The position numbers and the translations under genes are program-made. Source: Bacillota bacterium (GTDB lineage: Bacteria > Bacillota > DTU025 > MWDF01). Taken from it: DNA of 64,000 nt. This document shows, one piece after another, positions 1 through 64,000 of the stretch. The first letter of the stretch is position 1. Each line of letters opens with the position of its first letter. The notes beneath the pieces were generated by a model that ran no database searches, had not been told where the DNA came from, and saw nothing but the letters and a program-made list of their open reading frames with translations. The stretch lies in the NCBI GenBank assembly GCA_029565935.1, contig JAKQNF010000030.1, positions 1-64,000 on the forward strand. Direction: 5' to 3'.

Positions 1-28
1 CCATTATGAATAACCGAGGAGGATTAAG

Positions 29-697
29 ATGAGACGCACACGCATCATCGCTTCTGTTGCGCTGATCTTGCTTGCCGCCTTCAGCGCAGGCTGCCTCGAC
101 AAGACATGGTCATATGATTTCACCGACTCATCGGCTAATATCGGCGATTGGTACACGACCGCAGATGATACGCCTACGTTTACCCTGGATGGATCGGGGC
201 TTAGGGTCGTGGATTTCGGCGTCATCTCGCCCGTATCTTTCGTCGGGGATGTCACTGCTACGGTATATTTCGATTTCTCCGCATCGGGGGTGAACGAAAG
301 TAGCATCGGGCTTGGATTTTCCTCCGTAGCGAATGAAGGTGGAGGCAGCGTAGTCCAGGTCGAACTCGTAAATCCGGGCAGCACGAGCGGCTCCTATCCC
401 GAGGCGTGGTACTACGTGGTGTTCGGTCCGAATGGCTATAACGTAAACGCAGGTTACAGGCCAATCCCGGGATTTGTGGTCAACGGCATGAATAAGGTCA
501 AGCTCGCCCTCAAAGGCGATACTTTGAAAGTATCGATCAACGGCAGGGAGCTGTACACCGGCAACGCGATCCATTTCGAGAGGATAAGCAGCCATCTCGT
601 CATCTACGGCGATATCGGGGAGAACGCGTCGATGATGGTCAAGAGGATCGAAGTGAGGTACGCAGGCGAGCTGATCGAGGAATACCCTGCTAAATAA
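29..697 (+). CDS. putative lipoprotein, paralog family copy 1
   Basis: ORF with RBS GAGGAGG; signal peptide and lipobox (AFSAGC); mature protein begins CLDKTWSYDF; paralogous to 1076..1738. Confidence 0.75.
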   Translation: MRRTRIIASVALILLAAFSAGCLDKTWSYDFTDSSANIGDWYTTADDTPTFTLDGSGLRVVDFGVISPVSFVGDVTATVYFDFSASGVNESSIGLGFSSVANEGGGSVVQVELVNPGSTSGSYPEAWYYVVFGPNGYNVNAGYRPIPGFVVNGMNKVKLALKGDTLKVSINGRELYTGNAIHFERISSHLVIYGDIGENASMMVKRIEVRYAGELIEEYPAK

Positions 698-1075
698 AAG
701 GCTCAGGCGTATCGGTATCAGAGCCATCAAAGGACGCGACGCCCTATATGGACGCCTTTGGCTCTTTACAAAAGATGAAGCATCCACCCGATTGCTGCAA
801 GGTATGTCGATGCCATCCGTACTTGCGTTTCGTGGCATGCTTGGGATCCTACCGATGAAGGTAGACGGCCGTCTTTGCATCATTTTGATGGTCCGAGCGA
901 GACCATGCAGCAAAAAGCACAGGTATCATGACCATAAGTATGCTTTTAAATCGTTTCGTCATGTTCAGTGCACCTTTGTTTGACAAGTAAGACATAGCAG
1001 CATGGAAATGAAACAGACAGCCAGCCCGCCTTTCTTGTCGTCGGATCCTATCATATACGCTTAGGGAGGATTAAG

Positions 1076-1738
1076 ATGAGACGCATACGCATCATCGCTT
1101 CCATTACGCTGGTCCTTATAGCCGCCTTCAGTGCAGGCTGCCTCAACAAGACATGGCTATATGATTTTACCGATCCCTCGGCCCTTATCTCCGACTGGCA
1201 CACTTCTGATATGCCTACGTTTACTCTGGACGGAACCGGGCTTAACATCAAAGATTCCTCCATATGCTCGCTGGTGTCTTTTACGGGGGACCTGACTGCC
1301 ACTGTCTATTTCGACTATTCCGTATCGGGAGAATGCCAAAGTTCCATAGGTTTTGGATTTTCATCCGCAGTATTTGGCGAAGAAAGCAGCGTCATAGAGC
1401 TGAATTTTCAGAATCCCGGCAGCGCCGGCGACACTTATTCGGAAGGTTGGTTCTACGTATCGATGGGGCCGAAAGGATATTGTATCGACTTGAGCAACGG
1501 GCCAATCTCGGGGTTCATAATCGACGGCATCAACCAGGTCGAGCTGGCCCTCAAGGGCGACAAGCTGAAGGTGTCGGTCAACGGAAGGGAGCTCCACACT
1601 GGGAACGCGGCCAACTTTGAAAGAGTGAGCAGCCACTTCATCCTCTGGGGAGATATGGAAGAGGAGGCCACTATGGTGGTAAAAAGAGTAGAAATCAAAT
1701 ACGCAGGCGAGCTGATCGAAAATTACCCGGACCTATAG
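1076..1738 (+). CDS. putative lipoprotein, paralog family copy 2
   Basis: ORF with RBS GGGAGG; lipobox AFSAGC; CLNKTWLYDF start; near-identical leader to copy 1. Confidence 0.75.
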   Translation: MRRIRIIASITLVLIAAFSAGCLNKTWLYDFTDPSALISDWHTSDMPTFTLDGTGLNIKDSSICSLVSFTGDLTATVYFDYSVSGECQSSIGFGFSSAVFGEESSVIELNFQNPGSAGDTYSEGWFYVSMGPKGYCIDLSNGPISGFIIDGINQVELALKGDKLKVSVNGRELHTGNAANFERVSSHFILWGDMEEEATMVVKRVEIKYAGELIENYPDL

Positions 1739-1796
1739 CATGTCCATAACAATCCTCTACGTTCCGATGGTTTTCGCTTTGCAAACTCATAATGTT

Positions 1797-1834
1797 AAGG
1801 TCCCTCTCCAACTACATGGCCGGGGAGGGACCTT
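1797..1834. terminator. bidirectional terminator candidate
   Basis: Perfect inverted repeat AAGGTCCCTC...GAGGGACCTT between convergent genes ending at 1738 (+) and 1846 (-). Confidence 0.6.
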
Positions 1835-1845
1835 TGCTCTACTAA

Positions 1846-2745
1846 CTAGTTCATGGCAGCCCTAAGGATACGCTCAAGATCCATTCTGTCTTTCTCTGGA
1901 AGAGGCAACATGGGCAATCTTGGTTTTCCGCCTACATAGCCGATCATGTCCATCGCCGCTTTCAAGCCTGGCACTCCATATTTCGCCGTGACAGCCTTGT
2001 TTATATCCATGACCTTCAGCTGGATTTTCCTTGCCCTCTCAAGGTCCTTAGCCATGAATGCGTCATAGATGTCGGCGAGCGTGTCCGGTAACACATTCGC
2101 CAGGGCAGCCGTAGTACCGTGGCCCCCCAATACGAGTGTGGTCAGTATGTAGCTACCGGATCCAGCGAATACCACAAAGCCCGGCTTCGATTTTGCAATT
2201 ATCTCGCCTATCTGGACGAGGTTCCCCCCGCTGTCCTTGATGCCGATTATGTTCTGATGGAAAGATAATTCGGACACCAGGTTGGAATCCAGGTTCAGCC
2301 CTGTGTTCCCCGGCATGTTGTAGATCAGGATCGGGATCGGGGATGCATCGGCTACGGCGCGGTAATGTGCCGCAAGGACCGTGTTGTTCATAGAGGCCTT
2401 GAAGAAGAAGGGAGGAAGTACCAATGCCGCTTCTGCGCCCTCTTGGGCAACTGCTTTCGTCAATGCAATGGTATCCTTTGTCGTTTCTACCCCTGTACCC
2501 GCTATGACGACCTTCTTCCCTCTATTCTCTTCAACCACATAGGAGACGAGCCTTATCTTCTCGTCGAAACTCAGGTAGTTCGCCTCGCTGTTGGAGCCCA
2601 GGACCACATACCCGGCCATGCGCGTCTTTTCCCACCTGTCCAGGTTGGCCTTCATGGATTTCAGGTCCAGTTCACCGGCTTCATCGAATGTCGTTACTAT
2701 AGGGGCGAAGATCCCCTTGATCCTTTGTACGTCTATACCGGACAT
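1846..2745 (-). CDS. dihydrodipicolinate synthase / N-acetylneuraminate lyase (DapA) family protein
   Basis: 299 aa; GIFAPIVTTFDEAGELD, YNMPGNTGL, GIKDSGGN motifs. Confidence 0.88.
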   Translation of the reverse strand: MSGIDVQRIKGIFAPIVTTFDEAGELDLKSMKANLDRWEKTRMAGYVVLGSNSEANYLSFDEKIRLVSYVVEENRGKKVVIAGTGVETTKDTIALTKAVAQEGAEAALVLPPFFFKASMNNTVLAAHYRAVADASPIPILIYNMPGNTGLNLDSNLVSELSFHQNIIGIKDSGGNLVQIGEIIAKSKPGFVVFAGSGSYILTTLVLGGHGTTAALANVLPDTLADIYDAFMAKDLERARKIQLKVMDINKAVTAKYGVPGLKAAMDMIGYVGGKPRLPMLPLPEKDRMDLERILRAAMN

Positions 2746-2845
2746 ATGCAGTACCTCCAGATCATAATGCTTATCGAGGATAGCCCGATCAGTCCGCTAC
2801 CATAAATCCAATCGTACCTGTGAATTACCGAAGGCCTGCTCTAAG

Positions 2846-4153
2846 CTATCGCGGACTATACTTGTCGGCCAGTTTCTTAGTAACCATCAGGAACCGGTCC
2901 ATCTCATCCACGGTATTGCAGTGCAGCGGTGAAACCCTTATGCAACCTTCGATTTCGAAGGAGTTCAGCATCCTTGCCGAATAGATGCTTGTAGAAACCC
3001 TTTCGAAGGCCACCACGCCTTCTTTCTCATACTCGGCTACGGCCTTCTTTGGGTCAAGGTTGTCGATCCCCATGGCTATGATGAGATCCCTTGTCGAAAG
3101 ATCCTCATAATCGAGGAATACCTTGACGCCTTTCATCTTCCTGAGGCCTTCGACCTTGTCCGACCCGTTCAGGACATGATGAAGGAGGGCCCTTTCGTGT
3201 AGGTTGATCCTGTTCATGCCTTCTTCGTACAGTTTCCTGCGGTCTTCTGTCTTGACGAAGTGACCGCCTATCCAACAGACATAGTTGACGACCTCCGTTA
3301 TCGCGGCGAAGTGGGCCGGCGCGGGACTGCCCAGTTCCCACACGTCCGAGGGCTTGGCAAGAAGCTTGTTATGGGGCAGCTTGGCGGCCCTCTCCGAGAG
3401 GTAGCCAAATCCCATCCCCCTGGGCCCGAAGAACTTGTACGGTGCGAAGTTCAGCCCATCTACGTGCAGTTTATCTATGTCTACTGCCTTATGTGGGACA
3501 TGCTGTACCGAATCGCAAAGGATGTAGAGGTCCGGCTTGATCTTGCGTGCTTCTTTTACGATTTTTTCCATATCGTTGACGGCGCCCGATATATTCGATG
3601 CGTATATCACGCTAAGAAGGCAGGTGTTCATATCTATCAGCTTCGTTATAGCTTCTACATCCACTCCGCCCGTACGTTTGTTGGTATCTGCCACCCTGAT
3701 TTCCTTGCCGCATCTTTGGGCGTTCAGCACGATTGCGTCATAAGCGGATGGATGCTCGAGCTTTGTCGTCACCACATTCGTACCCGGCACGTTTTCGATA
3801 ATCGCCCTTGTCATCTCGAAGATCGCCATGGATGCGGTTAGTGACGTGACAAGGCTGCCCGTCTTGGCGTTGAACACCACTCGCAGTACATCCTCGGTGC
3901 CTTTGGCCTGTATCGCCGCGAGCTCAAGGGCAGACTTGTTCGAATGCTCAGGGCAATCTGGCATCTCGTCTACCTTCTTGAAAGCTTCATTGGCGGCCTT
4001 GAGCCGGATCGACCCGCCTGCATTGTCGAAGAACAGCCTTTTCTCCTTGAGCACGGGGTCCTCTTCAACATGCAGGAAACGCTCCCTTATCTGTTTCATC
4101 AGTTTCTCGTCGAACAGTTCGCCCCTATTCTTCTTGTCGTCCAATGCACTCAC
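2846..4153 (-). CDS. class V aminotransferase (cysteine desulfurase-like fold)
   Basis: 435 aa; FFDNAGGSIRL, SVQHVPHKAVDI, FAPYKFFGPRGMGF (PLP Lys region). Confidence 0.82.
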   Translation of the reverse strand: MSALDDKKNRGELFDEKLMKQIRERFLHVEEDPVLKEKRLFFDNAGGSIRLKAANEAFKKVDEMPDCPEHSNKSALELAAIQAKGTEDVLRVVFNAKTGSLVTSLTASMAIFEMTRAIIENVPGTNVVTTKLEHPSAYDAIVLNAQRCGKEIRVADTNKRTGGVDVEAITKLIDMNTCLLSVIYASNISGAVNDMEKIVKEARKIKPDLYILCDSVQHVPHKAVDIDKLHVDGLNFAPYKFFGPRGMGFGYLSERAAKLPHNKLLAKPSDVWELGSPAPAHFAAITEVVNYVCWIGGHFVKTEDRRKLYEEGMNRINLHERALLHHVLNGSDKVEGLRKMKGVKVFLDYEDLSTRDLIIAMGIDNLDPKKAVAEYEKEGVVAFERVSTSIYSARMLNSFEIEGCIRVSPLHCNTVDEMDRFLMVTKKLADKYSPR

Positions 4154-4173
4154 CCCACATACAACGATTTCGT

Positions 4174-4623
4174 TTAGTTATATGAAAGCCTTGTCTCCGG
4201 GTCCGTTAACACATTGGATATCAGCTCTTGCCATGCCGACGAATCCCAAGTGTGCAGCCCGTCATGCACCACCATGTACTTCTCGGGTATCGGATGGGTC
4301 CCGACGATCACCTCGACCCCGTATTTCTCACGCATGAACCTTCTGAAATAGTCGATTCTCGGGCAGGGCGGATATCCTACCAGCATGCATGTCGCTAGAT
4401 AGATCACCTGGATTCCGTTGTTCTTCATTTCCTGGGGGGTATATTCGATATTGCCGCCGGGGCAGCCGCCACAATGGGAGAATGCCGCTATCTGCATCGG
4501 CTTGCCCTTATAGCGGGCGAAGCCACCTTCTCTCTTCTCGGCTGCCTTGAAGCACTTCCCGCCTGCGCATGTATGGTACCTATCACAGATGATGACACCG
4601 ACTTTGACAGGTTCTTCTCCCAT
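4174..4623 (-). CDS. CGGC-domain putative metal-binding protein
   Basis: ICDRYHTCAGGKCF, FSHCGGCPGGN and conserved ATC/CPR motifs; start taken at MGEEPVKVG inside the tracked ORF. Confidence 0.75.
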   Translation of the reverse strand: MGEEPVKVGVIICDRYHTCAGGKCFKAAEKREGGFARYKGKPMQIAAFSHCGGCPGGNIEYTPQEMKNNGIQVIYLATCMLVGYPPCPRIDYFRRFMREKYGVEVIVGTHPIPEKYMVVHDGLHTWDSSAWQELISNVLTDPETRLSYN

Positions 4624-4667
4624 GGTCTCCACTCCCCTTTCTGAATTGGTCAATCGATGTATCCGCC

Positions 4668-5639
4668 TTATAGAAGGACTTCGCCGTCTTCCATGACTAC
4701 GACCCCGTCGATCCTCACAGTAGGCTTGTTGACGACCATGTCGATGTGCGAAGGAGCATTGCTAAGGCCTCCGATGCCATGGTTGTCTCCGAAGCCGATA
4801 TGGAACGTGCCGGCCACGCCCTCATCCTCGAGCATCGCTCCGTTGAAATGGGATTCCGGGTTCATCCCTATACCCAGCTCGGCCGCTACGTATACGGAAG
4901 GGTCGTCGTGCTTCGCCATGATCTCCCTTATGGTTTTGGCATGACGACCGCCTTCTATCGAGGTTATGCGGCCCTTCTTCAGATGAACCACTATAGGTTC
5001 ATCAAGTACGCCGATCTCCGGAAGCGGGATGCTACCGTCGACTATCATCACGCCCTCGGTTGAGTCCTCTATCATCGCCACATGTGTCTCGATGTCGGGA
5101 GGCGAGCCGAACGAGCCTTTTTCGGTGCAGATACCTGATTGATTGCGACCAAGGCGGCCTTTTATGTTAGTGACTATCCTGGTCCCCAGCTTTGTCGTTA
5201 CCTCTACGGTGTTTCCATTGGTGAATGCATCGGCGAACTTCTGTACTAGGGGATTAATACCGACGAAATCCGCGAGCAATCCGCCTTTGGTGAGCATTTC
5301 TTCCCTGTAATCCGGCATGTTCACCCATCTTGCGCCTTTTTTACATGCCTGGTGCCTTGCATCTGAGTGGGCTAGGGAAAAAGTAGTGGGCGCAAAGACG
5401 ACGTCGGCCCCGAGTATCGCCCTGGCGACTGCGTCAGTAGGCGCCTCACCGTGCATCTTCCTTGGGAATGTGACGCATATTGTGGGGTCGGTCCCATACT
5501 CCTTAAGGGCATCCGTCAGCTTAAGGGCGATGCTGAGCTTCTCGGTATCGGTAACTACGACGACATCCTCGCCGGGCTTAACGCCCGCATTTACTTCGAT
5601 CAGAGTCTTTATGCCTTTTGCCATCGATGTCTTGTGCAT
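4668..5639 (-). CDS. leucyl aminopeptidase-like (aminopeptidase T / M29-like) protein
   Basis: LIEVNAGVKPGEDVVVVTDTEKL N-terminus; GTFHIGFGDNHGIGG...HIDMVV C-terminus; start MHKTSMAKG after a GGGAGGGG RBS. Confidence 0.7.
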   Translation of the reverse strand: MHKTSMAKGIKTLIEVNAGVKPGEDVVVVTDTEKLSIALKLTDALKEYGTDPTICVTFPRKMHGEAPTDAVARAILGADVVFAPTTFSLAHSDARHQACKKGARWVNMPDYREEMLTKGGLLADFVGINPLVQKFADAFTNGNTVEVTTKLGTRIVTNIKGRLGRNQSGICTEKGSFGSPPDIETHVAMIEDSTEGVMIVDGSIPLPEIGVLDEPIVVHLKKGRITSIEGGRHAKTIREIMAKHDDPSVYVAAELGIGMNPESHFNGAMLEDEGVAGTFHIGFGDNHGIGGLSNAPSHIDMVVNKPTVRIDGVVVMEDGEVLL

Positions 5640-5656
5640 TTTCTTTGCCCCTCCCA

Positions 5657-6361
5657 TCACATTCCGAGGTATGCTTTCTTAACACTTTCAGAAGCCAGGA
5701 GCTCCTCCCCGGTACCCGATAAGGCGATCTTGCCCGTCTGGAGCACATATGCCCTGTCGGCCACCCCCAGGGCCTTCCTTACGTTCTGCTCCACGAGAAG
5801 TACGGTCTGCTTGCCGGCCTTTAGCTTCTTGACCAGGTCGATGACCTGCTCTACGAGGATAGGGCTTAGACCCAAGGACGGTTCGTCCAGCATCAGGAGC
5901 TTCGGGCTCACCATCAACGCCCTGCCGATCGCAAGCATCTGCTGCTCTCCTCCGGAGAGCGTCTCTGCTTTCTGTGAACATCTCTCCTTCAATCGCGGGA
6001 ACATCTCATATACCTGCTGTACCTTTGATGCGATGGCCTCATTCGAGCTAAGCGTAAAAGCGCCCGTCAATAAGTTGTCGTGTACGCTCATCTTCCCGAA
6101 AAGCAACCTGCCCTCAGGGACGTGCGAAATCCCGAGCCTCAGGATTTTATGAGGTTTCATCTTCTCAATATCCGTGCCAGAAAACGATATTTTACCTTCC
6201 GTGATCGGAACAAGACCGGATATCGCCCTGAGGAGCGTCGACTTGCCTGCTCCATTCGATCCTACGACGGCGACGACTTCACCCTCTTCTATGTGCATCG
6301 AAACGTCCGAAAGGGCCGATATTCCTCCGTAGTTGACGGATATATCCTTGATGTCAAGCAT
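5657..6361 (-). CDS. livF: branched-chain amino acid ABC transporter ATP-binding protein LivF
   Basis: Walker A GSNGAGKST, LSGGEQQMLAIGRALM, MLDEPSLGLSP. Confidence 0.92.
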   Translation of the reverse strand: MLDIKDISVNYGGISALSDVSMHIEEGEVVAVVGSNGAGKSTLLRAISGLVPITEGKISFSGTDIEKMKPHKILRLGISHVPEGRLLFGKMSVHDNLLTGAFTLSSNEAIASKVQQVYEMFPRLKERCSQKAETLSGGEQQMLAIGRALMVSPKLLMLDEPSLGLSPILVEQVIDLVKKLKAGKQTVLLVEQNVRKALGVADRAYVLQTGKIALSGTGEELLASESVKKAYLGM

Positions 6362-7070
6362 TGCCGTGCCCTCCCAGATAGGCATTTATTACTTCTTCGT
6401 TGTTCACGATGCTGGACGGCACATCTTCGGCGATCTTCTTGCCGAAATTCAGCACCAGGACCCTATCAGAAACTGGCATCAGGACTTCCATGACGTGCTC
6501 TATCAGCACTATGGTTATCCCCAGCGAATTGATGTCCTTGACTATCTGCACTGCCTGGACCCTTTCAGCCTCGGTCAGCCCTGCCATGGCCTCATCCAGC
6601 ATCACGAGCTTCGCTCCGGTAGCCAAAGCACGGGCGATCTGCAGCCTCTTCTTCTGCGCTATATTGAGCGAACCTGCCCTTGAAGTTGACTTGTCCGTGA
6701 GCCTTACGATGTCCAGGGCCTCGGACGCCTTCTTCTCTGCGACCATCCTGCTGTTCGTATGGCAGAACGCCCCGACCATCGCATTCTCCTGCACGGTAAG
6801 GCTGTCTAGGACCTGGACGATCTGGAAGGTGCGCGCGATGCCAGCCCTGCAGATAAGGTTCGCAGGCATGGACGTTATGTCCCTGCCTTCGAATATCACT
6901 CGTCCCGCCTCGGGTCTTAGGAATCCCGTGATGCAGTTGAAGAGGGTGGTCTTCCCCGCCCCGTTGGGGCCGATTATCCCGTAGATCTGGCCTTTTTCGA
7001 CCTTCATGCTCACATTGTCATTGGCTAGAAGGCCGCCGAATTTCTTGGTGACTCCTATAAGCTCAAGCAT
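6354..7070 (-). CDS. livG: branched-chain amino acid ABC transporter ATP-binding protein LivG
   Basis: GPNGAGKTTLFNCITGF, ARTFQ motif, LDEAMAGL. Confidence 0.92.
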   Translation of the reverse strand: MLELIGVTKKFGGLLANDNVSMKVEKGQIYGIIGPNGAGKTTLFNCITGFLRPEAGRVIFEGRDITSMPANLICRAGIARTFQIVQVLDSLTVQENAMVGAFCHTNSRMVAEKKASEALDIVRLTDKSTSRAGSLNIAQKKRLQIARALATGAKLVMLDEAMAGLTEAERVQAVQIVKDINSLGITIVLIEHVMEVLMPVSDRVLVLNFGKKIAEDVPSSIVNNEEVINAYLGGHGNA

Positions 7071-8046
7071 TGGGGACCACCGCCTTCTGCCTCTTGGCCT
7101 TGACCATCTCTACCATACCCAGGATCCCTCGGGGCTGGAACGCAGCTACTAGCACAATCAGGGTGCCGTATATGATAAGGTCCACTCCCTTGCCTCCGCC
7201 TCCGAGCCATGCCCTGCTGTATTCCGACAATATGACCAGGATCGACGAGCCGATTATAGGACCGAAGAGCCTACCTTCTCCGCCGAGTATCGCCACTAGG
7301 CATATCCTGGTAGAGATGGCTGAGGAGAAGACAACGTACGGGTCTATGTAGAGCAGGTACTGGGCGTAGACGCTGCCGGCGATGGCGGTGATGAAAGCGC
7401 TTATCCCCATAGCCACGAGCTTCGTCCTGGCAGTATCTATGCCGGATGCGAGCGCCGCTTCATGGCTGTCCTTCACTGCCCTGAAGTAGTAGCCGAGCTT
7501 CGATTTCTGGATGACGTAGATGGCCAGTATGGTTAACAAGAAGATGCCCAGAAGCACATAGTAGTAGTTGTTCTTGCTCAGGTAGAACTGCAGGTTGATA
7601 AGCTTGTCCCCGCGCTTGATCGGCAGCTCCAGGCCGACCGCCCCGCCTATCCATTCCCAGTTTAAGAACAGGGTCCTCGTCATCTCGCCCAGCGCGATGG
7701 TCGCAATGGCGAAGTAGAAGCCCCTGAGCTTGAAAGTAGGCAAACCTATTATTATAGATACGATAGTGGCGATCACGCCACCCACGAGCATGCCGACCCA
7801 GGGGACGATCCCCCATTTTATGAGCATTATCGAGGAAGTATACGCGCCTATGCCGAAGAACACTGCATGGCCGAGCGATACCTGGCCGGTATAGCCTCCC
7901 AGTATGTTCCATGCCGATCCTAGTATCGAGTAGAGCATAATCAATATAAGCACGTGCTTCTCGAACGGCTTGGGAAGAAGCCTGGGAAGTACTATCGCCG
8001 CAAGCAGTGCGGCTGCTATCAGTATATATACAGTGTATTTTTTCAT
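7063..8046 (-). CDS. livM: branched-chain amino acid ABC transporter permease LivM
   Basis: GGYTGQVSLGHAVFFGIGAY; gene order livH-livM-livG-livF. Confidence 0.92.
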   Translation of the reverse strand: MKKYTVYILIAAALLAAIVLPRLLPKPFEKHVLILIMLYSILGSAWNILGGYTGQVSLGHAVFFGIGAYTSSIMLIKWGIVPWVGMLVGGVIATIVSIIIGLPTFKLRGFYFAIATIALGEMTRTLFLNWEWIGGAVGLELPIKRGDKLINLQFYLSKNNYYYVLLGIFLLTILAIYVIQKSKLGYYFRAVKDSHEAALASGIDTARTKLVAMGISAFITAIAGSVYAQYLLYIDPYVVFSSAISTRICLVAILGGEGRLFGPIIGSSILVILSEYSRAWLGGGGKGVDLIIYGTLIVLVAAFQPRGILGMVEMVKAKRQKAVVPNA

Positions 8047-8050
8047 AGTC

Positions 8051-8917
8051 TCACCACCCGAAGAGGCCCTTGGGCTTGAATATGACCGTAACCAGGTATA
8101 TGCCGAAGGCTACGACATACTTGAAAGCGGCGCTTATGTAGAAGCCCGCCAACGAATCGGACACGCCTATCATCAATCCCCCGATGAAGGCCCCTGGTAT
8201 GCTGCCAAATCCGCCGAGGCACACCGCTACGAATGCATACAGGTTGAAGACGGATCCGACACCAGGGAATATGTAGTATGAGATGGAAAGGACCGAGCCT
8301 GCCAATCCCGCACAAGCGGCCGCAAGGCCGAATGCGAGGGCATAGACCGTCTGAGTGTCTATCCCCACCAGCGCGGCGGCCTTCTTGTTCATCGAGGTCG
8401 CCTGGAAAGCCCTGCCCATTCGGGTCTTCATCAGGAACCAGTACACCGCGCCCGCCATCAACAAGCTTACGAGGGCCGGGACGAGGGCATTGAGGCTGAC
8501 CATAACGCCCCCGATGCTTATCGTGCCTTTTACTAGGACATTGGGGATCGTCTTGAACTGGGAACCCCACAGGAAAAGCCCCACATTCACTAGCACGATG
8601 GAAAGGCCGAACGTCAACAGCATCTGAGCTAGCATCGGTGCTTCGATGACCCTGGCGATCAGGACTTTATAGACGATGACGCCAAGGATGAACATCAGCG
8701 CTATGGTAATCGGCGCAGATACGAGCGGATCCAAGTTCCATTTGACATTTATCCAGTATGAAGCATACATGCCGAGCATAAGGAACTCGCCTTGGGCGAA
8801 GTTCACCATGTCCATGACGCCCCTTATTATCGCTATCCCAATCGCTACCAGCGCGATTATCGAACCGAGCAACAAGCCGTTTACTATGGTCTGGATTAGA
8901 ACCTGGAACGGATTCAA
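8051..8917 (-). CDS. livH: branched-chain amino acid ABC transporter permease LivH
   Basis: GLLLGSIIALVAIGIAIIRGVMDMVNFAQGEF; operon context. Confidence 0.92.
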   Translation of the reverse strand: MNPFQVLIQTIVNGLLLGSIIALVAIGIAIIRGVMDMVNFAQGEFLMLGMYASYWINVKWNLDPLVSAPITIALMFILGVIVYKVLIARVIEAPMLAQMLLTFGLSIVLVNVGLFLWGSQFKTIPNVLVKGTISIGGVMVSLNALVPALVSLLMAGAVYWFLMKTRMGRAFQATSMNKKAAALVGIDTQTVYALAFGLAAACAGLAGSVLSISYYIFPGVGSVFNLYAFVAVCLGGFGSIPGAFIGGLMIGVSDSLAGFYISAAFKYVVAFGIYLVTVIFKPKGLFGW

Positions 8918-8948
8918 ATGTACCCCTCCCGTCTATGAACCTACAGAG

Positions 8949-8979
8949 CCAGGGCTGGGTGGTCCTGTCCCAGCCCTGG
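8949..8979. other. intercistronic stem-loop between livK-like and livH
   Basis: Perfect 11-bp inverted repeat CCAGGGCTGGG-N9-CCCAGCCCTGG. Confidence 0.7.
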
Positions 8980-8990
8980 ACAATGTGCCC

Positions 8991-10253
8991 TTATCTCTTA
9001 TCCCAGCCCGGGACAGGCCAGACTACAGGCGTAGAGGCCAGGTTGAGGGGCCAGACTGTCTTATACGATCCGTTGCTGAATTGGGTGATTATCGTCTTGC
9101 CGTACATGTTCTGGTGGGTCTTCTGGTCGAACTTCACGCCTTCCCAAGGCACTATGAGGTCCTTGCCGGGAAGGTTGGTCTCCAGAAGGGCCTTCTTTAT
9201 CGCTTCGGGATCCAGGGAGCCGGCGCGGTTGATCGCATCCGCCATGACAAATGCCCCTGTGAACGCCCTTGCGTAGTCGCCGGTAAGGTCCTTGCCAGTC
9301 TTTTTCTTGTACATATCGTTGATGGTCTTTACGATCGGCCTTGCGACGCCAAGGTCAGCGGCCCAGACATTAGTGGTGAACAGGTAATCGGCGTCCTTGC
9401 CGATCGTCTGGAACAGCTCGGGTGCTATAAAGCCGGCCCTCTGTCCGATTATCGCCCTGGGGTAGTAGCGCTGCTCCTTGAACGTCTTCATGAAGAGGAT
9501 GGTGTCGGAAGTGTACGCGGCCATGAAGATGACGTCAGGGTTTGCCTGCTTCAGGCGGAGGACCTCGCTGCTTAGGTTAGTGGAATTGTTGGCGAAGGTT
9601 ATCGTCTCTACGATCTTGTATCCCAGCTTGTTGGCAAGGTCCTTCTCGACGTTGAGTATGTTCTTGCCGAACTCTGTGTCTTCGGATACAAGGGCCACCG
9701 TCTGAGTCTTTGTGCCTTTAGCCTTGTCTACGTCGGCTATGAACTGGAAGGCATCTTCAATGAAGGTGTTGTCGGTAGGTCCGCTCCTGAAGAAATACTC
9801 ATATCCTCTTTCTGTAAGCGCAGGTGAAGTGGAGTCGGGGCAAAGGAACGGTATGCCGTACTGCTCTGCCGCCTGGCTTGCGGTTTTCGTGACGGCGCTG
9901 TGATGGCATCCCATCAGCGCTGCCGGCTTTATCGTAGTGATGAGCCTTTCAGCCTCCGCTTTACCTACTTCTGCATTGCCTTGGCTGTCTGCAGGCACAA
10001 ATTCGATCTTTGCATTACCAAGGCTTGGTATCCCTACGGTCTTGGCGAATGGGAAATCAATGTTGGTTACATTATTGATTATGTCCGCTGCAAGTTGGTA
10101 AGCCGCTACGTAGTCGTTCCCGGTGGATGCCGAAGTGCCTGTTAGAGGATAGATAACTCCAATCTTAACTACATCGACTTTGCTGTACGCTGGGGAGACC
10201 AATAGAACTAGAGCCACTGAGCACAATATTATTGCCTTGAGAATTCTAGACAT
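8991..10253 (-). CDS. livK: branched-chain amino acid ABC transporter substrate-binding protein
   Basis: Signal peptide; VVKIGVIYPLTGTSASTGNDYVAAYQLAADIIN. Confidence 0.9.
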   Translation of the reverse strand: MSRILKAIILCSVALVLLVSPAYSKVDVVKIGVIYPLTGTSASTGNDYVAAYQLAADIINNVTNIDFPFAKTVGIPSLGNAKIEFVPADSQGNAEVGKAEAERLITTIKPAALMGCHHSAVTKTASQAAEQYGIPFLCPDSTSPALTERGYEYFFRSGPTDNTFIEDAFQFIADVDKAKGTKTQTVALVSEDTEFGKNILNVEKDLANKLGYKIVETITFANNSTNLSSEVLRLKQANPDVIFMAAYTSDTILFMKTFKEQRYYPRAIIGQRAGFIAPELFQTIGKDADYLFTTNVWAADLGVARPIVKTINDMYKKKTGKDLTGDYARAFTGAFVMADAINRAGSLDPEAIKKALLETNLPGKDLIVPWEGVKFDQKTHQNMYGKTIITQFSNGSYKTVWPLNLASTPVVWPVPGWDKR

Positions 10254-10436
10254 CTGCTCTCCTCCTGACGATGTGATTTTCGTTCTCCTTCAGTATTTCC
10301 CGGTATCCTGCCATAGTTATTGATACGTGTCCGTCACTTCACTGTCGCACTTAATTCTTCCCTGACAGGAATTGCCTGCCTCCTTCCTTCATGGTCTTGT
10401 TACTGCCGATAATTGAGCGCAAGGCTGGTATTCTAA

Positions 10437-10988
10437 TCAGAATGATGGCGGCGATATCGCCCATACGGCCGTAAGCTTTCCTTTGCCTACGTTCTTGTAG
10501 CAGTGTGGGATAGTGCTGTCGAAATATATGCTGTCTCCTTCATAAAGGGTGTATTTTTCGGACCCGACGGTGACTTCCATGATCCCGGACAAGACTATGC
10601 CTACTTCCTCGCCCTTATGTGTGTAAAATTGGGGTCCGGTGGTCGCGCCTTCTTCATAATGGTTGAATATCAGCTCAATATTGCAGTCCATACTGGGGGA
10701 TAGAAGCTCATAGATGATGCCAGTTCCCCTGGGGATTAGCTTCTTCCTTTGATCGTGCCTTACTACCATGCCCGGCTCAGGATCGCCATCTTTGAAGAAC
10801 GCGACCAGCGGAACTCCGAGCACGTCGGCTATCTTCTTGAGAGAACCGATCGATAGGCTGGAGATATCACGTTCAGCCTGGCTTATAAGGCTTTGCGATA
10901 AGCCTGTCGAATCCGATATTTGCTTCAATGTAAGGTTCCGCTCTTTCCTAAATCCCCTTATTGTTTCACCAAGCCCCAATATCAACAC
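10437..10988 (-). CDS. XRE-family transcriptional regulator with C-terminal cupin domain
   Basis: HTH LTLKQISDSTGLSQSLISQAERDISS; cupin HKGEEVGIVLSG...EGDSIYFDSTIPH. Confidence 0.87.
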   Translation of the reverse strand: MLILGLGETIRGFRKERNLTLKQISDSTGLSQSLISQAERDISSLSIGSLKKIADVLGVPLVAFFKDGDPEPGMVVRHDQRKKLIPRGTGIIYELLSPSMDCNIELIFNHYEEGATTGPQFYTHKGEEVGIVLSGIMEVTVGSEKYTLYEGDSIYFDSTIPHCYKNVGKGKLTAVWAISPPSF

Positions 10989-11365
10989 TCCATTTCAGTA
11001 TCATTGAACTTTATATTAGAATTACATATACATTGAAAATTTCCTTCTCGCATATCCTATTTATTTCTTGTATATAAGTCTTCCGAATTTTATTTGATCA
11101 ATTCTCTTGTGATTGGTTTCTCTTCTTCATAGATCGCCTTTTTTATACCATTGCTGCATAATTTCACTCCCGGAAATCCGTCCCCATCTCCGGGATATTA
11201 CTGACACAGTATTCGAAACGCATGTTGGATGCTATTAACCGCTATAGCTAATGCCCAGTCGAATTGTATTAATATGAGCATCTAGCCCAAAACCGGCACC
11301 ACTACCGGGATATCCGATTGTTTTACTGAAAAATGTAATCAGCACTACTCATTAGGTAGGGCATC

Positions 11366-11620
11366 ATGGAAATCATCGGCGGATGTGTAGGCTGCGGTAT
11401 CTGCGTACTCATGTGCACGCATCATTTCTTGAAAACATGCCACCCTTCAAGATCGAGCCTTGAGCTCAAGAAGATCGATAAAGGCTCTGTGCTGGATAAG
11501 GAACGTTGGGATAAGCTCCTGGACAATTATGATATGCACGGATGGGACTGGTAAACCGGCTTTCCCACGAAGGAGACGCTCGAAAGACCTCGTCGACCAA
11601 AAGGCCCTGCAAGCGATCTG
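11366..11620 (+). pseudogene. remnant of aldehyde ferredoxin oxidoreductase C-terminus
   Basis: LDKERWDKLLDNYDMHGWDW*TGFPTKETLER: AOR-like C-terminus interrupted by an in-frame TAA, preceded by a 4Fe-4S-like CVGCGICVLMC fragment. Confidence 0.55.
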
Positions 11621-11665
11621 CCTGGGGGGCCCTCAAGTCAAGCCGCGTTCATTACATTACTTCCC

Positions 11666-11855
11666 TTATATCTTCGCGGGGAGTCCCATTCCTATGAGGA
11701 CCTTGTATAGCTCTTCCCTCTTCTCGGGCCTCATGGGTCCTACGGGCAGCCTCGTCAGGCCGGCCTTGATGCCGATCAGCTCGAGCGCTTCGTAGGTCTC
11801 GACGACCAGCCTGCGCCGTAGCTGTGATCGAGCCCTTCGTGCCTGCACAAAGGTC
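11666..11855 (-). pseudogene. remnant of DHDPS (DapA)-family gene, frameshifted and internally deleted
   Basis: One frame reads GTKGSITATAQA; the other continues RLVVETYEALELIGIKAGLTRLPVGPMRPEKREELYKVLIGMGL. These are separate conserved DHDPS segments now joined with a frameshift and a missing middle. Confidence 0.6.
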
Positions 11856-11911
11856 TGTTATACTATATATAATGATTCTCATTTAAATATCTATCTGATG
11901 GAGGAGAGAAT

Positions 11912-12808
11912 ATGGAAACAATCGGTTTCATAGGATTGGGCATCATGGGCAGGCCGATGTGTGCGAACCTGATGAAGGCGGGGCATAAGGTAATAGTCTA
12001 CGATGTGGTTAGGGCGGTGGTCGACGAAGTAGTAGCCAATGGCGCGGTCGCGGCGAATTCCCCTGCGGACGTCGCAAGCCAGGTCAACAAGATAGTCACG
12101 ATGCTGCCGGATTCACCGCAGGTCAAGGAAGTCGTGATGGGCAAATCGGGCGTCCTGGAGGGGGCGAAAAAGGGTTCGATAATAATCGACATGAGCTCGA
12201 TAGCGCCATCGACGGCAAAGGAAGTCCATGACGCCGCCAAGGCCAAGGGCGTACGCATGATAGACGCGCCGGTCAGCGGCGGACAGCCCGGAGCGATCGC
12301 TGCGACATTGTCCATAATGGTCGGCGGCGAGAAGGCCGACTTCGAAGAATGTGTGGACATCCTGAAGGTCATGGGCAGCTCAGTGGTCCTGGTAGGCTCA
12401 ATAGGAGCGGGCAATACAGTCAAGCTCTGCAACCAGATTATCGTCGCCCTGAACATCGCGGCCCTTGGCGAGGCCCTGACTCTCGGTGTGAAGGCCGGCG
12501 TCGACCCGGAGGCCATATTCAACGCGATAAAGGGCGGCCTTGCAGGCAGCAGCGTGATGAACGCCAAGACTCCTATGGTGCTCGACCGCAACTTCAAGCC
12601 CGGCTTCAGGATCGACCTGCACATAAAGGACATCGCCAACGCCCTTCAGACCGGCAAGGAACTGAACGCCCCCCTGCCGATGACCGGGCTCATCGCGCAG
12701 ATAATGCAGGCGCTTAAGGTCAAGGGTCACGGCAGCAGCGACCACTCGGCAATAGTGACCTTCTTCGAGCAGCTGGCCGACGTAGAGATCAAGAGGATAG
12801 TGCACTAG
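11912..12808 (+). CDS. 3-hydroxyisobutyrate dehydrogenase / tartronate semialdehyde reductase family protein
   Basis: GFIGLGIMGRPMCANLMKAGH, DAPVSGGQPGA, KLCNQIIVALNIAALGEAL; RBS GGAGGAGAG. Confidence 0.88.
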   Translation: METIGFIGLGIMGRPMCANLMKAGHKVIVYDVVRAVVDEVVANGAVAANSPADVASQVNKIVTMLPDSPQVKEVVMGKSGVLEGAKKGSIIIDMSSIAPSTAKEVHDAAKAKGVRMIDAPVSGGQPGAIAATLSIMVGGEKADFEECVDILKVMGSSVVLVGSIGAGNTVKLCNQIIVALNIAALGEALTLGVKAGVDPEAIFNAIKGGLAGSSVMNAKTPMVLDRNFKPGFRIDLHIKDIANALQTGKELNAPLPMTGLIAQIMQALKVKGHGSSDHSAIVTFFEQLADVEIKRIVH

Positions 12809-12904
12809 AACATCCCAAACAGCTGATGGGTAGATAAGGAAGCCCTTTGGCGTAGGCGACATGACATCTAGAGCACGAGATATAATAGAAGCACAATGAA
12901 TGTG

Positions 12905-12940
12905 AAGAACCCTCCCGGTACGAATATCGGGAGGGTTCTT
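12905..12940. terminator. terminator hairpin
   Basis: Perfect 13-bp inverted repeat AAGAACCCTCCCG-N10-CGGGAGGGTTCTT. Confidence 0.7.
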
Positions 12941-13236
12941 CAGGTACCCTTCTGTCAGTTCACGCGCCTGGACCTGCCCATACCAGGTTCGCGGGTTGGT
13001 CAATCCCCTAGCAGGTTATCAGGTGAATTGACCTTCGTGGATCTGTTACTAATAACTTACTACATAATTGAAGCAAATGTATCGCCAGCTGCGTAAAATC
13101 GCCCTTTTGGATGAGCTATATCTTGAATCCAAGCCCCAGACCGATCCTGCGCGTGGGCCCGTCAGGGCACATCAAGGCTTTACCCTAAAGAAGAGTATGC
13201 CTGATATTTTTGCTATTGTAGATATCGGGATACGGG

Positions 13237-14118
13237 CTAGTCTAGACTTTCAATGCATCTTATAACATGCTTTATCCCTAAAAGGCCGAATCGGAGCTGC
13301 TCATCGTATGTCGGATCTTCCTTGGCTTCACTTCCTGTTTTTGAAGGTGCGTATTCGAAGGCAAGAGCTCCTTTATAGCCGACATCGTCCAATGCCCTTA
13401 CGAAACCTTCGAAGTCTATGGCTCCCAAACCAGGGGCGAGCCTTTCACTGTCAGCGAGGTGTACGTGCCCTATCGCGTCTCCGGCTAATCTAATCGATCT
13501 AATAATGTCTTCGCCCTGAGTGTACATATGATAGGAATCTATGTGGGCTAGAAGATTGGGTGAACCAACGTCCTCGATGAGCCTAAGGAGGTCCATCGTC
13601 GTGTTGATATTGTCCGCTTCGAAGCGATTGATCGATTCTACGACCACCCTTAAACCCTTCTCTTCTGCATATCGCGAGATCCTTCTCAGCGAGGAGACGA
13701 GCCTTGCGTAAGCAACCGGCCTCCTTATAGGATCTTCGGATAACTTGCCCCTTATGGACCCAATAATGATGTCGGATCCGTATCTCTCCACCTTGTCGAT
13801 CATCGACCTGAGTCTTCCTTCGGCTGCATCGGGCCCTTCCGAGCCCTCGTCTGAGATTGACAGCCTGTCCATGGTGAATATCCTGCCCGTCCCGATGGAA
13901 GTAAGCTTAAGTGCCCTGGATCTGAGCTTTCCGTCCAACAAGTCCCAGTCGACCTCTTCGACCGTACGGAAATGCAGCTCTATGCCTGTAAACCCGATAT
14001 CAGCGGCCATGTCTATAGTCTTTGACAAAGGACCACGCAGCAATATAGGAGCACCAGGTGGTGCAGCCAGAGCGATCGATGCCGATATCACCGGTTCCCA
14101 TCTATCACCTTTCGGCAA
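13237..14118 (-). CDS. sugar phosphate isomerase/epimerase (xylose isomerase-like TIM barrel)
   Basis: IDMAADIGFTGIELHF, VVVESINRFEADNINT, HIDSYHMYTQGED, GHVHLADSERLAPGLGAIDFEGF. Confidence 0.83.
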   Translation of the reverse strand: MPKGDRWEPVISASIALAAPPGAPILLRGPLSKTIDMAADIGFTGIELHFRTVEEVDWDLLDGKLRSRALKLTSIGTGRIFTMDRLSISDEGSEGPDAAEGRLRSMIDKVERYGSDIIIGSIRGKLSEDPIRRPVAYARLVSSLRRISRYAEEKGLRVVVESINRFEADNINTTMDLLRLIEDVGSPNLLAHIDSYHMYTQGEDIIRSIRLAGDAIGHVHLADSERLAPGLGAIDFEGFVRALDDVGYKGALAFEYAPSKTGSEAKEDPTYDEQLRFGLLGIKHVIRCIESLD

Positions 14119-15634
14119 TGTCTACCAACTCCTTGAATATCCCGTTCATAGCATCGTATGAATCACGATATACCCTCAAAACCCTCTTATATCTCTCTAT
14201 ATCCTCAGGTGCAGGGCTGATTATCATCGGGTCTTTCCTTATGCGTGATGTCCATTCCAAACCTTTTTTCTCTTCTGTCCCGATCATGGCAATAGCGGCG
14301 GCCCCCGCAACCGAGCCTTCTATCGATCTCGGGACCTCGATTTCCGAACCGAGCACCGACGCGAGGATCTTGAGCCAAAGGTCCGATCTGGCGAAGCCTC
14401 CTGACGCTATGACTCTTCCTTTTTGCTCCCCAAAACTCTTCAGTGCCTCGAATATGCCATGCAACTGGAACACGGTACCTTCTAGTATGCTCCTTGCCAC
14501 ATCGGCTGCGGTATGTGATAGCGTAAGCCCCAGAAGTACGCCTCTTGCGTTCTCGTCCCAGCCCGGTGCCCTTTCCCCCGCAAGGAACGCTAAGAATACG
14601 AGGCCGGAAGAACCTGCGGGTGATGATTCTGCTGCTTTAAGCAGGTCGTCATACCCGACTTGCCAAGAATGTCCCTGGCTTGTTTTTATCCCCGTTAGTG
14701 ATTCTCTGTACCAATCCAGCACGTTGCCGCCGTTGTTGGTCGCCCCTCCGACGATCCACCTATCCTCCGCCAGGTAGTAGCACCAGCATTTCATGCCGTC
14801 ATCTATCATCGGTCTGTCAGACGTCATCCTTATTGCCCCGCTGGTCCCGATCATGGCGACCGTCTCACCGATACCGCCGGCTCCAGAGCCCAGGCTGGAC
14901 ATCGCTGCATCCGAAGAGCCCGCCACTACGGGCGTGCCCTCGGGCAGTCCTGTCGCTTCGGCTGCTTCTTTGGTTATCCCCCCGATCACCGTGGTCGGTT
15001 CCACCAGGGGGTTCAGCGAGGAGCCGTCTATACCCGCCGCCGTCAAGGTCAGCTTGTCCCAGCAGCGTGAGCGCATGTCCAAAAGCCCCGCTCCCGATGC
15101 TATCCCGAGGTCGCAGGCGTATTCTCCGGTGAGCTTGGCCAGTACCCATTCCTTTACGGACATGTACCTCCAAGTCCTTTTGGTTATCCCAGCCATTTCC
15201 TTCCTTAGCCATCTGATCTTCCCGGGCACGTAAGTCGTGTGTGTTGGGCAGCCAGTTTCGATATAGGATTTCTTCCTCCCGAACTCCTCCCTAATCCAGG
15301 CCACCTGGCCGGCCGTCCTCTGGTCCGCCCAAGGGAGGAGCATGGTAAGCGGCTCTTTGTCCTTTCCCACCGCCATGGTCGAATGCATGAAACCCGATGC
15401 CCCCAGAGCCTTCACCTGCCCTAGTAGCCCCATATCGTCGAGCTTCCGCGAGGTCTCGGCCAGGGCTTCCTTAGCCTTACTGAGAATCAGCCGCGGGTCC
15501 TGTTCGGCCCAGCCAGGGCGCGGGAAGTGCATCGGATAGAGCTTCTGCGAGGAGCAGAGCATATCGAGTCCCTCGTCGAATGCTGCCGCCCTGACGCTGG
15601 AGGATCCGATGTCGAGCCCAATGAAGACCGGCAT
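14105..15634 (-). CDS. FGGY-family carbohydrate kinase (gluconokinase/xylulokinase-like)
   Basis: FIGLDIGSSSVRAAAFD, GWAEQDP, MIGTSGAIR, FLAFLAGERAPGWDENARGVLLGL, ASGGFARSDLWLKILA. Confidence 0.87.
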   Translation of the reverse strand: MPVFIGLDIGSSSVRAAAFDEGLDMLCSSQKLYPMHFPRPGWAEQDPRLILSKAKEALAETSRKLDDMGLLGQVKALGASGFMHSTMAVGKDKEPLTMLLPWADQRTAGQVAWIREEFGRKKSYIETGCPTHTTYVPGKIRWLRKEMAGITKRTWRYMSVKEWVLAKLTGEYACDLGIASGAGLLDMRSRCWDKLTLTAAGIDGSSLNPLVEPTTVIGGITKEAAEATGLPEGTPVVAGSSDAAMSSLGSGAGGIGETVAMIGTSGAIRMTSDRPMIDDGMKCWCYYLAEDRWIVGGATNNGGNVLDWYRESLTGIKTSQGHSWQVGYDDLLKAAESSPAGSSGLVFLAFLAGERAPGWDENARGVLLGLTLSHTAADVARSILEGTVFQLHGIFEALKSFGEQKGRVIASGGFARSDLWLKILASVLGSEIEVPRSIEGSVAGAAAIAMIGTEEKKGLEWTSRIRKDPMIISPAPEDIERYKRVLRVYRDSYDAMNGIFKELVDIAER

Positions 15635-16285
15635 CTACTTCGACTTCCTCGCTTCCCTGATCGCCGATACGAACCTCGCTGCCTTCTCTGTCAGGCCCTT
15701 CCAGTCGCACGCGGCTATCAGTTTCTTGTCCACGAGCTCTCCGCCCACTCCCACCGAGCACGCCCCGGCCTTAATGAAGGCGGGTATTGTCTCGAGGTTC
15801 ACTCCTCCCACCGGCATCATCTCTATCTGCGGCAGGGGCCCCTTGAGGTCCTTGATGTAGCTCGGTCCTAGGACACTGGCCGGGAACACCTTCACCACGT
15901 CAACTCCCGACTCCCATGCCGCCAGCGCCTCCGTTGGTGTCATAACGCCTGGCACCGCCATCACGTCGTACCTGTTGCACAGCTCGACGAGCGGCCTGCA
16001 AAACGTCGGGCTGAGGATGAATGTCGCCCCGGAGAGGATTGCGGCCCTTCCCGTCTCGGGGTCCAGGACCGTGCCGGCGCCTAGGAGCATGTCCTTGGGC
16101 AAAATGCCGGAGAGCTCCCTCATCATGTCCATGGCACCTTTTGTGTTCATCGTGACCTCTATCGCCCTCACGCCGCCGTCGTACATGGCCTTCGCTATGG
16201 GCACGATATCGGACGCACCGGTGCCGCGGACTATGGCTACTATGCCAACCTCTTCTACAGCCTTGAAAACTTCATGCCTCTTCAT
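15635..16285 (-). CDS. eda: 2-keto-3-deoxy-6-phosphogluconate (KDPG) aldolase family protein
   Basis: GIVAIVRG, AIEVTMNT, LGAGTVLD, SPTFCRPLVELC, KVFPASVLGPSYIKDLKGPLPQIEMMPVGGV. Confidence 0.88.
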   Translation of the reverse strand: MKRHEVFKAVEEVGIVAIVRGTGASDIVPIAKAMYDGGVRAIEVTMNTKGAMDMMRELSGILPKDMLLGAGTVLDPETGRAAILSGATFILSPTFCRPLVELCNRYDVMAVPGVMTPTEALAAWESGVDVVKVFPASVLGPSYIKDLKGPLPQIEMMPVGGVNLETIPAFIKAGACSVGVGGELVDKKLIAACDWKGLTEKAARFVSAIREARKSK

Positions 16286-16300
16286 CTTGCATACTCCCCC

Positions 16301-17269
16301 TCAGCCGACCCTATTGGCGCATCTTCCGTCTATCAGCATGTCTATCACGTTGTCGGCCGCTATCGTGCTCATGGACTTGCCTGCGTCCTCGGTGTTGGCC
16401 CCTATATGCGGCGTGATGAGTATGTCCGCCACCCCGAGGAGCGGGGATCCCACCGGGGGCTCGTTCCTTGTCACGTCCACCGCCGCTGCCTTTATCCTTT
16501 TCGTCTTCACAGCATCTGCCAGCGCCTTCTCGTCTATGAGCTCGCCGCGCGCGGTGTTTATGATCGAAGCGCCGCGCTTCATCGTAGCAAGGCTCGCCTC
16601 GTTTATGAGATTCTCGGTCTCCTCGGTAGCCGGCACATGCAGGCTAACGAAGTCTGAGACCCTCAGTATCTCCTCTATGCTCTTGAACGCTATTTCGTTT
16701 CCTTCAGCGAACGCCACGTCCCAGTACTTGTCGAAGCCGATCACCTTCATGCCGAAGGCCCTGGCCCTTCTGGCCAGCCCCTTGCCAATCCTTCCCATGC
16801 CGATTATGCCAAGGACCTTACCGTCGAGCTCAACGCCCGTCTTCCTGTCCCAGGAGCCTTCCTGCACGCTCATCATTTGTTGCGGTAAGCTCCTTGCGCA
16901 GGAGATGACGAAACCCATCGCCAGGTCCGCCACCGACTTGTCGTTGGCCCCCGGCGTGTTCGTAACGGCGATGCCGGACTTCGCGGCGGCTTGAACGTCT
17001 ATGTTGTCTATTCCGATGCCGTACCTGGATATGATCTTCGTTCTCGGGAGGAGCTTCTGTATGACCTCATCGGTGACATCGTCGTTACCGACCATGAGCG
17101 CGTCCATCTGACCTGCCGTTTCGATCACCTTTATCAGGCCAGCTTCGTCGAATGGGCCGGATATTGACGGTCGCACCACTTCTATGGAGTGAGCTTCGAG
17201 CCTTTTGATCGGCTCAGCATCGTATTTCGCGAAGGACCTGGCCGTAACCAGGAGCTTGTACTTGTACAT
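16301..17269 (-). CDS. D-isomer-specific 2-hydroxyacid dehydrogenase (phosphoglycerate dehydrogenase-like)
   Basis: ISRYGIGIDNIDVQAA, GIIGMGRIGKGLARRA, INTARGELIDE, TPHIGANTEDA. Confidence 0.88.
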   Translation of the reverse strand: MYKYKLLVTARSFAKYDAEPIKRLEAHSIEVVRPSISGPFDEAGLIKVIETAGQMDALMVGNDDVTDEVIQKLLPRTKIISRYGIGIDNIDVQAAAKSGIAVTNTPGANDKSVADLAMGFVISCARSLPQQMMSVQEGSWDRKTGVELDGKVLGIIGMGRIGKGLARRARAFGMKVIGFDKYWDVAFAEGNEIAFKSIEEILRVSDFVSLHVPATEETENLINEASLATMKRGASIINTARGELIDEKALADAVKTKRIKAAAVDVTRNEPPVGSPLLGVADILITPHIGANTEDAGKSMSTIAADNVIDMLIDGRCANRVG

Positions 17270-17279
17270 ATCGGCCTCC

Positions 17280-18350
17280 TCAGGGTTTGACGATGACCTT
17301 TATGGCACCGCCCAACCTTCTGGCGAACGTGTCCATGGCCTCGTTGATGTCGTCCAGCTTGAACCTGTGGGTAATGAGAGGTTCCGTCAGTACCGAACCG
17401 TTTGCTATGAGGGGCATCCCCCTCTCCAGGGCCCAGCCGCCCTCGGCCTTGCCACCGGCGGCTTGTATATTCTTCTGAACTAAGTTATTCAGCGCAAGCG
17501 TCACAGGCTGAGAATAGATGCCGATGAAAGAGATCCTGCCGCTTTTCTTGGTGATGTCTATCGCAGCGGCGGCCGCACTTGGATCCCCTGAACACTCCAC
17601 GACCAAGTCGGCGCCCTTGCCGTCGGTGAGCTTCGTTACTTCGCTCGCTAAGTCCTGCTCCCTTACGTTCACCGTATGGGAGGCACCCACTTTCCTTCCG
17701 ATCGAAAGCCTCTCCTCCCTTGTGCCCGAAAGCATGACCGCACCAGCCCCGCACGCCCTCGCGACCTGTACGGCCATGAGCCCGATGGGCCCCGGACCGG
17801 ACACGACCACGAAGTCGCTGGGCCTGACCCAGCCGGCCCTCTCTAGGCCATATATCACGGTACCTGCGGTAGTAGCCAGAGTCGCCGCCTCGAGGCTTAT
17901 CGATTCCGGGACTCTATGAAGCGTATTTATATGGTTCACCGCATATTCCGCGTAGCCCCCGTTGGCTGTGAAACCGTAATGCCTATGCCCTTTCTCCAAG
18001 TCCCCGTAATTAAGGCAGGTCGTATAGAGGCCCCTGATACAGTTCTCGCATATACCACAGCCCTTGTGGGGCTCTACCGCCACCCTGTCGCCGAGCTTCC
18101 ATCCAAAAGCTCTAGATCCCAGCTTAACGATCGTCCCGGTGAACTCGTGCCCCGGAATGAACTCCCCGTATGGAGGGTGGTTCGGCCAACCATGCGCTAC
18201 TATCTTGGGGTCCGTGCCGCAGATCGCGCAAGAGTCAACCTTGACTAGTACTTCCTGCCCTTCTGGAACAGGGACTGGCCTTTCGGTGACCCTGAGGTCT
18301 CCCTCGCCGTACAGTACGGCAGCTTTCATGCTCTTCGGTAAATCGTACAT
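17280..18350 (-). CDS. zinc-dependent alcohol/polyol dehydrogenase (MDR family), paralog A
   Basis: CAICGTDPKIV, GHEFTGTIV, GCGICENCIRGLYTTC, GPGPIGLMAVQVARACG. Confidence 0.87.
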   Translation of the reverse strand: MYDLPKSMKAAVLYGEGDLRVTERPVPVPEGQEVLVKVDSCAICGTDPKIVAHGWPNHPPYGEFIPGHEFTGTIVKLGSRAFGWKLGDRVAVEPHKGCGICENCIRGLYTTCLNYGDLEKGHRHYGFTANGGYAEYAVNHINTLHRVPESISLEAATLATTAGTVIYGLERAGWVRPSDFVVVSGPGPIGLMAVQVARACGAGAVMLSGTREERLSIGRKVGASHTVNVREQDLASEVTKLTDGKGADLVVECSGDPSAAAAAIDITKKSGRISFIGIYSQPVTLALNNLVQKNIQAAGGKAEGGWALERGMPLIANGSVLTEPLITHRFKLDDINEAMDTFARRLGGAIKVIVKP

Positions 18351-18362
18351 GGCTTATTCCTC

Positions 18363-19406
18363 CTAGAGCTTTTCCGGTGTAAGGAGCACTTTTATCGCTT
18401 CGCCCCTCTTCGCCAGCTCGAACCCTTCGTGCCAGTCCTCGAGCGGAAGTACGTGGGTTATCAGCGGATTCACATCCAGCCTTCCGGTAGCCATCATCTG
18501 AAGCGCCCTTTTCCAGCTCGTATACTTCGAGCTAAAATTGAATACCACGTCCACTCCCTTGTAGATGAGCGCCTTCCACGGTACTTCCACCATATCGGTC
18601 GGAGGAACGCCCACGGCGCAGAACCTACCATGGATTCTGACCATCTCGAAGCCCTGCAGCAGCGCAGGCTGGGCACCAGCGAAGTCCACGACGAGGTCCG
18701 CACCAGTGCCGTTGGTGAGCTCCCTGACGAGAGCGACAGGATCCTGCCTTTGGACGTTCACCACATGGTCGATCCCAAGCTTCCTCGCCGCGGGAAGCCT
18801 GGCACCTTCGTCTTTCTCTGTGCCTGTGATGAGGCTGGCAGACGCACCGACCGCCTTAGCGAGCTGGGCCGCTATTAGCCCCAGCGGGCCGCAGCCAAGG
18901 ACGGCGACGAAATCGCCAGGTTCCACCTTGGTGCGTTCGAGCACCGCGTTGACCGCGACTGCCACTGGTTCCGTAACCGCTGCCTCCTTGAAACTCACGT
19001 TGTCGGGTATCCTATGCAGGAGCCATGCCGGCATCTTGACGTACTCTGCGAAGGCACCGTCGATTCCCCATCCCGGGGCGCGCTTACTTTTGCACACGTA
19101 CCATTCGCCCGTCCTGCACAAAGAGCATACGCCGCACTTCTTCGTGTGCAGCTCCGACACCACCCTGTCTCCTTCTTTCCAGCCCTCGACCGCCTTACCG
19201 ACCTCTACGATCTCGCCGGAGAACTCGTGTCCTGTTATCACCGGGGGGTAGTAGGGATGCTCATCGGCCAATATCTTAAGATCACTGCCGCAAATTCCGG
19301 TGTATTTGACTTTAATGAGTACCTCGTCAGCTTCTATCGTGGGGACGGGCACGTCCCTTATCTCCATGTTATCCTTGCCCTGCGCGTACTTTACAAGGGC
19401 TTTCAT
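18363..19406 (-). CDS. zinc-dependent alcohol/polyol dehydrogenase (MDR family), paralog B
   Basis: YTGICGSDLKIL, GHEFSGEIVEVG, CGVCSLCRTGEWYVC, LGCGPLGLIAAQLAKAVGA. Confidence 0.87.
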   Translation of the reverse strand: MKALVKYAQGKDNMEIRDVPVPTIEADEVLIKVKYTGICGSDLKILADEHPYYPPVITGHEFSGEIVEVGKAVEGWKEGDRVVSELHTKKCGVCSLCRTGEWYVCKSKRAPGWGIDGAFAEYVKMPAWLLHRIPDNVSFKEAAVTEPVAVAVNAVLERTKVEPGDFVAVLGCGPLGLIAAQLAKAVGASASLITGTEKDEGARLPAARKLGIDHVVNVQRQDPVALVRELTNGTGADLVVDFAGAQPALLQGFEMVRIHGRFCAVGVPPTDMVEVPWKALIYKGVDVVFNFSSKYTSWKRALQMMATGRLDVNPLITHVLPLEDWHEGFELAKRGEAIKVLLTPEKL

Positions 19407-19428
19407 GCACCATTCCTCCTTGTTGCCG

Positions 19429-20466
19429 TCATTCCTTGAAGCTTATCTGCACCTTGCCCGCAACCGACCTTCCAAGGCCGAGCTCGAACGCCTTTACCGC
19501 TTCCTTGTAGCCTACTTTACCGCCGACCAGCGTGTTTACTTCTTCCGGATTAGAAGAAATGAGGCCGATGGCGTCCTCAAAATTGCCCGTGCCTCCTATG
19601 CTTCCCAACACCGTAAGAGCCTTTACGGTTATGAGCTTAAGCTCGTATTCGGTTTTTGGTAAAAACCCCAGAAGAACCACGACGCCCATCGGCTTTACCT
19701 CGGCGAGGGCACGTTCGACCGCACCTGGGGCACCTGTTGTCTCTACCACGATGTCCCATAAAGCGTCCGAATAGAGAGACGCGTAGTCCTCGCCGCCGAT
19801 TCGCTCGATCTTCCCTACCGGTGTAGCTCCCACTTTAATCATCGCGGCGCGCCTTGTTTCTATTAGGTCGTCACCGTATACACCCGCCGCACCGTAAAGG
19901 TTCCTCAAGGCAAGCATCACGCCCAATCCTATGGGCCCCGCGCCCAATACCAAGGCTTTTGCCCTACTCATGTTATCTAGCCCTATCGTGGCTGCCGCCC
20001 TCTTAGCGGCCCTTGCTGCCACCGCGAGCGGCTCCGCCAACGACAGAAGGTCCATCCTCACATGGGCGGGAGCCTTGTAGACATACTTCTTGTCCAGTGT
20101 GATGAACTGCCTTGAGGCTCCGTCCATCGTGATGCCGTATTTCTCTATATGCGCGCAGAGGTTCTTGTCCACGGCGCAGAGCTTGCACTCGGAGCAAAAG
20201 TGGGAGCAGTCGCCCGTGACGGGATCTCCCGCCGTAAACCGGCCCCCTTTGCCATCGCCGTCTTCGACCACCCTTCCGGCCCACTCGTGGCCGAAATACA
20301 TGGGATACTTGTGCGGACCGTTATAGGTCCCCTTATATAGATGAAGGTCCGATCCGCATAGACCGACGTTGTCGACTTCAATAAGGACCTCTCCCGGTCC
20401 TGGCTTTACCATATCCGACTTAGTTATCTCGAGCTTAAGCGGTTCTTTTAGAAGCAAGCCCTTCAT
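19429..20466 (-). CDS. zinc-dependent alcohol/polyol dehydrogenase (MDR family), paralog C
   Basis: NVGLCGSDLHLYKG, GHEWAGRVVEDG, CSECKLCAVDKNLC, LGAGPIGLGVMLAL. Confidence 0.87.
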   Translation of the reverse strand: MKGLLLKEPLKLEITKSDMVKPGPGEVLIEVDNVGLCGSDLHLYKGTYNGPHKYPMYFGHEWAGRVVEDGDGKGGRFTAGDPVTGDCSHFCSECKLCAVDKNLCAHIEKYGITMDGASRQFITLDKKYVYKAPAHVRMDLLSLAEPLAVAARAAKRAAATIGLDNMSRAKALVLGAGPIGLGVMLALRNLYGAAGVYGDDLIETRRAAMIKVGATPVGKIERIGGEDYASLYSDALWDIVVETTGAPGAVERALAEVKPMGVVVLLGFLPKTEYELKLITVKALTVLGSIGGTGNFEDAIGLISSNPEEVNTLVGGKVGYKEAVKAFELGLGRSVAGKVQISFKE

Positions 20467-20493
20467 GTGGCACCTTTCCCTTCCCTGAAGAAG

Positions 20494-20515
20494 GGGGCGG
20501 GACGAATCCCGCCCC
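20494..20515. other. intercistronic stem-loop downstream of the sugar-binding protein gene
   Basis: Perfect 9-bp stem GGGGCGGGA-CGAA-TCCCGCCCC. Confidence 0.7.
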
Positions 20516-20528
20516 GGTAGATTGATCC

Positions 20529-21458
20529 CTATTTTACGTAATTGGCTATGTTGCTCGAATCCACGACGTTCGTCTGGATTACGACCCTGGCGGGCAGCTT
20601 CTCGCCGTTCAGGAACTTTACGGCGGCCTTTACGCCCTCGTAACCTTGCTGGTAGGAGCGCTTGTCACAGCTGATGGTCATCTTGCCTGCGGCTATCGCC
20701 TTTACGGCGTCAGCGTTGGCATCGAGTCCGGAGACGAGGATCTTGCCGGTCTTGCCGATTGCGTCGATTGCCTCTACTGCGCCAAGGGCCATCTCGTCAT
20801 TTGCGGCCAGCACCGCCGATACGTTGGGGAAGCGCTGCAGTAGGTTCTCCATAACCTTCATGGCCTCGGCCCTTTGGAATTTGGCCGTCTGAGATGCAAC
20901 TATCTCGATACCGGGATACTTCTTGAGGGCCGCTTTGGTACCCGCGTCGAGGTCGATCGCGCTTTGCGCGCCGGGTACGCCTTCGAGGACTATAACGGTG
21001 CCCTTACCGTTCAACTTGGCGCCCATGGCCTCTGCCACCATGAAAGCAGCATCATAGTTCTCGACGGCGACGAACGTTTCGCACTTGCCGCCGTTTGCCT
21101 TTGTGTTCACGTTGATGACGGGAATGCCCGCCTTGTTGGCCTTCTCGATCGCGGGGATTATACCGTTGGAGTCAGAGGGTACAACGACTATGGCGTCCAC
21201 TTTCTGAATGATGGCGTCCTCTATGGCCTTGACCTGCTCTTCGTTGTTGTCCGCCTTGAGGGGAGCCAGTGTCTTGATGTTGATGCCCAGTTCCTTAGCC
21301 GCCGCTTCGCCACCGCGCTGCATATCGAGCCAGACCGGATTGACGAAGTTCTTGAGGACCAGGACGACGTTGTAGGTCTTTGCACCCGCTACCGACATCA
21401 TGCCCATGGTGAGCATGGCTGCCAGTATCACTACCGCTGCGATGCGCTTCAGTGTCAT
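20529..21458 (-). CDS. sugar ABC transporter substrate-binding protein (RbsB-like)
   Basis: Signal peptide; NPVWLDMQRGGEAAAKELG, VDAIVVVPSDSNGIIPAIEKANKAGIPVINVN. Confidence 0.9.
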   Translation of the reverse strand: MTLKRIAAVVILAAMLTMGMMSVAGAKTYNVVLVLKNFVNPVWLDMQRGGEAAAKELGINIKTLAPLKADNNEEQVKAIEDAIIQKVDAIVVVPSDSNGIIPAIEKANKAGIPVINVNTKANGGKCETFVAVENYDAAFMVAEAMGAKLNGKGTVIVLEGVPGAQSAIDLDAGTKAALKKYPGIEIVASQTAKFQRAEAMKVMENLLQRFPNVSAVLAANDEMALGAVEAIDAIGKTGKILVSGLDANADAVKAIAAGKMTISCDKRSYQQGYEGVKAAVKFLNGEKLPARVVIQTNVVDSSNIANYVK

Positions 21459-21544
21459 TGTTATTCCTCCTCGTTTTTTTGTTCGGGCTTATGTCTTTCC
21501 TCGCAGAAGAGGATCCGCCCCTAATTCACCGCCACTTGCGGTCC

Positions 21545-22483
21545 TTAATCGTTTCCTAGCTTCTTGCTTATGCGCTCTAGCATTATCGCGAAGATAATCA
21601 CACTGCCGAATACCGCCGACTGCCATAGAGATGAAACCCCGAGCAGGTTCATGCCGTTTGACAGCAAGGTGAGTATGAAAGCCCCGGTGAGGGTGCGTGA
21701 TATGCCTCCCTCACCACCGGTGAACGGGGTGCCACCGATGAGCGTCGCCGCTATGGCCTCCAGTGCGAAGGATTCTCCGATCCCTGGCTCCGCCGCGTTG
21801 AGCCTGGAGATGTACATTAGCGCGCCTAGACCGACCAAGAACCCCGCCATGGTGTAGAGGCCAATCACTACCCTGTCGGTTTTGACGCCGGATAAGAACG
21901 CCGCTTCCTTGTTCGCGCCGGTAGCGTAGACGTTGCGCCCGATCTTGGTCATGTGAAGTACCACGTACAGCACCGTGAACGCGATGGTCATGACCCAGAT
22001 TGGAGTCGGAACTCCGAGCATGTACCCAGCCCCCAGGAACCTGAACGTCTTAGGGAAGCCGTAGACTATGTTGCCTCCCATGAACACGAGGGCGAGACCC
22101 CTGGTCATCCAGCTCATCCCATAGGTGGCTATGAACGGGGGCAGCTTGATTTTGGCGACCATGAGGCCGTTTAGGAAACCGCACGCCGAAGCGACGCCGA
22201 GGCAGATGATCGTCCCTATGACGATGGTGGACGGTTCCTTAAGATAGGACGCCGCTAGGCAGCTGGACAGTGCGAGCACTGAGCCGATCGAAAGATCGAT
22301 GCCCCCTACTAGGATGACAAGAGTCATGGCGAAGCCCAGCACTGCCAGAAGTGCCGTCTGCCTGACGACGTTGATGAGGTTCGAACCGGTCAAGAAGACC
22401 GGTGAGGCCAGCGTAAGGCCCACGAAAAGCGCCGCTATGATTAAAAGCCTTGAGTATTTTAGTATTTGCGCAGCCAAGCGCAT
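21545..22483 (-). CDS. sugar ABC transporter permease (RbsC-like) 1
   Basis: GGIDLSIGSVLALSS, YATGANKEAAFLSGV, EAIAATLIGGTPFTGGEG. Confidence 0.9.
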   Translation of the reverse strand: MRLAAQILKYSRLLIIAALFVGLTLASPVFLTGSNLINVVRQTALLAVLGFAMTLVILVGGIDLSIGSVLALSSCLAASYLKEPSTIVIGTIICLGVASACGFLNGLMVAKIKLPPFIATYGMSWMTRGLALVFMGGNIVYGFPKTFRFLGAGYMLGVPTPIWVMTIAFTVLYVVLHMTKIGRNVYATGANKEAAFLSGVKTDRVVIGLYTMAGFLVGLGALMYISRLNAAEPGIGESFALEAIAATLIGGTPFTGGEGGISRTLTGAFILTLLSNGMNLLGVSSLWQSAVFGSVIIFAIMLERISKKLGND

Positions 22484-22504
22484 TCGACGACCTCCTTTGC
22501 CGAC

Positions 22505-23461
22505 CTAACGTTTTGAGTGCGTAATGACGTCGACTATGATCGCTCCCGTAATCATGGCCCCTATTATCGTCAGCTGCCACGGGGACGACAGGCCGACCAG
22601 GTTAAGCCCGTTCTTTAGTATCGAGATTATGAAAGCTCCTAGAAAGGTGCCCTTTACACCGCCGCGCCCTCCTGTTATCGGAGTGCCGCCGATTATAACG
22701 GCGGCTATGGAGTCGAATTCATATCCCATGCCGGCGGTGGGATTCGCCGAGTTCATCCTCGAGGTAAGGACTATACCAGCGACAGCGGCCAGCAATCCCG
22801 TCAGCACGAACACTGAAAGCTTCATCTTGCTTGAGTTTATACCCGAGTACCTTGCTACTTGCTCGCTCCCTCCTATGGCGTACATGTTCGAGCCGAACCT
22901 GGTACGGTAGAGCACGAACGCTATGATCGCGAAGGTCGCTGCTGCGATCAGCACTGGAACGGGTATTCCGATAATAGTAGAATCACCGATGTTCCTGAAC
23001 GCCCTGCTGAAGCCCGATACGGACGACCCTTGGGTTACAACCAGGGCGATCCCCTGGGATATGCCCATCATGCCGAAAGTCGCAATCCAGTGATGAAAGC
23101 CCCAGCTCGATACAAGATACCCCGTGAACGCGCCGCACAGGGAGCCGGCGGCAAGCCCGGCGAGTATGGCCAATATCGGCGGAAGGCCTGCCTTAAGCGC
23201 AAGCGCCGTAATTACTCCTGCGAGCGTCATGACGCCTCCGATCGAAAGGTCTATCATGCCCGAAAGGATAGCGAGCGTCATGCCCAATGCCGCTATGAAG
23301 AGGACCGAGCCCTGCAGAGCGATGTTCGCGAAGTTGGCGAGGGAGAAGAAGCCTTTTGCAGTGAACGAGAACACGCCGACGACGGCTATGATTGCAATGA
23401 GCACCCCCGATACCCTGAACCTGGGCCTGCCGGCGGTCCTTTCTATGTCGCGCCGTTTCAT
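22505..23461 (-). CDS. sugar ABC transporter permease (RbsC-like) 2
   Basis: SGMIDLSIGGVMTLAG, YAIGGSEQVARYSGI, DSIAAVIIGGTPITGGRGG. Confidence 0.9.
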   Translation of the reverse strand: MKRRDIERTAGRPRFRVSGVLIAIIAVVGVFSFTAKGFFSLANFANIALQGSVLFIAALGMTLAILSGMIDLSIGGVMTLAGVITALALKAGLPPILAILAGLAAGSLCGAFTGYLVSSWGFHHWIATFGMMGISQGIALVVTQGSSVSGFSRAFRNIGDSTIIGIPVPVLIAAATFAIIAFVLYRTRFGSNMYAIGGSEQVARYSGINSSKMKLSVFVLTGLLAAVAGIVLTSRMNSANPTAGMGYEFDSIAAVIIGGTPITGGRGGVKGTFLGAFIISILKNGLNLVGLSSPWQLTIIGAMITGAIIVDVITHSKR

Positions 23462-24981
23462 TGGACCACCTCTTTCCCCATCGCAAGGCCCAGGATGAGC
23501 TCCTGGTTCGCGTCGGTCTGCATTACTTCTCCTGTAATCCTTCCTTCATGCATTACATAGATACGGTCGCATACGCTTATGATCTCGGGCAGCTCGGACG
23601 ATATCATGAGGATTCCGACGCCATCTTTGACCAGGTCTCCCATTATCTTGTAGATCTCCTGCTTTGCACCGACGTCTATTCCCCGTGTGGGTTCGTCGAA
23701 TATCAAGACCCGCGAACCAGAGGCGAGCCATTTTGCGATCACTACCTTCTGCTGCGTGCCTCCTGAGAGGAACTTGGCGAGTTTCTGCACGGAAGGCGTC
23801 GAGACCCTGAGCTCGTCAACGTATCTCTTTGCGACCTTCTTCTCTTTGGGGCCGTTTATGAAGGGACCTGTGGATACCTTGTCCAGGGATGCTTGGACTA
23901 TGTTGTCCTTCACGGACATTATGAGGGCGAGGCCCTGCTCTTTCCTGTCCTCTGGGACGAAGCCGACTCCTTTTGACACCATGGTGCCAGGGTTTCCCGC
24001 CTTTATCTCCTTGCCGAAGAGACTTATCTTCCCCTTATCCTTGGGATCGGCGCCGAATATCGCCCTTGCGACCTCGGTCCTGCCTGCCCCCACCAAGCCA
24101 GAGATACCGACTATCTCACCTTCCCTTACGTACAACGAGATGTCCTCGAACTTACCACCAGAGCTGAGGCCGTCTACCCTCAGGACTTCTTTCCCCAGCT
24201 CCACAGGCGGTTTTTCGAAGCGCTTCTCAATGCGTCTGCCGACCATCATCGCCACAAGCTCATCCATCGTAATGCTGGAAGGGTCTTCGACCGTGGCGAC
24301 GAACAGCCCATCTCTTAGGACCGTTATCCTGTCTGCTATACGGAATATCTCTTCCATCCGGTGGGATATATAGACTATCGAAACGCCCTTGTTGGTGAGG
24401 CTTGCGATCGTAGCGAAGAGCTGTTCGATCTCCCTGGTGGTAAGCGTGGCCGTCGGTTCGTCCATTATAAGCACCTTCGCGTTCATGGAGAGCGCCTTCG
24501 CCACTTCCACCATCTGCCGTTGCGCCACACCGAGCTCCTTGACGAGCGTCTTCGTGTCCAAGTTCAGACCTAGCGACAAGAGCAGACTCTTGGCCTCTTT
24601 GTGCATTCGCTCCTCGTCGAGCACCTTCAGCGGGCCCTTCACGGGTTCTCTTCCCAAGAATATGTTTTGCGCCACGTTCCTGAACGGCAGTAGGTTGAAC
24701 TCTTGGTGGATCATGCTGATACCGAGCCCTTCGGCATGTTTGGTATCCTTCACTTCCACGTCCACCCCGCAAAGGTTTATCTTTCCGTTGTCCTTCCCGT
24801 AGACTCCGCATAAGATCTTCATCAGGGTAGATTTACCGGCGCCGTTCTCGCCTACGAGCACGTGCACCTCACCCTCATTGAGGTCGAAGCAGACCTTGTT
24901 GAGGGCGATCATCCCAGGGAAGGTCTTTGTGATGTCGCACATCCTGAGGATACATTTCCCGTCCAATTGAACGCCTCCCAT
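23458..24981 (-). CDS. sugar ABC transporter ATP-binding protein (RbsA-like, tandem ATPase domains)
   Basis: GENGAGKSTLMKIL, ISMIHQEFNLLP, LSGGTQQKVVIAKWLA, FDEPTRGIDVGAKQEIY. Confidence 0.92.
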   Translation of the reverse strand: MGGVQLDGKCILRMCDITKTFPGMIALNKVCFDLNEGEVHVLVGENGAGKSTLMKILCGVYGKDNGKINLCGVDVEVKDTKHAEGLGISMIHQEFNLLPFRNVAQNIFLGREPVKGPLKVLDEERMHKEAKSLLLSLGLNLDTKTLVKELGVAQRQMVEVAKALSMNAKVLIMDEPTATLTTREIEQLFATIASLTNKGVSIVYISHRMEEIFRIADRITVLRDGLFVATVEDPSSITMDELVAMMVGRRIEKRFEKPPVELGKEVLRVDGLSSGGKFEDISLYVREGEIVGISGLVGAGRTEVARAIFGADPKDKGKISLFGKEIKAGNPGTMVSKGVGFVPEDRKEQGLALIMSVKDNIVQASLDKVSTGPFINGPKEKKVAKRYVDELRVSTPSVQKLAKFLSGGTQQKVVIAKWLASGSRVLIFDEPTRGIDVGAKQEIYKIMGDLVKDGVGILMISSELPEIISVCDRIYVMHEGRITGEVMQTDANQELILGLAMGKEVVQ

Positions 24982-24983
24982 GA

Positions 24984-25652
24984 CTACAGTCCGAATCTCC
25001 TGTAGAGATGTTCGCGAATGCTCTCTATATGCTCTGCCATCGCTTTTTCCGCCCCTTCGGGGTCCTTTGATGAGATGGCCTGGAATATTCGCCTATGATG
25101 ACCGAGCGATTCTTTCGCCTGTTCCACGTCCCCAACCGAGAGGTAGGTCAGCCTGCTGATCTGGTTACCCAAGGATTTCAGTATCGCTTCGAGCCTTAAG
25201 TTTCCGCTGCAGGCAAGTATTATTGAGTGCATACCAAGGTCGTTTGTAAGATAGCCCAGATAATCGGAGTTTTTCAGGCTTTCCTCCATCGCGGATATCC
25301 TATCGCCTATCCTACCGATGTCGTCCGGAGTGGCATTGTCCGTACACAACCTCGCGGCCAGGGTCTCTAGTCGGGACCTGATCTGGATAATCTCCTTCAC
25401 GTCCATGATGCTGATGTCAGCGACTTCAGCTTCCCTGTTCGGGACAAGCTTCACCAGGCCGTCCATAGCAAGGAGTTTGAAGGCCTCCCTGACGGGCGTC
25501 CTGCTCACGCCGAGGCTCTCTGCAAGTTGCCTTTCCAGGAGCGGCTCTCCTGGCTTGAGTGTGTTATCCATGATCGCTTTCTTGAGGGTCTGATACACTT
25601 GCACGCTGAGATTAGGTTTGCGCTGCGGAAGGTTGTCGTTCTTCAGGTTCAT
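24984..25652 (-). CDS. GntR-family transcriptional regulator, FadR/FCD subfamily
   Basis: wHTH PLLERQLAESLGVSRTPVREAFKLLAMDGLV; FCD domain with HSIILACSGN and HHRRIFQAI; start taken at MNLKNDN. Confidence 0.88.
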   Translation of the reverse strand: MNLKNDNLPQRKPNLSVQVYQTLKKAIMDNTLKPGEPLLERQLAESLGVSRTPVREAFKLLAMDGLVKLVPNREAEVADISIMDVKEIIQIRSRLETLAARLCTDNATPDDIGRIGDRISAMEESLKNSDYLGYLTNDLGMHSIILACSGNLRLEAILKSLGNQISRLTYLSVGDVEQAKESLGHHRRIFQAISSKDPEGAEKAMAEHIESIREHLYRRFGL

Positions 25653-25718
25653 GCTGAACACGTCCTTAATCGTTCTGGGCGCGGCATCTAAACGTACCGC
25701 GCCCAAAAGCGTCAACTA

Positions 25719-26690
25719 TCAATATGGGGGCCAGGCTATTACGTAGATGTGCTTTCCGCCCTTGAGGGGCCCTCTGAGGTAGTCCTCAAGCTCCTCGGCA
25801 GTAAAGCGATTTGTCGTCATGTCCGCCGGCGGTAGGGTGCCCGCTGGGAATTTCTCAAGTATGTCGTTGACAAGCTTCTCAGTATAGTCAAGAAGAGCGT
25901 TAACGGCGGGACGAACCTTCTCGACGTCGGCCAACGTTGCCTTTCCGACAACGCCTTCGGGGTTGCCCTTTATCTCGATCGTGCCTGCGCCCACATGCGC
26001 ATACCATGGTATCGGCCTCTGGTATATGTTGCCTGCCGAATCAACGTGCCCCTTGGGCAGGAAGCCATGGAACTCCGTATCTACGGCGTCTTCCATCTTT
26101 ATCATCTCGGGGAACAGCGCTAAGGACATCGAAGTCTCGGTCTCGTCCGCATGCACGAAAGGCGTCTCGAGCACCCCTCCGTGCTCTTTGTCCTTTAGGT
26201 AGTCGGGGATGGCGTAGAACCAGTTGAGGTTCACGAGCACGCTCGGTAACTGGAAGCGGCGCGCGAAGCGATGGAGGGCGGTCGGTATGACATACTCCTG
26301 TCCGTGCCCGTTGAGCAGTATCTGCTTCCTGAATCCCATATTCCAGAAACCCGCGATTATGGAGCTAAGATAGGCGGTGAAAGTGTCTTCGTCCACCGGT
26401 ATGGTACCCGGCATGCCGATGTGGTGGTAGGGATGGGTCCCGAACCAGACGGGCTGAGAGACCGTACAGCCGGTACTCTTGGCTACTTGCTCAGCCATCC
26501 TGGTGACGAGGAATGTGTCCTCTCCGTAACATGCGTGGGGGCCATGGGCCTCAGTGCTTCCGACCGGGATTATGATCACGTCGTTCTTCTTGAGCCTTTC
26601 CTGAACTTCCTTTCCGGTCATGTTCTGGAAGTAGATTCCGTCGGCAAGGTCGAGGTGTCCGCCAGTTGGTGGTATCTGCCACTTAGACAA
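25719..26690 (-). CDS. creatininase-family amidohydrolase/hydrolase (IolN-like candidate)
   Basis: VIIIPVGSTEAHGPHACYGEDT, HHIGMPGTIPVDEDTF, NGHGQEYV. TTG start at 26690 preceded by AAGGAGG, in preference to the tracked ATG at 26765. Confidence 0.82.
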   Translation of the reverse strand: MSKWQIPPTGGHLDLADGIYFQNMTGKEVQERLKKNDVIIIPVGSTEAHGPHACYGEDTFLVTRMAEQVAKSTGCTVSQPVWFGTHPYHHIGMPGTIPVDEDTFTAYLSSIIAGFWNMGFRKQILLNGHGQEYVIPTALHRFARRFQLPSVLVNLNWFYAIPDYLKDKEHGGVLETPFVHADETETSMSLALFPEMIKMEDAVDTEFHGFLPKGHVDSAGNIYQRPIPWYAHVGAGTIEIKGNPEGVVGKATLADVEKVRPAVNALLDYTEKLVNDILEKFPAGTLPPADMTTNRFTAEELEDYLRGPLKGGKHIYVIAWPPY

Positions 26691-26743
26691 ATCCGATTCC
26701 TCCTTATATGTTAATATGAGTGCTCTTTCAACTGGTGCTCCGA

Positions 26744-26765
26744 TGGTATACTTTTGGTATACCAA
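26744..26765. promoter_or_regulatory. tandem GntR (UxuR/ExuR-like) operator in the divergent promoter region
   Basis: TGGTATAC at 26744 and perfect palindrome TTGGTATACCAA at 26754..26765; GTATAC cores 11 bp apart. Confidence 0.6.
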
Positions 26766-26890
26766 TATAATTATTCTATGTTCCTACGAGAAATCCTTCA
26801 AGATGTCATTAAAAAAGAAGAATGGTCACGAATTAGGAAAAAGTCAGGTTTATAGGTAAGATATAGTAAGCACACTACGGAGGTAATAGC

Positions 26891-28372
26891 ATGACGGATT
26901 TCATCGATATCATAGAGGCTTTAGGCGCATACCCTGGCATCGAGGATGCCAGCACCTTCGGATCATACGTCAAGGGCCGCAACGTCTACAAGGACTCGTT
27001 GTTGCTTGCCGACGGGATCCTATTCATGGTCAACAAGACCGACCCGTTCACGAAAGAGCTGGTTGCAATAACCGATGAGCCGCACCTTCTGGCCGGACTT
27101 GCCACGAACACCTCCATCCACACGGGGAAGCACATGATGGCAAGATGCCCCATGAACGTAGCAAACGCCTACTGGTTCATGGCCAGGTACAAGAACCTGG
27201 GCCCTAAGTCGATGAAGGATCATCCGGTGAGCGTGGGGCTCGGCGACAGGCTCGGGCTCGTCACCCCCGGGCACGTGGCTTCAGTAAGGAAGACGTCAGC
27301 CTTCCCCGTCTTCGCCCAGCAGTCGATAAGGGAGCTGAACCTGACCGGAAGGACGTTCAAGGACGTTCTTGCGGACGCCTTCTGGGGGGCATTCAGGGCG
27401 GGATGGCGAGAAGGCTTCGGTGCCGACGGCGACCACCTGAAGACGGAAGAAGAGGTGAAATACGCTCTCGACAGCGGCTTTTCCATGATCACGCTGGATT
27501 GCTCGAACCACATCGGATCGGAGCGCATAGGTGGAGTACGGGCGAAGCCTTTGTCGATAAAGGCGGGCGGGACGTACAAGCTGACGGACGGCACGGTTAT
27601 GGCATTCAGCGATAATGAGATAAGAAACTACACCGCCATATACCAAAACGCGATAGAGTTCACATCGGCGATCTATCACGACCTGCTCGTCGGATGCGGC
27701 AGGAAGGTGGACTTCGAGCTGTCGATAGACGAGACCGGGACGCCTACGGACCCGAAGGCGCACTACTTCGTGGCGAAGCAGCTGGTGGACGAAGGCGTGC
27801 CTCTTACCAGCCTGGCGCCGAGGTTCATAGGCGAGTTCCAGAAGGGCATCGACTATATCGGAGACATAGCCAGGTTCAGGGAGGATTTCGTGCTGCACCA
27901 GGCGATAGCGGACACCTTCGGCTACAAGCTGAGCGTGCATTCAGGAAGTGACAAGTTCTCCATCTACCCCTCGGTGGCAGAGCTGTCCAAGGGTCGCTTC
28001 CATCTGAAGACCGCCGGCACGAACTGGCTCGAGGCGCTAAGGGTGGTCATGTCGGCCAACCCCGAGCTTTTCGCGCAGATGTACTCCTACGCCAAGGAGC
28101 ACCTTGACGAGGCGAAGGCCTACTATAAGGTTGACGTGGACAAGGCGTACGTGCCGGACGCGATAGGCATCGGCTCATTCGACAGGCCCAACGTACGCCA
28201 GATGATGCACATCACGTACGGCCTGCTCCTAAGCGCCAAGACGGCGGCGGGCGAGCCTCTGTTCCGCACGAGGCTGTATCGCTGCCTGAGGGAGAACGAG
28301 GACCTTCTGGGAAGGACCGTCGAGGGCCACATAGACAACCACCTGAAAGCGCTCGGGCTCATCAAGTCATAA
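26891..28372 (+). CDS. uxaE: tagaturonate epimerase family protein (UxaE-like)
   Basis: 493 aa; GLGDRLGLVTPGHVASVR, FPVFAQQSIREL, GRTFKDVLADAFWGAFRAGWREGFGADGDHLKTEEEV, CSNHI; RBS GGAGG. Confidence 0.75.
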   Translation: MTDFIDIIEALGAYPGIEDASTFGSYVKGRNVYKDSLLLADGILFMVNKTDPFTKELVAITDEPHLLAGLATNTSIHTGKHMMARCPMNVANAYWFMARYKNLGPKSMKDHPVSVGLGDRLGLVTPGHVASVRKTSAFPVFAQQSIRELNLTGRTFKDVLADAFWGAFRAGWREGFGADGDHLKTEEEVKYALDSGFSMITLDCSNHIGSERIGGVRAKPLSIKAGGTYKLTDGTVMAFSDNEIRNYTAIYQNAIEFTSAIYHDLLVGCGRKVDFELSIDETGTPTDPKAHYFVAKQLVDEGVPLTSLAPRFIGEFQKGIDYIGDIARFREDFVLHQAIADTFGYKLSVHSGSDKFSIYPSVAELSKGRFHLKTAGTNWLEALRVVMSANPELFAQMYSYAKEHLDEAKAYYKVDVDKAYVPDAIGIGSFDRPNVRQMMHITYGLLLSAKTAAGEPLFRTRLYRCLRENEDLLGRTVEGHIDNHLKALGLIKS

Positions 28373-28406
28373 ACGCCAAGGCGTGGCAAGGATAAGTGGA
28401 TATGTT

Positions 28407-28441
28407 GAAGGGCAGGCCGTTTATGATGCGGCCTGCTCTTC
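28407..28441. terminator. bidirectional terminator candidate
   Basis: 13-bp inverted repeat GAAGGGCAGGCCG...CGGCCTGCTCTTC (one G:U) between convergent genes. Confidence 0.6.
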
Positions 28442-28492
28442 AGCATAAATCAACTCTCACTTTTCTTATCTTGACGTTCTACCTATCGCTCT

Positions 28493-29158
28493 TTATGAGC
28501 TGGGTACTAAATCGCCCTTGTACTTCACCTCGAAAACCTTGAAGACGTCCATATCCATGTCGGAACCCATCTCGTAGAAGGTACCGATATGCGGGCACAG
28601 CCAGTCTAGGTAGTAACCCTCTATGGCGAAACCGTCCCCCAGTGCGTAACCGTTCAGCTCGAAAGTGATGAAGCTGCCCGTCTTCTTCACCACGAAGGTG
28701 TTCGCGCCCGGATAGTTCAGGACCTCGTCCATGGGCTTCGGCGGTACGATGTTTGTGGAATAGCCGTCTAGGACCTGTGTCAGCCTAAAGTCGCCGGGCT
28801 CGTAATTGTAGTCACTTATCGCCAGCGCCCATGACCAATCCGCCAACAGGTAGTTAGCCTGGGAAGCCAGCACGAAATAGACCATACGTGTATATAACAG
28901 GTCTTGCTTCATCTCGAAATCGTACGTGACCGTGAAATCACCATTGAACAGATACGGCGCCGCTATCCAGTTGCTCTCGAGTATTATGCCCTCCGATGAA
29001 AGCTCGTAGCCTGAATGGCTCGATATCCACGTTCCGTCGGCCCTAGATAGGTCAGGCTCTACGGTAAAATCGAACAAATAGGTCTTCTCCCCACAACCTG
29101 ACAGGAGAGACACCAACGATACAAGGATCAGTACGGCAGCTAACCTTAAGTACCTCAT
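28493..29158 (-). CDS. putative lipoprotein, divergent third member of the 5'-end family
   Basis: Lipobox LLSGC then GEKTYLFDFT; C-terminus VFEVKYKGDLV parallels VEIKYAGELI of copy 2. Confidence 0.7.
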   Translation of the reverse strand: MRYLRLAAVLILVSLVSLLSGCGEKTYLFDFTVEPDLSRADGTWISSHSGYELSSEGIILESNWIAAPYLFNGDFTVTYDFEMKQDLLYTRMVYFVLASQANYLLADWSWALAISDYNYEPGDFRLTQVLDGYSTNIVPPKPMDEVLNYPGANTFVVKKTGSFITFELNGYALGDGFAIEGYYLDWLCPHIGTFYEMGSDMDMDVFKVFEVKYKGDLVPSS

Positions 29159-29180
29159 ACCATCACCTCGTGAATAGTAT

Positions 29181-29212
29181 TATATGTGAACTTTGTGAAT
29201 CCTTCACATATA
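29181..29212. promoter_or_regulatory. inverted-repeat operator candidate upstream of the lipoprotein at 28493
   Basis: TATATGTGAA-N12-TTCACATATA, with a nested TGTGAATCCTTCACA palindrome. Confidence 0.35.
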
Positions 29213-29354
29213 CCGAGGTTCAGCCGCAACGCGGTCCAGACAAATAAAAAACCGGCACGTTCCCTCGATGCAACCACTTTGGCTTCATTGGGGGATCAAG
29301 CCGGTCAAGTCCATCCGATCGGATAGAGCATGGCGCCGCTATTCGGCCGAAAGC

Positions 29355-29906
29355 CTACCTCACCTCATATTTCGCCCTTCCTTCCACATAGGCGTCGTGC
29401 CCGTACATGTCGTTCACGACGATAAGCGGGAAGTCCTCGACGAACAGCTCCACTATGGCCTCCGGTCCAAGGTCTTCGTATGCTACGGGCCTCGCTGATT
29501 TTATGCACTTCGCGCCCAGCGCGCCCGCTCCTCCAAGGGCGGCGAAGTAGACCGCCTTGTTCTTCACGATCGCATCCTTTACATCCTGCGACCTCTTGCC
29601 CTTCCCTATCATGCCCTTGAGGCCCTTCTCCATCAACCTCGGGGCGTAAGTGTCCATCCTGCCGCTTGTGGTCGGCCCCGCCGATCCGATTACGTGCCCC
29701 GGTTTCGCCGGGGCCGGGCCTACGTAGAACACCGTGGCCCCGTTCACGTCGAAGGGGAGCTTCTTGCCCTCGTCCAGGAGGGCCATCATCCTCTTGTGGG
29801 CGGCGTCGCGCGCCGTGTAGATGTACCCGGTTAGGAGGACGCTGTCCCCTGCTTTCAGGTCGGCCACTGTCTCGTTTGTCAGCGGAGTCACTACCTTCTT
29901 GACCAT
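29355..29906 (-). CDS. class I fumarate hydratase / tartrate dehydratase beta subunit (copy 1)
   Basis: GDSVLLTGYIYTARDAAHKRM, FYVGPAPAKPGHVIGSAGPTTSGRMD, LIVVNDMYGHDAY. Confidence 0.88.
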   Translation of the reverse strand: MVKKVVTPLTNETVADLKAGDSVLLTGYIYTARDAAHKRMMALLDEGKKLPFDVNGATVFYVGPAPAKPGHVIGSAGPTTSGRMDTYAPRLMEKGLKGMIGKGKRSQDVKDAIVKNKAVYFAALGGAGALGAKCIKSARPVAYEDLGPEAIVELFVEDFPLIVVNDMYGHDAYVEGRAKYEVR

Positions 29907-29922
29907 ACCGGCACCCTCCTCC

Positions 29923-30780
29923 CTATATCACTGAGCTCTCGTGGGGGCATACGTGGCAGTTTATGTTCACCGCGACCGGCATGCTGGCTATGTGGCATGC
30001 GTAGGTCTCGATGTGCACGGCAAGGGCGGTCGTCGTGCCGCCGAAACCTTGCGGTCCGATGCCGAGCTCGTTTATCTCCTCGAGCAGCTCGTCTTCCATG
30101 GCAGCGTAGCGAGGATCGGGGTTGTGGCTTCCCATCGTCCTGGTGAGCGCCTTCTTGGCGAGGAGCGTGACCTTGTCGAACGTGCCTCCTATCCCGACGC
30201 CCACGACGATGGGCGGGCAGGGATTGGGGCCTGCCTTGCTTACGGTATCCACTACGAACCTCTTTATGCCCTCGGCGCCGGCCGCGGGCGTGAGCATGGC
30301 CAAAGCGCTCATGTTCTCGGCCCCTCCGCCCTTGGGGGCCACCGTGATCGCTATCCTGTCCCCGTCGACTATCCTCGTATGGATTATCGCCGGGGTGTTG
30401 TCGTCCGAGTTCTTCCTGTCGAAGACGGGGTCGAAGACCGCGGACTTCCTCAAGTAGCCGTTCTTGTAGCCTCTCCTCACACCCTCGTTTATGGCGTCCT
30501 CCAGGCTTCCGTTGATTATGTGGACTTCCTGCCCCACCTCGATGAACACGACCGCAAGGCCGGTGTCCTGGCAGGCCGGCACCTGCTCCTCGCGCGCTAT
30601 CCTGTGGTTCTTGAGCAGGTTCTCCAGTATCTGCCTGCCCAGAGGCGACTTCTCCTTCGCCATCGCGTCCTCGATCATCTTGAGGTTGTGCTCAGGGAGG
30701 TTACAGTTGGCGCTGATGCAAAGCCTCTCTATCTCGTCGGTCACGAGAGAAGCGTCTATCTGCCTTACCTTATGCTCCAT
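29923..30780 (-). CDS. class I fumarate hydratase / tartrate dehydratase alpha subunit (copy 1)
   Basis: ACQDTGLAVVFIEVGQ, APKGGGAENMS, NPCPPIVVGVGIGGTFD, ELGIGPQGFGGTTTALAVHIE. Confidence 0.9.
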   Translation of the reverse strand: MEHKVRQIDASLVTDEIERLCISANCNLPEHNLKMIEDAMAKEKSPLGRQILENLLKNHRIAREEQVPACQDTGLAVVFIEVGQEVHIINGSLEDAINEGVRRGYKNGYLRKSAVFDPVFDRKNSDDNTPAIIHTRIVDGDRIAITVAPKGGGAENMSALAMLTPAAGAEGIKRFVVDTVSKAGPNPCPPIVVGVGIGGTFDKVTLLAKKALTRTMGSHNPDPRYAAMEDELLEEINELGIGPQGFGGTTTALAVHIETYACHIASMPVAVNINCHVCPHESSVI

Positions 30781-30801
30781 CGGCGATGCCCCCTTCTCGT
30801 A

Positions 30802-32142
30802 TCAGAGCTCGGGAGGAGGGGCGATGATGCCGTTTTCCATGGCGAGCTTCGTGGCCTTCCTCGACCTTAGGATGAGGTCGGTGGCCGATTTTATAAGCTG
30901 CTCGCGGGTGAGCTTGACCTTCGCCACTCCCTGTTCAATGGCCTTGAGCCCGACTGCGGCCGCCTCCATGGGGTAGACTTCCCATTCCTCCATGCTCGGG
31001 ATTATGTAGTCCTCCCTGAGGCCTTTGAGCTCCGCGTATTTCGCCAGCTCCAAGGCCGCGGCTATGCACATCTCGTCGGTTATCGTAGTGGCCCTTACAT
31101 CGAGCGCGCCCCTGAAGATCGCGGGGAAGCCTAGCGAGTTGTTGACCTGGTTGGGGAAGTCGGACCTTCCGGTGGCAACGATCCTGGCCCCGGCCTCCTT
31201 GGCGACCCACGGCCAGACCTCCGGCACGGGGTTCGCGCACGCGAACACGATCGCATCCTTTGCCATGCCTTGGATCCATTCCTTCTTGATGACGTCGGGC
31301 CCTGACTGTGCGAGGGCAATCACGACGTCGGCGCCTTTCATCGCGGCTTCTACGTCGCCCACGAGGCCCATGGCGTTGGTCTTCTCGCACATCTCCCACT
31401 TCTCCTTGGCCTTCCCAATGAGCTCGGTGCGGCCCTTGTGGAGCGTGCCCTTCGTGTCGCACATGATGATGTTGCCGGGCGTCGCCCCGGCTTTAATGAT
31501 CATCCTCGCCGTGCAGATGTTGGCGGCGCCTGCGCCTATGTGGGTGATCCTTACTTCGGAGAGCTTCTTGCCGACGATCTTAAGGGCGTTTACCAGTCCC
31601 GCCACGGTGACGGCCGCTGTGCCTTGCTGGTCGTCGTGCCATACAGGTATGTGGCACTCCGCCCTTAGCCTTTCTAATAGATAGAAGCACTTGGGCTGCT
31701 CGAAGTCCTCGAGGTTGATGCCGCCGAAAGAAGGCTGAAGCCATTTCACAGCGTTTATGATCTCCTCGGGGTCCTTGGTGTCGAGGCAGATGGGGAACGC
31801 GTCCACGCCGCCGAGGTATTTGAACAGCATGGCCTTGCCCTCCATGACGGGAAGGCCCGCCTCGGGTCCGATGTCTCCGAGGCCCAGCACGCGGGTACCG
31901 TCAGAGATGACGGCAACCGTGTTCCACTTCAGGGTGTGCTCGTAAGCCAGGTCCTTATTAGCCTGTATCGCCTTGCACGACGCCGCGACGCCTGGTGTGT
32001 ACCATATCGCGAAGTCGCTCATATCCCTTACGACCGCCTTGGGCATTATCTCTATCTTCCCGCGGTAATAGGGATGCATTTTCATTGCGTCCGCGGCTGG
32101 TTTGGCCGCCTTGGAGATAAGCTCCTTGGTGTCTTTTTCCAT
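30802..32142 (-). CDS. NAD(P)-dependent malic enzyme
   Basis: [51 protein letters not shown]. Confidence 0.92.
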
Positions 32143-32160
32143 GCTCCATCTTCTCCTTTT

Positions 32161-33519
32161 CTAGGTTGGAAAAATGGTATCTATGTCCTCTGTTTCTGCT
32201 ATACCCAGTATCCTATCGGCGAGCGCGTCGAGTTCGTCCGTGGGTAGCACTCCGTCCGCCAGGTCTTTGAATTTCTCCGACAGCTCGTTTACTGTGACAG
32301 GTTTCTCAGGGTCTCCCTTTGCGTAAAGGGTGGATGCCGTAAGCACTCTCCTGTCATCCATCCTAGCTTCTATGACTGCGCCCCACTTCGCAGGATACTC
32401 AGCCTCCAGACTTTCGTCTATCGATATTGTAGTCTTTTCCCACAGCTTCTTCACATCCGTCGCGGACTCTATGTTGCTAGCCTCGAAGTCCTCTATGTGG
32501 ACCTTCCCCCTTGCCAGGGCGGTGGCCACGCAATAGGCGGAATCGAACTTCGCCTCGTGCGAAGCTTTCGGATAGCGGCCGAACCCACCAGCCACGTCCT
32601 TCGCCGTCCTGTACGTCCTGATTTTGACGGCCGATACTTCCTCGGGTCTGAACCCGTCTTTCCTTGAGATCTCCAGGGCCACGTCAATCTGCGGATGGGA
32701 GTGCCTGCAGGATGCGTACGGCTTTATGGAGACATCCATGAGCTGCCATCTCTCCCCGAGTCCTTCCGTCAGCGCGCTCGGCTTCGCGTCTAAGGACGTA
32801 GCCGCTAGGAAGCCCTTCCTGCCCTCCAGTATATTGTCCGGCCCGGTGAAGCCGTTCTTAGCCGCAAGGGCCGCGAGCAGCCCGTTCATCGCTGCCTTGC
32901 CAGAATGTAGGGGTTTGGTCATGGCTCCGTCATCCAGGAACTGCCACAGCCCTGCAGCCTGCGAGCCTGCGTTCCCTAGAGCCCAGGCCATCTGCTCAGG
33001 GGTGAGTCCCAGTAGGTAGCCCACCGCCGCGCATGCGCCGAAAGTCGCGCAGGTCCCGGTGGTATGCCATCTAGTGTAGTGTGTCGCCCCCGCGGCCGTG
33101 CCCACCCTTATACCTACTTCGTATCCGACCGCAATAGAAGTAAGGAACTTGCGCCCGTCGACGCCCAGCTTCTGACCAACCGCAAGGGTGGCTGGTATAA
33201 CTACTGTTCCGGGATGGAAAACCGCCCCTCTGTGGACATCGTCCATCTCCATTATGTGGCCGTTGAATCCGTTCTGGAACGCAGCCCACAGCTCTGAAGT
33301 CCTATCCAGGCTGCCGTTAAGTATCGTACACGGGCCTATTGGGGGAGCGTTTTCGCGAACAATCCCGTACAGCATCCCGGCCTGGGGCCGAACCGAGCCC
33401 GCGAGCGCAGCTCCGGCCCAATCGAGTACGAACTCGGCGCTTTTGGCTAACACATCGTCACCGATGACGAAACCGTCCACGCCAGTAGCCCATCTGGCAA
33501 GCGTCTTGGTGTAATCCAT
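32161..33519 (-). CDS. MmgE/PrpD family protein
   Basis: LDWAGAALAGS, NGFNGHIMEMDDVHRGAVFHPGTVVIPA, YASCRHSHPQIDVAL; start MDYTKTLARW. Confidence 0.88.
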   Translation of the reverse strand: MDYTKTLARWATGVDGFVIGDDVLAKSAEFVLDWAGAALAGSVRPQAGMLYGIVRENAPPIGPCTILNGSLDRTSELWAAFQNGFNGHIMEMDDVHRGAVFHPGTVVIPATLAVGQKLGVDGRKFLTSIAVGYEVGIRVGTAAGATHYTRWHTTGTCATFGACAAVGYLLGLTPEQMAWALGNAGSQAAGLWQFLDDGAMTKPLHSGKAAMNGLLAALAAKNGFTGPDNILEGRKGFLAATSLDAKPSALTEGLGERWQLMDVSIKPYASCRHSHPQIDVALEISRKDGFRPEEVSAVKIRTYRTAKDVAGGFGRYPKASHEAKFDSAYCVATALARGKVHIEDFEASNIESATDVKKLWEKTTISIDESLEAEYPAKWGAVIEARMDDRRVLTASTLYAKGDPEKPVTVNELSEKFKDLADGVLPTDELDALADRILGIAETEDIDTIFPT

Positions 33520-33586
33520 CGTAATCCTCCCGATTTTATCCATCAGGCGATTTTGTTTTCTGTCGCGCCAGCTATTCTCCTTCTTA

Positions 33587-34300
33587 TCACACCGTTAGTT
33601 CCTGGGTCTTGTGCGACAACCCCTCCACACCTTTATAAGTGATATCCAGGTGCCTTTCCCTGAGCATTGCGGCCTTCGTGGCGTCCTTTTCCTCTATCGC
33701 TTTCAATATAGCCGCATGCTCGCGCAATGCGCTCTGCGGCCTGTCCGGGACACTCAACGAAGCTTCCCTCGTCTCATTGATTAGGTCTTGGAAAAGCATG
33801 AGCATACGGAATAGGAGCTTATTCTTCGTCGCCATCATCACCCCCCTATGGAAATCCAGCGAGCTTTCCACGGGAAGCCGTCTGCTCCTTATTTCTTCTT
33901 CCATCTGGCGCACGGCCGTCCTTAGGCGGTCGAGGTCGGCCTCCGTCCTCTTAAACTTGCGATTTTCACAGCTGCCACTTCCAATACGGCTTGGGCTTCT
34001 GTGACTTCGACCCTCGTGTCCTTCTTAGATTCGACCAGCATATCTATCGTCTCCAGCAACCTGCTCTTCTCTAGGCCCTTCACCACAGCCCCCTTGCCGT
34101 ATCCTGTCTCTATGATACCCAAAATCCTTAGCATACCGAGCGTCTCCCTGACAGGAACCCTGCTTACGCCGAGTGTGCTGGCAAGCTCCCTTTCCGCTGG
34201 CAGCTTGTCATTCGACTTAACCTGCCTTCGCTTATCTCCCGCCTTATCTGTTCGGCATCTGCTCATAAAGCGGTACTTTCTTTATTTGTCTGAGCGATAT
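33587..34300 (-). pseudogene. FadR-type GntR regulator disrupted by several frameshifts
   Basis: Conserved GntR segments fall in different frames: KVPLYEQ / AEQIRREISEGRLS / NDKLPAERELASTLGVSRVPVRETLGML...LEVAAVKIA / KFKRTEADLDRLRTAVRQMEEEI...DFHRGVMMATKN. Confidence 0.75.
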
Positions 34301-34352
34301 GCCCATTGCGGCCTCCGGATTCGATTTCCACTTATAACTTCACACTGGCAGT

Positions 34353-34934
34353 CTAGTATCCAAGGATCTTCCGTGCCTTCTCCATTATCATGTCGTAGAT
34401 GCTGAGGCCATGGCTGTCCATCGCGACCACGAGAGGGCCCCAATCCGCCACTTCGAAGTCCCACACCGCTTCTGGTATCCCCATGTCCAGCCAGCCGACG
34501 AACTTCAGGGAGATGAAGGCCCCCGCGTGTTTAACGGCGCAACCGGGAGCGGCAGCCAAGTACACGGCGCCCCAGTCCTTGAACGTGCTCAGTGACGATT
34601 GCCCCATGCCCCCCTTGCCAACCAAAACCCTTACGCCGAGCTTGGGTATTATGTCGCAGTGAGGTTCCATCCTCATGCTCGTTGTGGGACCTATGGCCAT
34701 GAGCTTCCACACGCCGCCTTCTTTCACCATCACCGGCCCAGCGTGAAAAAGGACCCCTCCTTCGCGCATGGGTGGCTCAGGGACGGGTTCGCCTTTCTCC
34801 AGCAGCGACCTTGCCCTTAGGTGGGCCATGTCCCTCGCCGTGAACACTTCCCCGGTGAGGTATACGATGTCACCTACATGTAGTTTCCTGACGTCCTCTT
34901 CCGTAAGGGGGACCGTCAACCTGTACTCGGCCAT
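34353..34934 (-). CDS. class I fumarate hydratase / tartrate dehydratase beta subunit (copy 2)
   Basis: GDIVYLTGEVFTARDMAHLRA, LFHAGPVMV, IGPTTSMRME. Confidence 0.86.
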   Translation of the reverse strand: MAEYRLTVPLTEEDVRKLHVGDIVYLTGEVFTARDMAHLRARSLLEKGEPVPEPPMREGGVLFHAGPVMVKEGGVWKLMAIGPTTSMRMEPHCDIIPKLGVRVLVGKGGMGQSSLSTFKDWGAVYLAAAPGCAVKHAGAFISLKFVGWLDMGIPEAVWDFEVADWGPLVVAMDSHGLSIYDMIMEKARKILGY

Positions 34935-35863
34935 TATCTATCGCACCTCCAGAAGAGCCTCTCTATCCTACCGTCATCATAGACCCTTACCCCTGCCCTC
35001 CTAGCCACCCAGCAATGGAAGTTCACGGCAACGGGGGCTATTGCGGTGTGTGTGTACGCCATGAGGACCTTCACCCCAAGGGCGGTCGTCCTCCCACCGG
35101 TCCCGCCGGGGCCTATGCCGGTGCTGTTTATGCTCTCCAGCAGCTCTTCCTCTAGCTCGGCCAGCATGGGGTCTGGATTTGTGTCGTCCCATTCCCTCAC
35201 GCTGACGGCCCTCCTGCTCAGTCTAGCGGCCACATCCATCTGGCCTCCTATGCCGACTCCTATTGCACCCGGCGGGCATGGTATGCCCTTCGCCTCCACG
35301 ACCTGGCCAACGACAAACTTTTTGAGGCCCTCGAGGTCCTCGCCAAGCGTGCTTGATGTGAAAGTCTTGTATGCGTTCATGAGCTCTGCTCCGCACGCTT
35401 TGAAGCTAACTATGAGCTCCACGTAGTCGGCCTCTGGCCTGTAGTCGTATTCGAAGTTCGGCACCCCTGGCCCAGTGCTATCTTCAGTATTCTTTCTTGT
35501 GAGGGGGTGTACTATGCTCGGTCTTATGAATCCATCCGCTACCATCTTGGGGATTATTTCTTTGAAGATGGTGGTAAAATCGGGCATCACGCTGTTTTTT
35601 CCGAACGTTATGTAAACCGCGGGGAAGCCAGGAGACTGGCACACCGGCTTGTCCAGCTCCTCAGCCAGTTCGATGTTCTCTATCATCGAGCCGAGCATGC
35701 TCTTCGCTACCGGTCCATCCTCTCTTGCCTCCGCCTTTCTGAGGAGCCTCTCGGCATCGGGGGCGATGCCTGTGCAAGAGTGGTGTACCACCTGCTCGAT
35801 AAGGTCCTGCCAGTCAGGGCCTTTAGAGATTGTGCTCAATCTTTTCCCCTCCTTCATGATCAC
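34934..35863 (-). CDS. class I fumarate hydratase / tartrate dehydratase alpha subunit (copy 2)
   Basis: CQSPGFPAVYITFGK, CPPGAIGVGIGGQMD, GIGPGGTGGRTTALGVKV. Confidence 0.86.
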   Translation of the reverse strand: MIMKEGKRLSTISKGPDWQDLIEQVVHHSCTGIAPDAERLLRKAEAREDGPVAKSMLGSMIENIELAEELDKPVCQSPGFPAVYITFGKNSVMPDFTTIFKEIIPKMVADGFIRPSIVHPLTRKNTEDSTGPGVPNFEYDYRPEADYVELIVSFKACGAELMNAYKTFTSSTLGEDLEGLKKFVVGQVVEAKGIPCPPGAIGVGIGGQMDVAARLSRRAVSVREWDDTNPDPMLAELEEELLESINSTGIGPGGTGGRTTALGVKVLMAYTHTAIAPVAVNFHCWVARRAGVRVYDDGRIERLFWRCDR

Positions 35864-35901
35864 CCGCCGGTCGACTTATGTTTCCTGGTATATCGTCATA
35901 A

Positions 35902-35911
35902 GGTATACCAA
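35902..35911. promoter_or_regulatory. GntR-like operator upstream of fumarase copy 2
   Basis: GGTATACC palindrome in the context AAGGTATACCAAC, resembling the 26754..26765 site. Confidence 0.4.
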
Positions 35912-36027
35912 CACTAAGGCATGCCTCCGGACGCCCCCAGGACGTCCGCTGTGCATGCCGTACCTCGTTCTTCTGCTGGGTAGATAGTATAATGCGCCAG
36001 CTTTTCCGCCGACACCGTCCAAAGAGC

Positions 36028-36696
36028 CTACTCGGTCATCTTGCCTATCGCTTCGGGAATCAGAAGCTCGCAGCCCGTGGCCGCCTTAACCTGCTCGAGG
36101 CTGTACTCGTCGTTGATCTCCTTGAGCAACAGGCCTTCGGGAGTGACCTCGAACACTCCCATCTCGGTGATTATAAGGTCTACGCACTTTTCCGCGGTCA
36201 GCGGCAGCGAGCACCTCTCCAATATCTTGGGGGTGCCCTTGTTGGTGTGCTCCATCACCACAATCACCCTCCTGGCGCCAGCGGCCAGGTCCATCGCCCC
36301 GCCCATGCCGGGTACTTTCTTGCCGGGTATGATCCAGTTGGCCAGATTGCCTTCCCTATCGACCTCTATGGCCCCAAGGAAAGATGCATCTACGTGGCCT
36401 CCCCTTATTATGCCGAACGATGTGGCGCTATCGATGAACGCACCGCCCGCCATGCACTTCGCGGGTTTGCCGCCGGCGTCCACGACAAAGGCCTGCTGTT
36501 GCTGGCCAGCATCCAGGGCAGGGCCCATGCCTATGATGCCGTTCTCAGAATGAAGAATCACCCTCACACCCGGGGGAAGGAAACCTGGGATCAGCGTAGG
36601 CAGGCCTATGCCGAGGTTTACTACGTCCCCGTCCTTTAGCTCCTTCGCCGCCCGTCCGGCGATTACGCTCTTCAGCTGCTCCTTGTCCATCACCAA
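36028..36696 (-). CDS. 3-oxoacid/acetate CoA-transferase subunit B (beta)
   Basis: VVNLGIGLPTLIPGFLPPGV, HSENGIIGMGPAL, GGAMDLAAGARRVIVVMEH. Confidence 0.9.
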   Translation of the reverse strand: MVMDKEQLKSVIAGRAAKELKDGDVVNLGIGLPTLIPGFLPPGVRVILHSENGIIGMGPALDAGQQQQAFVVDAGGKPAKCMAGGAFIDSATSFGIIRGGHVDASFLGAIEVDREGNLANWIIPGKKVPGMGGAMDLAAGARRVIVVMEHTNKGTPKILERCSLPLTAEKCVDLIITEMGVFEVTPEGLLLKEINDEYSLEQVKAATGCELLIPEAIGKMTE

Positions 36697-37346
36697 GCGC
36701 CACCTTTGACGATATAGTCGATGAATATGCCAGGAGTGACGACATTTTCGGGTTCGATGCAGCCGTCTTCCACCAATGTGTCGGCCTCTACTATGACGGT
36801 ATCGGCGGCTGTCGCCATGAGAGGGTTAAAATTCCTCGTGCTGCCTTTATACCATATATTCCCAGTATGGTCCACCTGGTAGCCACTGATGATGGCGAAA
36901 TCCGCCCTTATGGGTTTCTCTAGGAGGAACCTCTTGCCATCAACGTCTACGACCTGCCGGCCCTCAGCTGCCATGGTCCCTATGCCAGTAGGCGTAAGGA
37001 CCCCTCCCGTTCCGTTGCCTCCCGCCCTTATCTGCTCCGCCATCGTACCCTGGGGAATCAATCGCACCTCCAACCCGCCTGAGGCCATCAAGGCTGCGAC
37101 TTCAGGATTAAGTCCGACATGCGTAGCGTTCAACGTCTTAACGAGGCCTGCGGTTATGAGCCTGGCGACTCCGTGACCCGGCCATCCTGCATCGTTGCAG
37201 TAGACCGTAAGTCCTCTCACGCCCTTAGTAACGATGGCATCAATAAGCCGATGAGGGCTGCCGCATCCCATGAACCCGCCTACCATCACCGAAGCGCCAT
37301 CTGGTATCATTCTTGCAGCCTGTTCCAAGGATAGGAGCTTAGCCAT
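36690..37346 (-). CDS. 3-oxoacid/acetate CoA-transferase subunit A (alpha)
   Basis: IPDGASVMVGGFMGCGSPHRLIDAI, GGVLTPTGIGT; start MAKLLSLEQ at 37346. Confidence 0.9.
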   Translation of the reverse strand: MAKLLSLEQAARMIPDGASVMVGGFMGCGSPHRLIDAIVTKGVRGLTVYCNDAGWPGHGVARLITAGLVKTLNATHVGLNPEVAALMASGGLEVRLIPQGTMAEQIRAGGNGTGGVLTPTGIGTMAAEGRQVVDVDGKRFLLEKPIRADFAIISGYQVDHTGNIWYKGSTRNFNPLMATAADTVIVEADTLVEDGCIEPENVVTPGIFIDYIVKGGAW

Positions 37347-37369
37347 GGGAACACCCCCGAAGGATGGTA

Positions 37370-38278
37370 CTAGTCCACGAAACCTCTTAGGCTTCCGAGC
37401 CCTTCTACTTCCATCTCGACGCAGTCGCCCTTCCTTAACCAAGGTACGCTGCCCGGTTCGTACTCAAGTATGCAGCCTCCGCCTATGGTGCCTGAGCCGA
37501 GCAGCTCCCCTGGAAATAGATCCACGTCCTCAGAAGCGCGTGCTATCATCGACGCGAAATCGTGGTGTATGGTCTTAAGGTTGTTATCCCTTAGCTTCTT
37601 ACCGTTTAGCGTGAGCACCGTCTTCCTGTTATACCTCAAGCCCTCGCCGGCACGATGTGAATCCCATTCGTCCTTAGTGACTAGGAATGGTCCCATCGAA
37701 GTAGCGAAATCCTTGCCTTTCGCGGGGCCGAGCATCACTTTCATCTCCTCGCCCTGCAGGTCCCTGGCCGACCAGTCGTTGATTATCGTGTAGCCGAAGA
37801 TATGGTCCAGGGCCCTTTCCTTCGTTATGTCGCGCCCCTTCTTTCCAATGACGAAGCCCACCTCGAACTCGAAATCGAGCTTGTTGCAGTTCCTGGGTGC
37901 TCTTACGGTCGAATCAGGGCCAATCATGACATTAGCGTTCGAGAAGTAGAAGACGGGAATCTGGTAGTAAACAGGATCGACCGTCTGGTTCTTGTTCCTC
38001 CTGCAGCTTTCGTGGTGCTCAGAGAAGCCCATGAAGTCCCTAAAACTCACAGGATTCGGAAGGGGGGCCAGAAGCTTGACATCCGCAAGGTCATGGAAGC
38101 CAAGGGCCTTCTTTGCTACCCTTTCCGCGCGGGGGAGCATCTCGTCAGACATCCGGATGAAATCCAGCGCGTTGTTGGGTATCGAAGCGTCGGCTTCGTG
38201 CAGGTCGACGAGCCCTTCCCCTGTTAACAGTCCAAAACGGGGCTCTTTATCCTCCTTGACGAAAGTGGCGAACTTCAT
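37370..38278 (-). CDS. fumarylacetoacetate hydrolase (FAH) family protein
   Basis: LDFEFEVGFVIGKKGRDI, IFGYTIINDWSARDLQ, GTIGGGC; start MKFATFVKEDK. Confidence 0.9.
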   Translation of the reverse strand: MKFATFVKEDKEPRFGLLTGEGLVDLHEADASIPNNALDFIRMSDEMLPRAERVAKKALGFHDLADVKLLAPLPNPVSFRDFMGFSEHHESCRRNKNQTVDPVYYQIPVFYFSNANVMIGPDSTVRAPRNCNKLDFEFEVGFVIGKKGRDITKERALDHIFGYTIINDWSARDLQGEEMKVMLGPAKGKDFATSMGPFLVTKDEWDSHRAGEGLRYNRKTVLTLNGKKLRDNNLKTIHHDFASMIARASEDVDLFPGELLGSGTIGGGCILEYEPGSVPWLRKGDCVEMEVEGLGSLRGFVD

Positions 38279-38313
38279 CTGGTTACCTCCCTCGCATCGG
38301 GCTGGGCCATCCA

Positions 38314-38347
38314 CGGTACGGGGGAGGAAATGTCCACCCCCGCACCG
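38314..38347. other. intercistronic stem-loop downstream of the TAXI receptor gene
   Basis: CGGTACGGGGG...CCCCCGCACCG, about 10 bp with one G:U. Confidence 0.6.
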
Positions 38348-38383
38348 GTAGGCCGGTTCTTCGTGAATTCTACGTAAAGCTGG

Positions 38384-39334
38384 CTATTTCACCCTGCCGA
38401 CTTCCTTGTAGTACCTAAGGGCGCCCGGATGGATCGGTATCTTGGCGCCGTCGACTGAGCGCTCTAGTGTTATGTCCGCCGCGTTGGGATGTATCGCCTT
38501 CAGGGCGGCATTGTTCTCCATGACCACTTTTACAAGGCGGTATACTATCTCCTCCGGTACGTCCGCGTTGCAGCATAGCACCGTCCACTGGGCGAACGTG
38601 GTGACTACGTAGTCGACTCCGGGGTAGGTGTTCGCGGGGATCTTGACCATATGCTTGTAGGGGTACTTCTCCAGGATCTTCGCTACAGCCGCCTCACCGA
38701 TGTCCAGGAGCCTAAAGCCCTTGGTCACGGCTAGGTCAGTGAAGTTGGTGGCAGGGGCCGGGGTGCCGTAGGATATGGCATCGAGCGTACCGTCGGAAAG
38801 GCCGTTGCAGAGATCTGCGAGGCTGAGCTTCACTATCTTCATGTCAGCTTCGGCCAGACCGTAGGGCGCTATGCCCTGAAGGAAGTAGTCGGTCATAACA
38901 CCGGTGCCGACGCCGACCTTTTTGCCTTTGAGATCCGCAACTGTCTTGATGCTGGAGTTTTTGGGTACCGCAATGTGCAAGGCCGCGCCCATGCCTCCGT
39001 GGCAGAACACGAAGTTGATCTTCTTTGCTGGCAGACCGGCGAAGTCGCCCGTAGCGTTGTATGCCGCTATGGTCACGTCGTTGCCGGCCGGACCGAAGTC
39101 AGCGTTGCCAAGCACGAGAGCCCTGGCGTTTTCGGTGCTGCCCGTGGAATTTTCCACAGCGAAGCTGTAGACACCGGGATATGCCTTGTTCAGTAAGTCG
39201 GCGACGCCGTTGTATAGGGTCTGGTTATAGGCGCCTAAGGGGCCCGTGGTGAATCTGACGACGGTCTTGGTATAGCCTACTGTGGACAGGACGCCGATGA
39301 TAAGCAGTACGCTCAGGACCTTGAACAGCTTCAT
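38384..39334 (-). CDS. TAXI-family TRAP transporter solute receptor
   Basis: RFTTGPLGAYNQTLYNGVADLLNKAYPG, DLKGKKVGVGTG. Confidence 0.9.
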   Translation of the reverse strand: MKLFKVLSVLLIIGVLSTVGYTKTVVRFTTGPLGAYNQTLYNGVADLLNKAYPGVYSFAVENSTGSTENARALVLGNADFGPAGNDVTIAAYNATGDFAGLPAKKINFVFCHGGMGAALHIAVPKNSSIKTVADLKGKKVGVGTGVMTDYFLQGIAPYGLAEADMKIVKLSLADLCNGLSDGTLDAISYGTPAPATNFTDLAVTKGFRLLDIGEAAVAKILEKYPYKHMVKIPANTYPGVDYVVTTFAQWTVLCCNADVPEEIVYRLVKVVMENNAALKAIHPNAADITLERSVDGAKIPIHPGALRYYKEVGRVK

Positions 39335-39344
39335 TTACAACACC

Positions 39345-41237
39345 TCACTCAATATTTGCCTTGGTTGCGATTTTCTGCTGCTGTAATCCGAGGCCGGACT
39401 TATACGAGCGGTAGACGAATATCGAGACCATTATTATGATTCCTGCCATGTCGGAGTAGAACTCCGGTACTATGCACCCAATCGCGCCTGCGAATAGCAG
39501 GATCCTCTCAAGGAGACTGACCCTCCAACGCACGAAGTACCCTTCCCATCCTGAGGCGAGCATGTACACTCCCAGCAGAGCGGTGAACATCGAGCCGAGT
39601 ATCGCATACCAGGGGCCCCTGAAAAGAAGGACCTGATTATAGGCGAACATGTATGGCAAAAGGAACGCGCTGAACGCTATCCTGCACGCTACGTAGCCGG
39701 TCTTGGTGGCATTGCATCCTGCAAGGCCGGCAGCGGCGTACGAGGCCAGCGCGACTGGCGGAGTTATGGAGGATATGCAGCCGAAGTAGAAGATGAACAA
39801 GTGAGCGGCCGTACGGTCGATGCCCATCTTGATTAGCGCAGGCGCGACCAGGACGGCAAGTACGAGATAGGCTGCGGTCGTCGGAACGCCCATGCCCATG
39901 ATAAGGGAGACCACCATCGTTAGTAATAGTAGTATTATAGTGTGCCCGTTCGACACCTCGATTAGTAGAGACGAGAGCCTGTAGCCCATGCCGGTACCCA
40001 TGATCACACCGCTTATGATGCCAGCGATGGCGCACGCTATGGTGACCGACGACATGGACCTTGCAGCGCTCACTGGTATCTTAACCAACCTATCGAGGTT
40101 AATCCTAGTCCTCTTGTTGACCATGCTGATTGCTAGTGACAGCAGGCACGAATATAAGCCGGCTCTGGAGATCGTAAGCTTGAGCACGCCTAGGGCGATG
40201 ACCAGGAAGACGATGGGGGCCATGAAGTATATCTGCTTGAGCAGGCTCTTGAAGGAGGGAAGGTGTGAGATGTCGGCCCCCTTGAGGTCGTACTTCCTGG
40301 CGTAGATGTCCACCGCGAACATCAAGGACATGTAATAGAGCACGGCGGGTATGAGCGCGGCCTTGGCTATCTGAAAATAGGGGACTCCTAGGAGCTCGGC
40401 GATTATGAAAGCGGTCGAGCCCATGATCGGCGGCATCAAGGCGCCGCCTGTCGAGGCCGCAGCTTCCACCGCCGCCGCGAACTCTGGTTCGTAACCGGTC
40501 TTCTTCATCATGGGTATCGTGAATGTGCCCGTACCGATGACATTTGCGGTAGGGCTGCCGCTGATTGAGCCGAAAAGCCCGCTCGCGACTACGGCGACCT
40601 TCGCCGGACCGCCCCTCATCTTGCCGAAGATGCTGGTGGCTATCTCGGTGAAGTAGTCTCCTACGCCCGTCACTTCCAGGATCGCGCCCAGGAGCACGAA
40701 CAGATACACATAGGTGGTGCACGCATAGAGCGGTGTGCCGAAGATACCATCCGTAGTCAGGTAGAGCAGGCTTATGAACTTCCTGAAGGTGATGCCTGGA
40801 TGGTTAAGGAAGCCTGGGAAGTACTGCCCGAAGAAGCCATAGATGATGAAGACAGACGTTACGATGACGAGCGCGCTTCCCATCTTCCTCCACGTAGCAG
40901 CTATTATCGCTACTATCAGCATGACGCCGAACACCTTGTCCGAGGTGTAAACCAGCCCGATTCGATGCTGCAGACCGCTGTCTATCGCCGTGACGTAAAT
41001 GATGCCGGCCATAGAAAGGCCGAGCATCAGCCACATCAGCATCTTCTCCGCCGTAGTCTTCGAGCTCAGTATGGCTTGAAGAAAGAATATCGCCATGACG
41101 AAGCCGAGGTGGACGGATTTCTGGCCGATGCCCTGGATTACACCAAACGAGGCAGTGTAGAGATGGAACAACGCAAGGCAGATGGAAAGTGCTATAATGG
41201 CGATCTTAATCGGGTTCGCTTTGACATTCTCTGTCAT
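39345..41237 (-). CDS. TRAP transporter permease, fused 4TM/12TM (DctQM-type)
   Basis: ~630 aa polytopic; GSISGSPTANVIGTGTFTIPMMKKTGY, MGMGVPTTAAYLVLAVLVAPALI, SSITPPVALASYAAAGLAG. Confidence 0.9.
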   Translation of the reverse strand: MTENVKANPIKIAIIALSICLALFHLYTASFGVIQGIGQKSVHLGFVMAIFFLQAILSSKTTAEKMLMWLMLGLSMAGIIYVTAIDSGLQHRIGLVYTSDKVFGVMLIVAIIAATWRKMGSALVIVTSVFIIYGFFGQYFPGFLNHPGITFRKFISLLYLTTDGIFGTPLYACTTYVYLFVLLGAILEVTGVGDYFTEIATSIFGKMRGGPAKVAVVASGLFGSISGSPTANVIGTGTFTIPMMKKTGYEPEFAAAVEAAASTGGALMPPIMGSTAFIIAELLGVPYFQIAKAALIPAVLYYMSLMFAVDIYARKYDLKGADISHLPSFKSLLKQIYFMAPIVFLVIALGVLKLTISRAGLYSCLLSLAISMVNKRTRINLDRLVKIPVSAARSMSSVTIACAIAGIISGVIMGTGMGYRLSSLLIEVSNGHTIILLLLTMVVSLIMGMGVPTTAAYLVLAVLVAPALIKMGIDRTAAHLFIFYFGCISSITPPVALASYAAAGLAGCNATKTGYVACRIAFSAFLLPYMFAYNQVLLFRGPWYAILGSMFTALLGVYMLASGWEGYFVRWRVSLLERILLFAGAIGCIVPEFYSDMAGIIIMVSIFVYRSYKSGLGLQQQKIATKANIE

Positions 41238-41262
41238 AACCGGATCCCCCAATCGTCTTGTG

Positions 41263-42105
41263 TTAATCCTCGAATATGCAGAATATGCCCAGTTCCTTCC
41301 TCGTGTCTACGTATAGCTTGCCGTTCCTGCAGAACGACGCTAGGCCAGCATCTTCGGCAGCCTCTGCGACGTACTCAAGGTCACACCCTCCGAAGGTGGC
41401 GGCTACTGTCGGGAAATGCTGGGTATCCCTAGGTTCAACCCCGAATTCGGCCCTGTAGGCCTCGGCGTCCACCAACCGCACCTCGTCGATGTCCCTGCCG
41501 TGGTCCTCCACGTTCTTCATCGCGGCGTTGAGCCTTTCGATACAGTCTACAGCAACACCGAAAACCTCGTCACTCTCACAAAAGAAAGTGATGCTCTTGA
41601 CTTTCCTAGCCTGGTTCGTATGGATGTATTTACTCTCCTGATTGACGATCAGATTCTTACTGAGCTGGGTGGTAACACCGAACAGGATATCCGTGAAGGG
41701 TTCGAGCCCGCGTATGAAGATCGTCTGGTATGATGCTGTCCCGTATACCTTCCCGTATTTGACCCTCTGGCTCGTTGGCTTATTAACCTGTCCCACCCCG
41801 GGTATGCCGGCTTCCGTAAGGGCCGTCCTCGCCTTCTCCGCGTCCAGTCCGGCGTTGCTGAGGCGTATGGAATGCACCCTGGGCAGTACACCGGCGGGGA
41901 TGGAGTTGTCCAGCCATACTATGGGCTTGCCCTCTTCCCTTAGATTTACCTCGACGAGAGTGTTGTCTAGCACGAAGTGCGTCGAGCGGTCCTTGGATGT
42001 GTCCCCGGTCACGAATCCCAGGTCTTTGAGCACACGCGAAGCTTCCATCCTTCTGGGTGTGCCTATGCTGAAATGGTCTATACAGAACTTGAGAGTCTTC
42101 TCCAT
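41263..42105 (-). CDS. VOC/glyoxalase-like domain protein
   Basis: FCIDHFSIGTPRRMEASRVLKDLGFVTG, HSIRLSNAGLDAEKARTALTEAG. Confidence 0.55.
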   Translation of the reverse strand: MEKTLKFCIDHFSIGTPRRMEASRVLKDLGFVTGDTSKDRSTHFVLDNTLVEVNLREEGKPIVWLDNSIPAGVLPRVHSIRLSNAGLDAEKARTALTEAGIPGVGQVNKPTSQRVKYGKVYGTASYQTIFIRGLEPFTDILFGVTTQLSKNLIVNQESKYIHTNQARKVKSITFFCESDEVFGVAVDCIERLNAAMKNVEDHGRDIDEVRLVDAEAYRAEFGVEPRDTQHFPTVAATFGGCDLEYVAEAAEDAGLASFCRNGKLYVDTRKELGIFCIFED

Positions 42106-42157
42106 CTGCTTCCTCCTTAGCGTACTCAGTAGCGCTCATCATCGATGAGCCTAATCA

Positions 42158-43351
42158 TCAGGCCAAGCCCTTAGCCTTTGCGGCAGAGTAGAGCCTGTCC
42201 AGGGCGTCCGATAGAAGCTTTCTGGGGCATGCGAGGTTGATCCTCTGGAAGCACTCGCCCTTTACTCCGAAGGCAGTGTCTGGATCGAAGTAGAGCATGG
42301 CGTCGTCTGTAAGGAACACGTCCAGCTCTTTCGGGGCAAGACCGAGAGGGCTCATGTCGAACCAGGCCAGATAGGTCCCTTCCATGTCGTATACCTTAAC
42401 TTTAGGGAACCTCTCCGCCATGAAAGCCTTCAAGAATTCGTAGTTGCCCTTGACGTACTCGATGAGCTCGTCCAACCAAGCGTCGCCGTATCTATAAGCC
42501 GCCTCCGCGGCTACTACGCCGAGCCTGTTTATGTGCAAAAAGCCAAGTACATTCATCTGCTTGGTGAATTTGCTCCTGATCTCCGGGTCAGGGATTATTA
42601 TGCTCGCGAAGCAAAGGCCCGCCAGGTTGAACGTCTTGGACAGGGAGGTGGTTACTATGCAGTTCTTTGCGTACTTCTCCCCGAGTGATGCAAATACTCT
42701 ATGGACGAACGGCTTCATGATGAGGTCGTGGTGGATTTCATCGGCGACTATCAGCACTCCGTTCTCTATGCATATGTCGCCCAGCTCTTTGAGCTCCTCT
42801 TCGGTCCAGACCCTACCCACAGGGTTGTAGGGACTGCAAAGCATGAGCATCTTTGCCGACTTGGCCTTCTGCCTAAGGTCGTCGAAGTCGAAATAGTACT
42901 TGCCATCGACCAGCTTGAGGGGATTCTCTATGACCGTTCTGCCGCAGTGCTGCGTCGCATGGAAGAAGTGGTGGTAGGCGGGCATCTGTACTATGATGCC
43001 ATCCCCGGGTGCCGTGAACGCGTATATCGCATTGTATAGCGCCGGTACAACCTGCTCGAAGGGGACTATCCATTCCGGGCTCACCTGCCAGTTATGTCTG
43101 CGCTTCATCCAGTCGCAACATGCCTGCCTGAAACCATCAGTGAGCCTATGATAACCGAAGACGCCAAAGTCAGCCTCCGCCTTTATGGCGTCGATTATTT
43201 CAGGTGCGGTCCTGAACTCCATATCCGCGACGGAGAAAGGAACTATTCCCTTGGGGGGTTTGTTGCCTTTGGAATCTTTCATGATCCTGTACTTGCCGGT
43301 ACCTCTTATAGCGGGATCCCTATCTACTAAGGTATCGAAATCGTATACCAT
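42158..43351 (-). CDS. PatB/MalY-type C-S beta-lyase / aminotransferase
   Basis: FSVADMEFRTAPEIIDAI, FGYHRLTDGF, LCSPYNPVGRVWTEEEL, SLSKTFNLAGL; start MVYDFDTLVDRD. Confidence 0.88.
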   Translation of the reverse strand: MVYDFDTLVDRDPAIRGTGKYRIMKDSKGNKPPKGIVPFSVADMEFRTAPEIIDAIKAEADFGVFGYHRLTDGFRQACCDWMKRRHNWQVSPEWIVPFEQVVPALYNAIYAFTAPGDGIIVQMPAYHHFFHATQHCGRTVIENPLKLVDGKYYFDFDDLRQKAKSAKMLMLCSPYNPVGRVWTEEELKELGDICIENGVLIVADEIHHDLIMKPFVHRVFASLGEKYAKNCIVTTSLSKTFNLAGLCFASIIIPDPEIRSKFTKQMNVLGFLHINRLGVVAAEAAYRYGDAWLDELIEYVKGNYEFLKAFMAERFPKVKVYDMEGTYLAWFDMSPLGLAPKELDVFLTDDAMLYFDPDTAFGVKGECFQRINLACPRKLLSDALDRLYSAAKAKGLA

Positions 43352-43393
43352 CTTCTTACCGCTACCCCCTGTCGAAGAATAATCTAGTACTGA

Positions 43394-43430
43394 ACTTGTT
43401 TGGAACAAGTATAGTTGTGGAATGCCACAA
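43394..43430. promoter_or_regulatory. paired palindromes in the lysR/patB divergent promoter
   Basis: ACTTGTT-TGG-AACAAGT (43394..43410) and TTGTGG-AATG-CCACAA (43415..43430), both perfect. Confidence 0.5.
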
Positions 43431-43522
43431 TATCTAACACTATTTATCTGGAGTGGGTTACAATATTTCTATTGTAATAACAAGGGCCATTGAACTGACG
43501 GCACGGGACAGGAGGAAGAAGC

Positions 43523-44476
43523 ATGAACTTCACTAATCTTAGGTATTTCTTGGAAGTAGCAAAGGACATGAGCTTTACCTCCGCGGCCAAGAAGCTCTGC
43601 GTGTCGCAGCAGAGCCTGAGCAGCCACATATCAAGGTTGGAAGATGAATTCGGGGTGAAGCTTTTTGAGAGGGCACCGAAGTTGAAGCTGACCTACGCCG
43701 GCATGAGTGCTATGAGGATGGCCAAGGAGATCGTCGATTTGGAAAGTCAGTTCGTAACGCAGCTCTCGGACATATCCGGCCAGAGGAAAGGTTGCCTTAC
43801 AATAGGTATCTCCCATATGAGGAGCCTGGTCTTCCTCCCTGAGGTACTGCCCGAGTACAACAGGCTCTACCCAGAAGTCGAGGTGAAGCTCTACATAGAC
43901 GTCACTAAAAGGCTGTCGGAGAAGCTCCTGGACGGCGACCTTGACATCGTGGTTGGCTTTAATCCCTTCTATAAAGAGATAATGGACAAGGTGGAGTTCA
44001 AGGACATACTCCATGAGAGCCTCTGCCTGGTCGTGCCCAACAGGATAATGACCGAGCGGTACGGTGAGGAGTCCGTTAGGAAGGCAGAACAATTTAGCAA
44101 AGGTGTGGACCTAAAGGAATTCGCGGATCAGCCCTTCCTTCTGGTGGAAAAAGGCAACAGGATTAGGGAGCTTTCTGATCGCCTGTTAAAGAAGCACGAG
44201 ATCGATCCAAGGATCATCCTGGAATGCTCGAACCTGGAGACACTACTCCTTCTTTGCATAAAGGGGATGGGAGTGGCTTTCGGCTTCGAATCGGTAGCCC
44301 GGATGTACGGTGCTGGCTTCGTCATCTCCATGGACAACAGCGCCGTCATATTCCCCCTAATGGATCAGGAGGTGCAGGGCAAGATCGTTATCGTGCACAA
44401 CAAGGACCGCTATCTCAGCCTAGCGGCGAGGAACTTCATCGATCTTGCGGAGAGCAAGTACAAACCTCAAGAATAG
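43523..44476 (+). CDS. LysR-family transcriptional regulator
   Basis: NFTNLRYFLEVAKDMSFTSAAKKLCVSQQSLSSHISRLEDEFGVKLFER; RBS GGAGGAAG. Confidence 0.93.
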   Translation: MNFTNLRYFLEVAKDMSFTSAAKKLCVSQQSLSSHISRLEDEFGVKLFERAPKLKLTYAGMSAMRMAKEIVDLESQFVTQLSDISGQRKGCLTIGISHMRSLVFLPEVLPEYNRLYPEVEVKLYIDVTKRLSEKLLDGDLDIVVGFNPFYKEIMDKVEFKDILHESLCLVVPNRIMTERYGEESVRKAEQFSKGVDLKEFADQPFLLVEKGNRIRELSDRLLKKHEIDPRIILECSNLETLLLLCIKGMGVAFGFESVARMYGAGFVISMDNSAVIFPLMDQEVQGKIVIVHNKDRYLSLAARNFIDLAESKYKPQE

Positions 44477-44508
44477 GCTCGTCCACTAGGGATAATGATG
44501 TTCGAAAA

Positions 44509-44535
44509 GGGGAAGGACCTTGTTGATCCTTCCCC
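44509..44535. terminator. bidirectional terminator candidate
   Basis: GGGGAAGGA-N9-TCCTTCCCC between convergent lysR and purD. Confidence 0.65.
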
Positions 44536-44585
44536 TCGCCTCTTATATGGTTACGTTTTTCGTCATATCGTGAAGATATGCCGTA

Positions 44586-45854
44586 TCATTTCTTCCTTCC
44601 GCTCCCGATGTCACTCCTGGTGAACAGGTTGGCGCACTGCACCCTATCGGCAATCCTGTAGGCCTTGCCTGTAGCTTCGTTCACGTCCTTGCCCAGCGCG
44701 CTGATCGCAAGGACCCTGCCTCCGGAGGTCGCCAGCCTATAAAGGCAGTCCTGCATTGTGCCCGCGTGGAAGATCACGACGCCCTCTTCTATCTCGTCAT
44801 CCTTGGGCAGTTCGATCTTGAAGCCCTTGTCGTACATCTCGGGGTAGCCCTTGCTTGCCATCACCACGCACACGGAGGCTCCGTCCTTGAATCTTATGCT
44901 CTCCCTTTCCATGCGGCCTTCGCAAGCTTCGAGCATTATCTCAACGAGGTCGTCCTCCATGAGCGGAAGGACCGCCTGCGTCTCCGGGTCGCCGAACCTG
45001 CAGTTGTACTCGAGCACCTTAGGGCCCTCTTGAGTGAGCATGAGCCCGGCGTACAGCACTCCCCTGTAATGGAGGCCCTTCTCCGCGAGCTTCTTCAGTA
45101 CAGGCACCACGGTCAGCTCCGCGAGTTCCTCGGCCTGCCCCATGCTTACGAACGGCGACGGCGCGACTGATCCCATGCCCCCGGTGTTGTGGCCCTTGTC
45201 CCCGTCGAGCGCCCTTTTATAGTCCTTGGCGGGCATCAACGGCAGCGCCCTTATACCGTCGCATAGGCACAGAAGGGATGTCTCGACCCCCTCGAGCCTC
45301 TCCTCTAGGATGATCCTGCCTCCCGGCTGCATGATCTCCAGCCTCGAAAGGGCCAGGGAGGCTTCCTCCGGCGTCTCGGCGACGACCACGCCCTTGCCTG
45401 CCGCCAGGCCGTCGAGCTTGACCACCAGCGGGCCCTCCGCCTTGTCTAGCGCCCGCATCGCCTCCGCCGCGTTTTCGAATATTGACGCCTTCCCAGTGGG
45501 GACGCCGGCTTCGATCATCACCTGCTTCGAGAACGCCTTTGATGATTCCAACCTCGCGCATTCCTTGCAGGGTCCGAAGACCTTCCTGCCATCCTTGGCC
45601 AGCCTGTCGGTGATGCCAAGCGCCAGGGGCACTTCCGGGCCGACTACCACCAGGTCGGCATCCACCATGCCGGCAAGGCCGGCCAGACCCTCTATGTCGT
45701 CCGCCTTGATCTCGAAGCATTCTGCAAGCTTGGCAATCCCGGGATTGCCAGGCGCGGCGTACACTTTGCTTACTAGCTTGCTCTGGGCTATCTTCCAGAC
45801 AAGCGCGTGCTCCCTTCCGCCGGAGCCTATCACAAGGACCTTCAGACCTTCCAT
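44586..45854 (-). CDS. purD: phosphoribosylamine-glycine ligase
   Basis: LVIGSGGREHALVWKIAQS, GPEVPLALGITD, KLDGLAAGKGVVVAET, EYNCRFGDPETQ. Confidence 0.96.
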   Translation of the reverse strand: MEGLKVLVIGSGGREHALVWKIAQSKLVSKVYAAPGNPGIAKLAECFEIKADDIEGLAGLAGMVDADLVVVGPEVPLALGITDRLAKDGRKVFGPCKECARLESSKAFSKQVMIEAGVPTGKASIFENAAEAMRALDKAEGPLVVKLDGLAAGKGVVVAETPEEASLALSRLEIMQPGGRIILEERLEGVETSLLCLCDGIRALPLMPAKDYKRALDGDKGHNTGGMGSVAPSPFVSMGQAEELAELTVVPVLKKLAEKGLHYRGVLYAGLMLTQEGPKVLEYNCRFGDPETQAVLPLMEDDLVEIMLEACEGRMERESIRFKDGASVCVVMASKGYPEMYDKGFKIELPKDDEIEEGVVIFHAGTMQDCLYRLATSGGRVLAISALGKDVNEATGKAYRIADRVQCANLFTRSDIGSGRKK

Positions 45855-45953
45855 TCGCTTAACCTCCTGGATGTATCGGATCGCGCAGTCTTGTCATTCG
45901 AGTCGCCGGAAAGAGTCCTCCTTAATCATGTCGGCGTCAAGCGCAGCTTGTCA

Positions 45954-47504
45954 TCAATGCTTGAAATGCCTTACGCCCGTGAATACCATCGCTATGCCGT
46001 GCTTGTCGCACTCTTCTATGCTCTCCTTGTCCCTTATGCTCCCGCCGGGCTGGATAATCGCCTTGATACCGGCCTTGACCGCCTCTTCTACCGTATCCTT
46101 GAACGGGAAGAACGCGTCTGACGCCATGACCGAGCCTTCGGCCTTCTCTCCTGCCATCTCTATCGCGATCCTTGCGGCTCCTACCCTGTTGGTCTGCCCT
46201 CCTCCGACACCTACTGTGGACTGGCCCTTCCACAGGAGGATGGCGTTGGACTTGACGTGCTTTACGACCTTCCAGGCCTTCAGCAGCTGTTCTATCTGCT
46301 CTTCGGTGGGGCATACTTTAGTAACGCATTTCAGGTCCGAGGCGTTCACCTGCCTCGTGTCCGATTCTTGCATCAGGAACCCGCCGGGTAGGGATTTTAT
46401 CTCCACTTCCTTGGGCCTCATCATCTCATCCAGGGGAAGTTCGACGAAGCGCACAGAGGGCTTCTTGGCGAACAGGTTCACCGCCTCGCCCGAAAAGCTG
46501 GTGGCGACCACGACCTCGAGGAATATCTCGGCCATCTTCGAGACGGTCTTCTCGTCGAGCTGCCTGTTTGAGGCGACTATCCCGCCGTACGCGGACACAG
46601 GGTCCGATTCCAGCGCCAGCCTGTAGGCCTCGCCTATGTCGTCGGCCACGCCCACCCCGCAGGGGGTCGCGTGCTTCACTATGCAGACGCAAGGTCTGTC
46701 CGGCCCGAACTCCCTTACTACGGCCATCGCGGTCTCCATGTCGCCGAGGTTGTTGTAGGACAACTCCTTGCCCGACAGCTTCTTCATGGCGAGCATGCCC
46801 TTGGGCAGCAGCCCGCTGCTCTTGAAGAGGACGGCCTTCTGGTGCGGGTTCTCACCGTACCTTAAAGTGAGCTCGGGCGTGCCTCCGATCGCGATGGGGC
46901 CGCCTGCGAGGTCCATCGTGCGCCTTCCGGCGCGCTCGTTCATCTGCTGTGATATCGCCGCGTCGTACGCCGCGGTGTGGGAGAACGCCTTCGCGGAAAG
47001 CTCGAGCCTCGTCAGCTTGCTGACTTTGCCGTTGAGCCTCAGCTCCTTTAGTACCCTCGCATAGTCGGAAGGGTCCGTTACGACCGTCACCCGCTCGAAG
47101 TTCTTGGCCGCGGACCTTAGCATGGAAGGCCCTCCGATGTCGATGTTCTCGACTATCGTCTCGAAGTCCGCCCCCTTGTCCACCGTCTGCTGGAAAGGAT
47201 AGAGGTTGACGCACACAAGGTCTATCAGCTTGCAGCCGAGCTTGGCGACCTGCCTTAAGTGCTCGTCTATGGGCCTGGCCAAGATCCCGGCATGCACCAT
47301 CGGATGGAGAGTCTTCACCCTTCCGTCCAGGCATTCAGGGAAGTTGGTGAGCTGAGATATGTCGGTCACCGCAAGGCCGGCCTTCCTGAAGGATGCCGCC
47401 GTGCCTCCAGTGGACACTATCTCGAATCCTAGCGATACGAGCTCTTTTGCGAAATCGACCGCCCCGGTCTTGTCCGAGAGGCTTATCAACGCAATCTTTG
47501 CCAT
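45954..47504 (-). CDS. purH: bifunctional AICAR transformylase/IMP cyclohydrolase
   Basis: ALISLSDKTGAVDFAKELVSLGFEIVSTGGTA, RVKTLHPMVHAGIL, LRYGENPHQKAVLF, VKHATPCGVG. Confidence 0.97.
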   Translation of the reverse strand: MAKIALISLSDKTGAVDFAKELVSLGFEIVSTGGTAASFRKAGLAVTDISQLTNFPECLDGRVKTLHPMVHAGILARPIDEHLRQVAKLGCKLIDLVCVNLYPFQQTVDKGADFETIVENIDIGGPSMLRSAAKNFERVTVVTDPSDYARVLKELRLNGKVSKLTRLELSAKAFSHTAAYDAAISQQMNERAGRRTMDLAGGPIAIGGTPELTLRYGENPHQKAVLFKSSGLLPKGMLAMKKLSGKELSYNNLGDMETAMAVVREFGPDRPCVCIVKHATPCGVGVADDIGEAYRLALESDPVSAYGGIVASNRQLDEKTVSKMAEIFLEVVVATSFSGEAVNLFAKKPSVRFVELPLDEMMRPKEVEIKSLPGGFLMQESDTRQVNASDLKCVTKVCPTEEQIEQLLKAWKVVKHVKSNAILLWKGQSTVGVGGGQTNRVGAARIAIEMAGEKAEGSVMASDAFFPFKDTVEEAVKAGIKAIIQPGGSIRDKESIEECDKHGIAMVFTGVRHFKH

Positions 47505-47522
47505 AACGAACCCTCCTAGATG

Positions 47523-47705
47523 CTAGTCTCGTCCTTCGCTGCCTTTTTCCGCAGCGTCCGGCCAAAGGCCCCGTATCCTGCCTCTTCCGCCGTCACCGCG
47601 CTCGGCGCGTACTGCCTTGCGGTCCAAGAAGAGCCTGATGCGGGCCCTGATATAGGTCACCCATGCCTTGTGGTTCATTAGCAGTTGAAGTAAGAGTGCC
47701 CTCAT
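47523..47705 (-). CDS. candidate 60-aa basic small protein translationally coupled to purN
   Basis: MRALLLQLLMNHKAWVTYIRARIRLFLDRKAVRAERGDGGRGRIRGLWPDAAEKGSEGRD; start overlaps the purN stop (ATGA); fills the purN-purH gap. Confidence 0.4.
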   Translation of the reverse strand: MRALLLQLLMNHKAWVTYIRARIRLFLDRKAVRAERGDGGRGRIRGLWPDAAEKGSEGRD

Positions 47706-48328
47706 AATCCCTTGTCTTCCGTCAGAGTCCTTCTGCCCTCCATGCGCACCTTGCCTTCGCTTATGAGCCTGAGGGCCTTTACGTAGAGCTTGTGCTCCTT
47801 TTCCAGTATCCGCGCCGAGAGGCTCTCCTCGTCGTCCTCGTCCAGCACCGGCACGGCCTCCTGGAGGATGATCGGCCCGGTGTCGGTGCCCTCGTCGACG
47901 AAATGAACCGTGCACCCGGTCACCTTGACCCCGTATTCCAACGCCTGCCTCTGGGCGTCGAGCCCGGGAAAGCTCGGCAGTAGCGCCGGATGGATGTTGA
48001 TTATCCTTCCGGGGAACCTCCCCACGAACTCGGGCCCCAGCACCCTCATGAAACCCGCCAGGGCTATAACGTCGGGATCGTAGCCGAAGACCAAATCCGC
48101 AAGGGCCATGTCATAATCCGCCCTAGATGCGAAGCCCTTCCTCGTCAGGACCGCGATGTCCATATTACCACAGGCCATCGCCTTGTCGATGACCGGGGCC
48201 TTGGGTCTGTCGCATACCAGGGCCGCTATCTCGGCGTCCAGGGCGCCTTCTCGTATCGCGTCTGCTATAGCGGAGAAGTTCGACCCTCTCCCAGATGCCA
48301 TTACGACCAGCCTCAGCTTCTTCGTCAA
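47702..48328 (-). CDS. purN: phosphoribosylglycinamide formyltransferase
   Basis: VVMASGRGSNFSAI, LAGFMRVLGPEFVGRFPGRIINIHPALLPSFPG, GCTVHFVDEGTDTGPII. Confidence 0.96.
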   Translation of the reverse strand: MTKKLRLVVMASGRGSNFSAIADAIREGALDAEIAALVCDRPKAPVIDKAMACGNMDIAVLTRKGFASRADYDMALADLVFGYDPDVIALAGFMRVLGPEFVGRFPGRIINIHPALLPSFPGLDAQRQALEYGVKVTGCTVHFVDEGTDTGPIILQEAVPVLDEDDEESLSARILEKEHKLYVKALRLISEGKVRMEGRRTLTEDKGL

Positions 48329-48543
48329 CCTTCTTCCGCCTTTCCGTACTGCCGCTTCGTCAAGCTGTGCTTGTCATGCGCAGCGTAACCGCCGTTTATA
48401 TGCGATCGGCGCCTAGGATCCCCTTCCCGCCTCCAAGACGGTACAAAACGGGCGCCTAATCAAGGACGAAGGCCCGAACATGGCAGGTCCCCCAGTCCGG
48501 GCGCTTCTAGCGCGCTTCGTTTCCACCATGCCGGATGATGCGG

Positions 48544-51054
48544 TCAGGAAAGCCCCTTGAACCTTACCTCGGTCTTCCCTTCAATTATCCTGCCGACCAC
48601 GAACGCCTTCTCGCCGGATGCCTCAAGCGATCTGATCGCGCTCGCCACGTCCTCTTGCCTCACTATGGCAAGGAAGCCGAGCCCCATGTTGAAAACCCTC
48701 AGCATCTCCATCGGCTCTACCTTGCCAAGCCTTGCTATCATGCCGAAGATAGGAGGGACGGGCCAGCTGCCGTAATCCAGCTCCATGCCCGTGCCTTCAG
48801 GAAGGCACCTTATTGGGTTCTCCACCAGGCCGCCTCCTGTTATATGCGCCATGCCGAGGACATCTACTCCATCCAGCAGCGCCATCACGGGCCTTGCGTA
48901 TATCTTCGTGGGCTTCAGCATCTCCTCGCCCACCGTGCAGCCCAGCTCATCGAAGTGCTCGTGGAAGTACAGGCCGCTGTCGGCCAGAAGCACGCGCCGC
49001 GCGAGCGAGTAGCCGTTGGAATGCAGGCCGCTCGAGGAAAGTCCTATGACCGCGTCGCCCGGCCTTATCTTCGACCCGTCTATTATCCTGCTTTTCTCCA
49101 CCGCCCCGACGGCGAATCCCGCTATGTCGTACTCACCGTAAGGGTAGAAGCCCGGCATCTCGGCCGTCTCGCCGCCCACGAGGGCGCAGTCCGCCATGAC
49201 GCACCCGTCGGCGACTCCCTTGACTATGTCGGCCACGAGCTCGGGTATGAGCTTGCCGAGCGCTATGTAATCCAGGAAATATATGGGTTTCGCGCCCGAC
49301 ACTAGGCAGTCATTGACGCACATGGCCACGCAGTCTATTCCGATGGTGTCGTTCTTGTCCATGCCCATCGCTATCCTGAGCTTGGTGCCGACGCCGTCGG
49401 TCCCGGAGACCAGCACGGGCTCCTTCATGCCCAAAGAGCTTACGTCATACAGGGCCCCGAAGCCGCCTATGCCGCCTATCACGCCCTTCTTGCTGGTCCT
49501 CATCACATGAGGCTTGATAAGGTCGACCGAGCGGTTGCCAGCGTCTATGTCCACGCCCGCGCCCCTGTAGGTCGAGCCGGGGGCGGTCTGCCCGCCTGTC
49601 CTTTCCAGGGCGTACTTGCCTTCCTCGGCGTCTATCGCGGTCGGATACTTGCCGTCGAAGCACGCGGTGCAGAAGCCGCGGCTGCCCGAACCGGATGCGC
49701 GCCTTGCCCTCTCGACGGCCTCGACGAGCCCTCCGGTCGACAGATACCTTAGCGAATCGGCCTGGATCATCGACTTTATCTGCTCGATCCCCTTTATCGT
49801 GGCGACGAGCTCTCCTCGGCCGGTCGTGTCTATGCCGTAGTGGCAGCCGTATTTCACCGGCGGGGACGACACTACGAAGTGCACCTCGGTCGCGCCCGCC
49901 CTCTTCATGAGGTCGACGAGCTTACGGCTGGTCGTGCCCCTGACTATCGAATCGTCGACCAGTATGACCCTCTTGCCGTTGATGAGCGACGCCACGGCGT
50001 TGAGCTTGAGCCTTACGCCCAGCTCCCTTATGTTCTGCGAGGGCTGTATGAAGGTGCGGCCCATGTAGCGGTTCTTGATCATGCCCATGACGTAGGGGAG
50101 CCCGCTCTCCTTGGCGTAGCCCTGGGCCGCCCCTATGCCGGATTCTGGCACGGGCACCACTATGTCGGCCTCGATGTCCCTGTTCTCCCTGGCCAGTTGC
50201 CTGCCAAGCTCGAAACGCGCCTCGGCCACCCCGATGCCGTCTATCATGGAGTCGGGCCTCGCCAGGTATACGTGCTCGAAGATGCAGGACGTGTGGCGCA
50301 CCCCGTTCATTATCCCGGCGGAATGTATGCCGTCCTTCGTCATGTATATGATCTCGCCCGGCTCGACGTCCCTTATCCTTATGGCGCCTATCGTGTCCAG
50401 CGCGCAGGATTCCGAGGCGACGAAATAGCCCGTGCCGTCGGCCGCCTCGCCTATGACCAGCGGCCTGAAGCCGTGCGGGTCCCTTGCGGCGTAGACGGTG
50501 TCTCCCTGCAGGACCACGAAGGTGTACGCCCCGTCGAGCGTCTCCATCGCCTTCCTTATCGCCCCGAGCATGCCAAGGTCGTAGTGCCTGGCTATCGTGC
50601 ATCCTATCAGCTCGGAGTCCGACGTGGTCTGGAACACCGCGCCAGTCTTGCCGAGCCTCCTTCTGAGCTGGGCCGCGTTGGTTATGTTACCGTTATGAGA
50701 CAGCGCCATCATGCCGTCAATGTATCTGAAGGTCATGGGCTGGGCGTTCATTATGTCGGAGTTGCCCGTCGTCGAGTACCTGACGTGCCCGATGCCGGTG
50801 TGACCCTTCAGGGTCGTGATGGGCTGCCTTGCGAACACCTCGGTAACGAGGCCCATGTCCTTGAGCACCTTGATCTCCGTGCCCTCGTACGTCGCTATGC
50901 CGGCGCTCTCCTGTCCTCTGTGCTGCAGGGCGACCAGTCCCATGAATATGCTCTCCGAAGCGGGCCCTTCGAGGGCGGCGCCGAACACGCCGCATTCGTC
51001 GCGCACGGAATCGTCCTCGTAGATGTTGCCAAGATGCCTGTCCAACGAATCCAT
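48544..51054 (-). CDS. purF-purM: PurF-PurM fusion: amidophosphoribosyltransferase + phosphoribosylformylglycinamidine cyclo-ligase
   Basis: 836 aa single frame. PurF half DECGVFG...LQHRGQESAGI...VDDSIVRGTTSRKLV...FCTACFDGKYP, then PurM half YRGAGVDIDAGNRSVDLIKPHV...GIGGFGALYDV...SGTDGVGTKLRIA...VGGETAEMPGFY. Confidence 0.95.
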   Translation of the reverse strand: MDSLDRHLGNIYEDDSVRDECGVFGAALEGPASESIFMGLVALQHRGQESAGIATYEGTEIKVLKDMGLVTEVFARQPITTLKGHTGIGHVRYSTTGNSDIMNAQPMTFRYIDGMMALSHNGNITNAAQLRRRLGKTGAVFQTTSDSELIGCTIARHYDLGMLGAIRKAMETLDGAYTFVVLQGDTVYAARDPHGFRPLVIGEAADGTGYFVASESCALDTIGAIRIRDVEPGEIIYMTKDGIHSAGIMNGVRHTSCIFEHVYLARPDSMIDGIGVAEARFELGRQLARENRDIEADIVVPVPESGIGAAQGYAKESGLPYVMGMIKNRYMGRTFIQPSQNIRELGVRLKLNAVASLINGKRVILVDDSIVRGTTSRKLVDLMKRAGATEVHFVVSSPPVKYGCHYGIDTTGRGELVATIKGIEQIKSMIQADSLRYLSTGGLVEAVERARRASGSGSRGFCTACFDGKYPTAIDAEEGKYALERTGGQTAPGSTYRGAGVDIDAGNRSVDLIKPHVMRTSKKGVIGGIGGFGALYDVSSLGMKEPVLVSGTDGVGTKLRIAMGMDKNDTIGIDCVAMCVNDCLVSGAKPIYFLDYIALGKLIPELVADIVKGVADGCVMADCALVGGETAEMPGFYPYGEYDIAGFAVGAVEKSRIIDGSKIRPGDAVIGLSSSGLHSNGYSLARRVLLADSGLYFHEHFDELGCTVGEEMLKPTKIYARPVMALLDGVDVLGMAHITGGGLVENPIRCLPEGTGMELDYGSWPVPPIFGMIARLGKVEPMEMLRVFNMGLGFLAIVRQEDVASAIRSLEASGEKAFVVGRIIEGKTEVRFKGLS

Positions 51055-51058
51055 CAGA

Positions 51059-53361
<2,303 letters not shown>

Positions 53362-53362
<1 letters not shown>

Positions 53363-54063
53363 CAGCGTACGCCCCCCTTCCCGCACCAGCTCATGACGGA
53401 CTTGAACACCCTTAGGCCGTCGGTGCCCCCGAGGATCGATTCGACGACCCGCTCGGGGTGCGGCATGAGGCCCACCACGTTGCCGGTCTTGTTCGTTATG
53501 CCCGCTATGTTGTGCATGCTTCCGTTCGGATTGGACGCTTCCGTAAGGGAGCCGTCCGGCTCGGCGTAGCGGAAGACTATCCTTCCTTCGTCCTCGAGCA
53601 GCTTGATGGTGTCGGGATCGGCGTAGTAGTTGCCCTCAGCGTGCGCTATCGGGAAATCTAAGACCTCCCCTTTTTTATAGAGGTGCGTGAAGGGTGTGTT
53701 GACGTTATCGATCCTGAGCTTCTGCGGTCTGCAGATGAACCTTAGCCCCGTGTTCCTTAGCGTCGCGCCGGGTAGGAGCCCTGACTCGAGCAGGGTCTGG
53801 AATCCGTTGCAGATGCCGAGCACCGGGCCGCCTCCTTCCGCGAACTCGCTCACAGCGTCCATGACGGGGGAGAAGCGCGCGATCGCGCCGCAGCGCAGAT
53901 AGTCCCCGTGCGCGAAGCCGCCGGGCAGGACTATCGCGTCATAGCCTCTGACATCCTTGTCCTTGTGCCATATGAAGCCGGACTCCGAGCCTACGACCTC
54001 GGCCGCCCTCTCTATGTCCCGGTCGCAGTTGGAGCCGGGGAAGACCACTATGCCTATCTTCAT
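53362..54063 (-). CDS. purQ: phosphoribosylformylglycinamidine synthase subunit PurQ
   Basis: VVFPGSNCDRDIERA, LPGGFAHGDYLRCGAIA, LGICNGFQTL. Confidence 0.97.
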
Positions 54064-54323
54064 TTCGCCACTTCCTCGGCCACGGTGAACTCATACCTCT
54101 CCATCACGAGGTTGGCCAGGAGCTTCTTGGATATCTCGTCGACCATGGCGCGCGCTGCGGCCTCGTCATCGGCCTTTAGGCGCACCTCGATGAACTTGCC
54201 CAGTCGGACGCTGTCGACGTCTGAATATCCCATGCTGAGAAGCCCGGTCCTGACCGCGACGCCCTGGGGGTCGAGTATGGACGGCTTGAGAGTGACTACG
54301 ACCTTAGCAAGATAGCTCTTCAC
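54060..54323 (-). CDS. purS: phosphoribosylformylglycinamidine synthase subunit PurS
   Basis: KVVVTLKPSILDPQGVAVRTGLLSMGY; GTG start at 54323 after a GGAGGTG RBS. Confidence 0.94.
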   Translation of the reverse strand: MKSYLAKVVVTLKPSILDPQGVAVRTGLLSMGYSDVDSVRLGKFIEVRLKADDEAAARAMVDEISKKLLANLVMERYEFTVAEEVAK

Positions 54324-55033
54324 TTTATTGCACCTCCGGAAATCCTTCTCAGTACCTCTTCGTACGCTTCCTCGACCCCGCCTAGGTCGCGGCGGAAGCG
54401 GTCCTTGTCGAGCTTCTCGTTGGTCTGGCTGTCCCAGAAGCGGCATGTGTCAGGCGAGATCTCGTCGGCGAGTATGATTTCTCCTTTAAAGAAGCCGAAT
54501 TCGAGCTTGAAGTCCACGAGCGTCAGCCCGCGCGCCGCCATGAACGGCTTCATGAGGGAATTGACCTTAGTCGCCATATCCCTTAATGTATCTACGGTCT
54601 TCTGGTCAGCCTTGCCCAGAAGCCTGATATGGTCGTCGTTCACGAGAGGATCGTGCAGCTCGTCGTCCTTGTAGTAGATCTCTCGCACCGGCTCGTCCAG
54701 CACTACGCCCTCGGGGATGCCCAGCCTCTTGGACAGGCTGCCGGCGACTACGTTCCTGACCACGACTTCGAAGGGTATTATCTGCACGTGCTTCACAAGC
54801 ATCTCGGTCTGTGATACCAACCTGACGAAGTGTGTGGGTATGCCCTTCTGTTCTAGATATCCGAACATGGCCGCGGACATGAGGTTGTTCACCTTGCCCT
54901 TGCCTACGATGGTGCCCTTCTTCTGGCCGTCGAATGCAGTGGCGCTGTCCTTGTAGCTGATCAGCACTTCATCCGGGTTCTCCGTGGCGAAGACCCTCTT
55001 GGCCTTGCCCTCGTAAAGCAGCTTGCTTTCCAT
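54320..55033 (-). CDS. purC: SAICAR synthetase
   Basis: LLYEGKAKRVFATENPDEVLISYKD, VVRNVVAGSLSKRLG, DFKLEFGFFKGEIILADEISPDTCRFWD. Confidence 0.97.
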   Translation of the reverse strand: MESKLLYEGKAKRVFATENPDEVLISYKDSATAFDGQKKGTIVGKGKVNNLMSAAMFGYLEQKGIPTHFVRLVSQTEMLVKHVQIIPFEVVVRNVVAGSLSKRLGIPEGVVLDEPVREIYYKDDELHDPLVNDDHIRLLGKADQKTVDTLRDMATKVNSLMKPFMAARGLTLVDFKLEFGFFKGEIILADEISPDTCRFWDSQTNEKLDKDRFRRDLGGVEEAYEEVLRRISGGAIK

Positions 55034-55076
55034 TCCCATTTCCTCCAATCGGGATCGAAGTATGTTCTCCGTTAAT

Positions 55077-55580
55077 CTATCTTCCCTGGTTCCTTACCTC
55101 TTCGTCGGCTTCGAAAGCCTTCGACTTCAGCGCCTCTTTATGTTCTGCGAGTTTCGCCGCCAGGTTCTTATCGGATATGGCCAGCATCTGGATCGCGAGC
55201 AGGGCGGCGTTGGCGGAGCCGTCAATGGCGACAGTCGCGACGGGCACGCCTGTGGGCATCTGTACCGTGGCATAAAGGGCGTCCAGGCCGTTGAGGGCGC
55301 CGGAAGCTAGCGGTATGCCTATGACCGGAAGGGTGGTGTTGGCCGCCATGGCGCCCGCAAGGTGCGCGGCGGCGCCGGCACCCGCGATGATGACCTTGAT
55401 GCCGCGGCTTTGGGCTTCCTTAGCGTACTGGGATGCCGTGTCCGGTGTGCGGTGCGCGGATATGACGCGCATCTCGCTCTCGATGCCGAACTGTTGGAGC
55501 ATCGTCGATGCGGTCTTCATGACGTTAAGGTCGGACTTGCTGCCCATCACTATTCCGACTACAGGACCTTTGGTTTTCAT
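55077..55580 (-). CDS. purE: 5-(carboxyamino)imidazole ribonucleotide mutase
   Basis: VGIVMGSKSDLNVMKTA, VISAHRTPD, AGAGAAAHLAGAMAANTTLPVIGIPL. Confidence 0.97.
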   Translation of the reverse strand: MKTKGPVVGIVMGSKSDLNVMKTASTMLQQFGIESEMRVISAHRTPDTASQYAKEAQSRGIKVIIAGAGAAAHLAGAMAANTTLPVIGIPLASGALNGLDALYATVQMPTGVPVATVAIDGSANAALLAIQMLAISDKNLAAKLAEHKEALKSKAFEADEEVRNQGR

Positions 55581-55606
55581 GCAATCTCCTCCTAGAAAAT
55601 GCGCAT

Positions 55607-55646
55607 AGCCCCGCGAACAGGGTTACGAAACCTGCCCGCCGGGGCT
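55607..55646 (-). terminator. expression-platform hairpin overlapping the 3' part of the riboswitch aptamer
   Basis: AGCCCCG...CGGGGCT pairing uses conserved aptamer 3' bases; followed by GCATTTTC before the AGGAGGAG RBS. Confidence 0.5.
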
Positions 55647-55752
55647 TTTATCCCTTAGGTGTAGCCTTGCCTCGCAGGGCGAGGAGGCCTGCGCCGCTCG
55701 GTCCAGGCAAGCTCGGTACATACCGTTGCTACGGAACCCTAGGCGCACTTTC
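55627..55752 (-). ncRNA. PRPP riboswitch (ykkC subtype 2b-like) leader of the pur operon
   Basis: Minus strand: GAAAGTGCGCCTAGGGTTCCG...CCTGGACCGAGC...GGCTACACCTAAGGGATAAAAGCCCCGGCGGGCAGGTTTC; these are ykkC-class core motifs located upstream of purE. Confidence 0.8.
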
Positions 55753-56025
55753 GTCATATTCATTTGTAGATTTTAACCTCTACAAAATCCAAAGCCGCAA
55801 TGCCCTTTAGGACGTCGCGGCGATAACGCTAACTCTATTCGGCTCCGTCAGGGGACCCATCCGTGAGAACACGGAAGATGGTCTTGGTATAAACCCTGAA
55901 GGGCCAACGCATATCCTTTTCGTCCTCCTCAAAACGGGCCTCTCTGTGCCCCCTTATTTGATTCGACCACAAGTGAATTCTAAGCGAATTGTCGAAATTC
56001 TTCAAGCGTCAGGATGCTGTAGTAG

Positions 56026-56469
56026 CTATTCATCTATGTCCTTGACGAAACACACCACGCGATTGGATTCCTTGAAGCCGAGCTTCTCGTGGAAGGCGAT
56101 GCTCGTCTTATTAGTGAGCTCGCAATCGCTGGCCAATTCCACGAGGCCCTTTGCCCGTACCCAGTCCTCGCATCCTTTGAACAGCTTTTTGGCGACGCCC
56201 TTATGCCGATGGCCTTCAACGACGCATATGCCCTCGAGATATCCTACCGGGCTTGAGCTGGTACCTTCGACATAGTCAGAGCGGATCTGGCAATGGGCGA
56301 AGCCTATGGGCAGGTCCTCCTCGATGGCCAGTAACACTATGGCCTTCTCGTCCTCGAGTGTCTTTTCGAACTCTCGCTTAAGCTCCTCTTCATCGTTATC
56401 GGGCCATAAGAGCATGGCTAGCTTGACTATTTCGTCCATCCTCTCGATCTCTGCTTTTGTAATCACCAT
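56026..56469 (-). CDS. GNAT-family N-acetyltransferase
   Basis: SPVGYLEGICVVEGHRHKGVAKKLFKGCEDWVRAKG...ELTNKTSIAFHEKLGFKE. Confidence 0.88.
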   Translation of the reverse strand: MVITKAEIERMDEIVKLAMLLWPDNDEEELKREFEKTLEDEKAIVLLAIEEDLPIGFAHCQIRSDYVEGTSSSPVGYLEGICVVEGHRHKGVAKKLFKGCEDWVRAKGLVELASDCELTNKTSIAFHEKLGFKESNRVVCFVKDIDE

Positions 56470-57081
56470 TTGGCCATCCTTCCCATCCTAATATTTAATA
56501 GTGTACTTCTAGGCAACCTATGATTTCTCTTTTATAGATCATCGAAGTTTCTACGATCGCATCAGGAGCTTATCGTGCCCATCGGTGGACCTCTTAAGGA
56601 GTGGAAGGTATCCGGCAATATTACGGCCATTAGGTGCGATCGATATGTTATCTGTAGATTAGTGTGAATATAGTCAATATTAGTGTGTAGTTCTGTGTGG
56701 TTAGCGATCAATATTTACATTGAACTACACATAATACCTTAGTTTAGGTGTGGCTCCAGATATACTATCAGGTTATTGAAGGGGAAACAGCAGAGAAAGC
56801 AGCGAGAAATGCTTACCTCTCTATTCTGTATTTCATGTCTAGTTGTATGGATTATCAGGGATTTATCTATGAATCATTACTTATGAGGATCCAGCTTGAG
56901 AAGAAGGATATGCAAGACCTATACCGAAGTTCTATTAGCCCGGAATTCATCGATTGTGCCAAAGGGCGCACCCGTCACAGCCTCCAATCCAAATGATGAT
57001 TAAAGATGCTGCGTCCTAAGGTGCGGGCCTTTAGCGAAAGCATAGACGCGGGCGCCATGGAATGAGGAGGAGGTGAAGAAG

Positions 57082-57336
57082 ATGCCTAGGTTCATTGCGA
57101 TCCATACTGTCCCCATCACTGAGGAACAGCTTAAGAAGCTGGCCAAAGAACCCTCAAGGAAGAACGCGAAGTGGATTAGCACCTACTGCGACTTCAAGGA
57201 CCACTTCTTCGTCTGTGACTGGGATGCCACTAGCGTTGAAGCAGTAAAGGAGGCGCTGGACTCGGTCAAAGTACCTTTTGACAAGATCCGTCCTGTTAAG
57301 GTGTTCAACGTCGCGAAGGCGGATTTCGAATTATGA
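57082..57336 (+). CDS. small DUF4242-like protein
   Basis: MPRFIAIHTVPITEEQLKKL...WISTYCDFKDHFFVCDWDATSVEAVKEAL; RBS GGAGGAGG. Confidence 0.6.
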   Translation: MPRFIAIHTVPITEEQLKKLAKEPSRKNAKWISTYCDFKDHFFVCDWDATSVEAVKEALDSVKVPFDKIRPVKVFNVAKADFEL

Positions 57337-57438
57337 TGCGAGCATAATCTGACTATGGCGTAAACCACCAGGATGGTATGCTCCTTCCGAAGTGGAATCA
57401 AGATGATCAAGGACTGCCCAGGGGGGAGCATATCAAGA

Positions 57439-58044
57439 TCACGTCAACATCGAGACCATCAGCTCGAGCTTTTGCTCAACACCGCAAACCTTCGAATACT
57501 CCATGAGAAGGGTCATATCTTTATTTTCACCATTAAGATAAGTGCTTATGGCCTCTTTGATAACATCTCTTCCAATGTACTTCTCGAATTTGACGGCATC
57601 ACATATGGACTTCTCTTTTTCGAACACCATGAAGCTGGATTTGTTCCTTTTGATTGTCTTTGCCCCTGCTTCGTACATCGCCTCGTTATATGTGTACATA
57701 TAGATCGGGGGGAAAATAGGCAGCGTGACCCTATAATTTCTGGGTACCGCCATTCCAATCTCCCACGGAGTCTCCAGAATCAATCCATGGTAGGATAATG
57801 CGGACTTCAGGCAGATGATCCCCTTGGGCACAATCTTAGAAGCTGTAACATATTGCTGGTCTACCTCGGGCGTGAACTCGGGCCACATGTACAAGCCCTT
57901 CTTGATCCTCTGTATTACGCCGCTTTCCACTAGATAGGTTATCTGTGACATGTGGACACCGTTAGTGAACAGCTCAGCCGCTTTAGCGAACCCTTCGCCT
58001 CTCTCGAAAATTTCCCTTACCTTGTTCATTTTTTCTTGTCTCAT
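57439..58044 (-). CDS. AbiEi-like antitoxin / wHTH transcriptional regulator (type IV TA)
   Basis: FTNGVHMSQITYLVESGVIQRIKKGLYMWPEF, ICLKSALSYHGL, VFEKEKSICDAVKFEKYIGRDVIKEAISTYL. Confidence 0.75.
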   Translation of the reverse strand: MRQEKMNKVREIFERGEGFAKAAELFTNGVHMSQITYLVESGVIQRIKKGLYMWPEFTPEVDQQYVTASKIVPKGIICLKSALSYHGLILETPWEIGMAVPRNYRVTLPIFPPIYMYTYNEAMYEAGAKTIKRNKSSFMVFEKEKSICDAVKFEKYIGRDVIKEAISTYLNGENKDMTLLMEYSKVCGVEQKLELMVSMLT

Positions 58045-58543
58045 ATCGTTGAACTTCCTTTATTGGTATTAGCCGTGTGATGTGGAACATGCTTCTCTCA
58101 GCGATGTTATACGACTATGTGTATATATTATAACACATTTTTCTATTTTGTATCATGTAATGACATATTCGTATAACTTATAAGTCTTTTACCAGGTGGT
58201 TAATTCCCACGATGACTCCGTGCTACGGATATTGCTTCTACTTCCAATTAATCCTCAACACCCGCTAAACCAGAGGATTCCTTCTAATAATGCGCCATGA
58301 GATGCTTTAATGAGGCGCTTGCTTAATCGATAAGGCGTTTTCGAACTCGTTTAAATGTCAACTTAGGCCTTAGAGTTTCATTCAACCGACTTTCTACTCT
58401 TGTGGATTGTTTGATTTTATAAACATCAGTTCCTCAAAGAGGCGTTTCCATATATTTGTCGTAGTATACATATATTACATCTTAGTTTAAATTTCTCATC
58501 ATTAGGAAATAGTGCCCATCATATTATTAAGGGAGGTTGAACC

Positions 58544-59164
58544 ATGTACGGCTACAGGCGCGTCGTGCTTGTCCTCGCTGTAGTACTTTTCGCTGTCATG
58601 CTATCTGGTTGCATAAAACCCACGGAAATCACCATCGTTCCTGATACCGTAATACTAAGAGTAGGAGAGACGAGGGACTTCGTAGCAACAGGTACTTTCA
58701 ATAAATATGAAAAGGACGTCAAGAACGCCTTATGGTCCTTATCCAATCCTAGTGTAGGAACCTTATCAACCGAGAAGGGCACGAAAGTCACTTTCTCAGC
58801 AACCACTGCAGGGGATTCGACTCTCTACGCTGCAATAGGCACTGTCGAGGGGACAGCGGAGATAGAGGTATACGTACCTGAATTAACGACCATAGTAGCG
58901 CTGCCAGAAGAACTCGAATTCACAGACGGGGACACCTATGATGGTTTTATAGTAGTCGGCTATGACCAGCATGATAGGGAGATGGATATCGACCCTGATG
59001 ATATCGTCTGGTCAGCAGATGCTCAAATTGGGACCTTCGATGGATGGATGTTCACCGCGGATCTTGGCGATGCCACAGAAGATGTCACGGGCACCATCAC
59101 TGCTACGTTAGGTACCCTATCTGACACGATACCGGTGACGGTCAGATTAGAACCTCCCTTTTAG
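58544..59164 (+). CDS. putative lipoprotein with bacterial Ig-like domain
   Basis: Lipobox MLSGC; PTEITIVPDTVILRVGETRDFVATGTF...ALWSLSNPSVGTLS (Big-like); RBS GGGAGG. Confidence 0.7.
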   Translation: MYGYRRVVLVLAVVLFAVMLSGCIKPTEITIVPDTVILRVGETRDFVATGTFNKYEKDVKNALWSLSNPSVGTLSTEKGTKVTFSATTAGDSTLYAAIGTVEGTAEIEVYVPELTTIVALPEELEFTDGDTYDGFIVVGYDQHDREMDIDPDDIVWSADAQIGTFDGWMFTADLGDATEDVTGTITATLGTLSDTIPVTVRLEPPF

Positions 59165-59240
59165 TAATCTGTCTTTATGGTAGGACTTGCTCAGCCGCTA
59201 GAACCGTAGGGATTCGCGTCCGAACTTGAAGAAACAACCA

Positions 59241-59288
59241 TAAGTGCCGGGTGCTCGGATTATTAGGATCCTCGTACTCCGGCACTTA
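59241..59288. terminator. bidirectional terminator candidate
   Basis: TAAGTGCCGG...CCGGCACTTA long imperfect stem between convergent genes. Confidence 0.6.
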
Positions 59289-59292
59289 TTAT

Positions 59293-60009
59293 TCAGTATT
59301 CTGGCGGACCTGCGATGCTTACGTAATCGATTAGATCCATCGGGGTCAGCACCCCCAACGGGCGTTCGTATTCCCTTCCGCTTTCAGTGATTATCAAGGC
59401 CGGATAACCCTGGTCCGATTCTTGGAAGAACGTCAACGCCTCATACACCGTGGCATCCTTTGCTATGTGGCACTTATGGCCCACATCCTCCCTCATAAGC
59501 TCGCCTATCGTTACCTCTGACGGCGAAGGCACCTTGCCAGCCTGTTCCATATTCTCGAGCCAGACGGCCGTGTCTTCGCGGCGCAGGAAGCTGTACCTGC
59601 CGCCTTTTTCGACCACTATCTGGGAGAAGTCCTGTTCCTTCATGTATCTCAAAGCCTTCGACAAAGGTTCGGTATAGCTGAATATGAGAGTGGCCGCCTT
59701 GCTCCTCCTGTCGTACACCGTCATGGGTCTGGCGAGGGCCTCGAATATCTCGTCCATCTTGTAAAGTACGTCCTCTCGCGGATCGGCTATTGGCTTCCCG
59801 TCGAGGAACCGCTCGTGGGCCACGACATTCCTCAGCCTGTTTATGGTCTCCAGGTCGTCGTCGTACCTCTTTACGGTATACTTGATCCTCGTGTTGTACT
59901 TCAGTCGGTCCTTCTTCTCTATGAAGCTGCCTTTGAAACCTCCAAGAAGGTATTCGAGATAATGGTCGAGCTTGTTGAACTTCTCGATGAAGATCTCGGC
60001 GTTAGGCAT
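59293..60009 (-). CDS. CBS-domain protein with N-terminal HEPN-like helical domain
   Basis: N-terminal LETINRLRNVVAHERF (R-x4-H); C-terminal CBS-like repeats (ALRYMKEQDFSQIVV; TIGELMREDVGHKCHIAKDATVYEALTFF...GVLTPMDLI). Confidence 0.65.
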   Translation of the reverse strand: MPNAEIFIEKFNKLDHYLEYLLGGFKGSFIEKKDRLKYNTRIKYTVKRYDDDLETINRLRNVVAHERFLDGKPIADPREDVLYKMDEIFEALARPMTVYDRRSKAATLIFSYTEPLSKALRYMKEQDFSQIVVEKGGRYSFLRREDTAVWLENMEQAGKVPSPSEVTIGELMREDVGHKCHIAKDATVYEALTFFQESDQGYPALIITESGREYERPLGVLTPMDLIDYVSIAGPPEY

Positions 60010-60091
60010 GCCGTTTACCTCCTGACAGCTTTTTCGATCCCATGTTCTTAAAACTAATGTCGCAAATTGATGGAACCAACCGTCGTAGCCA

Positions 60092-60126
60092 AAGGGCCGC
60101 CCTGCTAGATTCGCAAAGCGGCCCTT
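60092..60126 (-). terminator. terminator candidate downstream of dnaB
   Basis: AAGGGCCGC...GCGGCCCTT inverted repeat. Confidence 0.5.
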
Positions 60127-60140
60127 GATCGCCCTCTATA

Positions 60141-61505
60141 TCATTCCTCGCGGTACGGACCTTCGGCGAGGTTTTCGTACCTTGTGAACTCCTTCTTCCA
60201 GAACAGGTCGAAGTCGCCCACGGGGCCGTTCCTCTGCTTGGCGATGATTATCTTGACTAGGTTCCTCAGGTTGGGATCCTTCTTGAGCTTCGCCTCGTCC
60301 TGCTCCCTGTGGATGAACATCACGACGTCCGCCGTCTGTTCGATTTCACCGGATTCCTTGAGGTGGGAGAGTTTCGGCAGCTTGTCGGCAGCGCTTTCTA
60401 CGGACCTTGAAAGCTGAGCAAGGCACAGTACGGGTACTTCCATCTCCCTTGCGATCGATTTGAGGTCCCTCGTTATCTCTGCCACTTCCTGCTGCCTGTT
60501 CTCAATCCTTCCTCTTCCCGAGATCAGCTGCAGATAGTCGACTATTATCAAGGACAGCCTGTTGTCGGCCTTTAGCCTTCTGGCCCGGGCCCTGATGTCA
60601 AGCGTGGTCATGTTGGACGTATCGTCTATGAATATGGGAGCTTCCGAGAGCTTGCCGACCGCGTCGCTGAGGCTGTACCAGTCCGTGTCTAGCAGGTTGC
60701 CCTTCCTTAGCTTCTGGCCGTCGATCTCGGCGATGGAGCTTATCATCCTCATCGCTAGCTGCTCTGCCGCCATTTCCAAAGAACAGATGAAAACGGGCTT
60801 CCCTCTGTCCAACGAGACGTTCTCGGCTATGTTGAGCGCCAAGGCCGTTTTGCCCACGGACGGTCGGGCGGCTATTATTATCAGCTCGGAGGGCTGCAGG
60901 CCGGAAAGGTAGTCGTCCATCTTGGCGAATCCTGTCTCAAGGCCGGTTATCCTCTGCTTTGATTCGTAGACCCTCTCGATGTTCTGGTAGGTCGTGTTCA
61001 TGACCATCTTGAGCTCTTTTACGTCGCCGACGCGCTGCTTCCTCGCCAGGCTGAGCACCGCCTGCTCTGCCCTGTCCATGGATTCTTCCACGGACAGCTC
61101 CTCTGAGAATCCTATGCCAGTGATCTGCATGCCGGCCTTGACGAGGCTCCTCATGGAGGATTTGTCCTTCACTATCCTGGCGTAGTGGGCAGCGTTGGCC
61201 GGAGTGGGCACCGTATTCGCAAGATGCGAGATATAGGAGGCGCCGCCTACCGACTCTAGCTTGCCTATGTTCCTCAGATGCTCGGTAACTGTCACTAGAT
61301 CGACAGGCGCGCCCTTGTCGAAAAGGCTCTTTATGGCGTCGAAGAGGAAGCGGTGGTTCTCATGGTAGAAGTCCGCCGCCTCCAGGCTGTCAATCACCTT
61401 GTCTATAGCTTCCCTGTCGAGGAGCATGGCCCCAAGCGCCGACTGCTCCGCCTCCAGGTTCTGTGGAGGGACCCTGTCCGTCAGGTTCCTGTTTTCGTAG
61501 GACAT
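60141..61505 (-). CDS. dnaB: replicative DNA helicase
   Basis: PPQNLEAEQSALGAMLLD, IIAARPSVGKTALALNIAENV, SLEMAAEQLAMRM, DYLQLISG. Confidence 0.97.
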   Translation of the reverse strand: MSYENRNLTDRVPPQNLEAEQSALGAMLLDREAIDKVIDSLEAADFYHENHRFLFDAIKSLFDKGAPVDLVTVTEHLRNIGKLESVGGASYISHLANTVPTPANAAHYARIVKDKSSMRSLVKAGMQITGIGFSEELSVEESMDRAEQAVLSLARKQRVGDVKELKMVMNTTYQNIERVYESKQRITGLETGFAKMDDYLSGLQPSELIIIAARPSVGKTALALNIAENVSLDRGKPVFICSLEMAAEQLAMRMISSIAEIDGQKLRKGNLLDTDWYSLSDAVGKLSEAPIFIDDTSNMTTLDIRARARRLKADNRLSLIIVDYLQLISGRGRIENRQQEVAEITRDLKSIAREMEVPVLCLAQLSRSVESAADKLPKLSHLKESGEIEQTADVVMFIHREQDEAKLKKDPNLRNLVKIIIAKQRNGPVGDFDLFWKKEFTRYENLAEGPYREE

Positions 61506-61510
61506 GGAGC

Positions 61511-63478
61511 TCACCTTCCGTCGTCAGATTGTATGCCTTCGGGTCCCAGCCTATAGCCTTCGAATATGTGCTCGAAGCATTCCTTGATGTCGTCCACGGG
61601 CACTATCTGCACGCCGGTTATGTCGGAGGGCACATCCTTCTTGTTGCCGTCCGGGATGAGCACCTTCTTAATGCCCGCCTGCTTTGCTCCGTAGACTTTC
61701 TCGAAGACACCGCCTACTTCCTTGACCTTGCCCTGTATGGAGATCTCCCCGGTCACGGCCACGTCCTGGCGTATCCTTATGCCTCTCGATGCGCTGAGCA
61801 TGGCGAGGAGTATCGCCGCGCCTGCGGAGGGCCCTTCGATGTTGCCGCCCCCGACCACGTTCACGTGGAAGTCATATTTTGCCAGCTCGTCGCCGGTTAT
61901 GGAGCGGAACACCGCGCCGGCGTTGAAGACGGAGTCCTTCGCCATCGACCCTGCGGTCTCGTTGAACCTTATGTTCCCGCCCTTCTCTTCCTTCCTGGGG
62001 AACGACACCGCCTCTATCTCAATCACAGAGCCGAGGAAGCCCGATACGCCAAGGCCGAATATCTTGCCGACTTCGGCAGTATCTGAGGCCTTGATGTTCA
62101 CATAGGGAGTCATCCTGCCGGCCCTTATGGCATCCTCCAGGTGGGCTTTCTTTATGAGCACGTCCTTCGAGCCCTGGCTTTCGTACAGGGCGAACGAATA
62201 TGCGTCTATGAGAAGGCTCGTCGCCTTCCTTCCTTCTATCGTGTAGTCGGATATCATCTCGGGCACGCCGTCTTCTATCCTCACGCCGAGCCTTAAGGCG
62301 GCGTTGGTGGCGATCTCCTGCACCGAGTGCTGCGTCAAAGGTTCGAAGAACACCTCGGCGCACCTGCTCCTAAGGGCAGGCGACAGCGTCTCTGGCTCCC
62401 TTGTCGTGGCACCGATGAGTATGAAATCGGCGGGGGCACCCTTTTCGAACAGCTGCCTTATGTACTCGGGTACGCTCTTGTCCTGTGGGTCGTAGTACGA
62501 GGATTCGAAGCTCACCCTCTTATCCTCCATCACCTTCAACAGCTTGTTGAGGAGCAGCGGATCCATCTCGCCTATCTCGTCGATGAAGAGGACTCCTCCG
62601 TGGGCTTCTGTCACAAGGCCCAGCTTCGGTTCCGGTACGCCGCCCTCTGCGAGGTCCCTCTTCGCCCCCTGGTAGATCGGATCGTGCACGCTTCCCATCA
62701 ACGGATTGACTATATCCCTGGGGTCCCACCTCAGCGTAGTGCCGTCCACCTCGATGAACTTGGCGTTAGAGCCGAACGGCGTATACTTCGCCTTCTTCGC
62801 CTCTTCCAACACGAGCCTCGCCGCCGATGTCTTGCCGACGCCCGGAGGTCCGTACAGTATCACATGCTGCGGGAACGGGCTGGATATCTTCGCCATGAGC
62901 GCCCTTATCGCCCTGTCTTGCCCCACTATCTGAGCGAGGTCGGAAGGCCTCACGGCCTCCATCGCGGAGGTCAGCAGCTTCCTTTCCTCGAGCTTCTTCA
63001 GATCCTCGAGCTTCTTCTGCGTCTCTGCCGTCTCAGGGCCAGATTCTTCGCTAAGAAGCTGCTTCTTTACGTCCTTCACGTACTCTTCGTGCTTTTGCTG
63101 GAGCTTGTCGGTCACTTTCTTCTCTATGCTCTCATCGAGGCGCTTCCTTGCTAGCATCTCGGCGAGCTCGTCCTCGAGCTCGTCCATGATCGAAGGCAGT
63201 TCGTCGAAGCTGGGCGCAACTGTGATGGTCGGATCCTGGAAGACGATCCTTTGCAGCGCCATCGCCCTTTGTTCTAGGTCTTCCGACCTCATCAGGGTGA
63301 GTGATTCTAGTTTTCCCGCCTTAAGTATCAGGCGGTCGGCCCCGAGCAAGTCCGAAAGCATGGAGAACATCGAGGATATCCTCCTGGACATCTCGTCTAT
63401 CGCCCCCGGATGCTCCCACCAAAGCAGCTTGGGCCCCTTGTTCCTTTCTTTTTCCTCGCCTTTTCTGAACAATCCCAT
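61511..63478 (-). CDS. Lon-family protease (LonB/LonC-type)
   Basis: AAA+ GPPGVGKTSAARLVLEEA; protease catalytic EGPSAGAAILLAM and KVYGAKQAGIKKVLIP; long N-terminal coiled region. Confidence 0.9.
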   Translation of the reverse strand: MGLFRKGEEKERNKGPKLLWWEHPGAIDEMSRRISSMFSMLSDLLGADRLILKAGKLESLTLMRSEDLEQRAMALQRIVFQDPTITVAPSFDELPSIMDELEDELAEMLARKRLDESIEKKVTDKLQQKHEEYVKDVKKQLLSEESGPETAETQKKLEDLKKLEERKLLTSAMEAVRPSDLAQIVGQDRAIRALMAKISSPFPQHVILYGPPGVGKTSAARLVLEEAKKAKYTPFGSNAKFIEVDGTTLRWDPRDIVNPLMGSVHDPIYQGAKRDLAEGGVPEPKLGLVTEAHGGVLFIDEIGEMDPLLLNKLLKVMEDKRVSFESSYYDPQDKSVPEYIRQLFEKGAPADFILIGATTREPETLSPALRSRCAEVFFEPLTQHSVQEIATNAALRLGVRIEDGVPEMISDYTIEGRKATSLLIDAYSFALYESQGSKDVLIKKAHLEDAIRAGRMTPYVNIKASDTAEVGKIFGLGVSGFLGSVIEIEAVSFPRKEEKGGNIRFNETAGSMAKDSVFNAGAVFRSITGDELAKYDFHVNVVGGGNIEGPSAGAAILLAMLSASRGIRIRQDVAVTGEISIQGKVKEVGGVFEKVYGAKQAGIKKVLIPDGNKKDVPSDITGVQIVPVDDIKECFEHIFEGYRLGPEGIQSDDGR

Positions 63479-63484
63479 ACCTAC

Positions 63485-63934
63485 CTACTCCATCGGTTGT
63501 ATCGAAAGCCTCAGCTTGGTCGCTATGCCTGACATCAACCGCACTTCGGCCTCGTATTCGCCAACTGTTTTTATGTGATCAGGAATCTCTATCTTCTTCT
63601 TGTCGATCTCTATGTCCATCGTCTCTTTGAGGGCCTTCGCCACGTCCGCTCCCGTTACCGTACCGTATAGCCTCCCGCCCTCGCCGCACTTCACCTTGAG
63701 TATAATCCCGCCCTCCTTGAGCTGGCGGGCCAACTGCCTTGCCTGGCGCTCCTCCCTATCGAGCCTTTCCTGGGCGGCGCGCTTCATCTCGTCCACCCTT
63801 CTCAGCTCTGCGGAGTTCGCTTCCGTGGCCAGCTTCCTTGGTATGAGGTAGTTCCTGGCGTAGCCGTCGGAGACTTCCAGGACCTGGTCCTTCTTCCCTA
63901 TGGCCTTGATGTCCTGCAGAAGTATCACTTTCAT
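63485..63934 (-). CDS. rplI: 50S ribosomal protein L9
   Basis: MKVILLQDIKAIGKKDQVLEVSDGYARNYLIPRKLA. Confidence 0.97.
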   Translation of the reverse strand: MKVILLQDIKAIGKKDQVLEVSDGYARNYLIPRKLATEANSAELRRVDEMKRAAQERLDREERQARQLARQLKEGGIILKVKCGEGGRLYGTVTGADVAKALKETMDIEIDKKKIEIPDHIKTVGEYEAEVRLMSGIATKLRLSIQPME

Positions 63935-64000
63935 ATCATGCCCGCCGCGGCCTTGCGCATGGCCATGGCCGCGACTCCCTCCTTTTCGTTTAGTCGTGCT
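63931..64000 (-). CDS. 3' end of an upstream gene, truncated by the window edge
   Basis: Frame reading ...ARLNEKEGVAAMAMRKAAAGMI* with TGA stop overlapping the rplI ATG. Confidence 0.4.
   Translation of the reverse strand, partial: ARLNEKEGVAAMAMRKAAAGMI

Follow-up and report, generated by a model that had tools for sequence, protein, structure and literature searches.

The leader of the purE gene on the minus strand of the 64-kb stretch of Bacillota DNA analysed here (hereafter the window) belongs, to judge from its sequence, to an established class of RNA sensors, the PRPP riboswitches (ykkC subtype 2b). We hold with high confidence that it is a singlet PRPP riboswitch, turned on by PRPP, in which a PRPP-free hairpin lowers pur expression, most likely via transcription attenuation; that this leader binds PRPP, that it switches in the ON sense and that it works by attenuation in the window's genus is what we infer. 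PRPP riboswitches on pur operons were already described in 2018 (PMC5912903, PMC6031431), and the window holds a further member, ordinary and clear in every respect except an unusually weak downstream stop signal.

The purE leader and its ligand-contact bases

The aptamer spans 55754–55625 (−), in a leader RNA that immediately precedes the purE Shine–Dalgarno sequence, and the conserved blocks quoted in the original prediction all lie in this place and on this strand. The leader and the genes that follow comprise:

55754–55749 (−), P0 5′ strand ACGAAA, pairing with 55630–55625; A5 equivalent at 55749, G6 equivalent at 55748
55747–55742 (−), P1 5′ strand UGCGCC, pairing with 55695–55690
55742–55733 (−), conserved CUAGGGUUCC of P1a/P1b, invariant in 50 leaders but fixed by the search pattern
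55701–55690 (−), CCGAGC with the P1 3′ strand GGCGCA (55695–55690); G48 equivalent at 55697, C49 equivalent at 55696
directly 5′ of the P1 3′ strand GGCGCA at 55695–55690 (−), CUGGACCGAG
55688–55664 (−), P2 hairpin GCCUCCUCGC-CCU-GCGAGG-CA-AGGC
55662–55658 and 55654–55642 (−), P3, ACACC and GGGAUAAAAGCCC; C75 equivalent at 55661, C77 equivalent at 55659
55641–55627 (−), aptamer 3′ tail CGGCGGGCAGGUUUC; G96 equivalent at 55640, A103 at 55633, G104 at 55632, G105 at 55631
55640–55627 (−), GGCGGGCAGGUUUC block
55630–55625 (−), P0 3′ strand UUUCGU
55646–55607 (−), competing (off-state) hairpin AGCCCCG...CGGGGCU, −25.9 kcal/mol
55606–55594 (−), AUGCGCAUUUUCU, a weak, displaced U-run, identical in the sister species
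55593–55586 (−), purE Shine–Dalgarno sequence AGGAGGAG
55580–55077 (−), purE, which opens the pur operon (TIGR01162, 206 bits, cut-off 149.6)
55048–44586 (−), purC, purS, purQ, purL, a purF–purM fusion, purN, purH and purD (NCBIfam equivalogs above cut-off)

The whole ykkC core (CUAGGGUUCC, GGNCCNAG, ACACC and GGGAUAAAAGCCC) is present, and ACGAAA/UUUCGU forms a P0 helix of six pairs that the original prediction had overlooked, the helix which 2b leaders build from their conserved 5′ GAAAG and 3′ AGGUUUC tails. The contacts in the PRPP aptamer of T. mathranii are A5, G6, G48, C49, C77, G96, A101, G104 and G105, while C75 pairs with G96 and A103 stacks (PMC6031431). From this crystallised aptamer the window keeps A5, G6, G48, C49, C75, C77, G96, A103, G104 and G105; its position 101 equivalent is a purine, and the G at 55640 (G96) can pair with the C at 55661 (C75). 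The T. mathranii 3′ end, as given by primers, reads AAAAGCCC-G95-G96-G97-A-G-G-A101-U-A103-G104-G105-UUUC (PMC6031431), with which the 3′ end of the window, AAAAGCCC-C-G-G-C-G-G-G-C-A-G-G-UUUC, stands in gap-free register. The position 95 and position 98 equivalents are both C in the window, against G and A in T. mathranii, and both letters also occur at these positions in other 2b leaders. The original prediction gave the Thermoanaerobacter 3′ end as GGCGGG(U/C)AGGUUUC; the real one is GGGAGGAUAGGUUUC (PMC6031431 primers; locus L064), and the form first given is common in other Firmicutes.

The closest known systems are the T. mathranii aptamer (PDB 6CK5) and the singlets of H. modesticaldum purB and F. 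ignava purC (PMC6031431, PMC5912903), which have in common with the window the P0–P1–P2–P3 architecture, the ligand-contact bases, the pur-operon context, the singlet layout and a hairpin competing with P3 and P0; the window differs from them in C at 95 and 98 and in an off-state hairpin without an immediate U-tract. Tandem guanine–PRPP riboswitches (PMC5912903) contain a PRPP aptamer of this class too and act on the same genes, but the window has no guanine aptamer directly upstream; the Rfam scan gave no purine-riboswitch match in the 64-kb window.

Class assignment

At gathering thresholds, Rfam returned no match anywhere in the 64-kb window; that it misses the leader is explained by the only matching ykkC model being that of the guanidine-I class. 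A permissive cmscan against all 4227 Rfam families did place RF00442 (guanidine-I) on the leader at 55753–55635 (−), full length, with 48.9 bits and an E value of 5.2e-8, below the 63-bit gathering cut-off. We also scored the leader with R1, a covariance model of 49 PRPP-type leaders, all from outside the window's class, that derive from a pattern scan of named genomes with at least 118 stretches listed, mostly from Firmicutes. This held-out subtype-2b model gave 100.7 bits (E 2.7e-26, 177 kb searched) for the window leader and 93–107 bits for other members of its class, and only 40–65 bits (maximum 64.5) for guanidine-I loci, which themselves reach up to 91 bits on RF00442. With such E values from both the Rfam and the held-out model, the quoted blocks are far beyond chance. 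The RF00442-type aptamer is present as a single copy in the 1.80-Mb genome.

That guanidine-I is the sole relevant Rfam family matched by the leader, sharing its core fold, CUAGGGUUCC and GGGAUAAAAGCCC, might suggest a guanidine-I riboswitch. The score of 48.9 against a gathering score of 63 bits speaks against it, as do a C at position 49 (55696), where guanidine-I has A, and ACACC in place of ACACGG, with C49 excluding guanidine; P0 and the GGUUUC tail, conserved here, are absent from guanidine-I examples, and the guanidine-I loci examined have A at position 49 and a P3 strand ACACGG and lack the tail. We put the chance of this class next to nil.

The ppGpp riboswitch (subtype 2a) stands nearer, as 2a and 2b have most of their consensus in common (PMC6031431) and both the fold and the pyrimidine C49 suit either. 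The subtype-discriminating nucleotide, G in more than 97% of 2b and not G in 2a (PMC6031431), is G in the window (the G96 equivalent at 55640), which favours 2b, and a G96A change switched specificity about 40,000-fold (PMC6031431). Downstream lies a purine operon, not amino-acid genes. A ppGpp riboswitch is thus very improbable, in a 2a/2b split that rests on the G96 criterion from PMC6031431, the scored comparison set being guanidine-I. Weaker RF00442 matches read as possible native 2a controls are 2b-like or variants. The contact bases (including G96 and C49), P0, the held-out model and the purine-gene context all agree with the subtype 2b (PRPP) class originally proposed.

Covariation was assessed on 50 leaders, the window leader included. 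The search pattern had fixed several conserved bases, whose invariance is therefore not evidence, and had left P0, GAAAG, P1 and P2 free. On this set, the structure described above has 93.9% of its cells paired and 15 pairs changed on both sides, with a covariation of 0.386, where shuffling gives 0.170 and slid versions no more than 0.107. The inner four pairs of P0 form in 49–50 of the 50 leaders and its outer pairs covary; P1 covaries strongly with 99.3% of cells paired, and all six pairs of P2 have both-side changes.

The pur operon and its surroundings

As predicted, the leader lies upstream of de novo purine genes: purE to purD follow, and relatives have a purine-gene context too. Leaders found by the RNA pattern alone mostly stand ahead of pur genes where there is enough downstream sequence. 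In the window, purE through purD are all on one strand (44586–55580), and a terminator scan found no minus-strand terminator-like site between pur genes in this interval. Gaps of about 100–215 nt precede purN, purH and purD, so internal promoters are possible; that the leader controls the whole pur operon is plausible. A promoter search gave no more than a poor match to the consensus, a long way upstream, and a −10 element at GAATAT would place the transcription start within P0, so that we assign no promoter.

Several features of this neighbourhood stand apart from the riboswitch. A single 836-aa open reading frame (48544–51054, −) encodes PurF joined to PurM, both parts scoring above NCBIfam cut-offs; the fusion also occurs in all four order relatives checked and in L041 and L091, and a literature search for it found nothing. 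Upstream, a GNAT protein (56026–56469, −) passes the aminoglycoside 6′-N-acetyltransferase equivalog cut-off (NF043067, 185.5 versus 140 bits), its predicted function. Between this acetyltransferase gene and the riboswitch lies a 25-aa open reading frame, MRWPFRVYTKTIFRVLTDGSPDGAE (55838–55912, −), 64% identical in the sister species, whose DNA also folds, with compensatory-looking changes. It is followed at about 55825–55775 (−) by a likely intrinsic terminator, GCCGCGACGUCC-UAAA-GGGCAUUGCGGC then UUUGGAUUUU (−16.7 kcal/mol), which is kept in the sister species and stands between the upstream gene and the purE leader.

A competing hairpin with a weak stop signal

The AGCCCCG/CGGGGCU hairpin of the original prediction sits exactly at 55646–55607 and takes conserved aptamer bases: it overlaps the 3′ strands of both P3 and P0 as well as the tail that binds PRPP, and so cannot coexist with the bound aptamer. 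In the absence of ligand, the fold that contains the hairpin is favoured at −89.2 kcal/mol, whereas forcing the aptamer with its P0 gives −75.6 kcal/mol (neither figure includes tertiary or ligand energy). At high PRPP, the leader would fold as P0–P1–P2–P3 around PRPP and metal ions; this ligand-bound fold would occupy the GCCC (P3) and UUUCGU (P0) strands, block the hairpin and allow expression of the pur operon, as an ON switch. Without PRPP, the hairpin would form and take the P3 and P0 strands, and expression would fall, most likely via transcription attenuation as in other members of the order.

Those order relatives (L002–L006) carry an equivalent hairpin with a U-richer tail, for example, among the other families of the order, GCCGGGGCUUUUCUUUUUC in L005, and likewise in L006, and use it as a canonical intrinsic terminator. 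A simple terminator scan found none on the purE leader; a second, crude and bulge-free scan gave zero for the window and also missed some likely true terminators, so that we used U-tract content as the measure instead. At least 6 U occur in the 10 bases after the hairpin in 107 of the 126 leaders listed; the tail of the window and its sister, UAUGCGCAUUUUCU, with 4 U among these 10 bases, is one of the weaker ones but inside the range. In the window's genus the U-run amounts to no more than UUUU and begins some 8 nt downstream of the stem.

It is possible, though on balance doubtful, that in this genus the same PRPP aptamer works through translation control or a non-standard (composite or Rho-assisted) stop in place of the intrinsic terminator. 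The weak, displaced UUUU points this way, as do the 47-nt platform at 55624–55578, identical in the sister species, and three leaders from records labelled Chloroflexi in which the U-tract after the hairpin is also missing. The AUGCGCAUUUUCU segment can pair with GAAAGUGCGC (55752–55743) or with the purE Shine–Dalgarno region; AUGCGCAUUUUCU/AGGAGAUUGCAU can cover the Shine–Dalgarno sequence and AUG, and the GAAAGUGCGC/GCGCAUUUUC duplex has −13.4 kcal/mol. In this reading, AUGCGCAUUUUC would pair either with GAAAGUGCGC, the 5′ strand of the aptamer, or with the ribosome-binding site of purE. Against these readings, the Shine–Dalgarno sequence is unpaired at 0.43–0.53 in both ON and OFF constrained folds, so that no translational switch is predicted, and if the segment paired with the 5′ strand of the aptamer when PRPP is absent, the Shine–Dalgarno sequence would be released rather than blocked. 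Order relatives retain the hairpin with its U-richer tail, and displaced U-runs are also seen in other leaders, such as L099, L103 and L128. Because the accessibility of the Shine–Dalgarno sequence shows no difference between the constrained states, simple translational control by its sequestration is disfavoured and kept as a rival reading only. By analogy with the relatives, the competing hairpin most likely acts in the window's genus by PRPP-relieved transcription attenuation.

Conservation within the class

Among 12 genomes sampled from the class, purE was found in nine assemblies; the aptamer precedes it in all eight that could be assessed, and in the ninth the gene starts 41 bases into its contig. 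A third member of the genus (G011, 77% complete) has neither purE nor the leader in its assembly. The contig of the sister species matches Firmicutes bacterium ADurb.Bin153, Bacillota. Positions 55675–55561 are identical between the window and this species, in spite of a purE identity of 86.7% (66% at third codon positions), which indicates that the expression platform is constrained. A sub-cut-off Rfam score and a weak terminator could also be expected of a degenerate, non-functional ykkC relic, a reading made scarcely credible by intact contact bases and by 100% identity of core and platform across the two species, against 72–84% for P1b and the upstream DNA. That the genus lost the ancestral intrinsic terminator and conserved another platform, consisting of the off-state hairpin and the pairing segment 55606–55594, seems to us rather unlikely.

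Related aptamers in other lineages

In the phylum to which G400 belongs (the source record of G400 bears the label Chloroflexi), R1 finds matches in 27 of 400 genomes. PRPP-type aptamers make up the strongest of these, and among the weaker ones are guanidine-I riboswitches and other variants. Aptamers of the PRPP type that have P0 and G96, scoring up to 108.7 bits with R1, are found in Chloroflexi-labelled records and their phylum at L215, L216, L219 and L222 (riboswitch near position 1501 in each locus), L217, L220, L246 and L225. They stand ahead of a His_Phos_1, Aminotran_5 (class-V) and SerA-like 2-hydroxyacid dehydrogenase operon, serine-biosynthesis-like in content, or of a purL-like gene, and G399 and G400 have both kinds. 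The PRPP class was reported in Firmicutes, with mention of neither Chloroflexi nor serine (PMC5912903), and as a finding these aptamers may be newer than the purE leader itself.

A variant ykkC subtype-2 group (L223, L224, L226–L229, L231, L232 and L236) terminates in GCCCGGAUGGUAGGUUCAC at its 3′ side, has its P0 shifted (GAGAU-GAAG / GUUCACUC) and lies ahead of genes that by eye are NCS2/NCS1 nucleobase permease-like. Four Firmicutes 2b-like leaders (L180, L184, L186 and L038) have a 3′ tail one base shorter, for example GCCCAGGCGG-UAGGUUUC, and may represent a sub-variant of the binding pocket; three of them precede purine permease-, BMP-type lipoprotein- or purB-like genes.

Implications

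The purE leader illustrates how a default Rfam cut-off can miss PRPP riboswitches when the matching model is that of the guanidine-I class. If this genus had indeed replaced its terminator, the leader would be a PRPP riboswitch acting without plain intrinsic termination, new relative to PMC5912903 and PMC6031431 as distinct from an exhaustive survey. With this leader, a small and uncultured class of Bacillota gains a PRPP riboswitch of secure classification, and its conserved but terminator-poor platform offers a case in which a change of expression platform beneath an unchanging aptamer can be tested.
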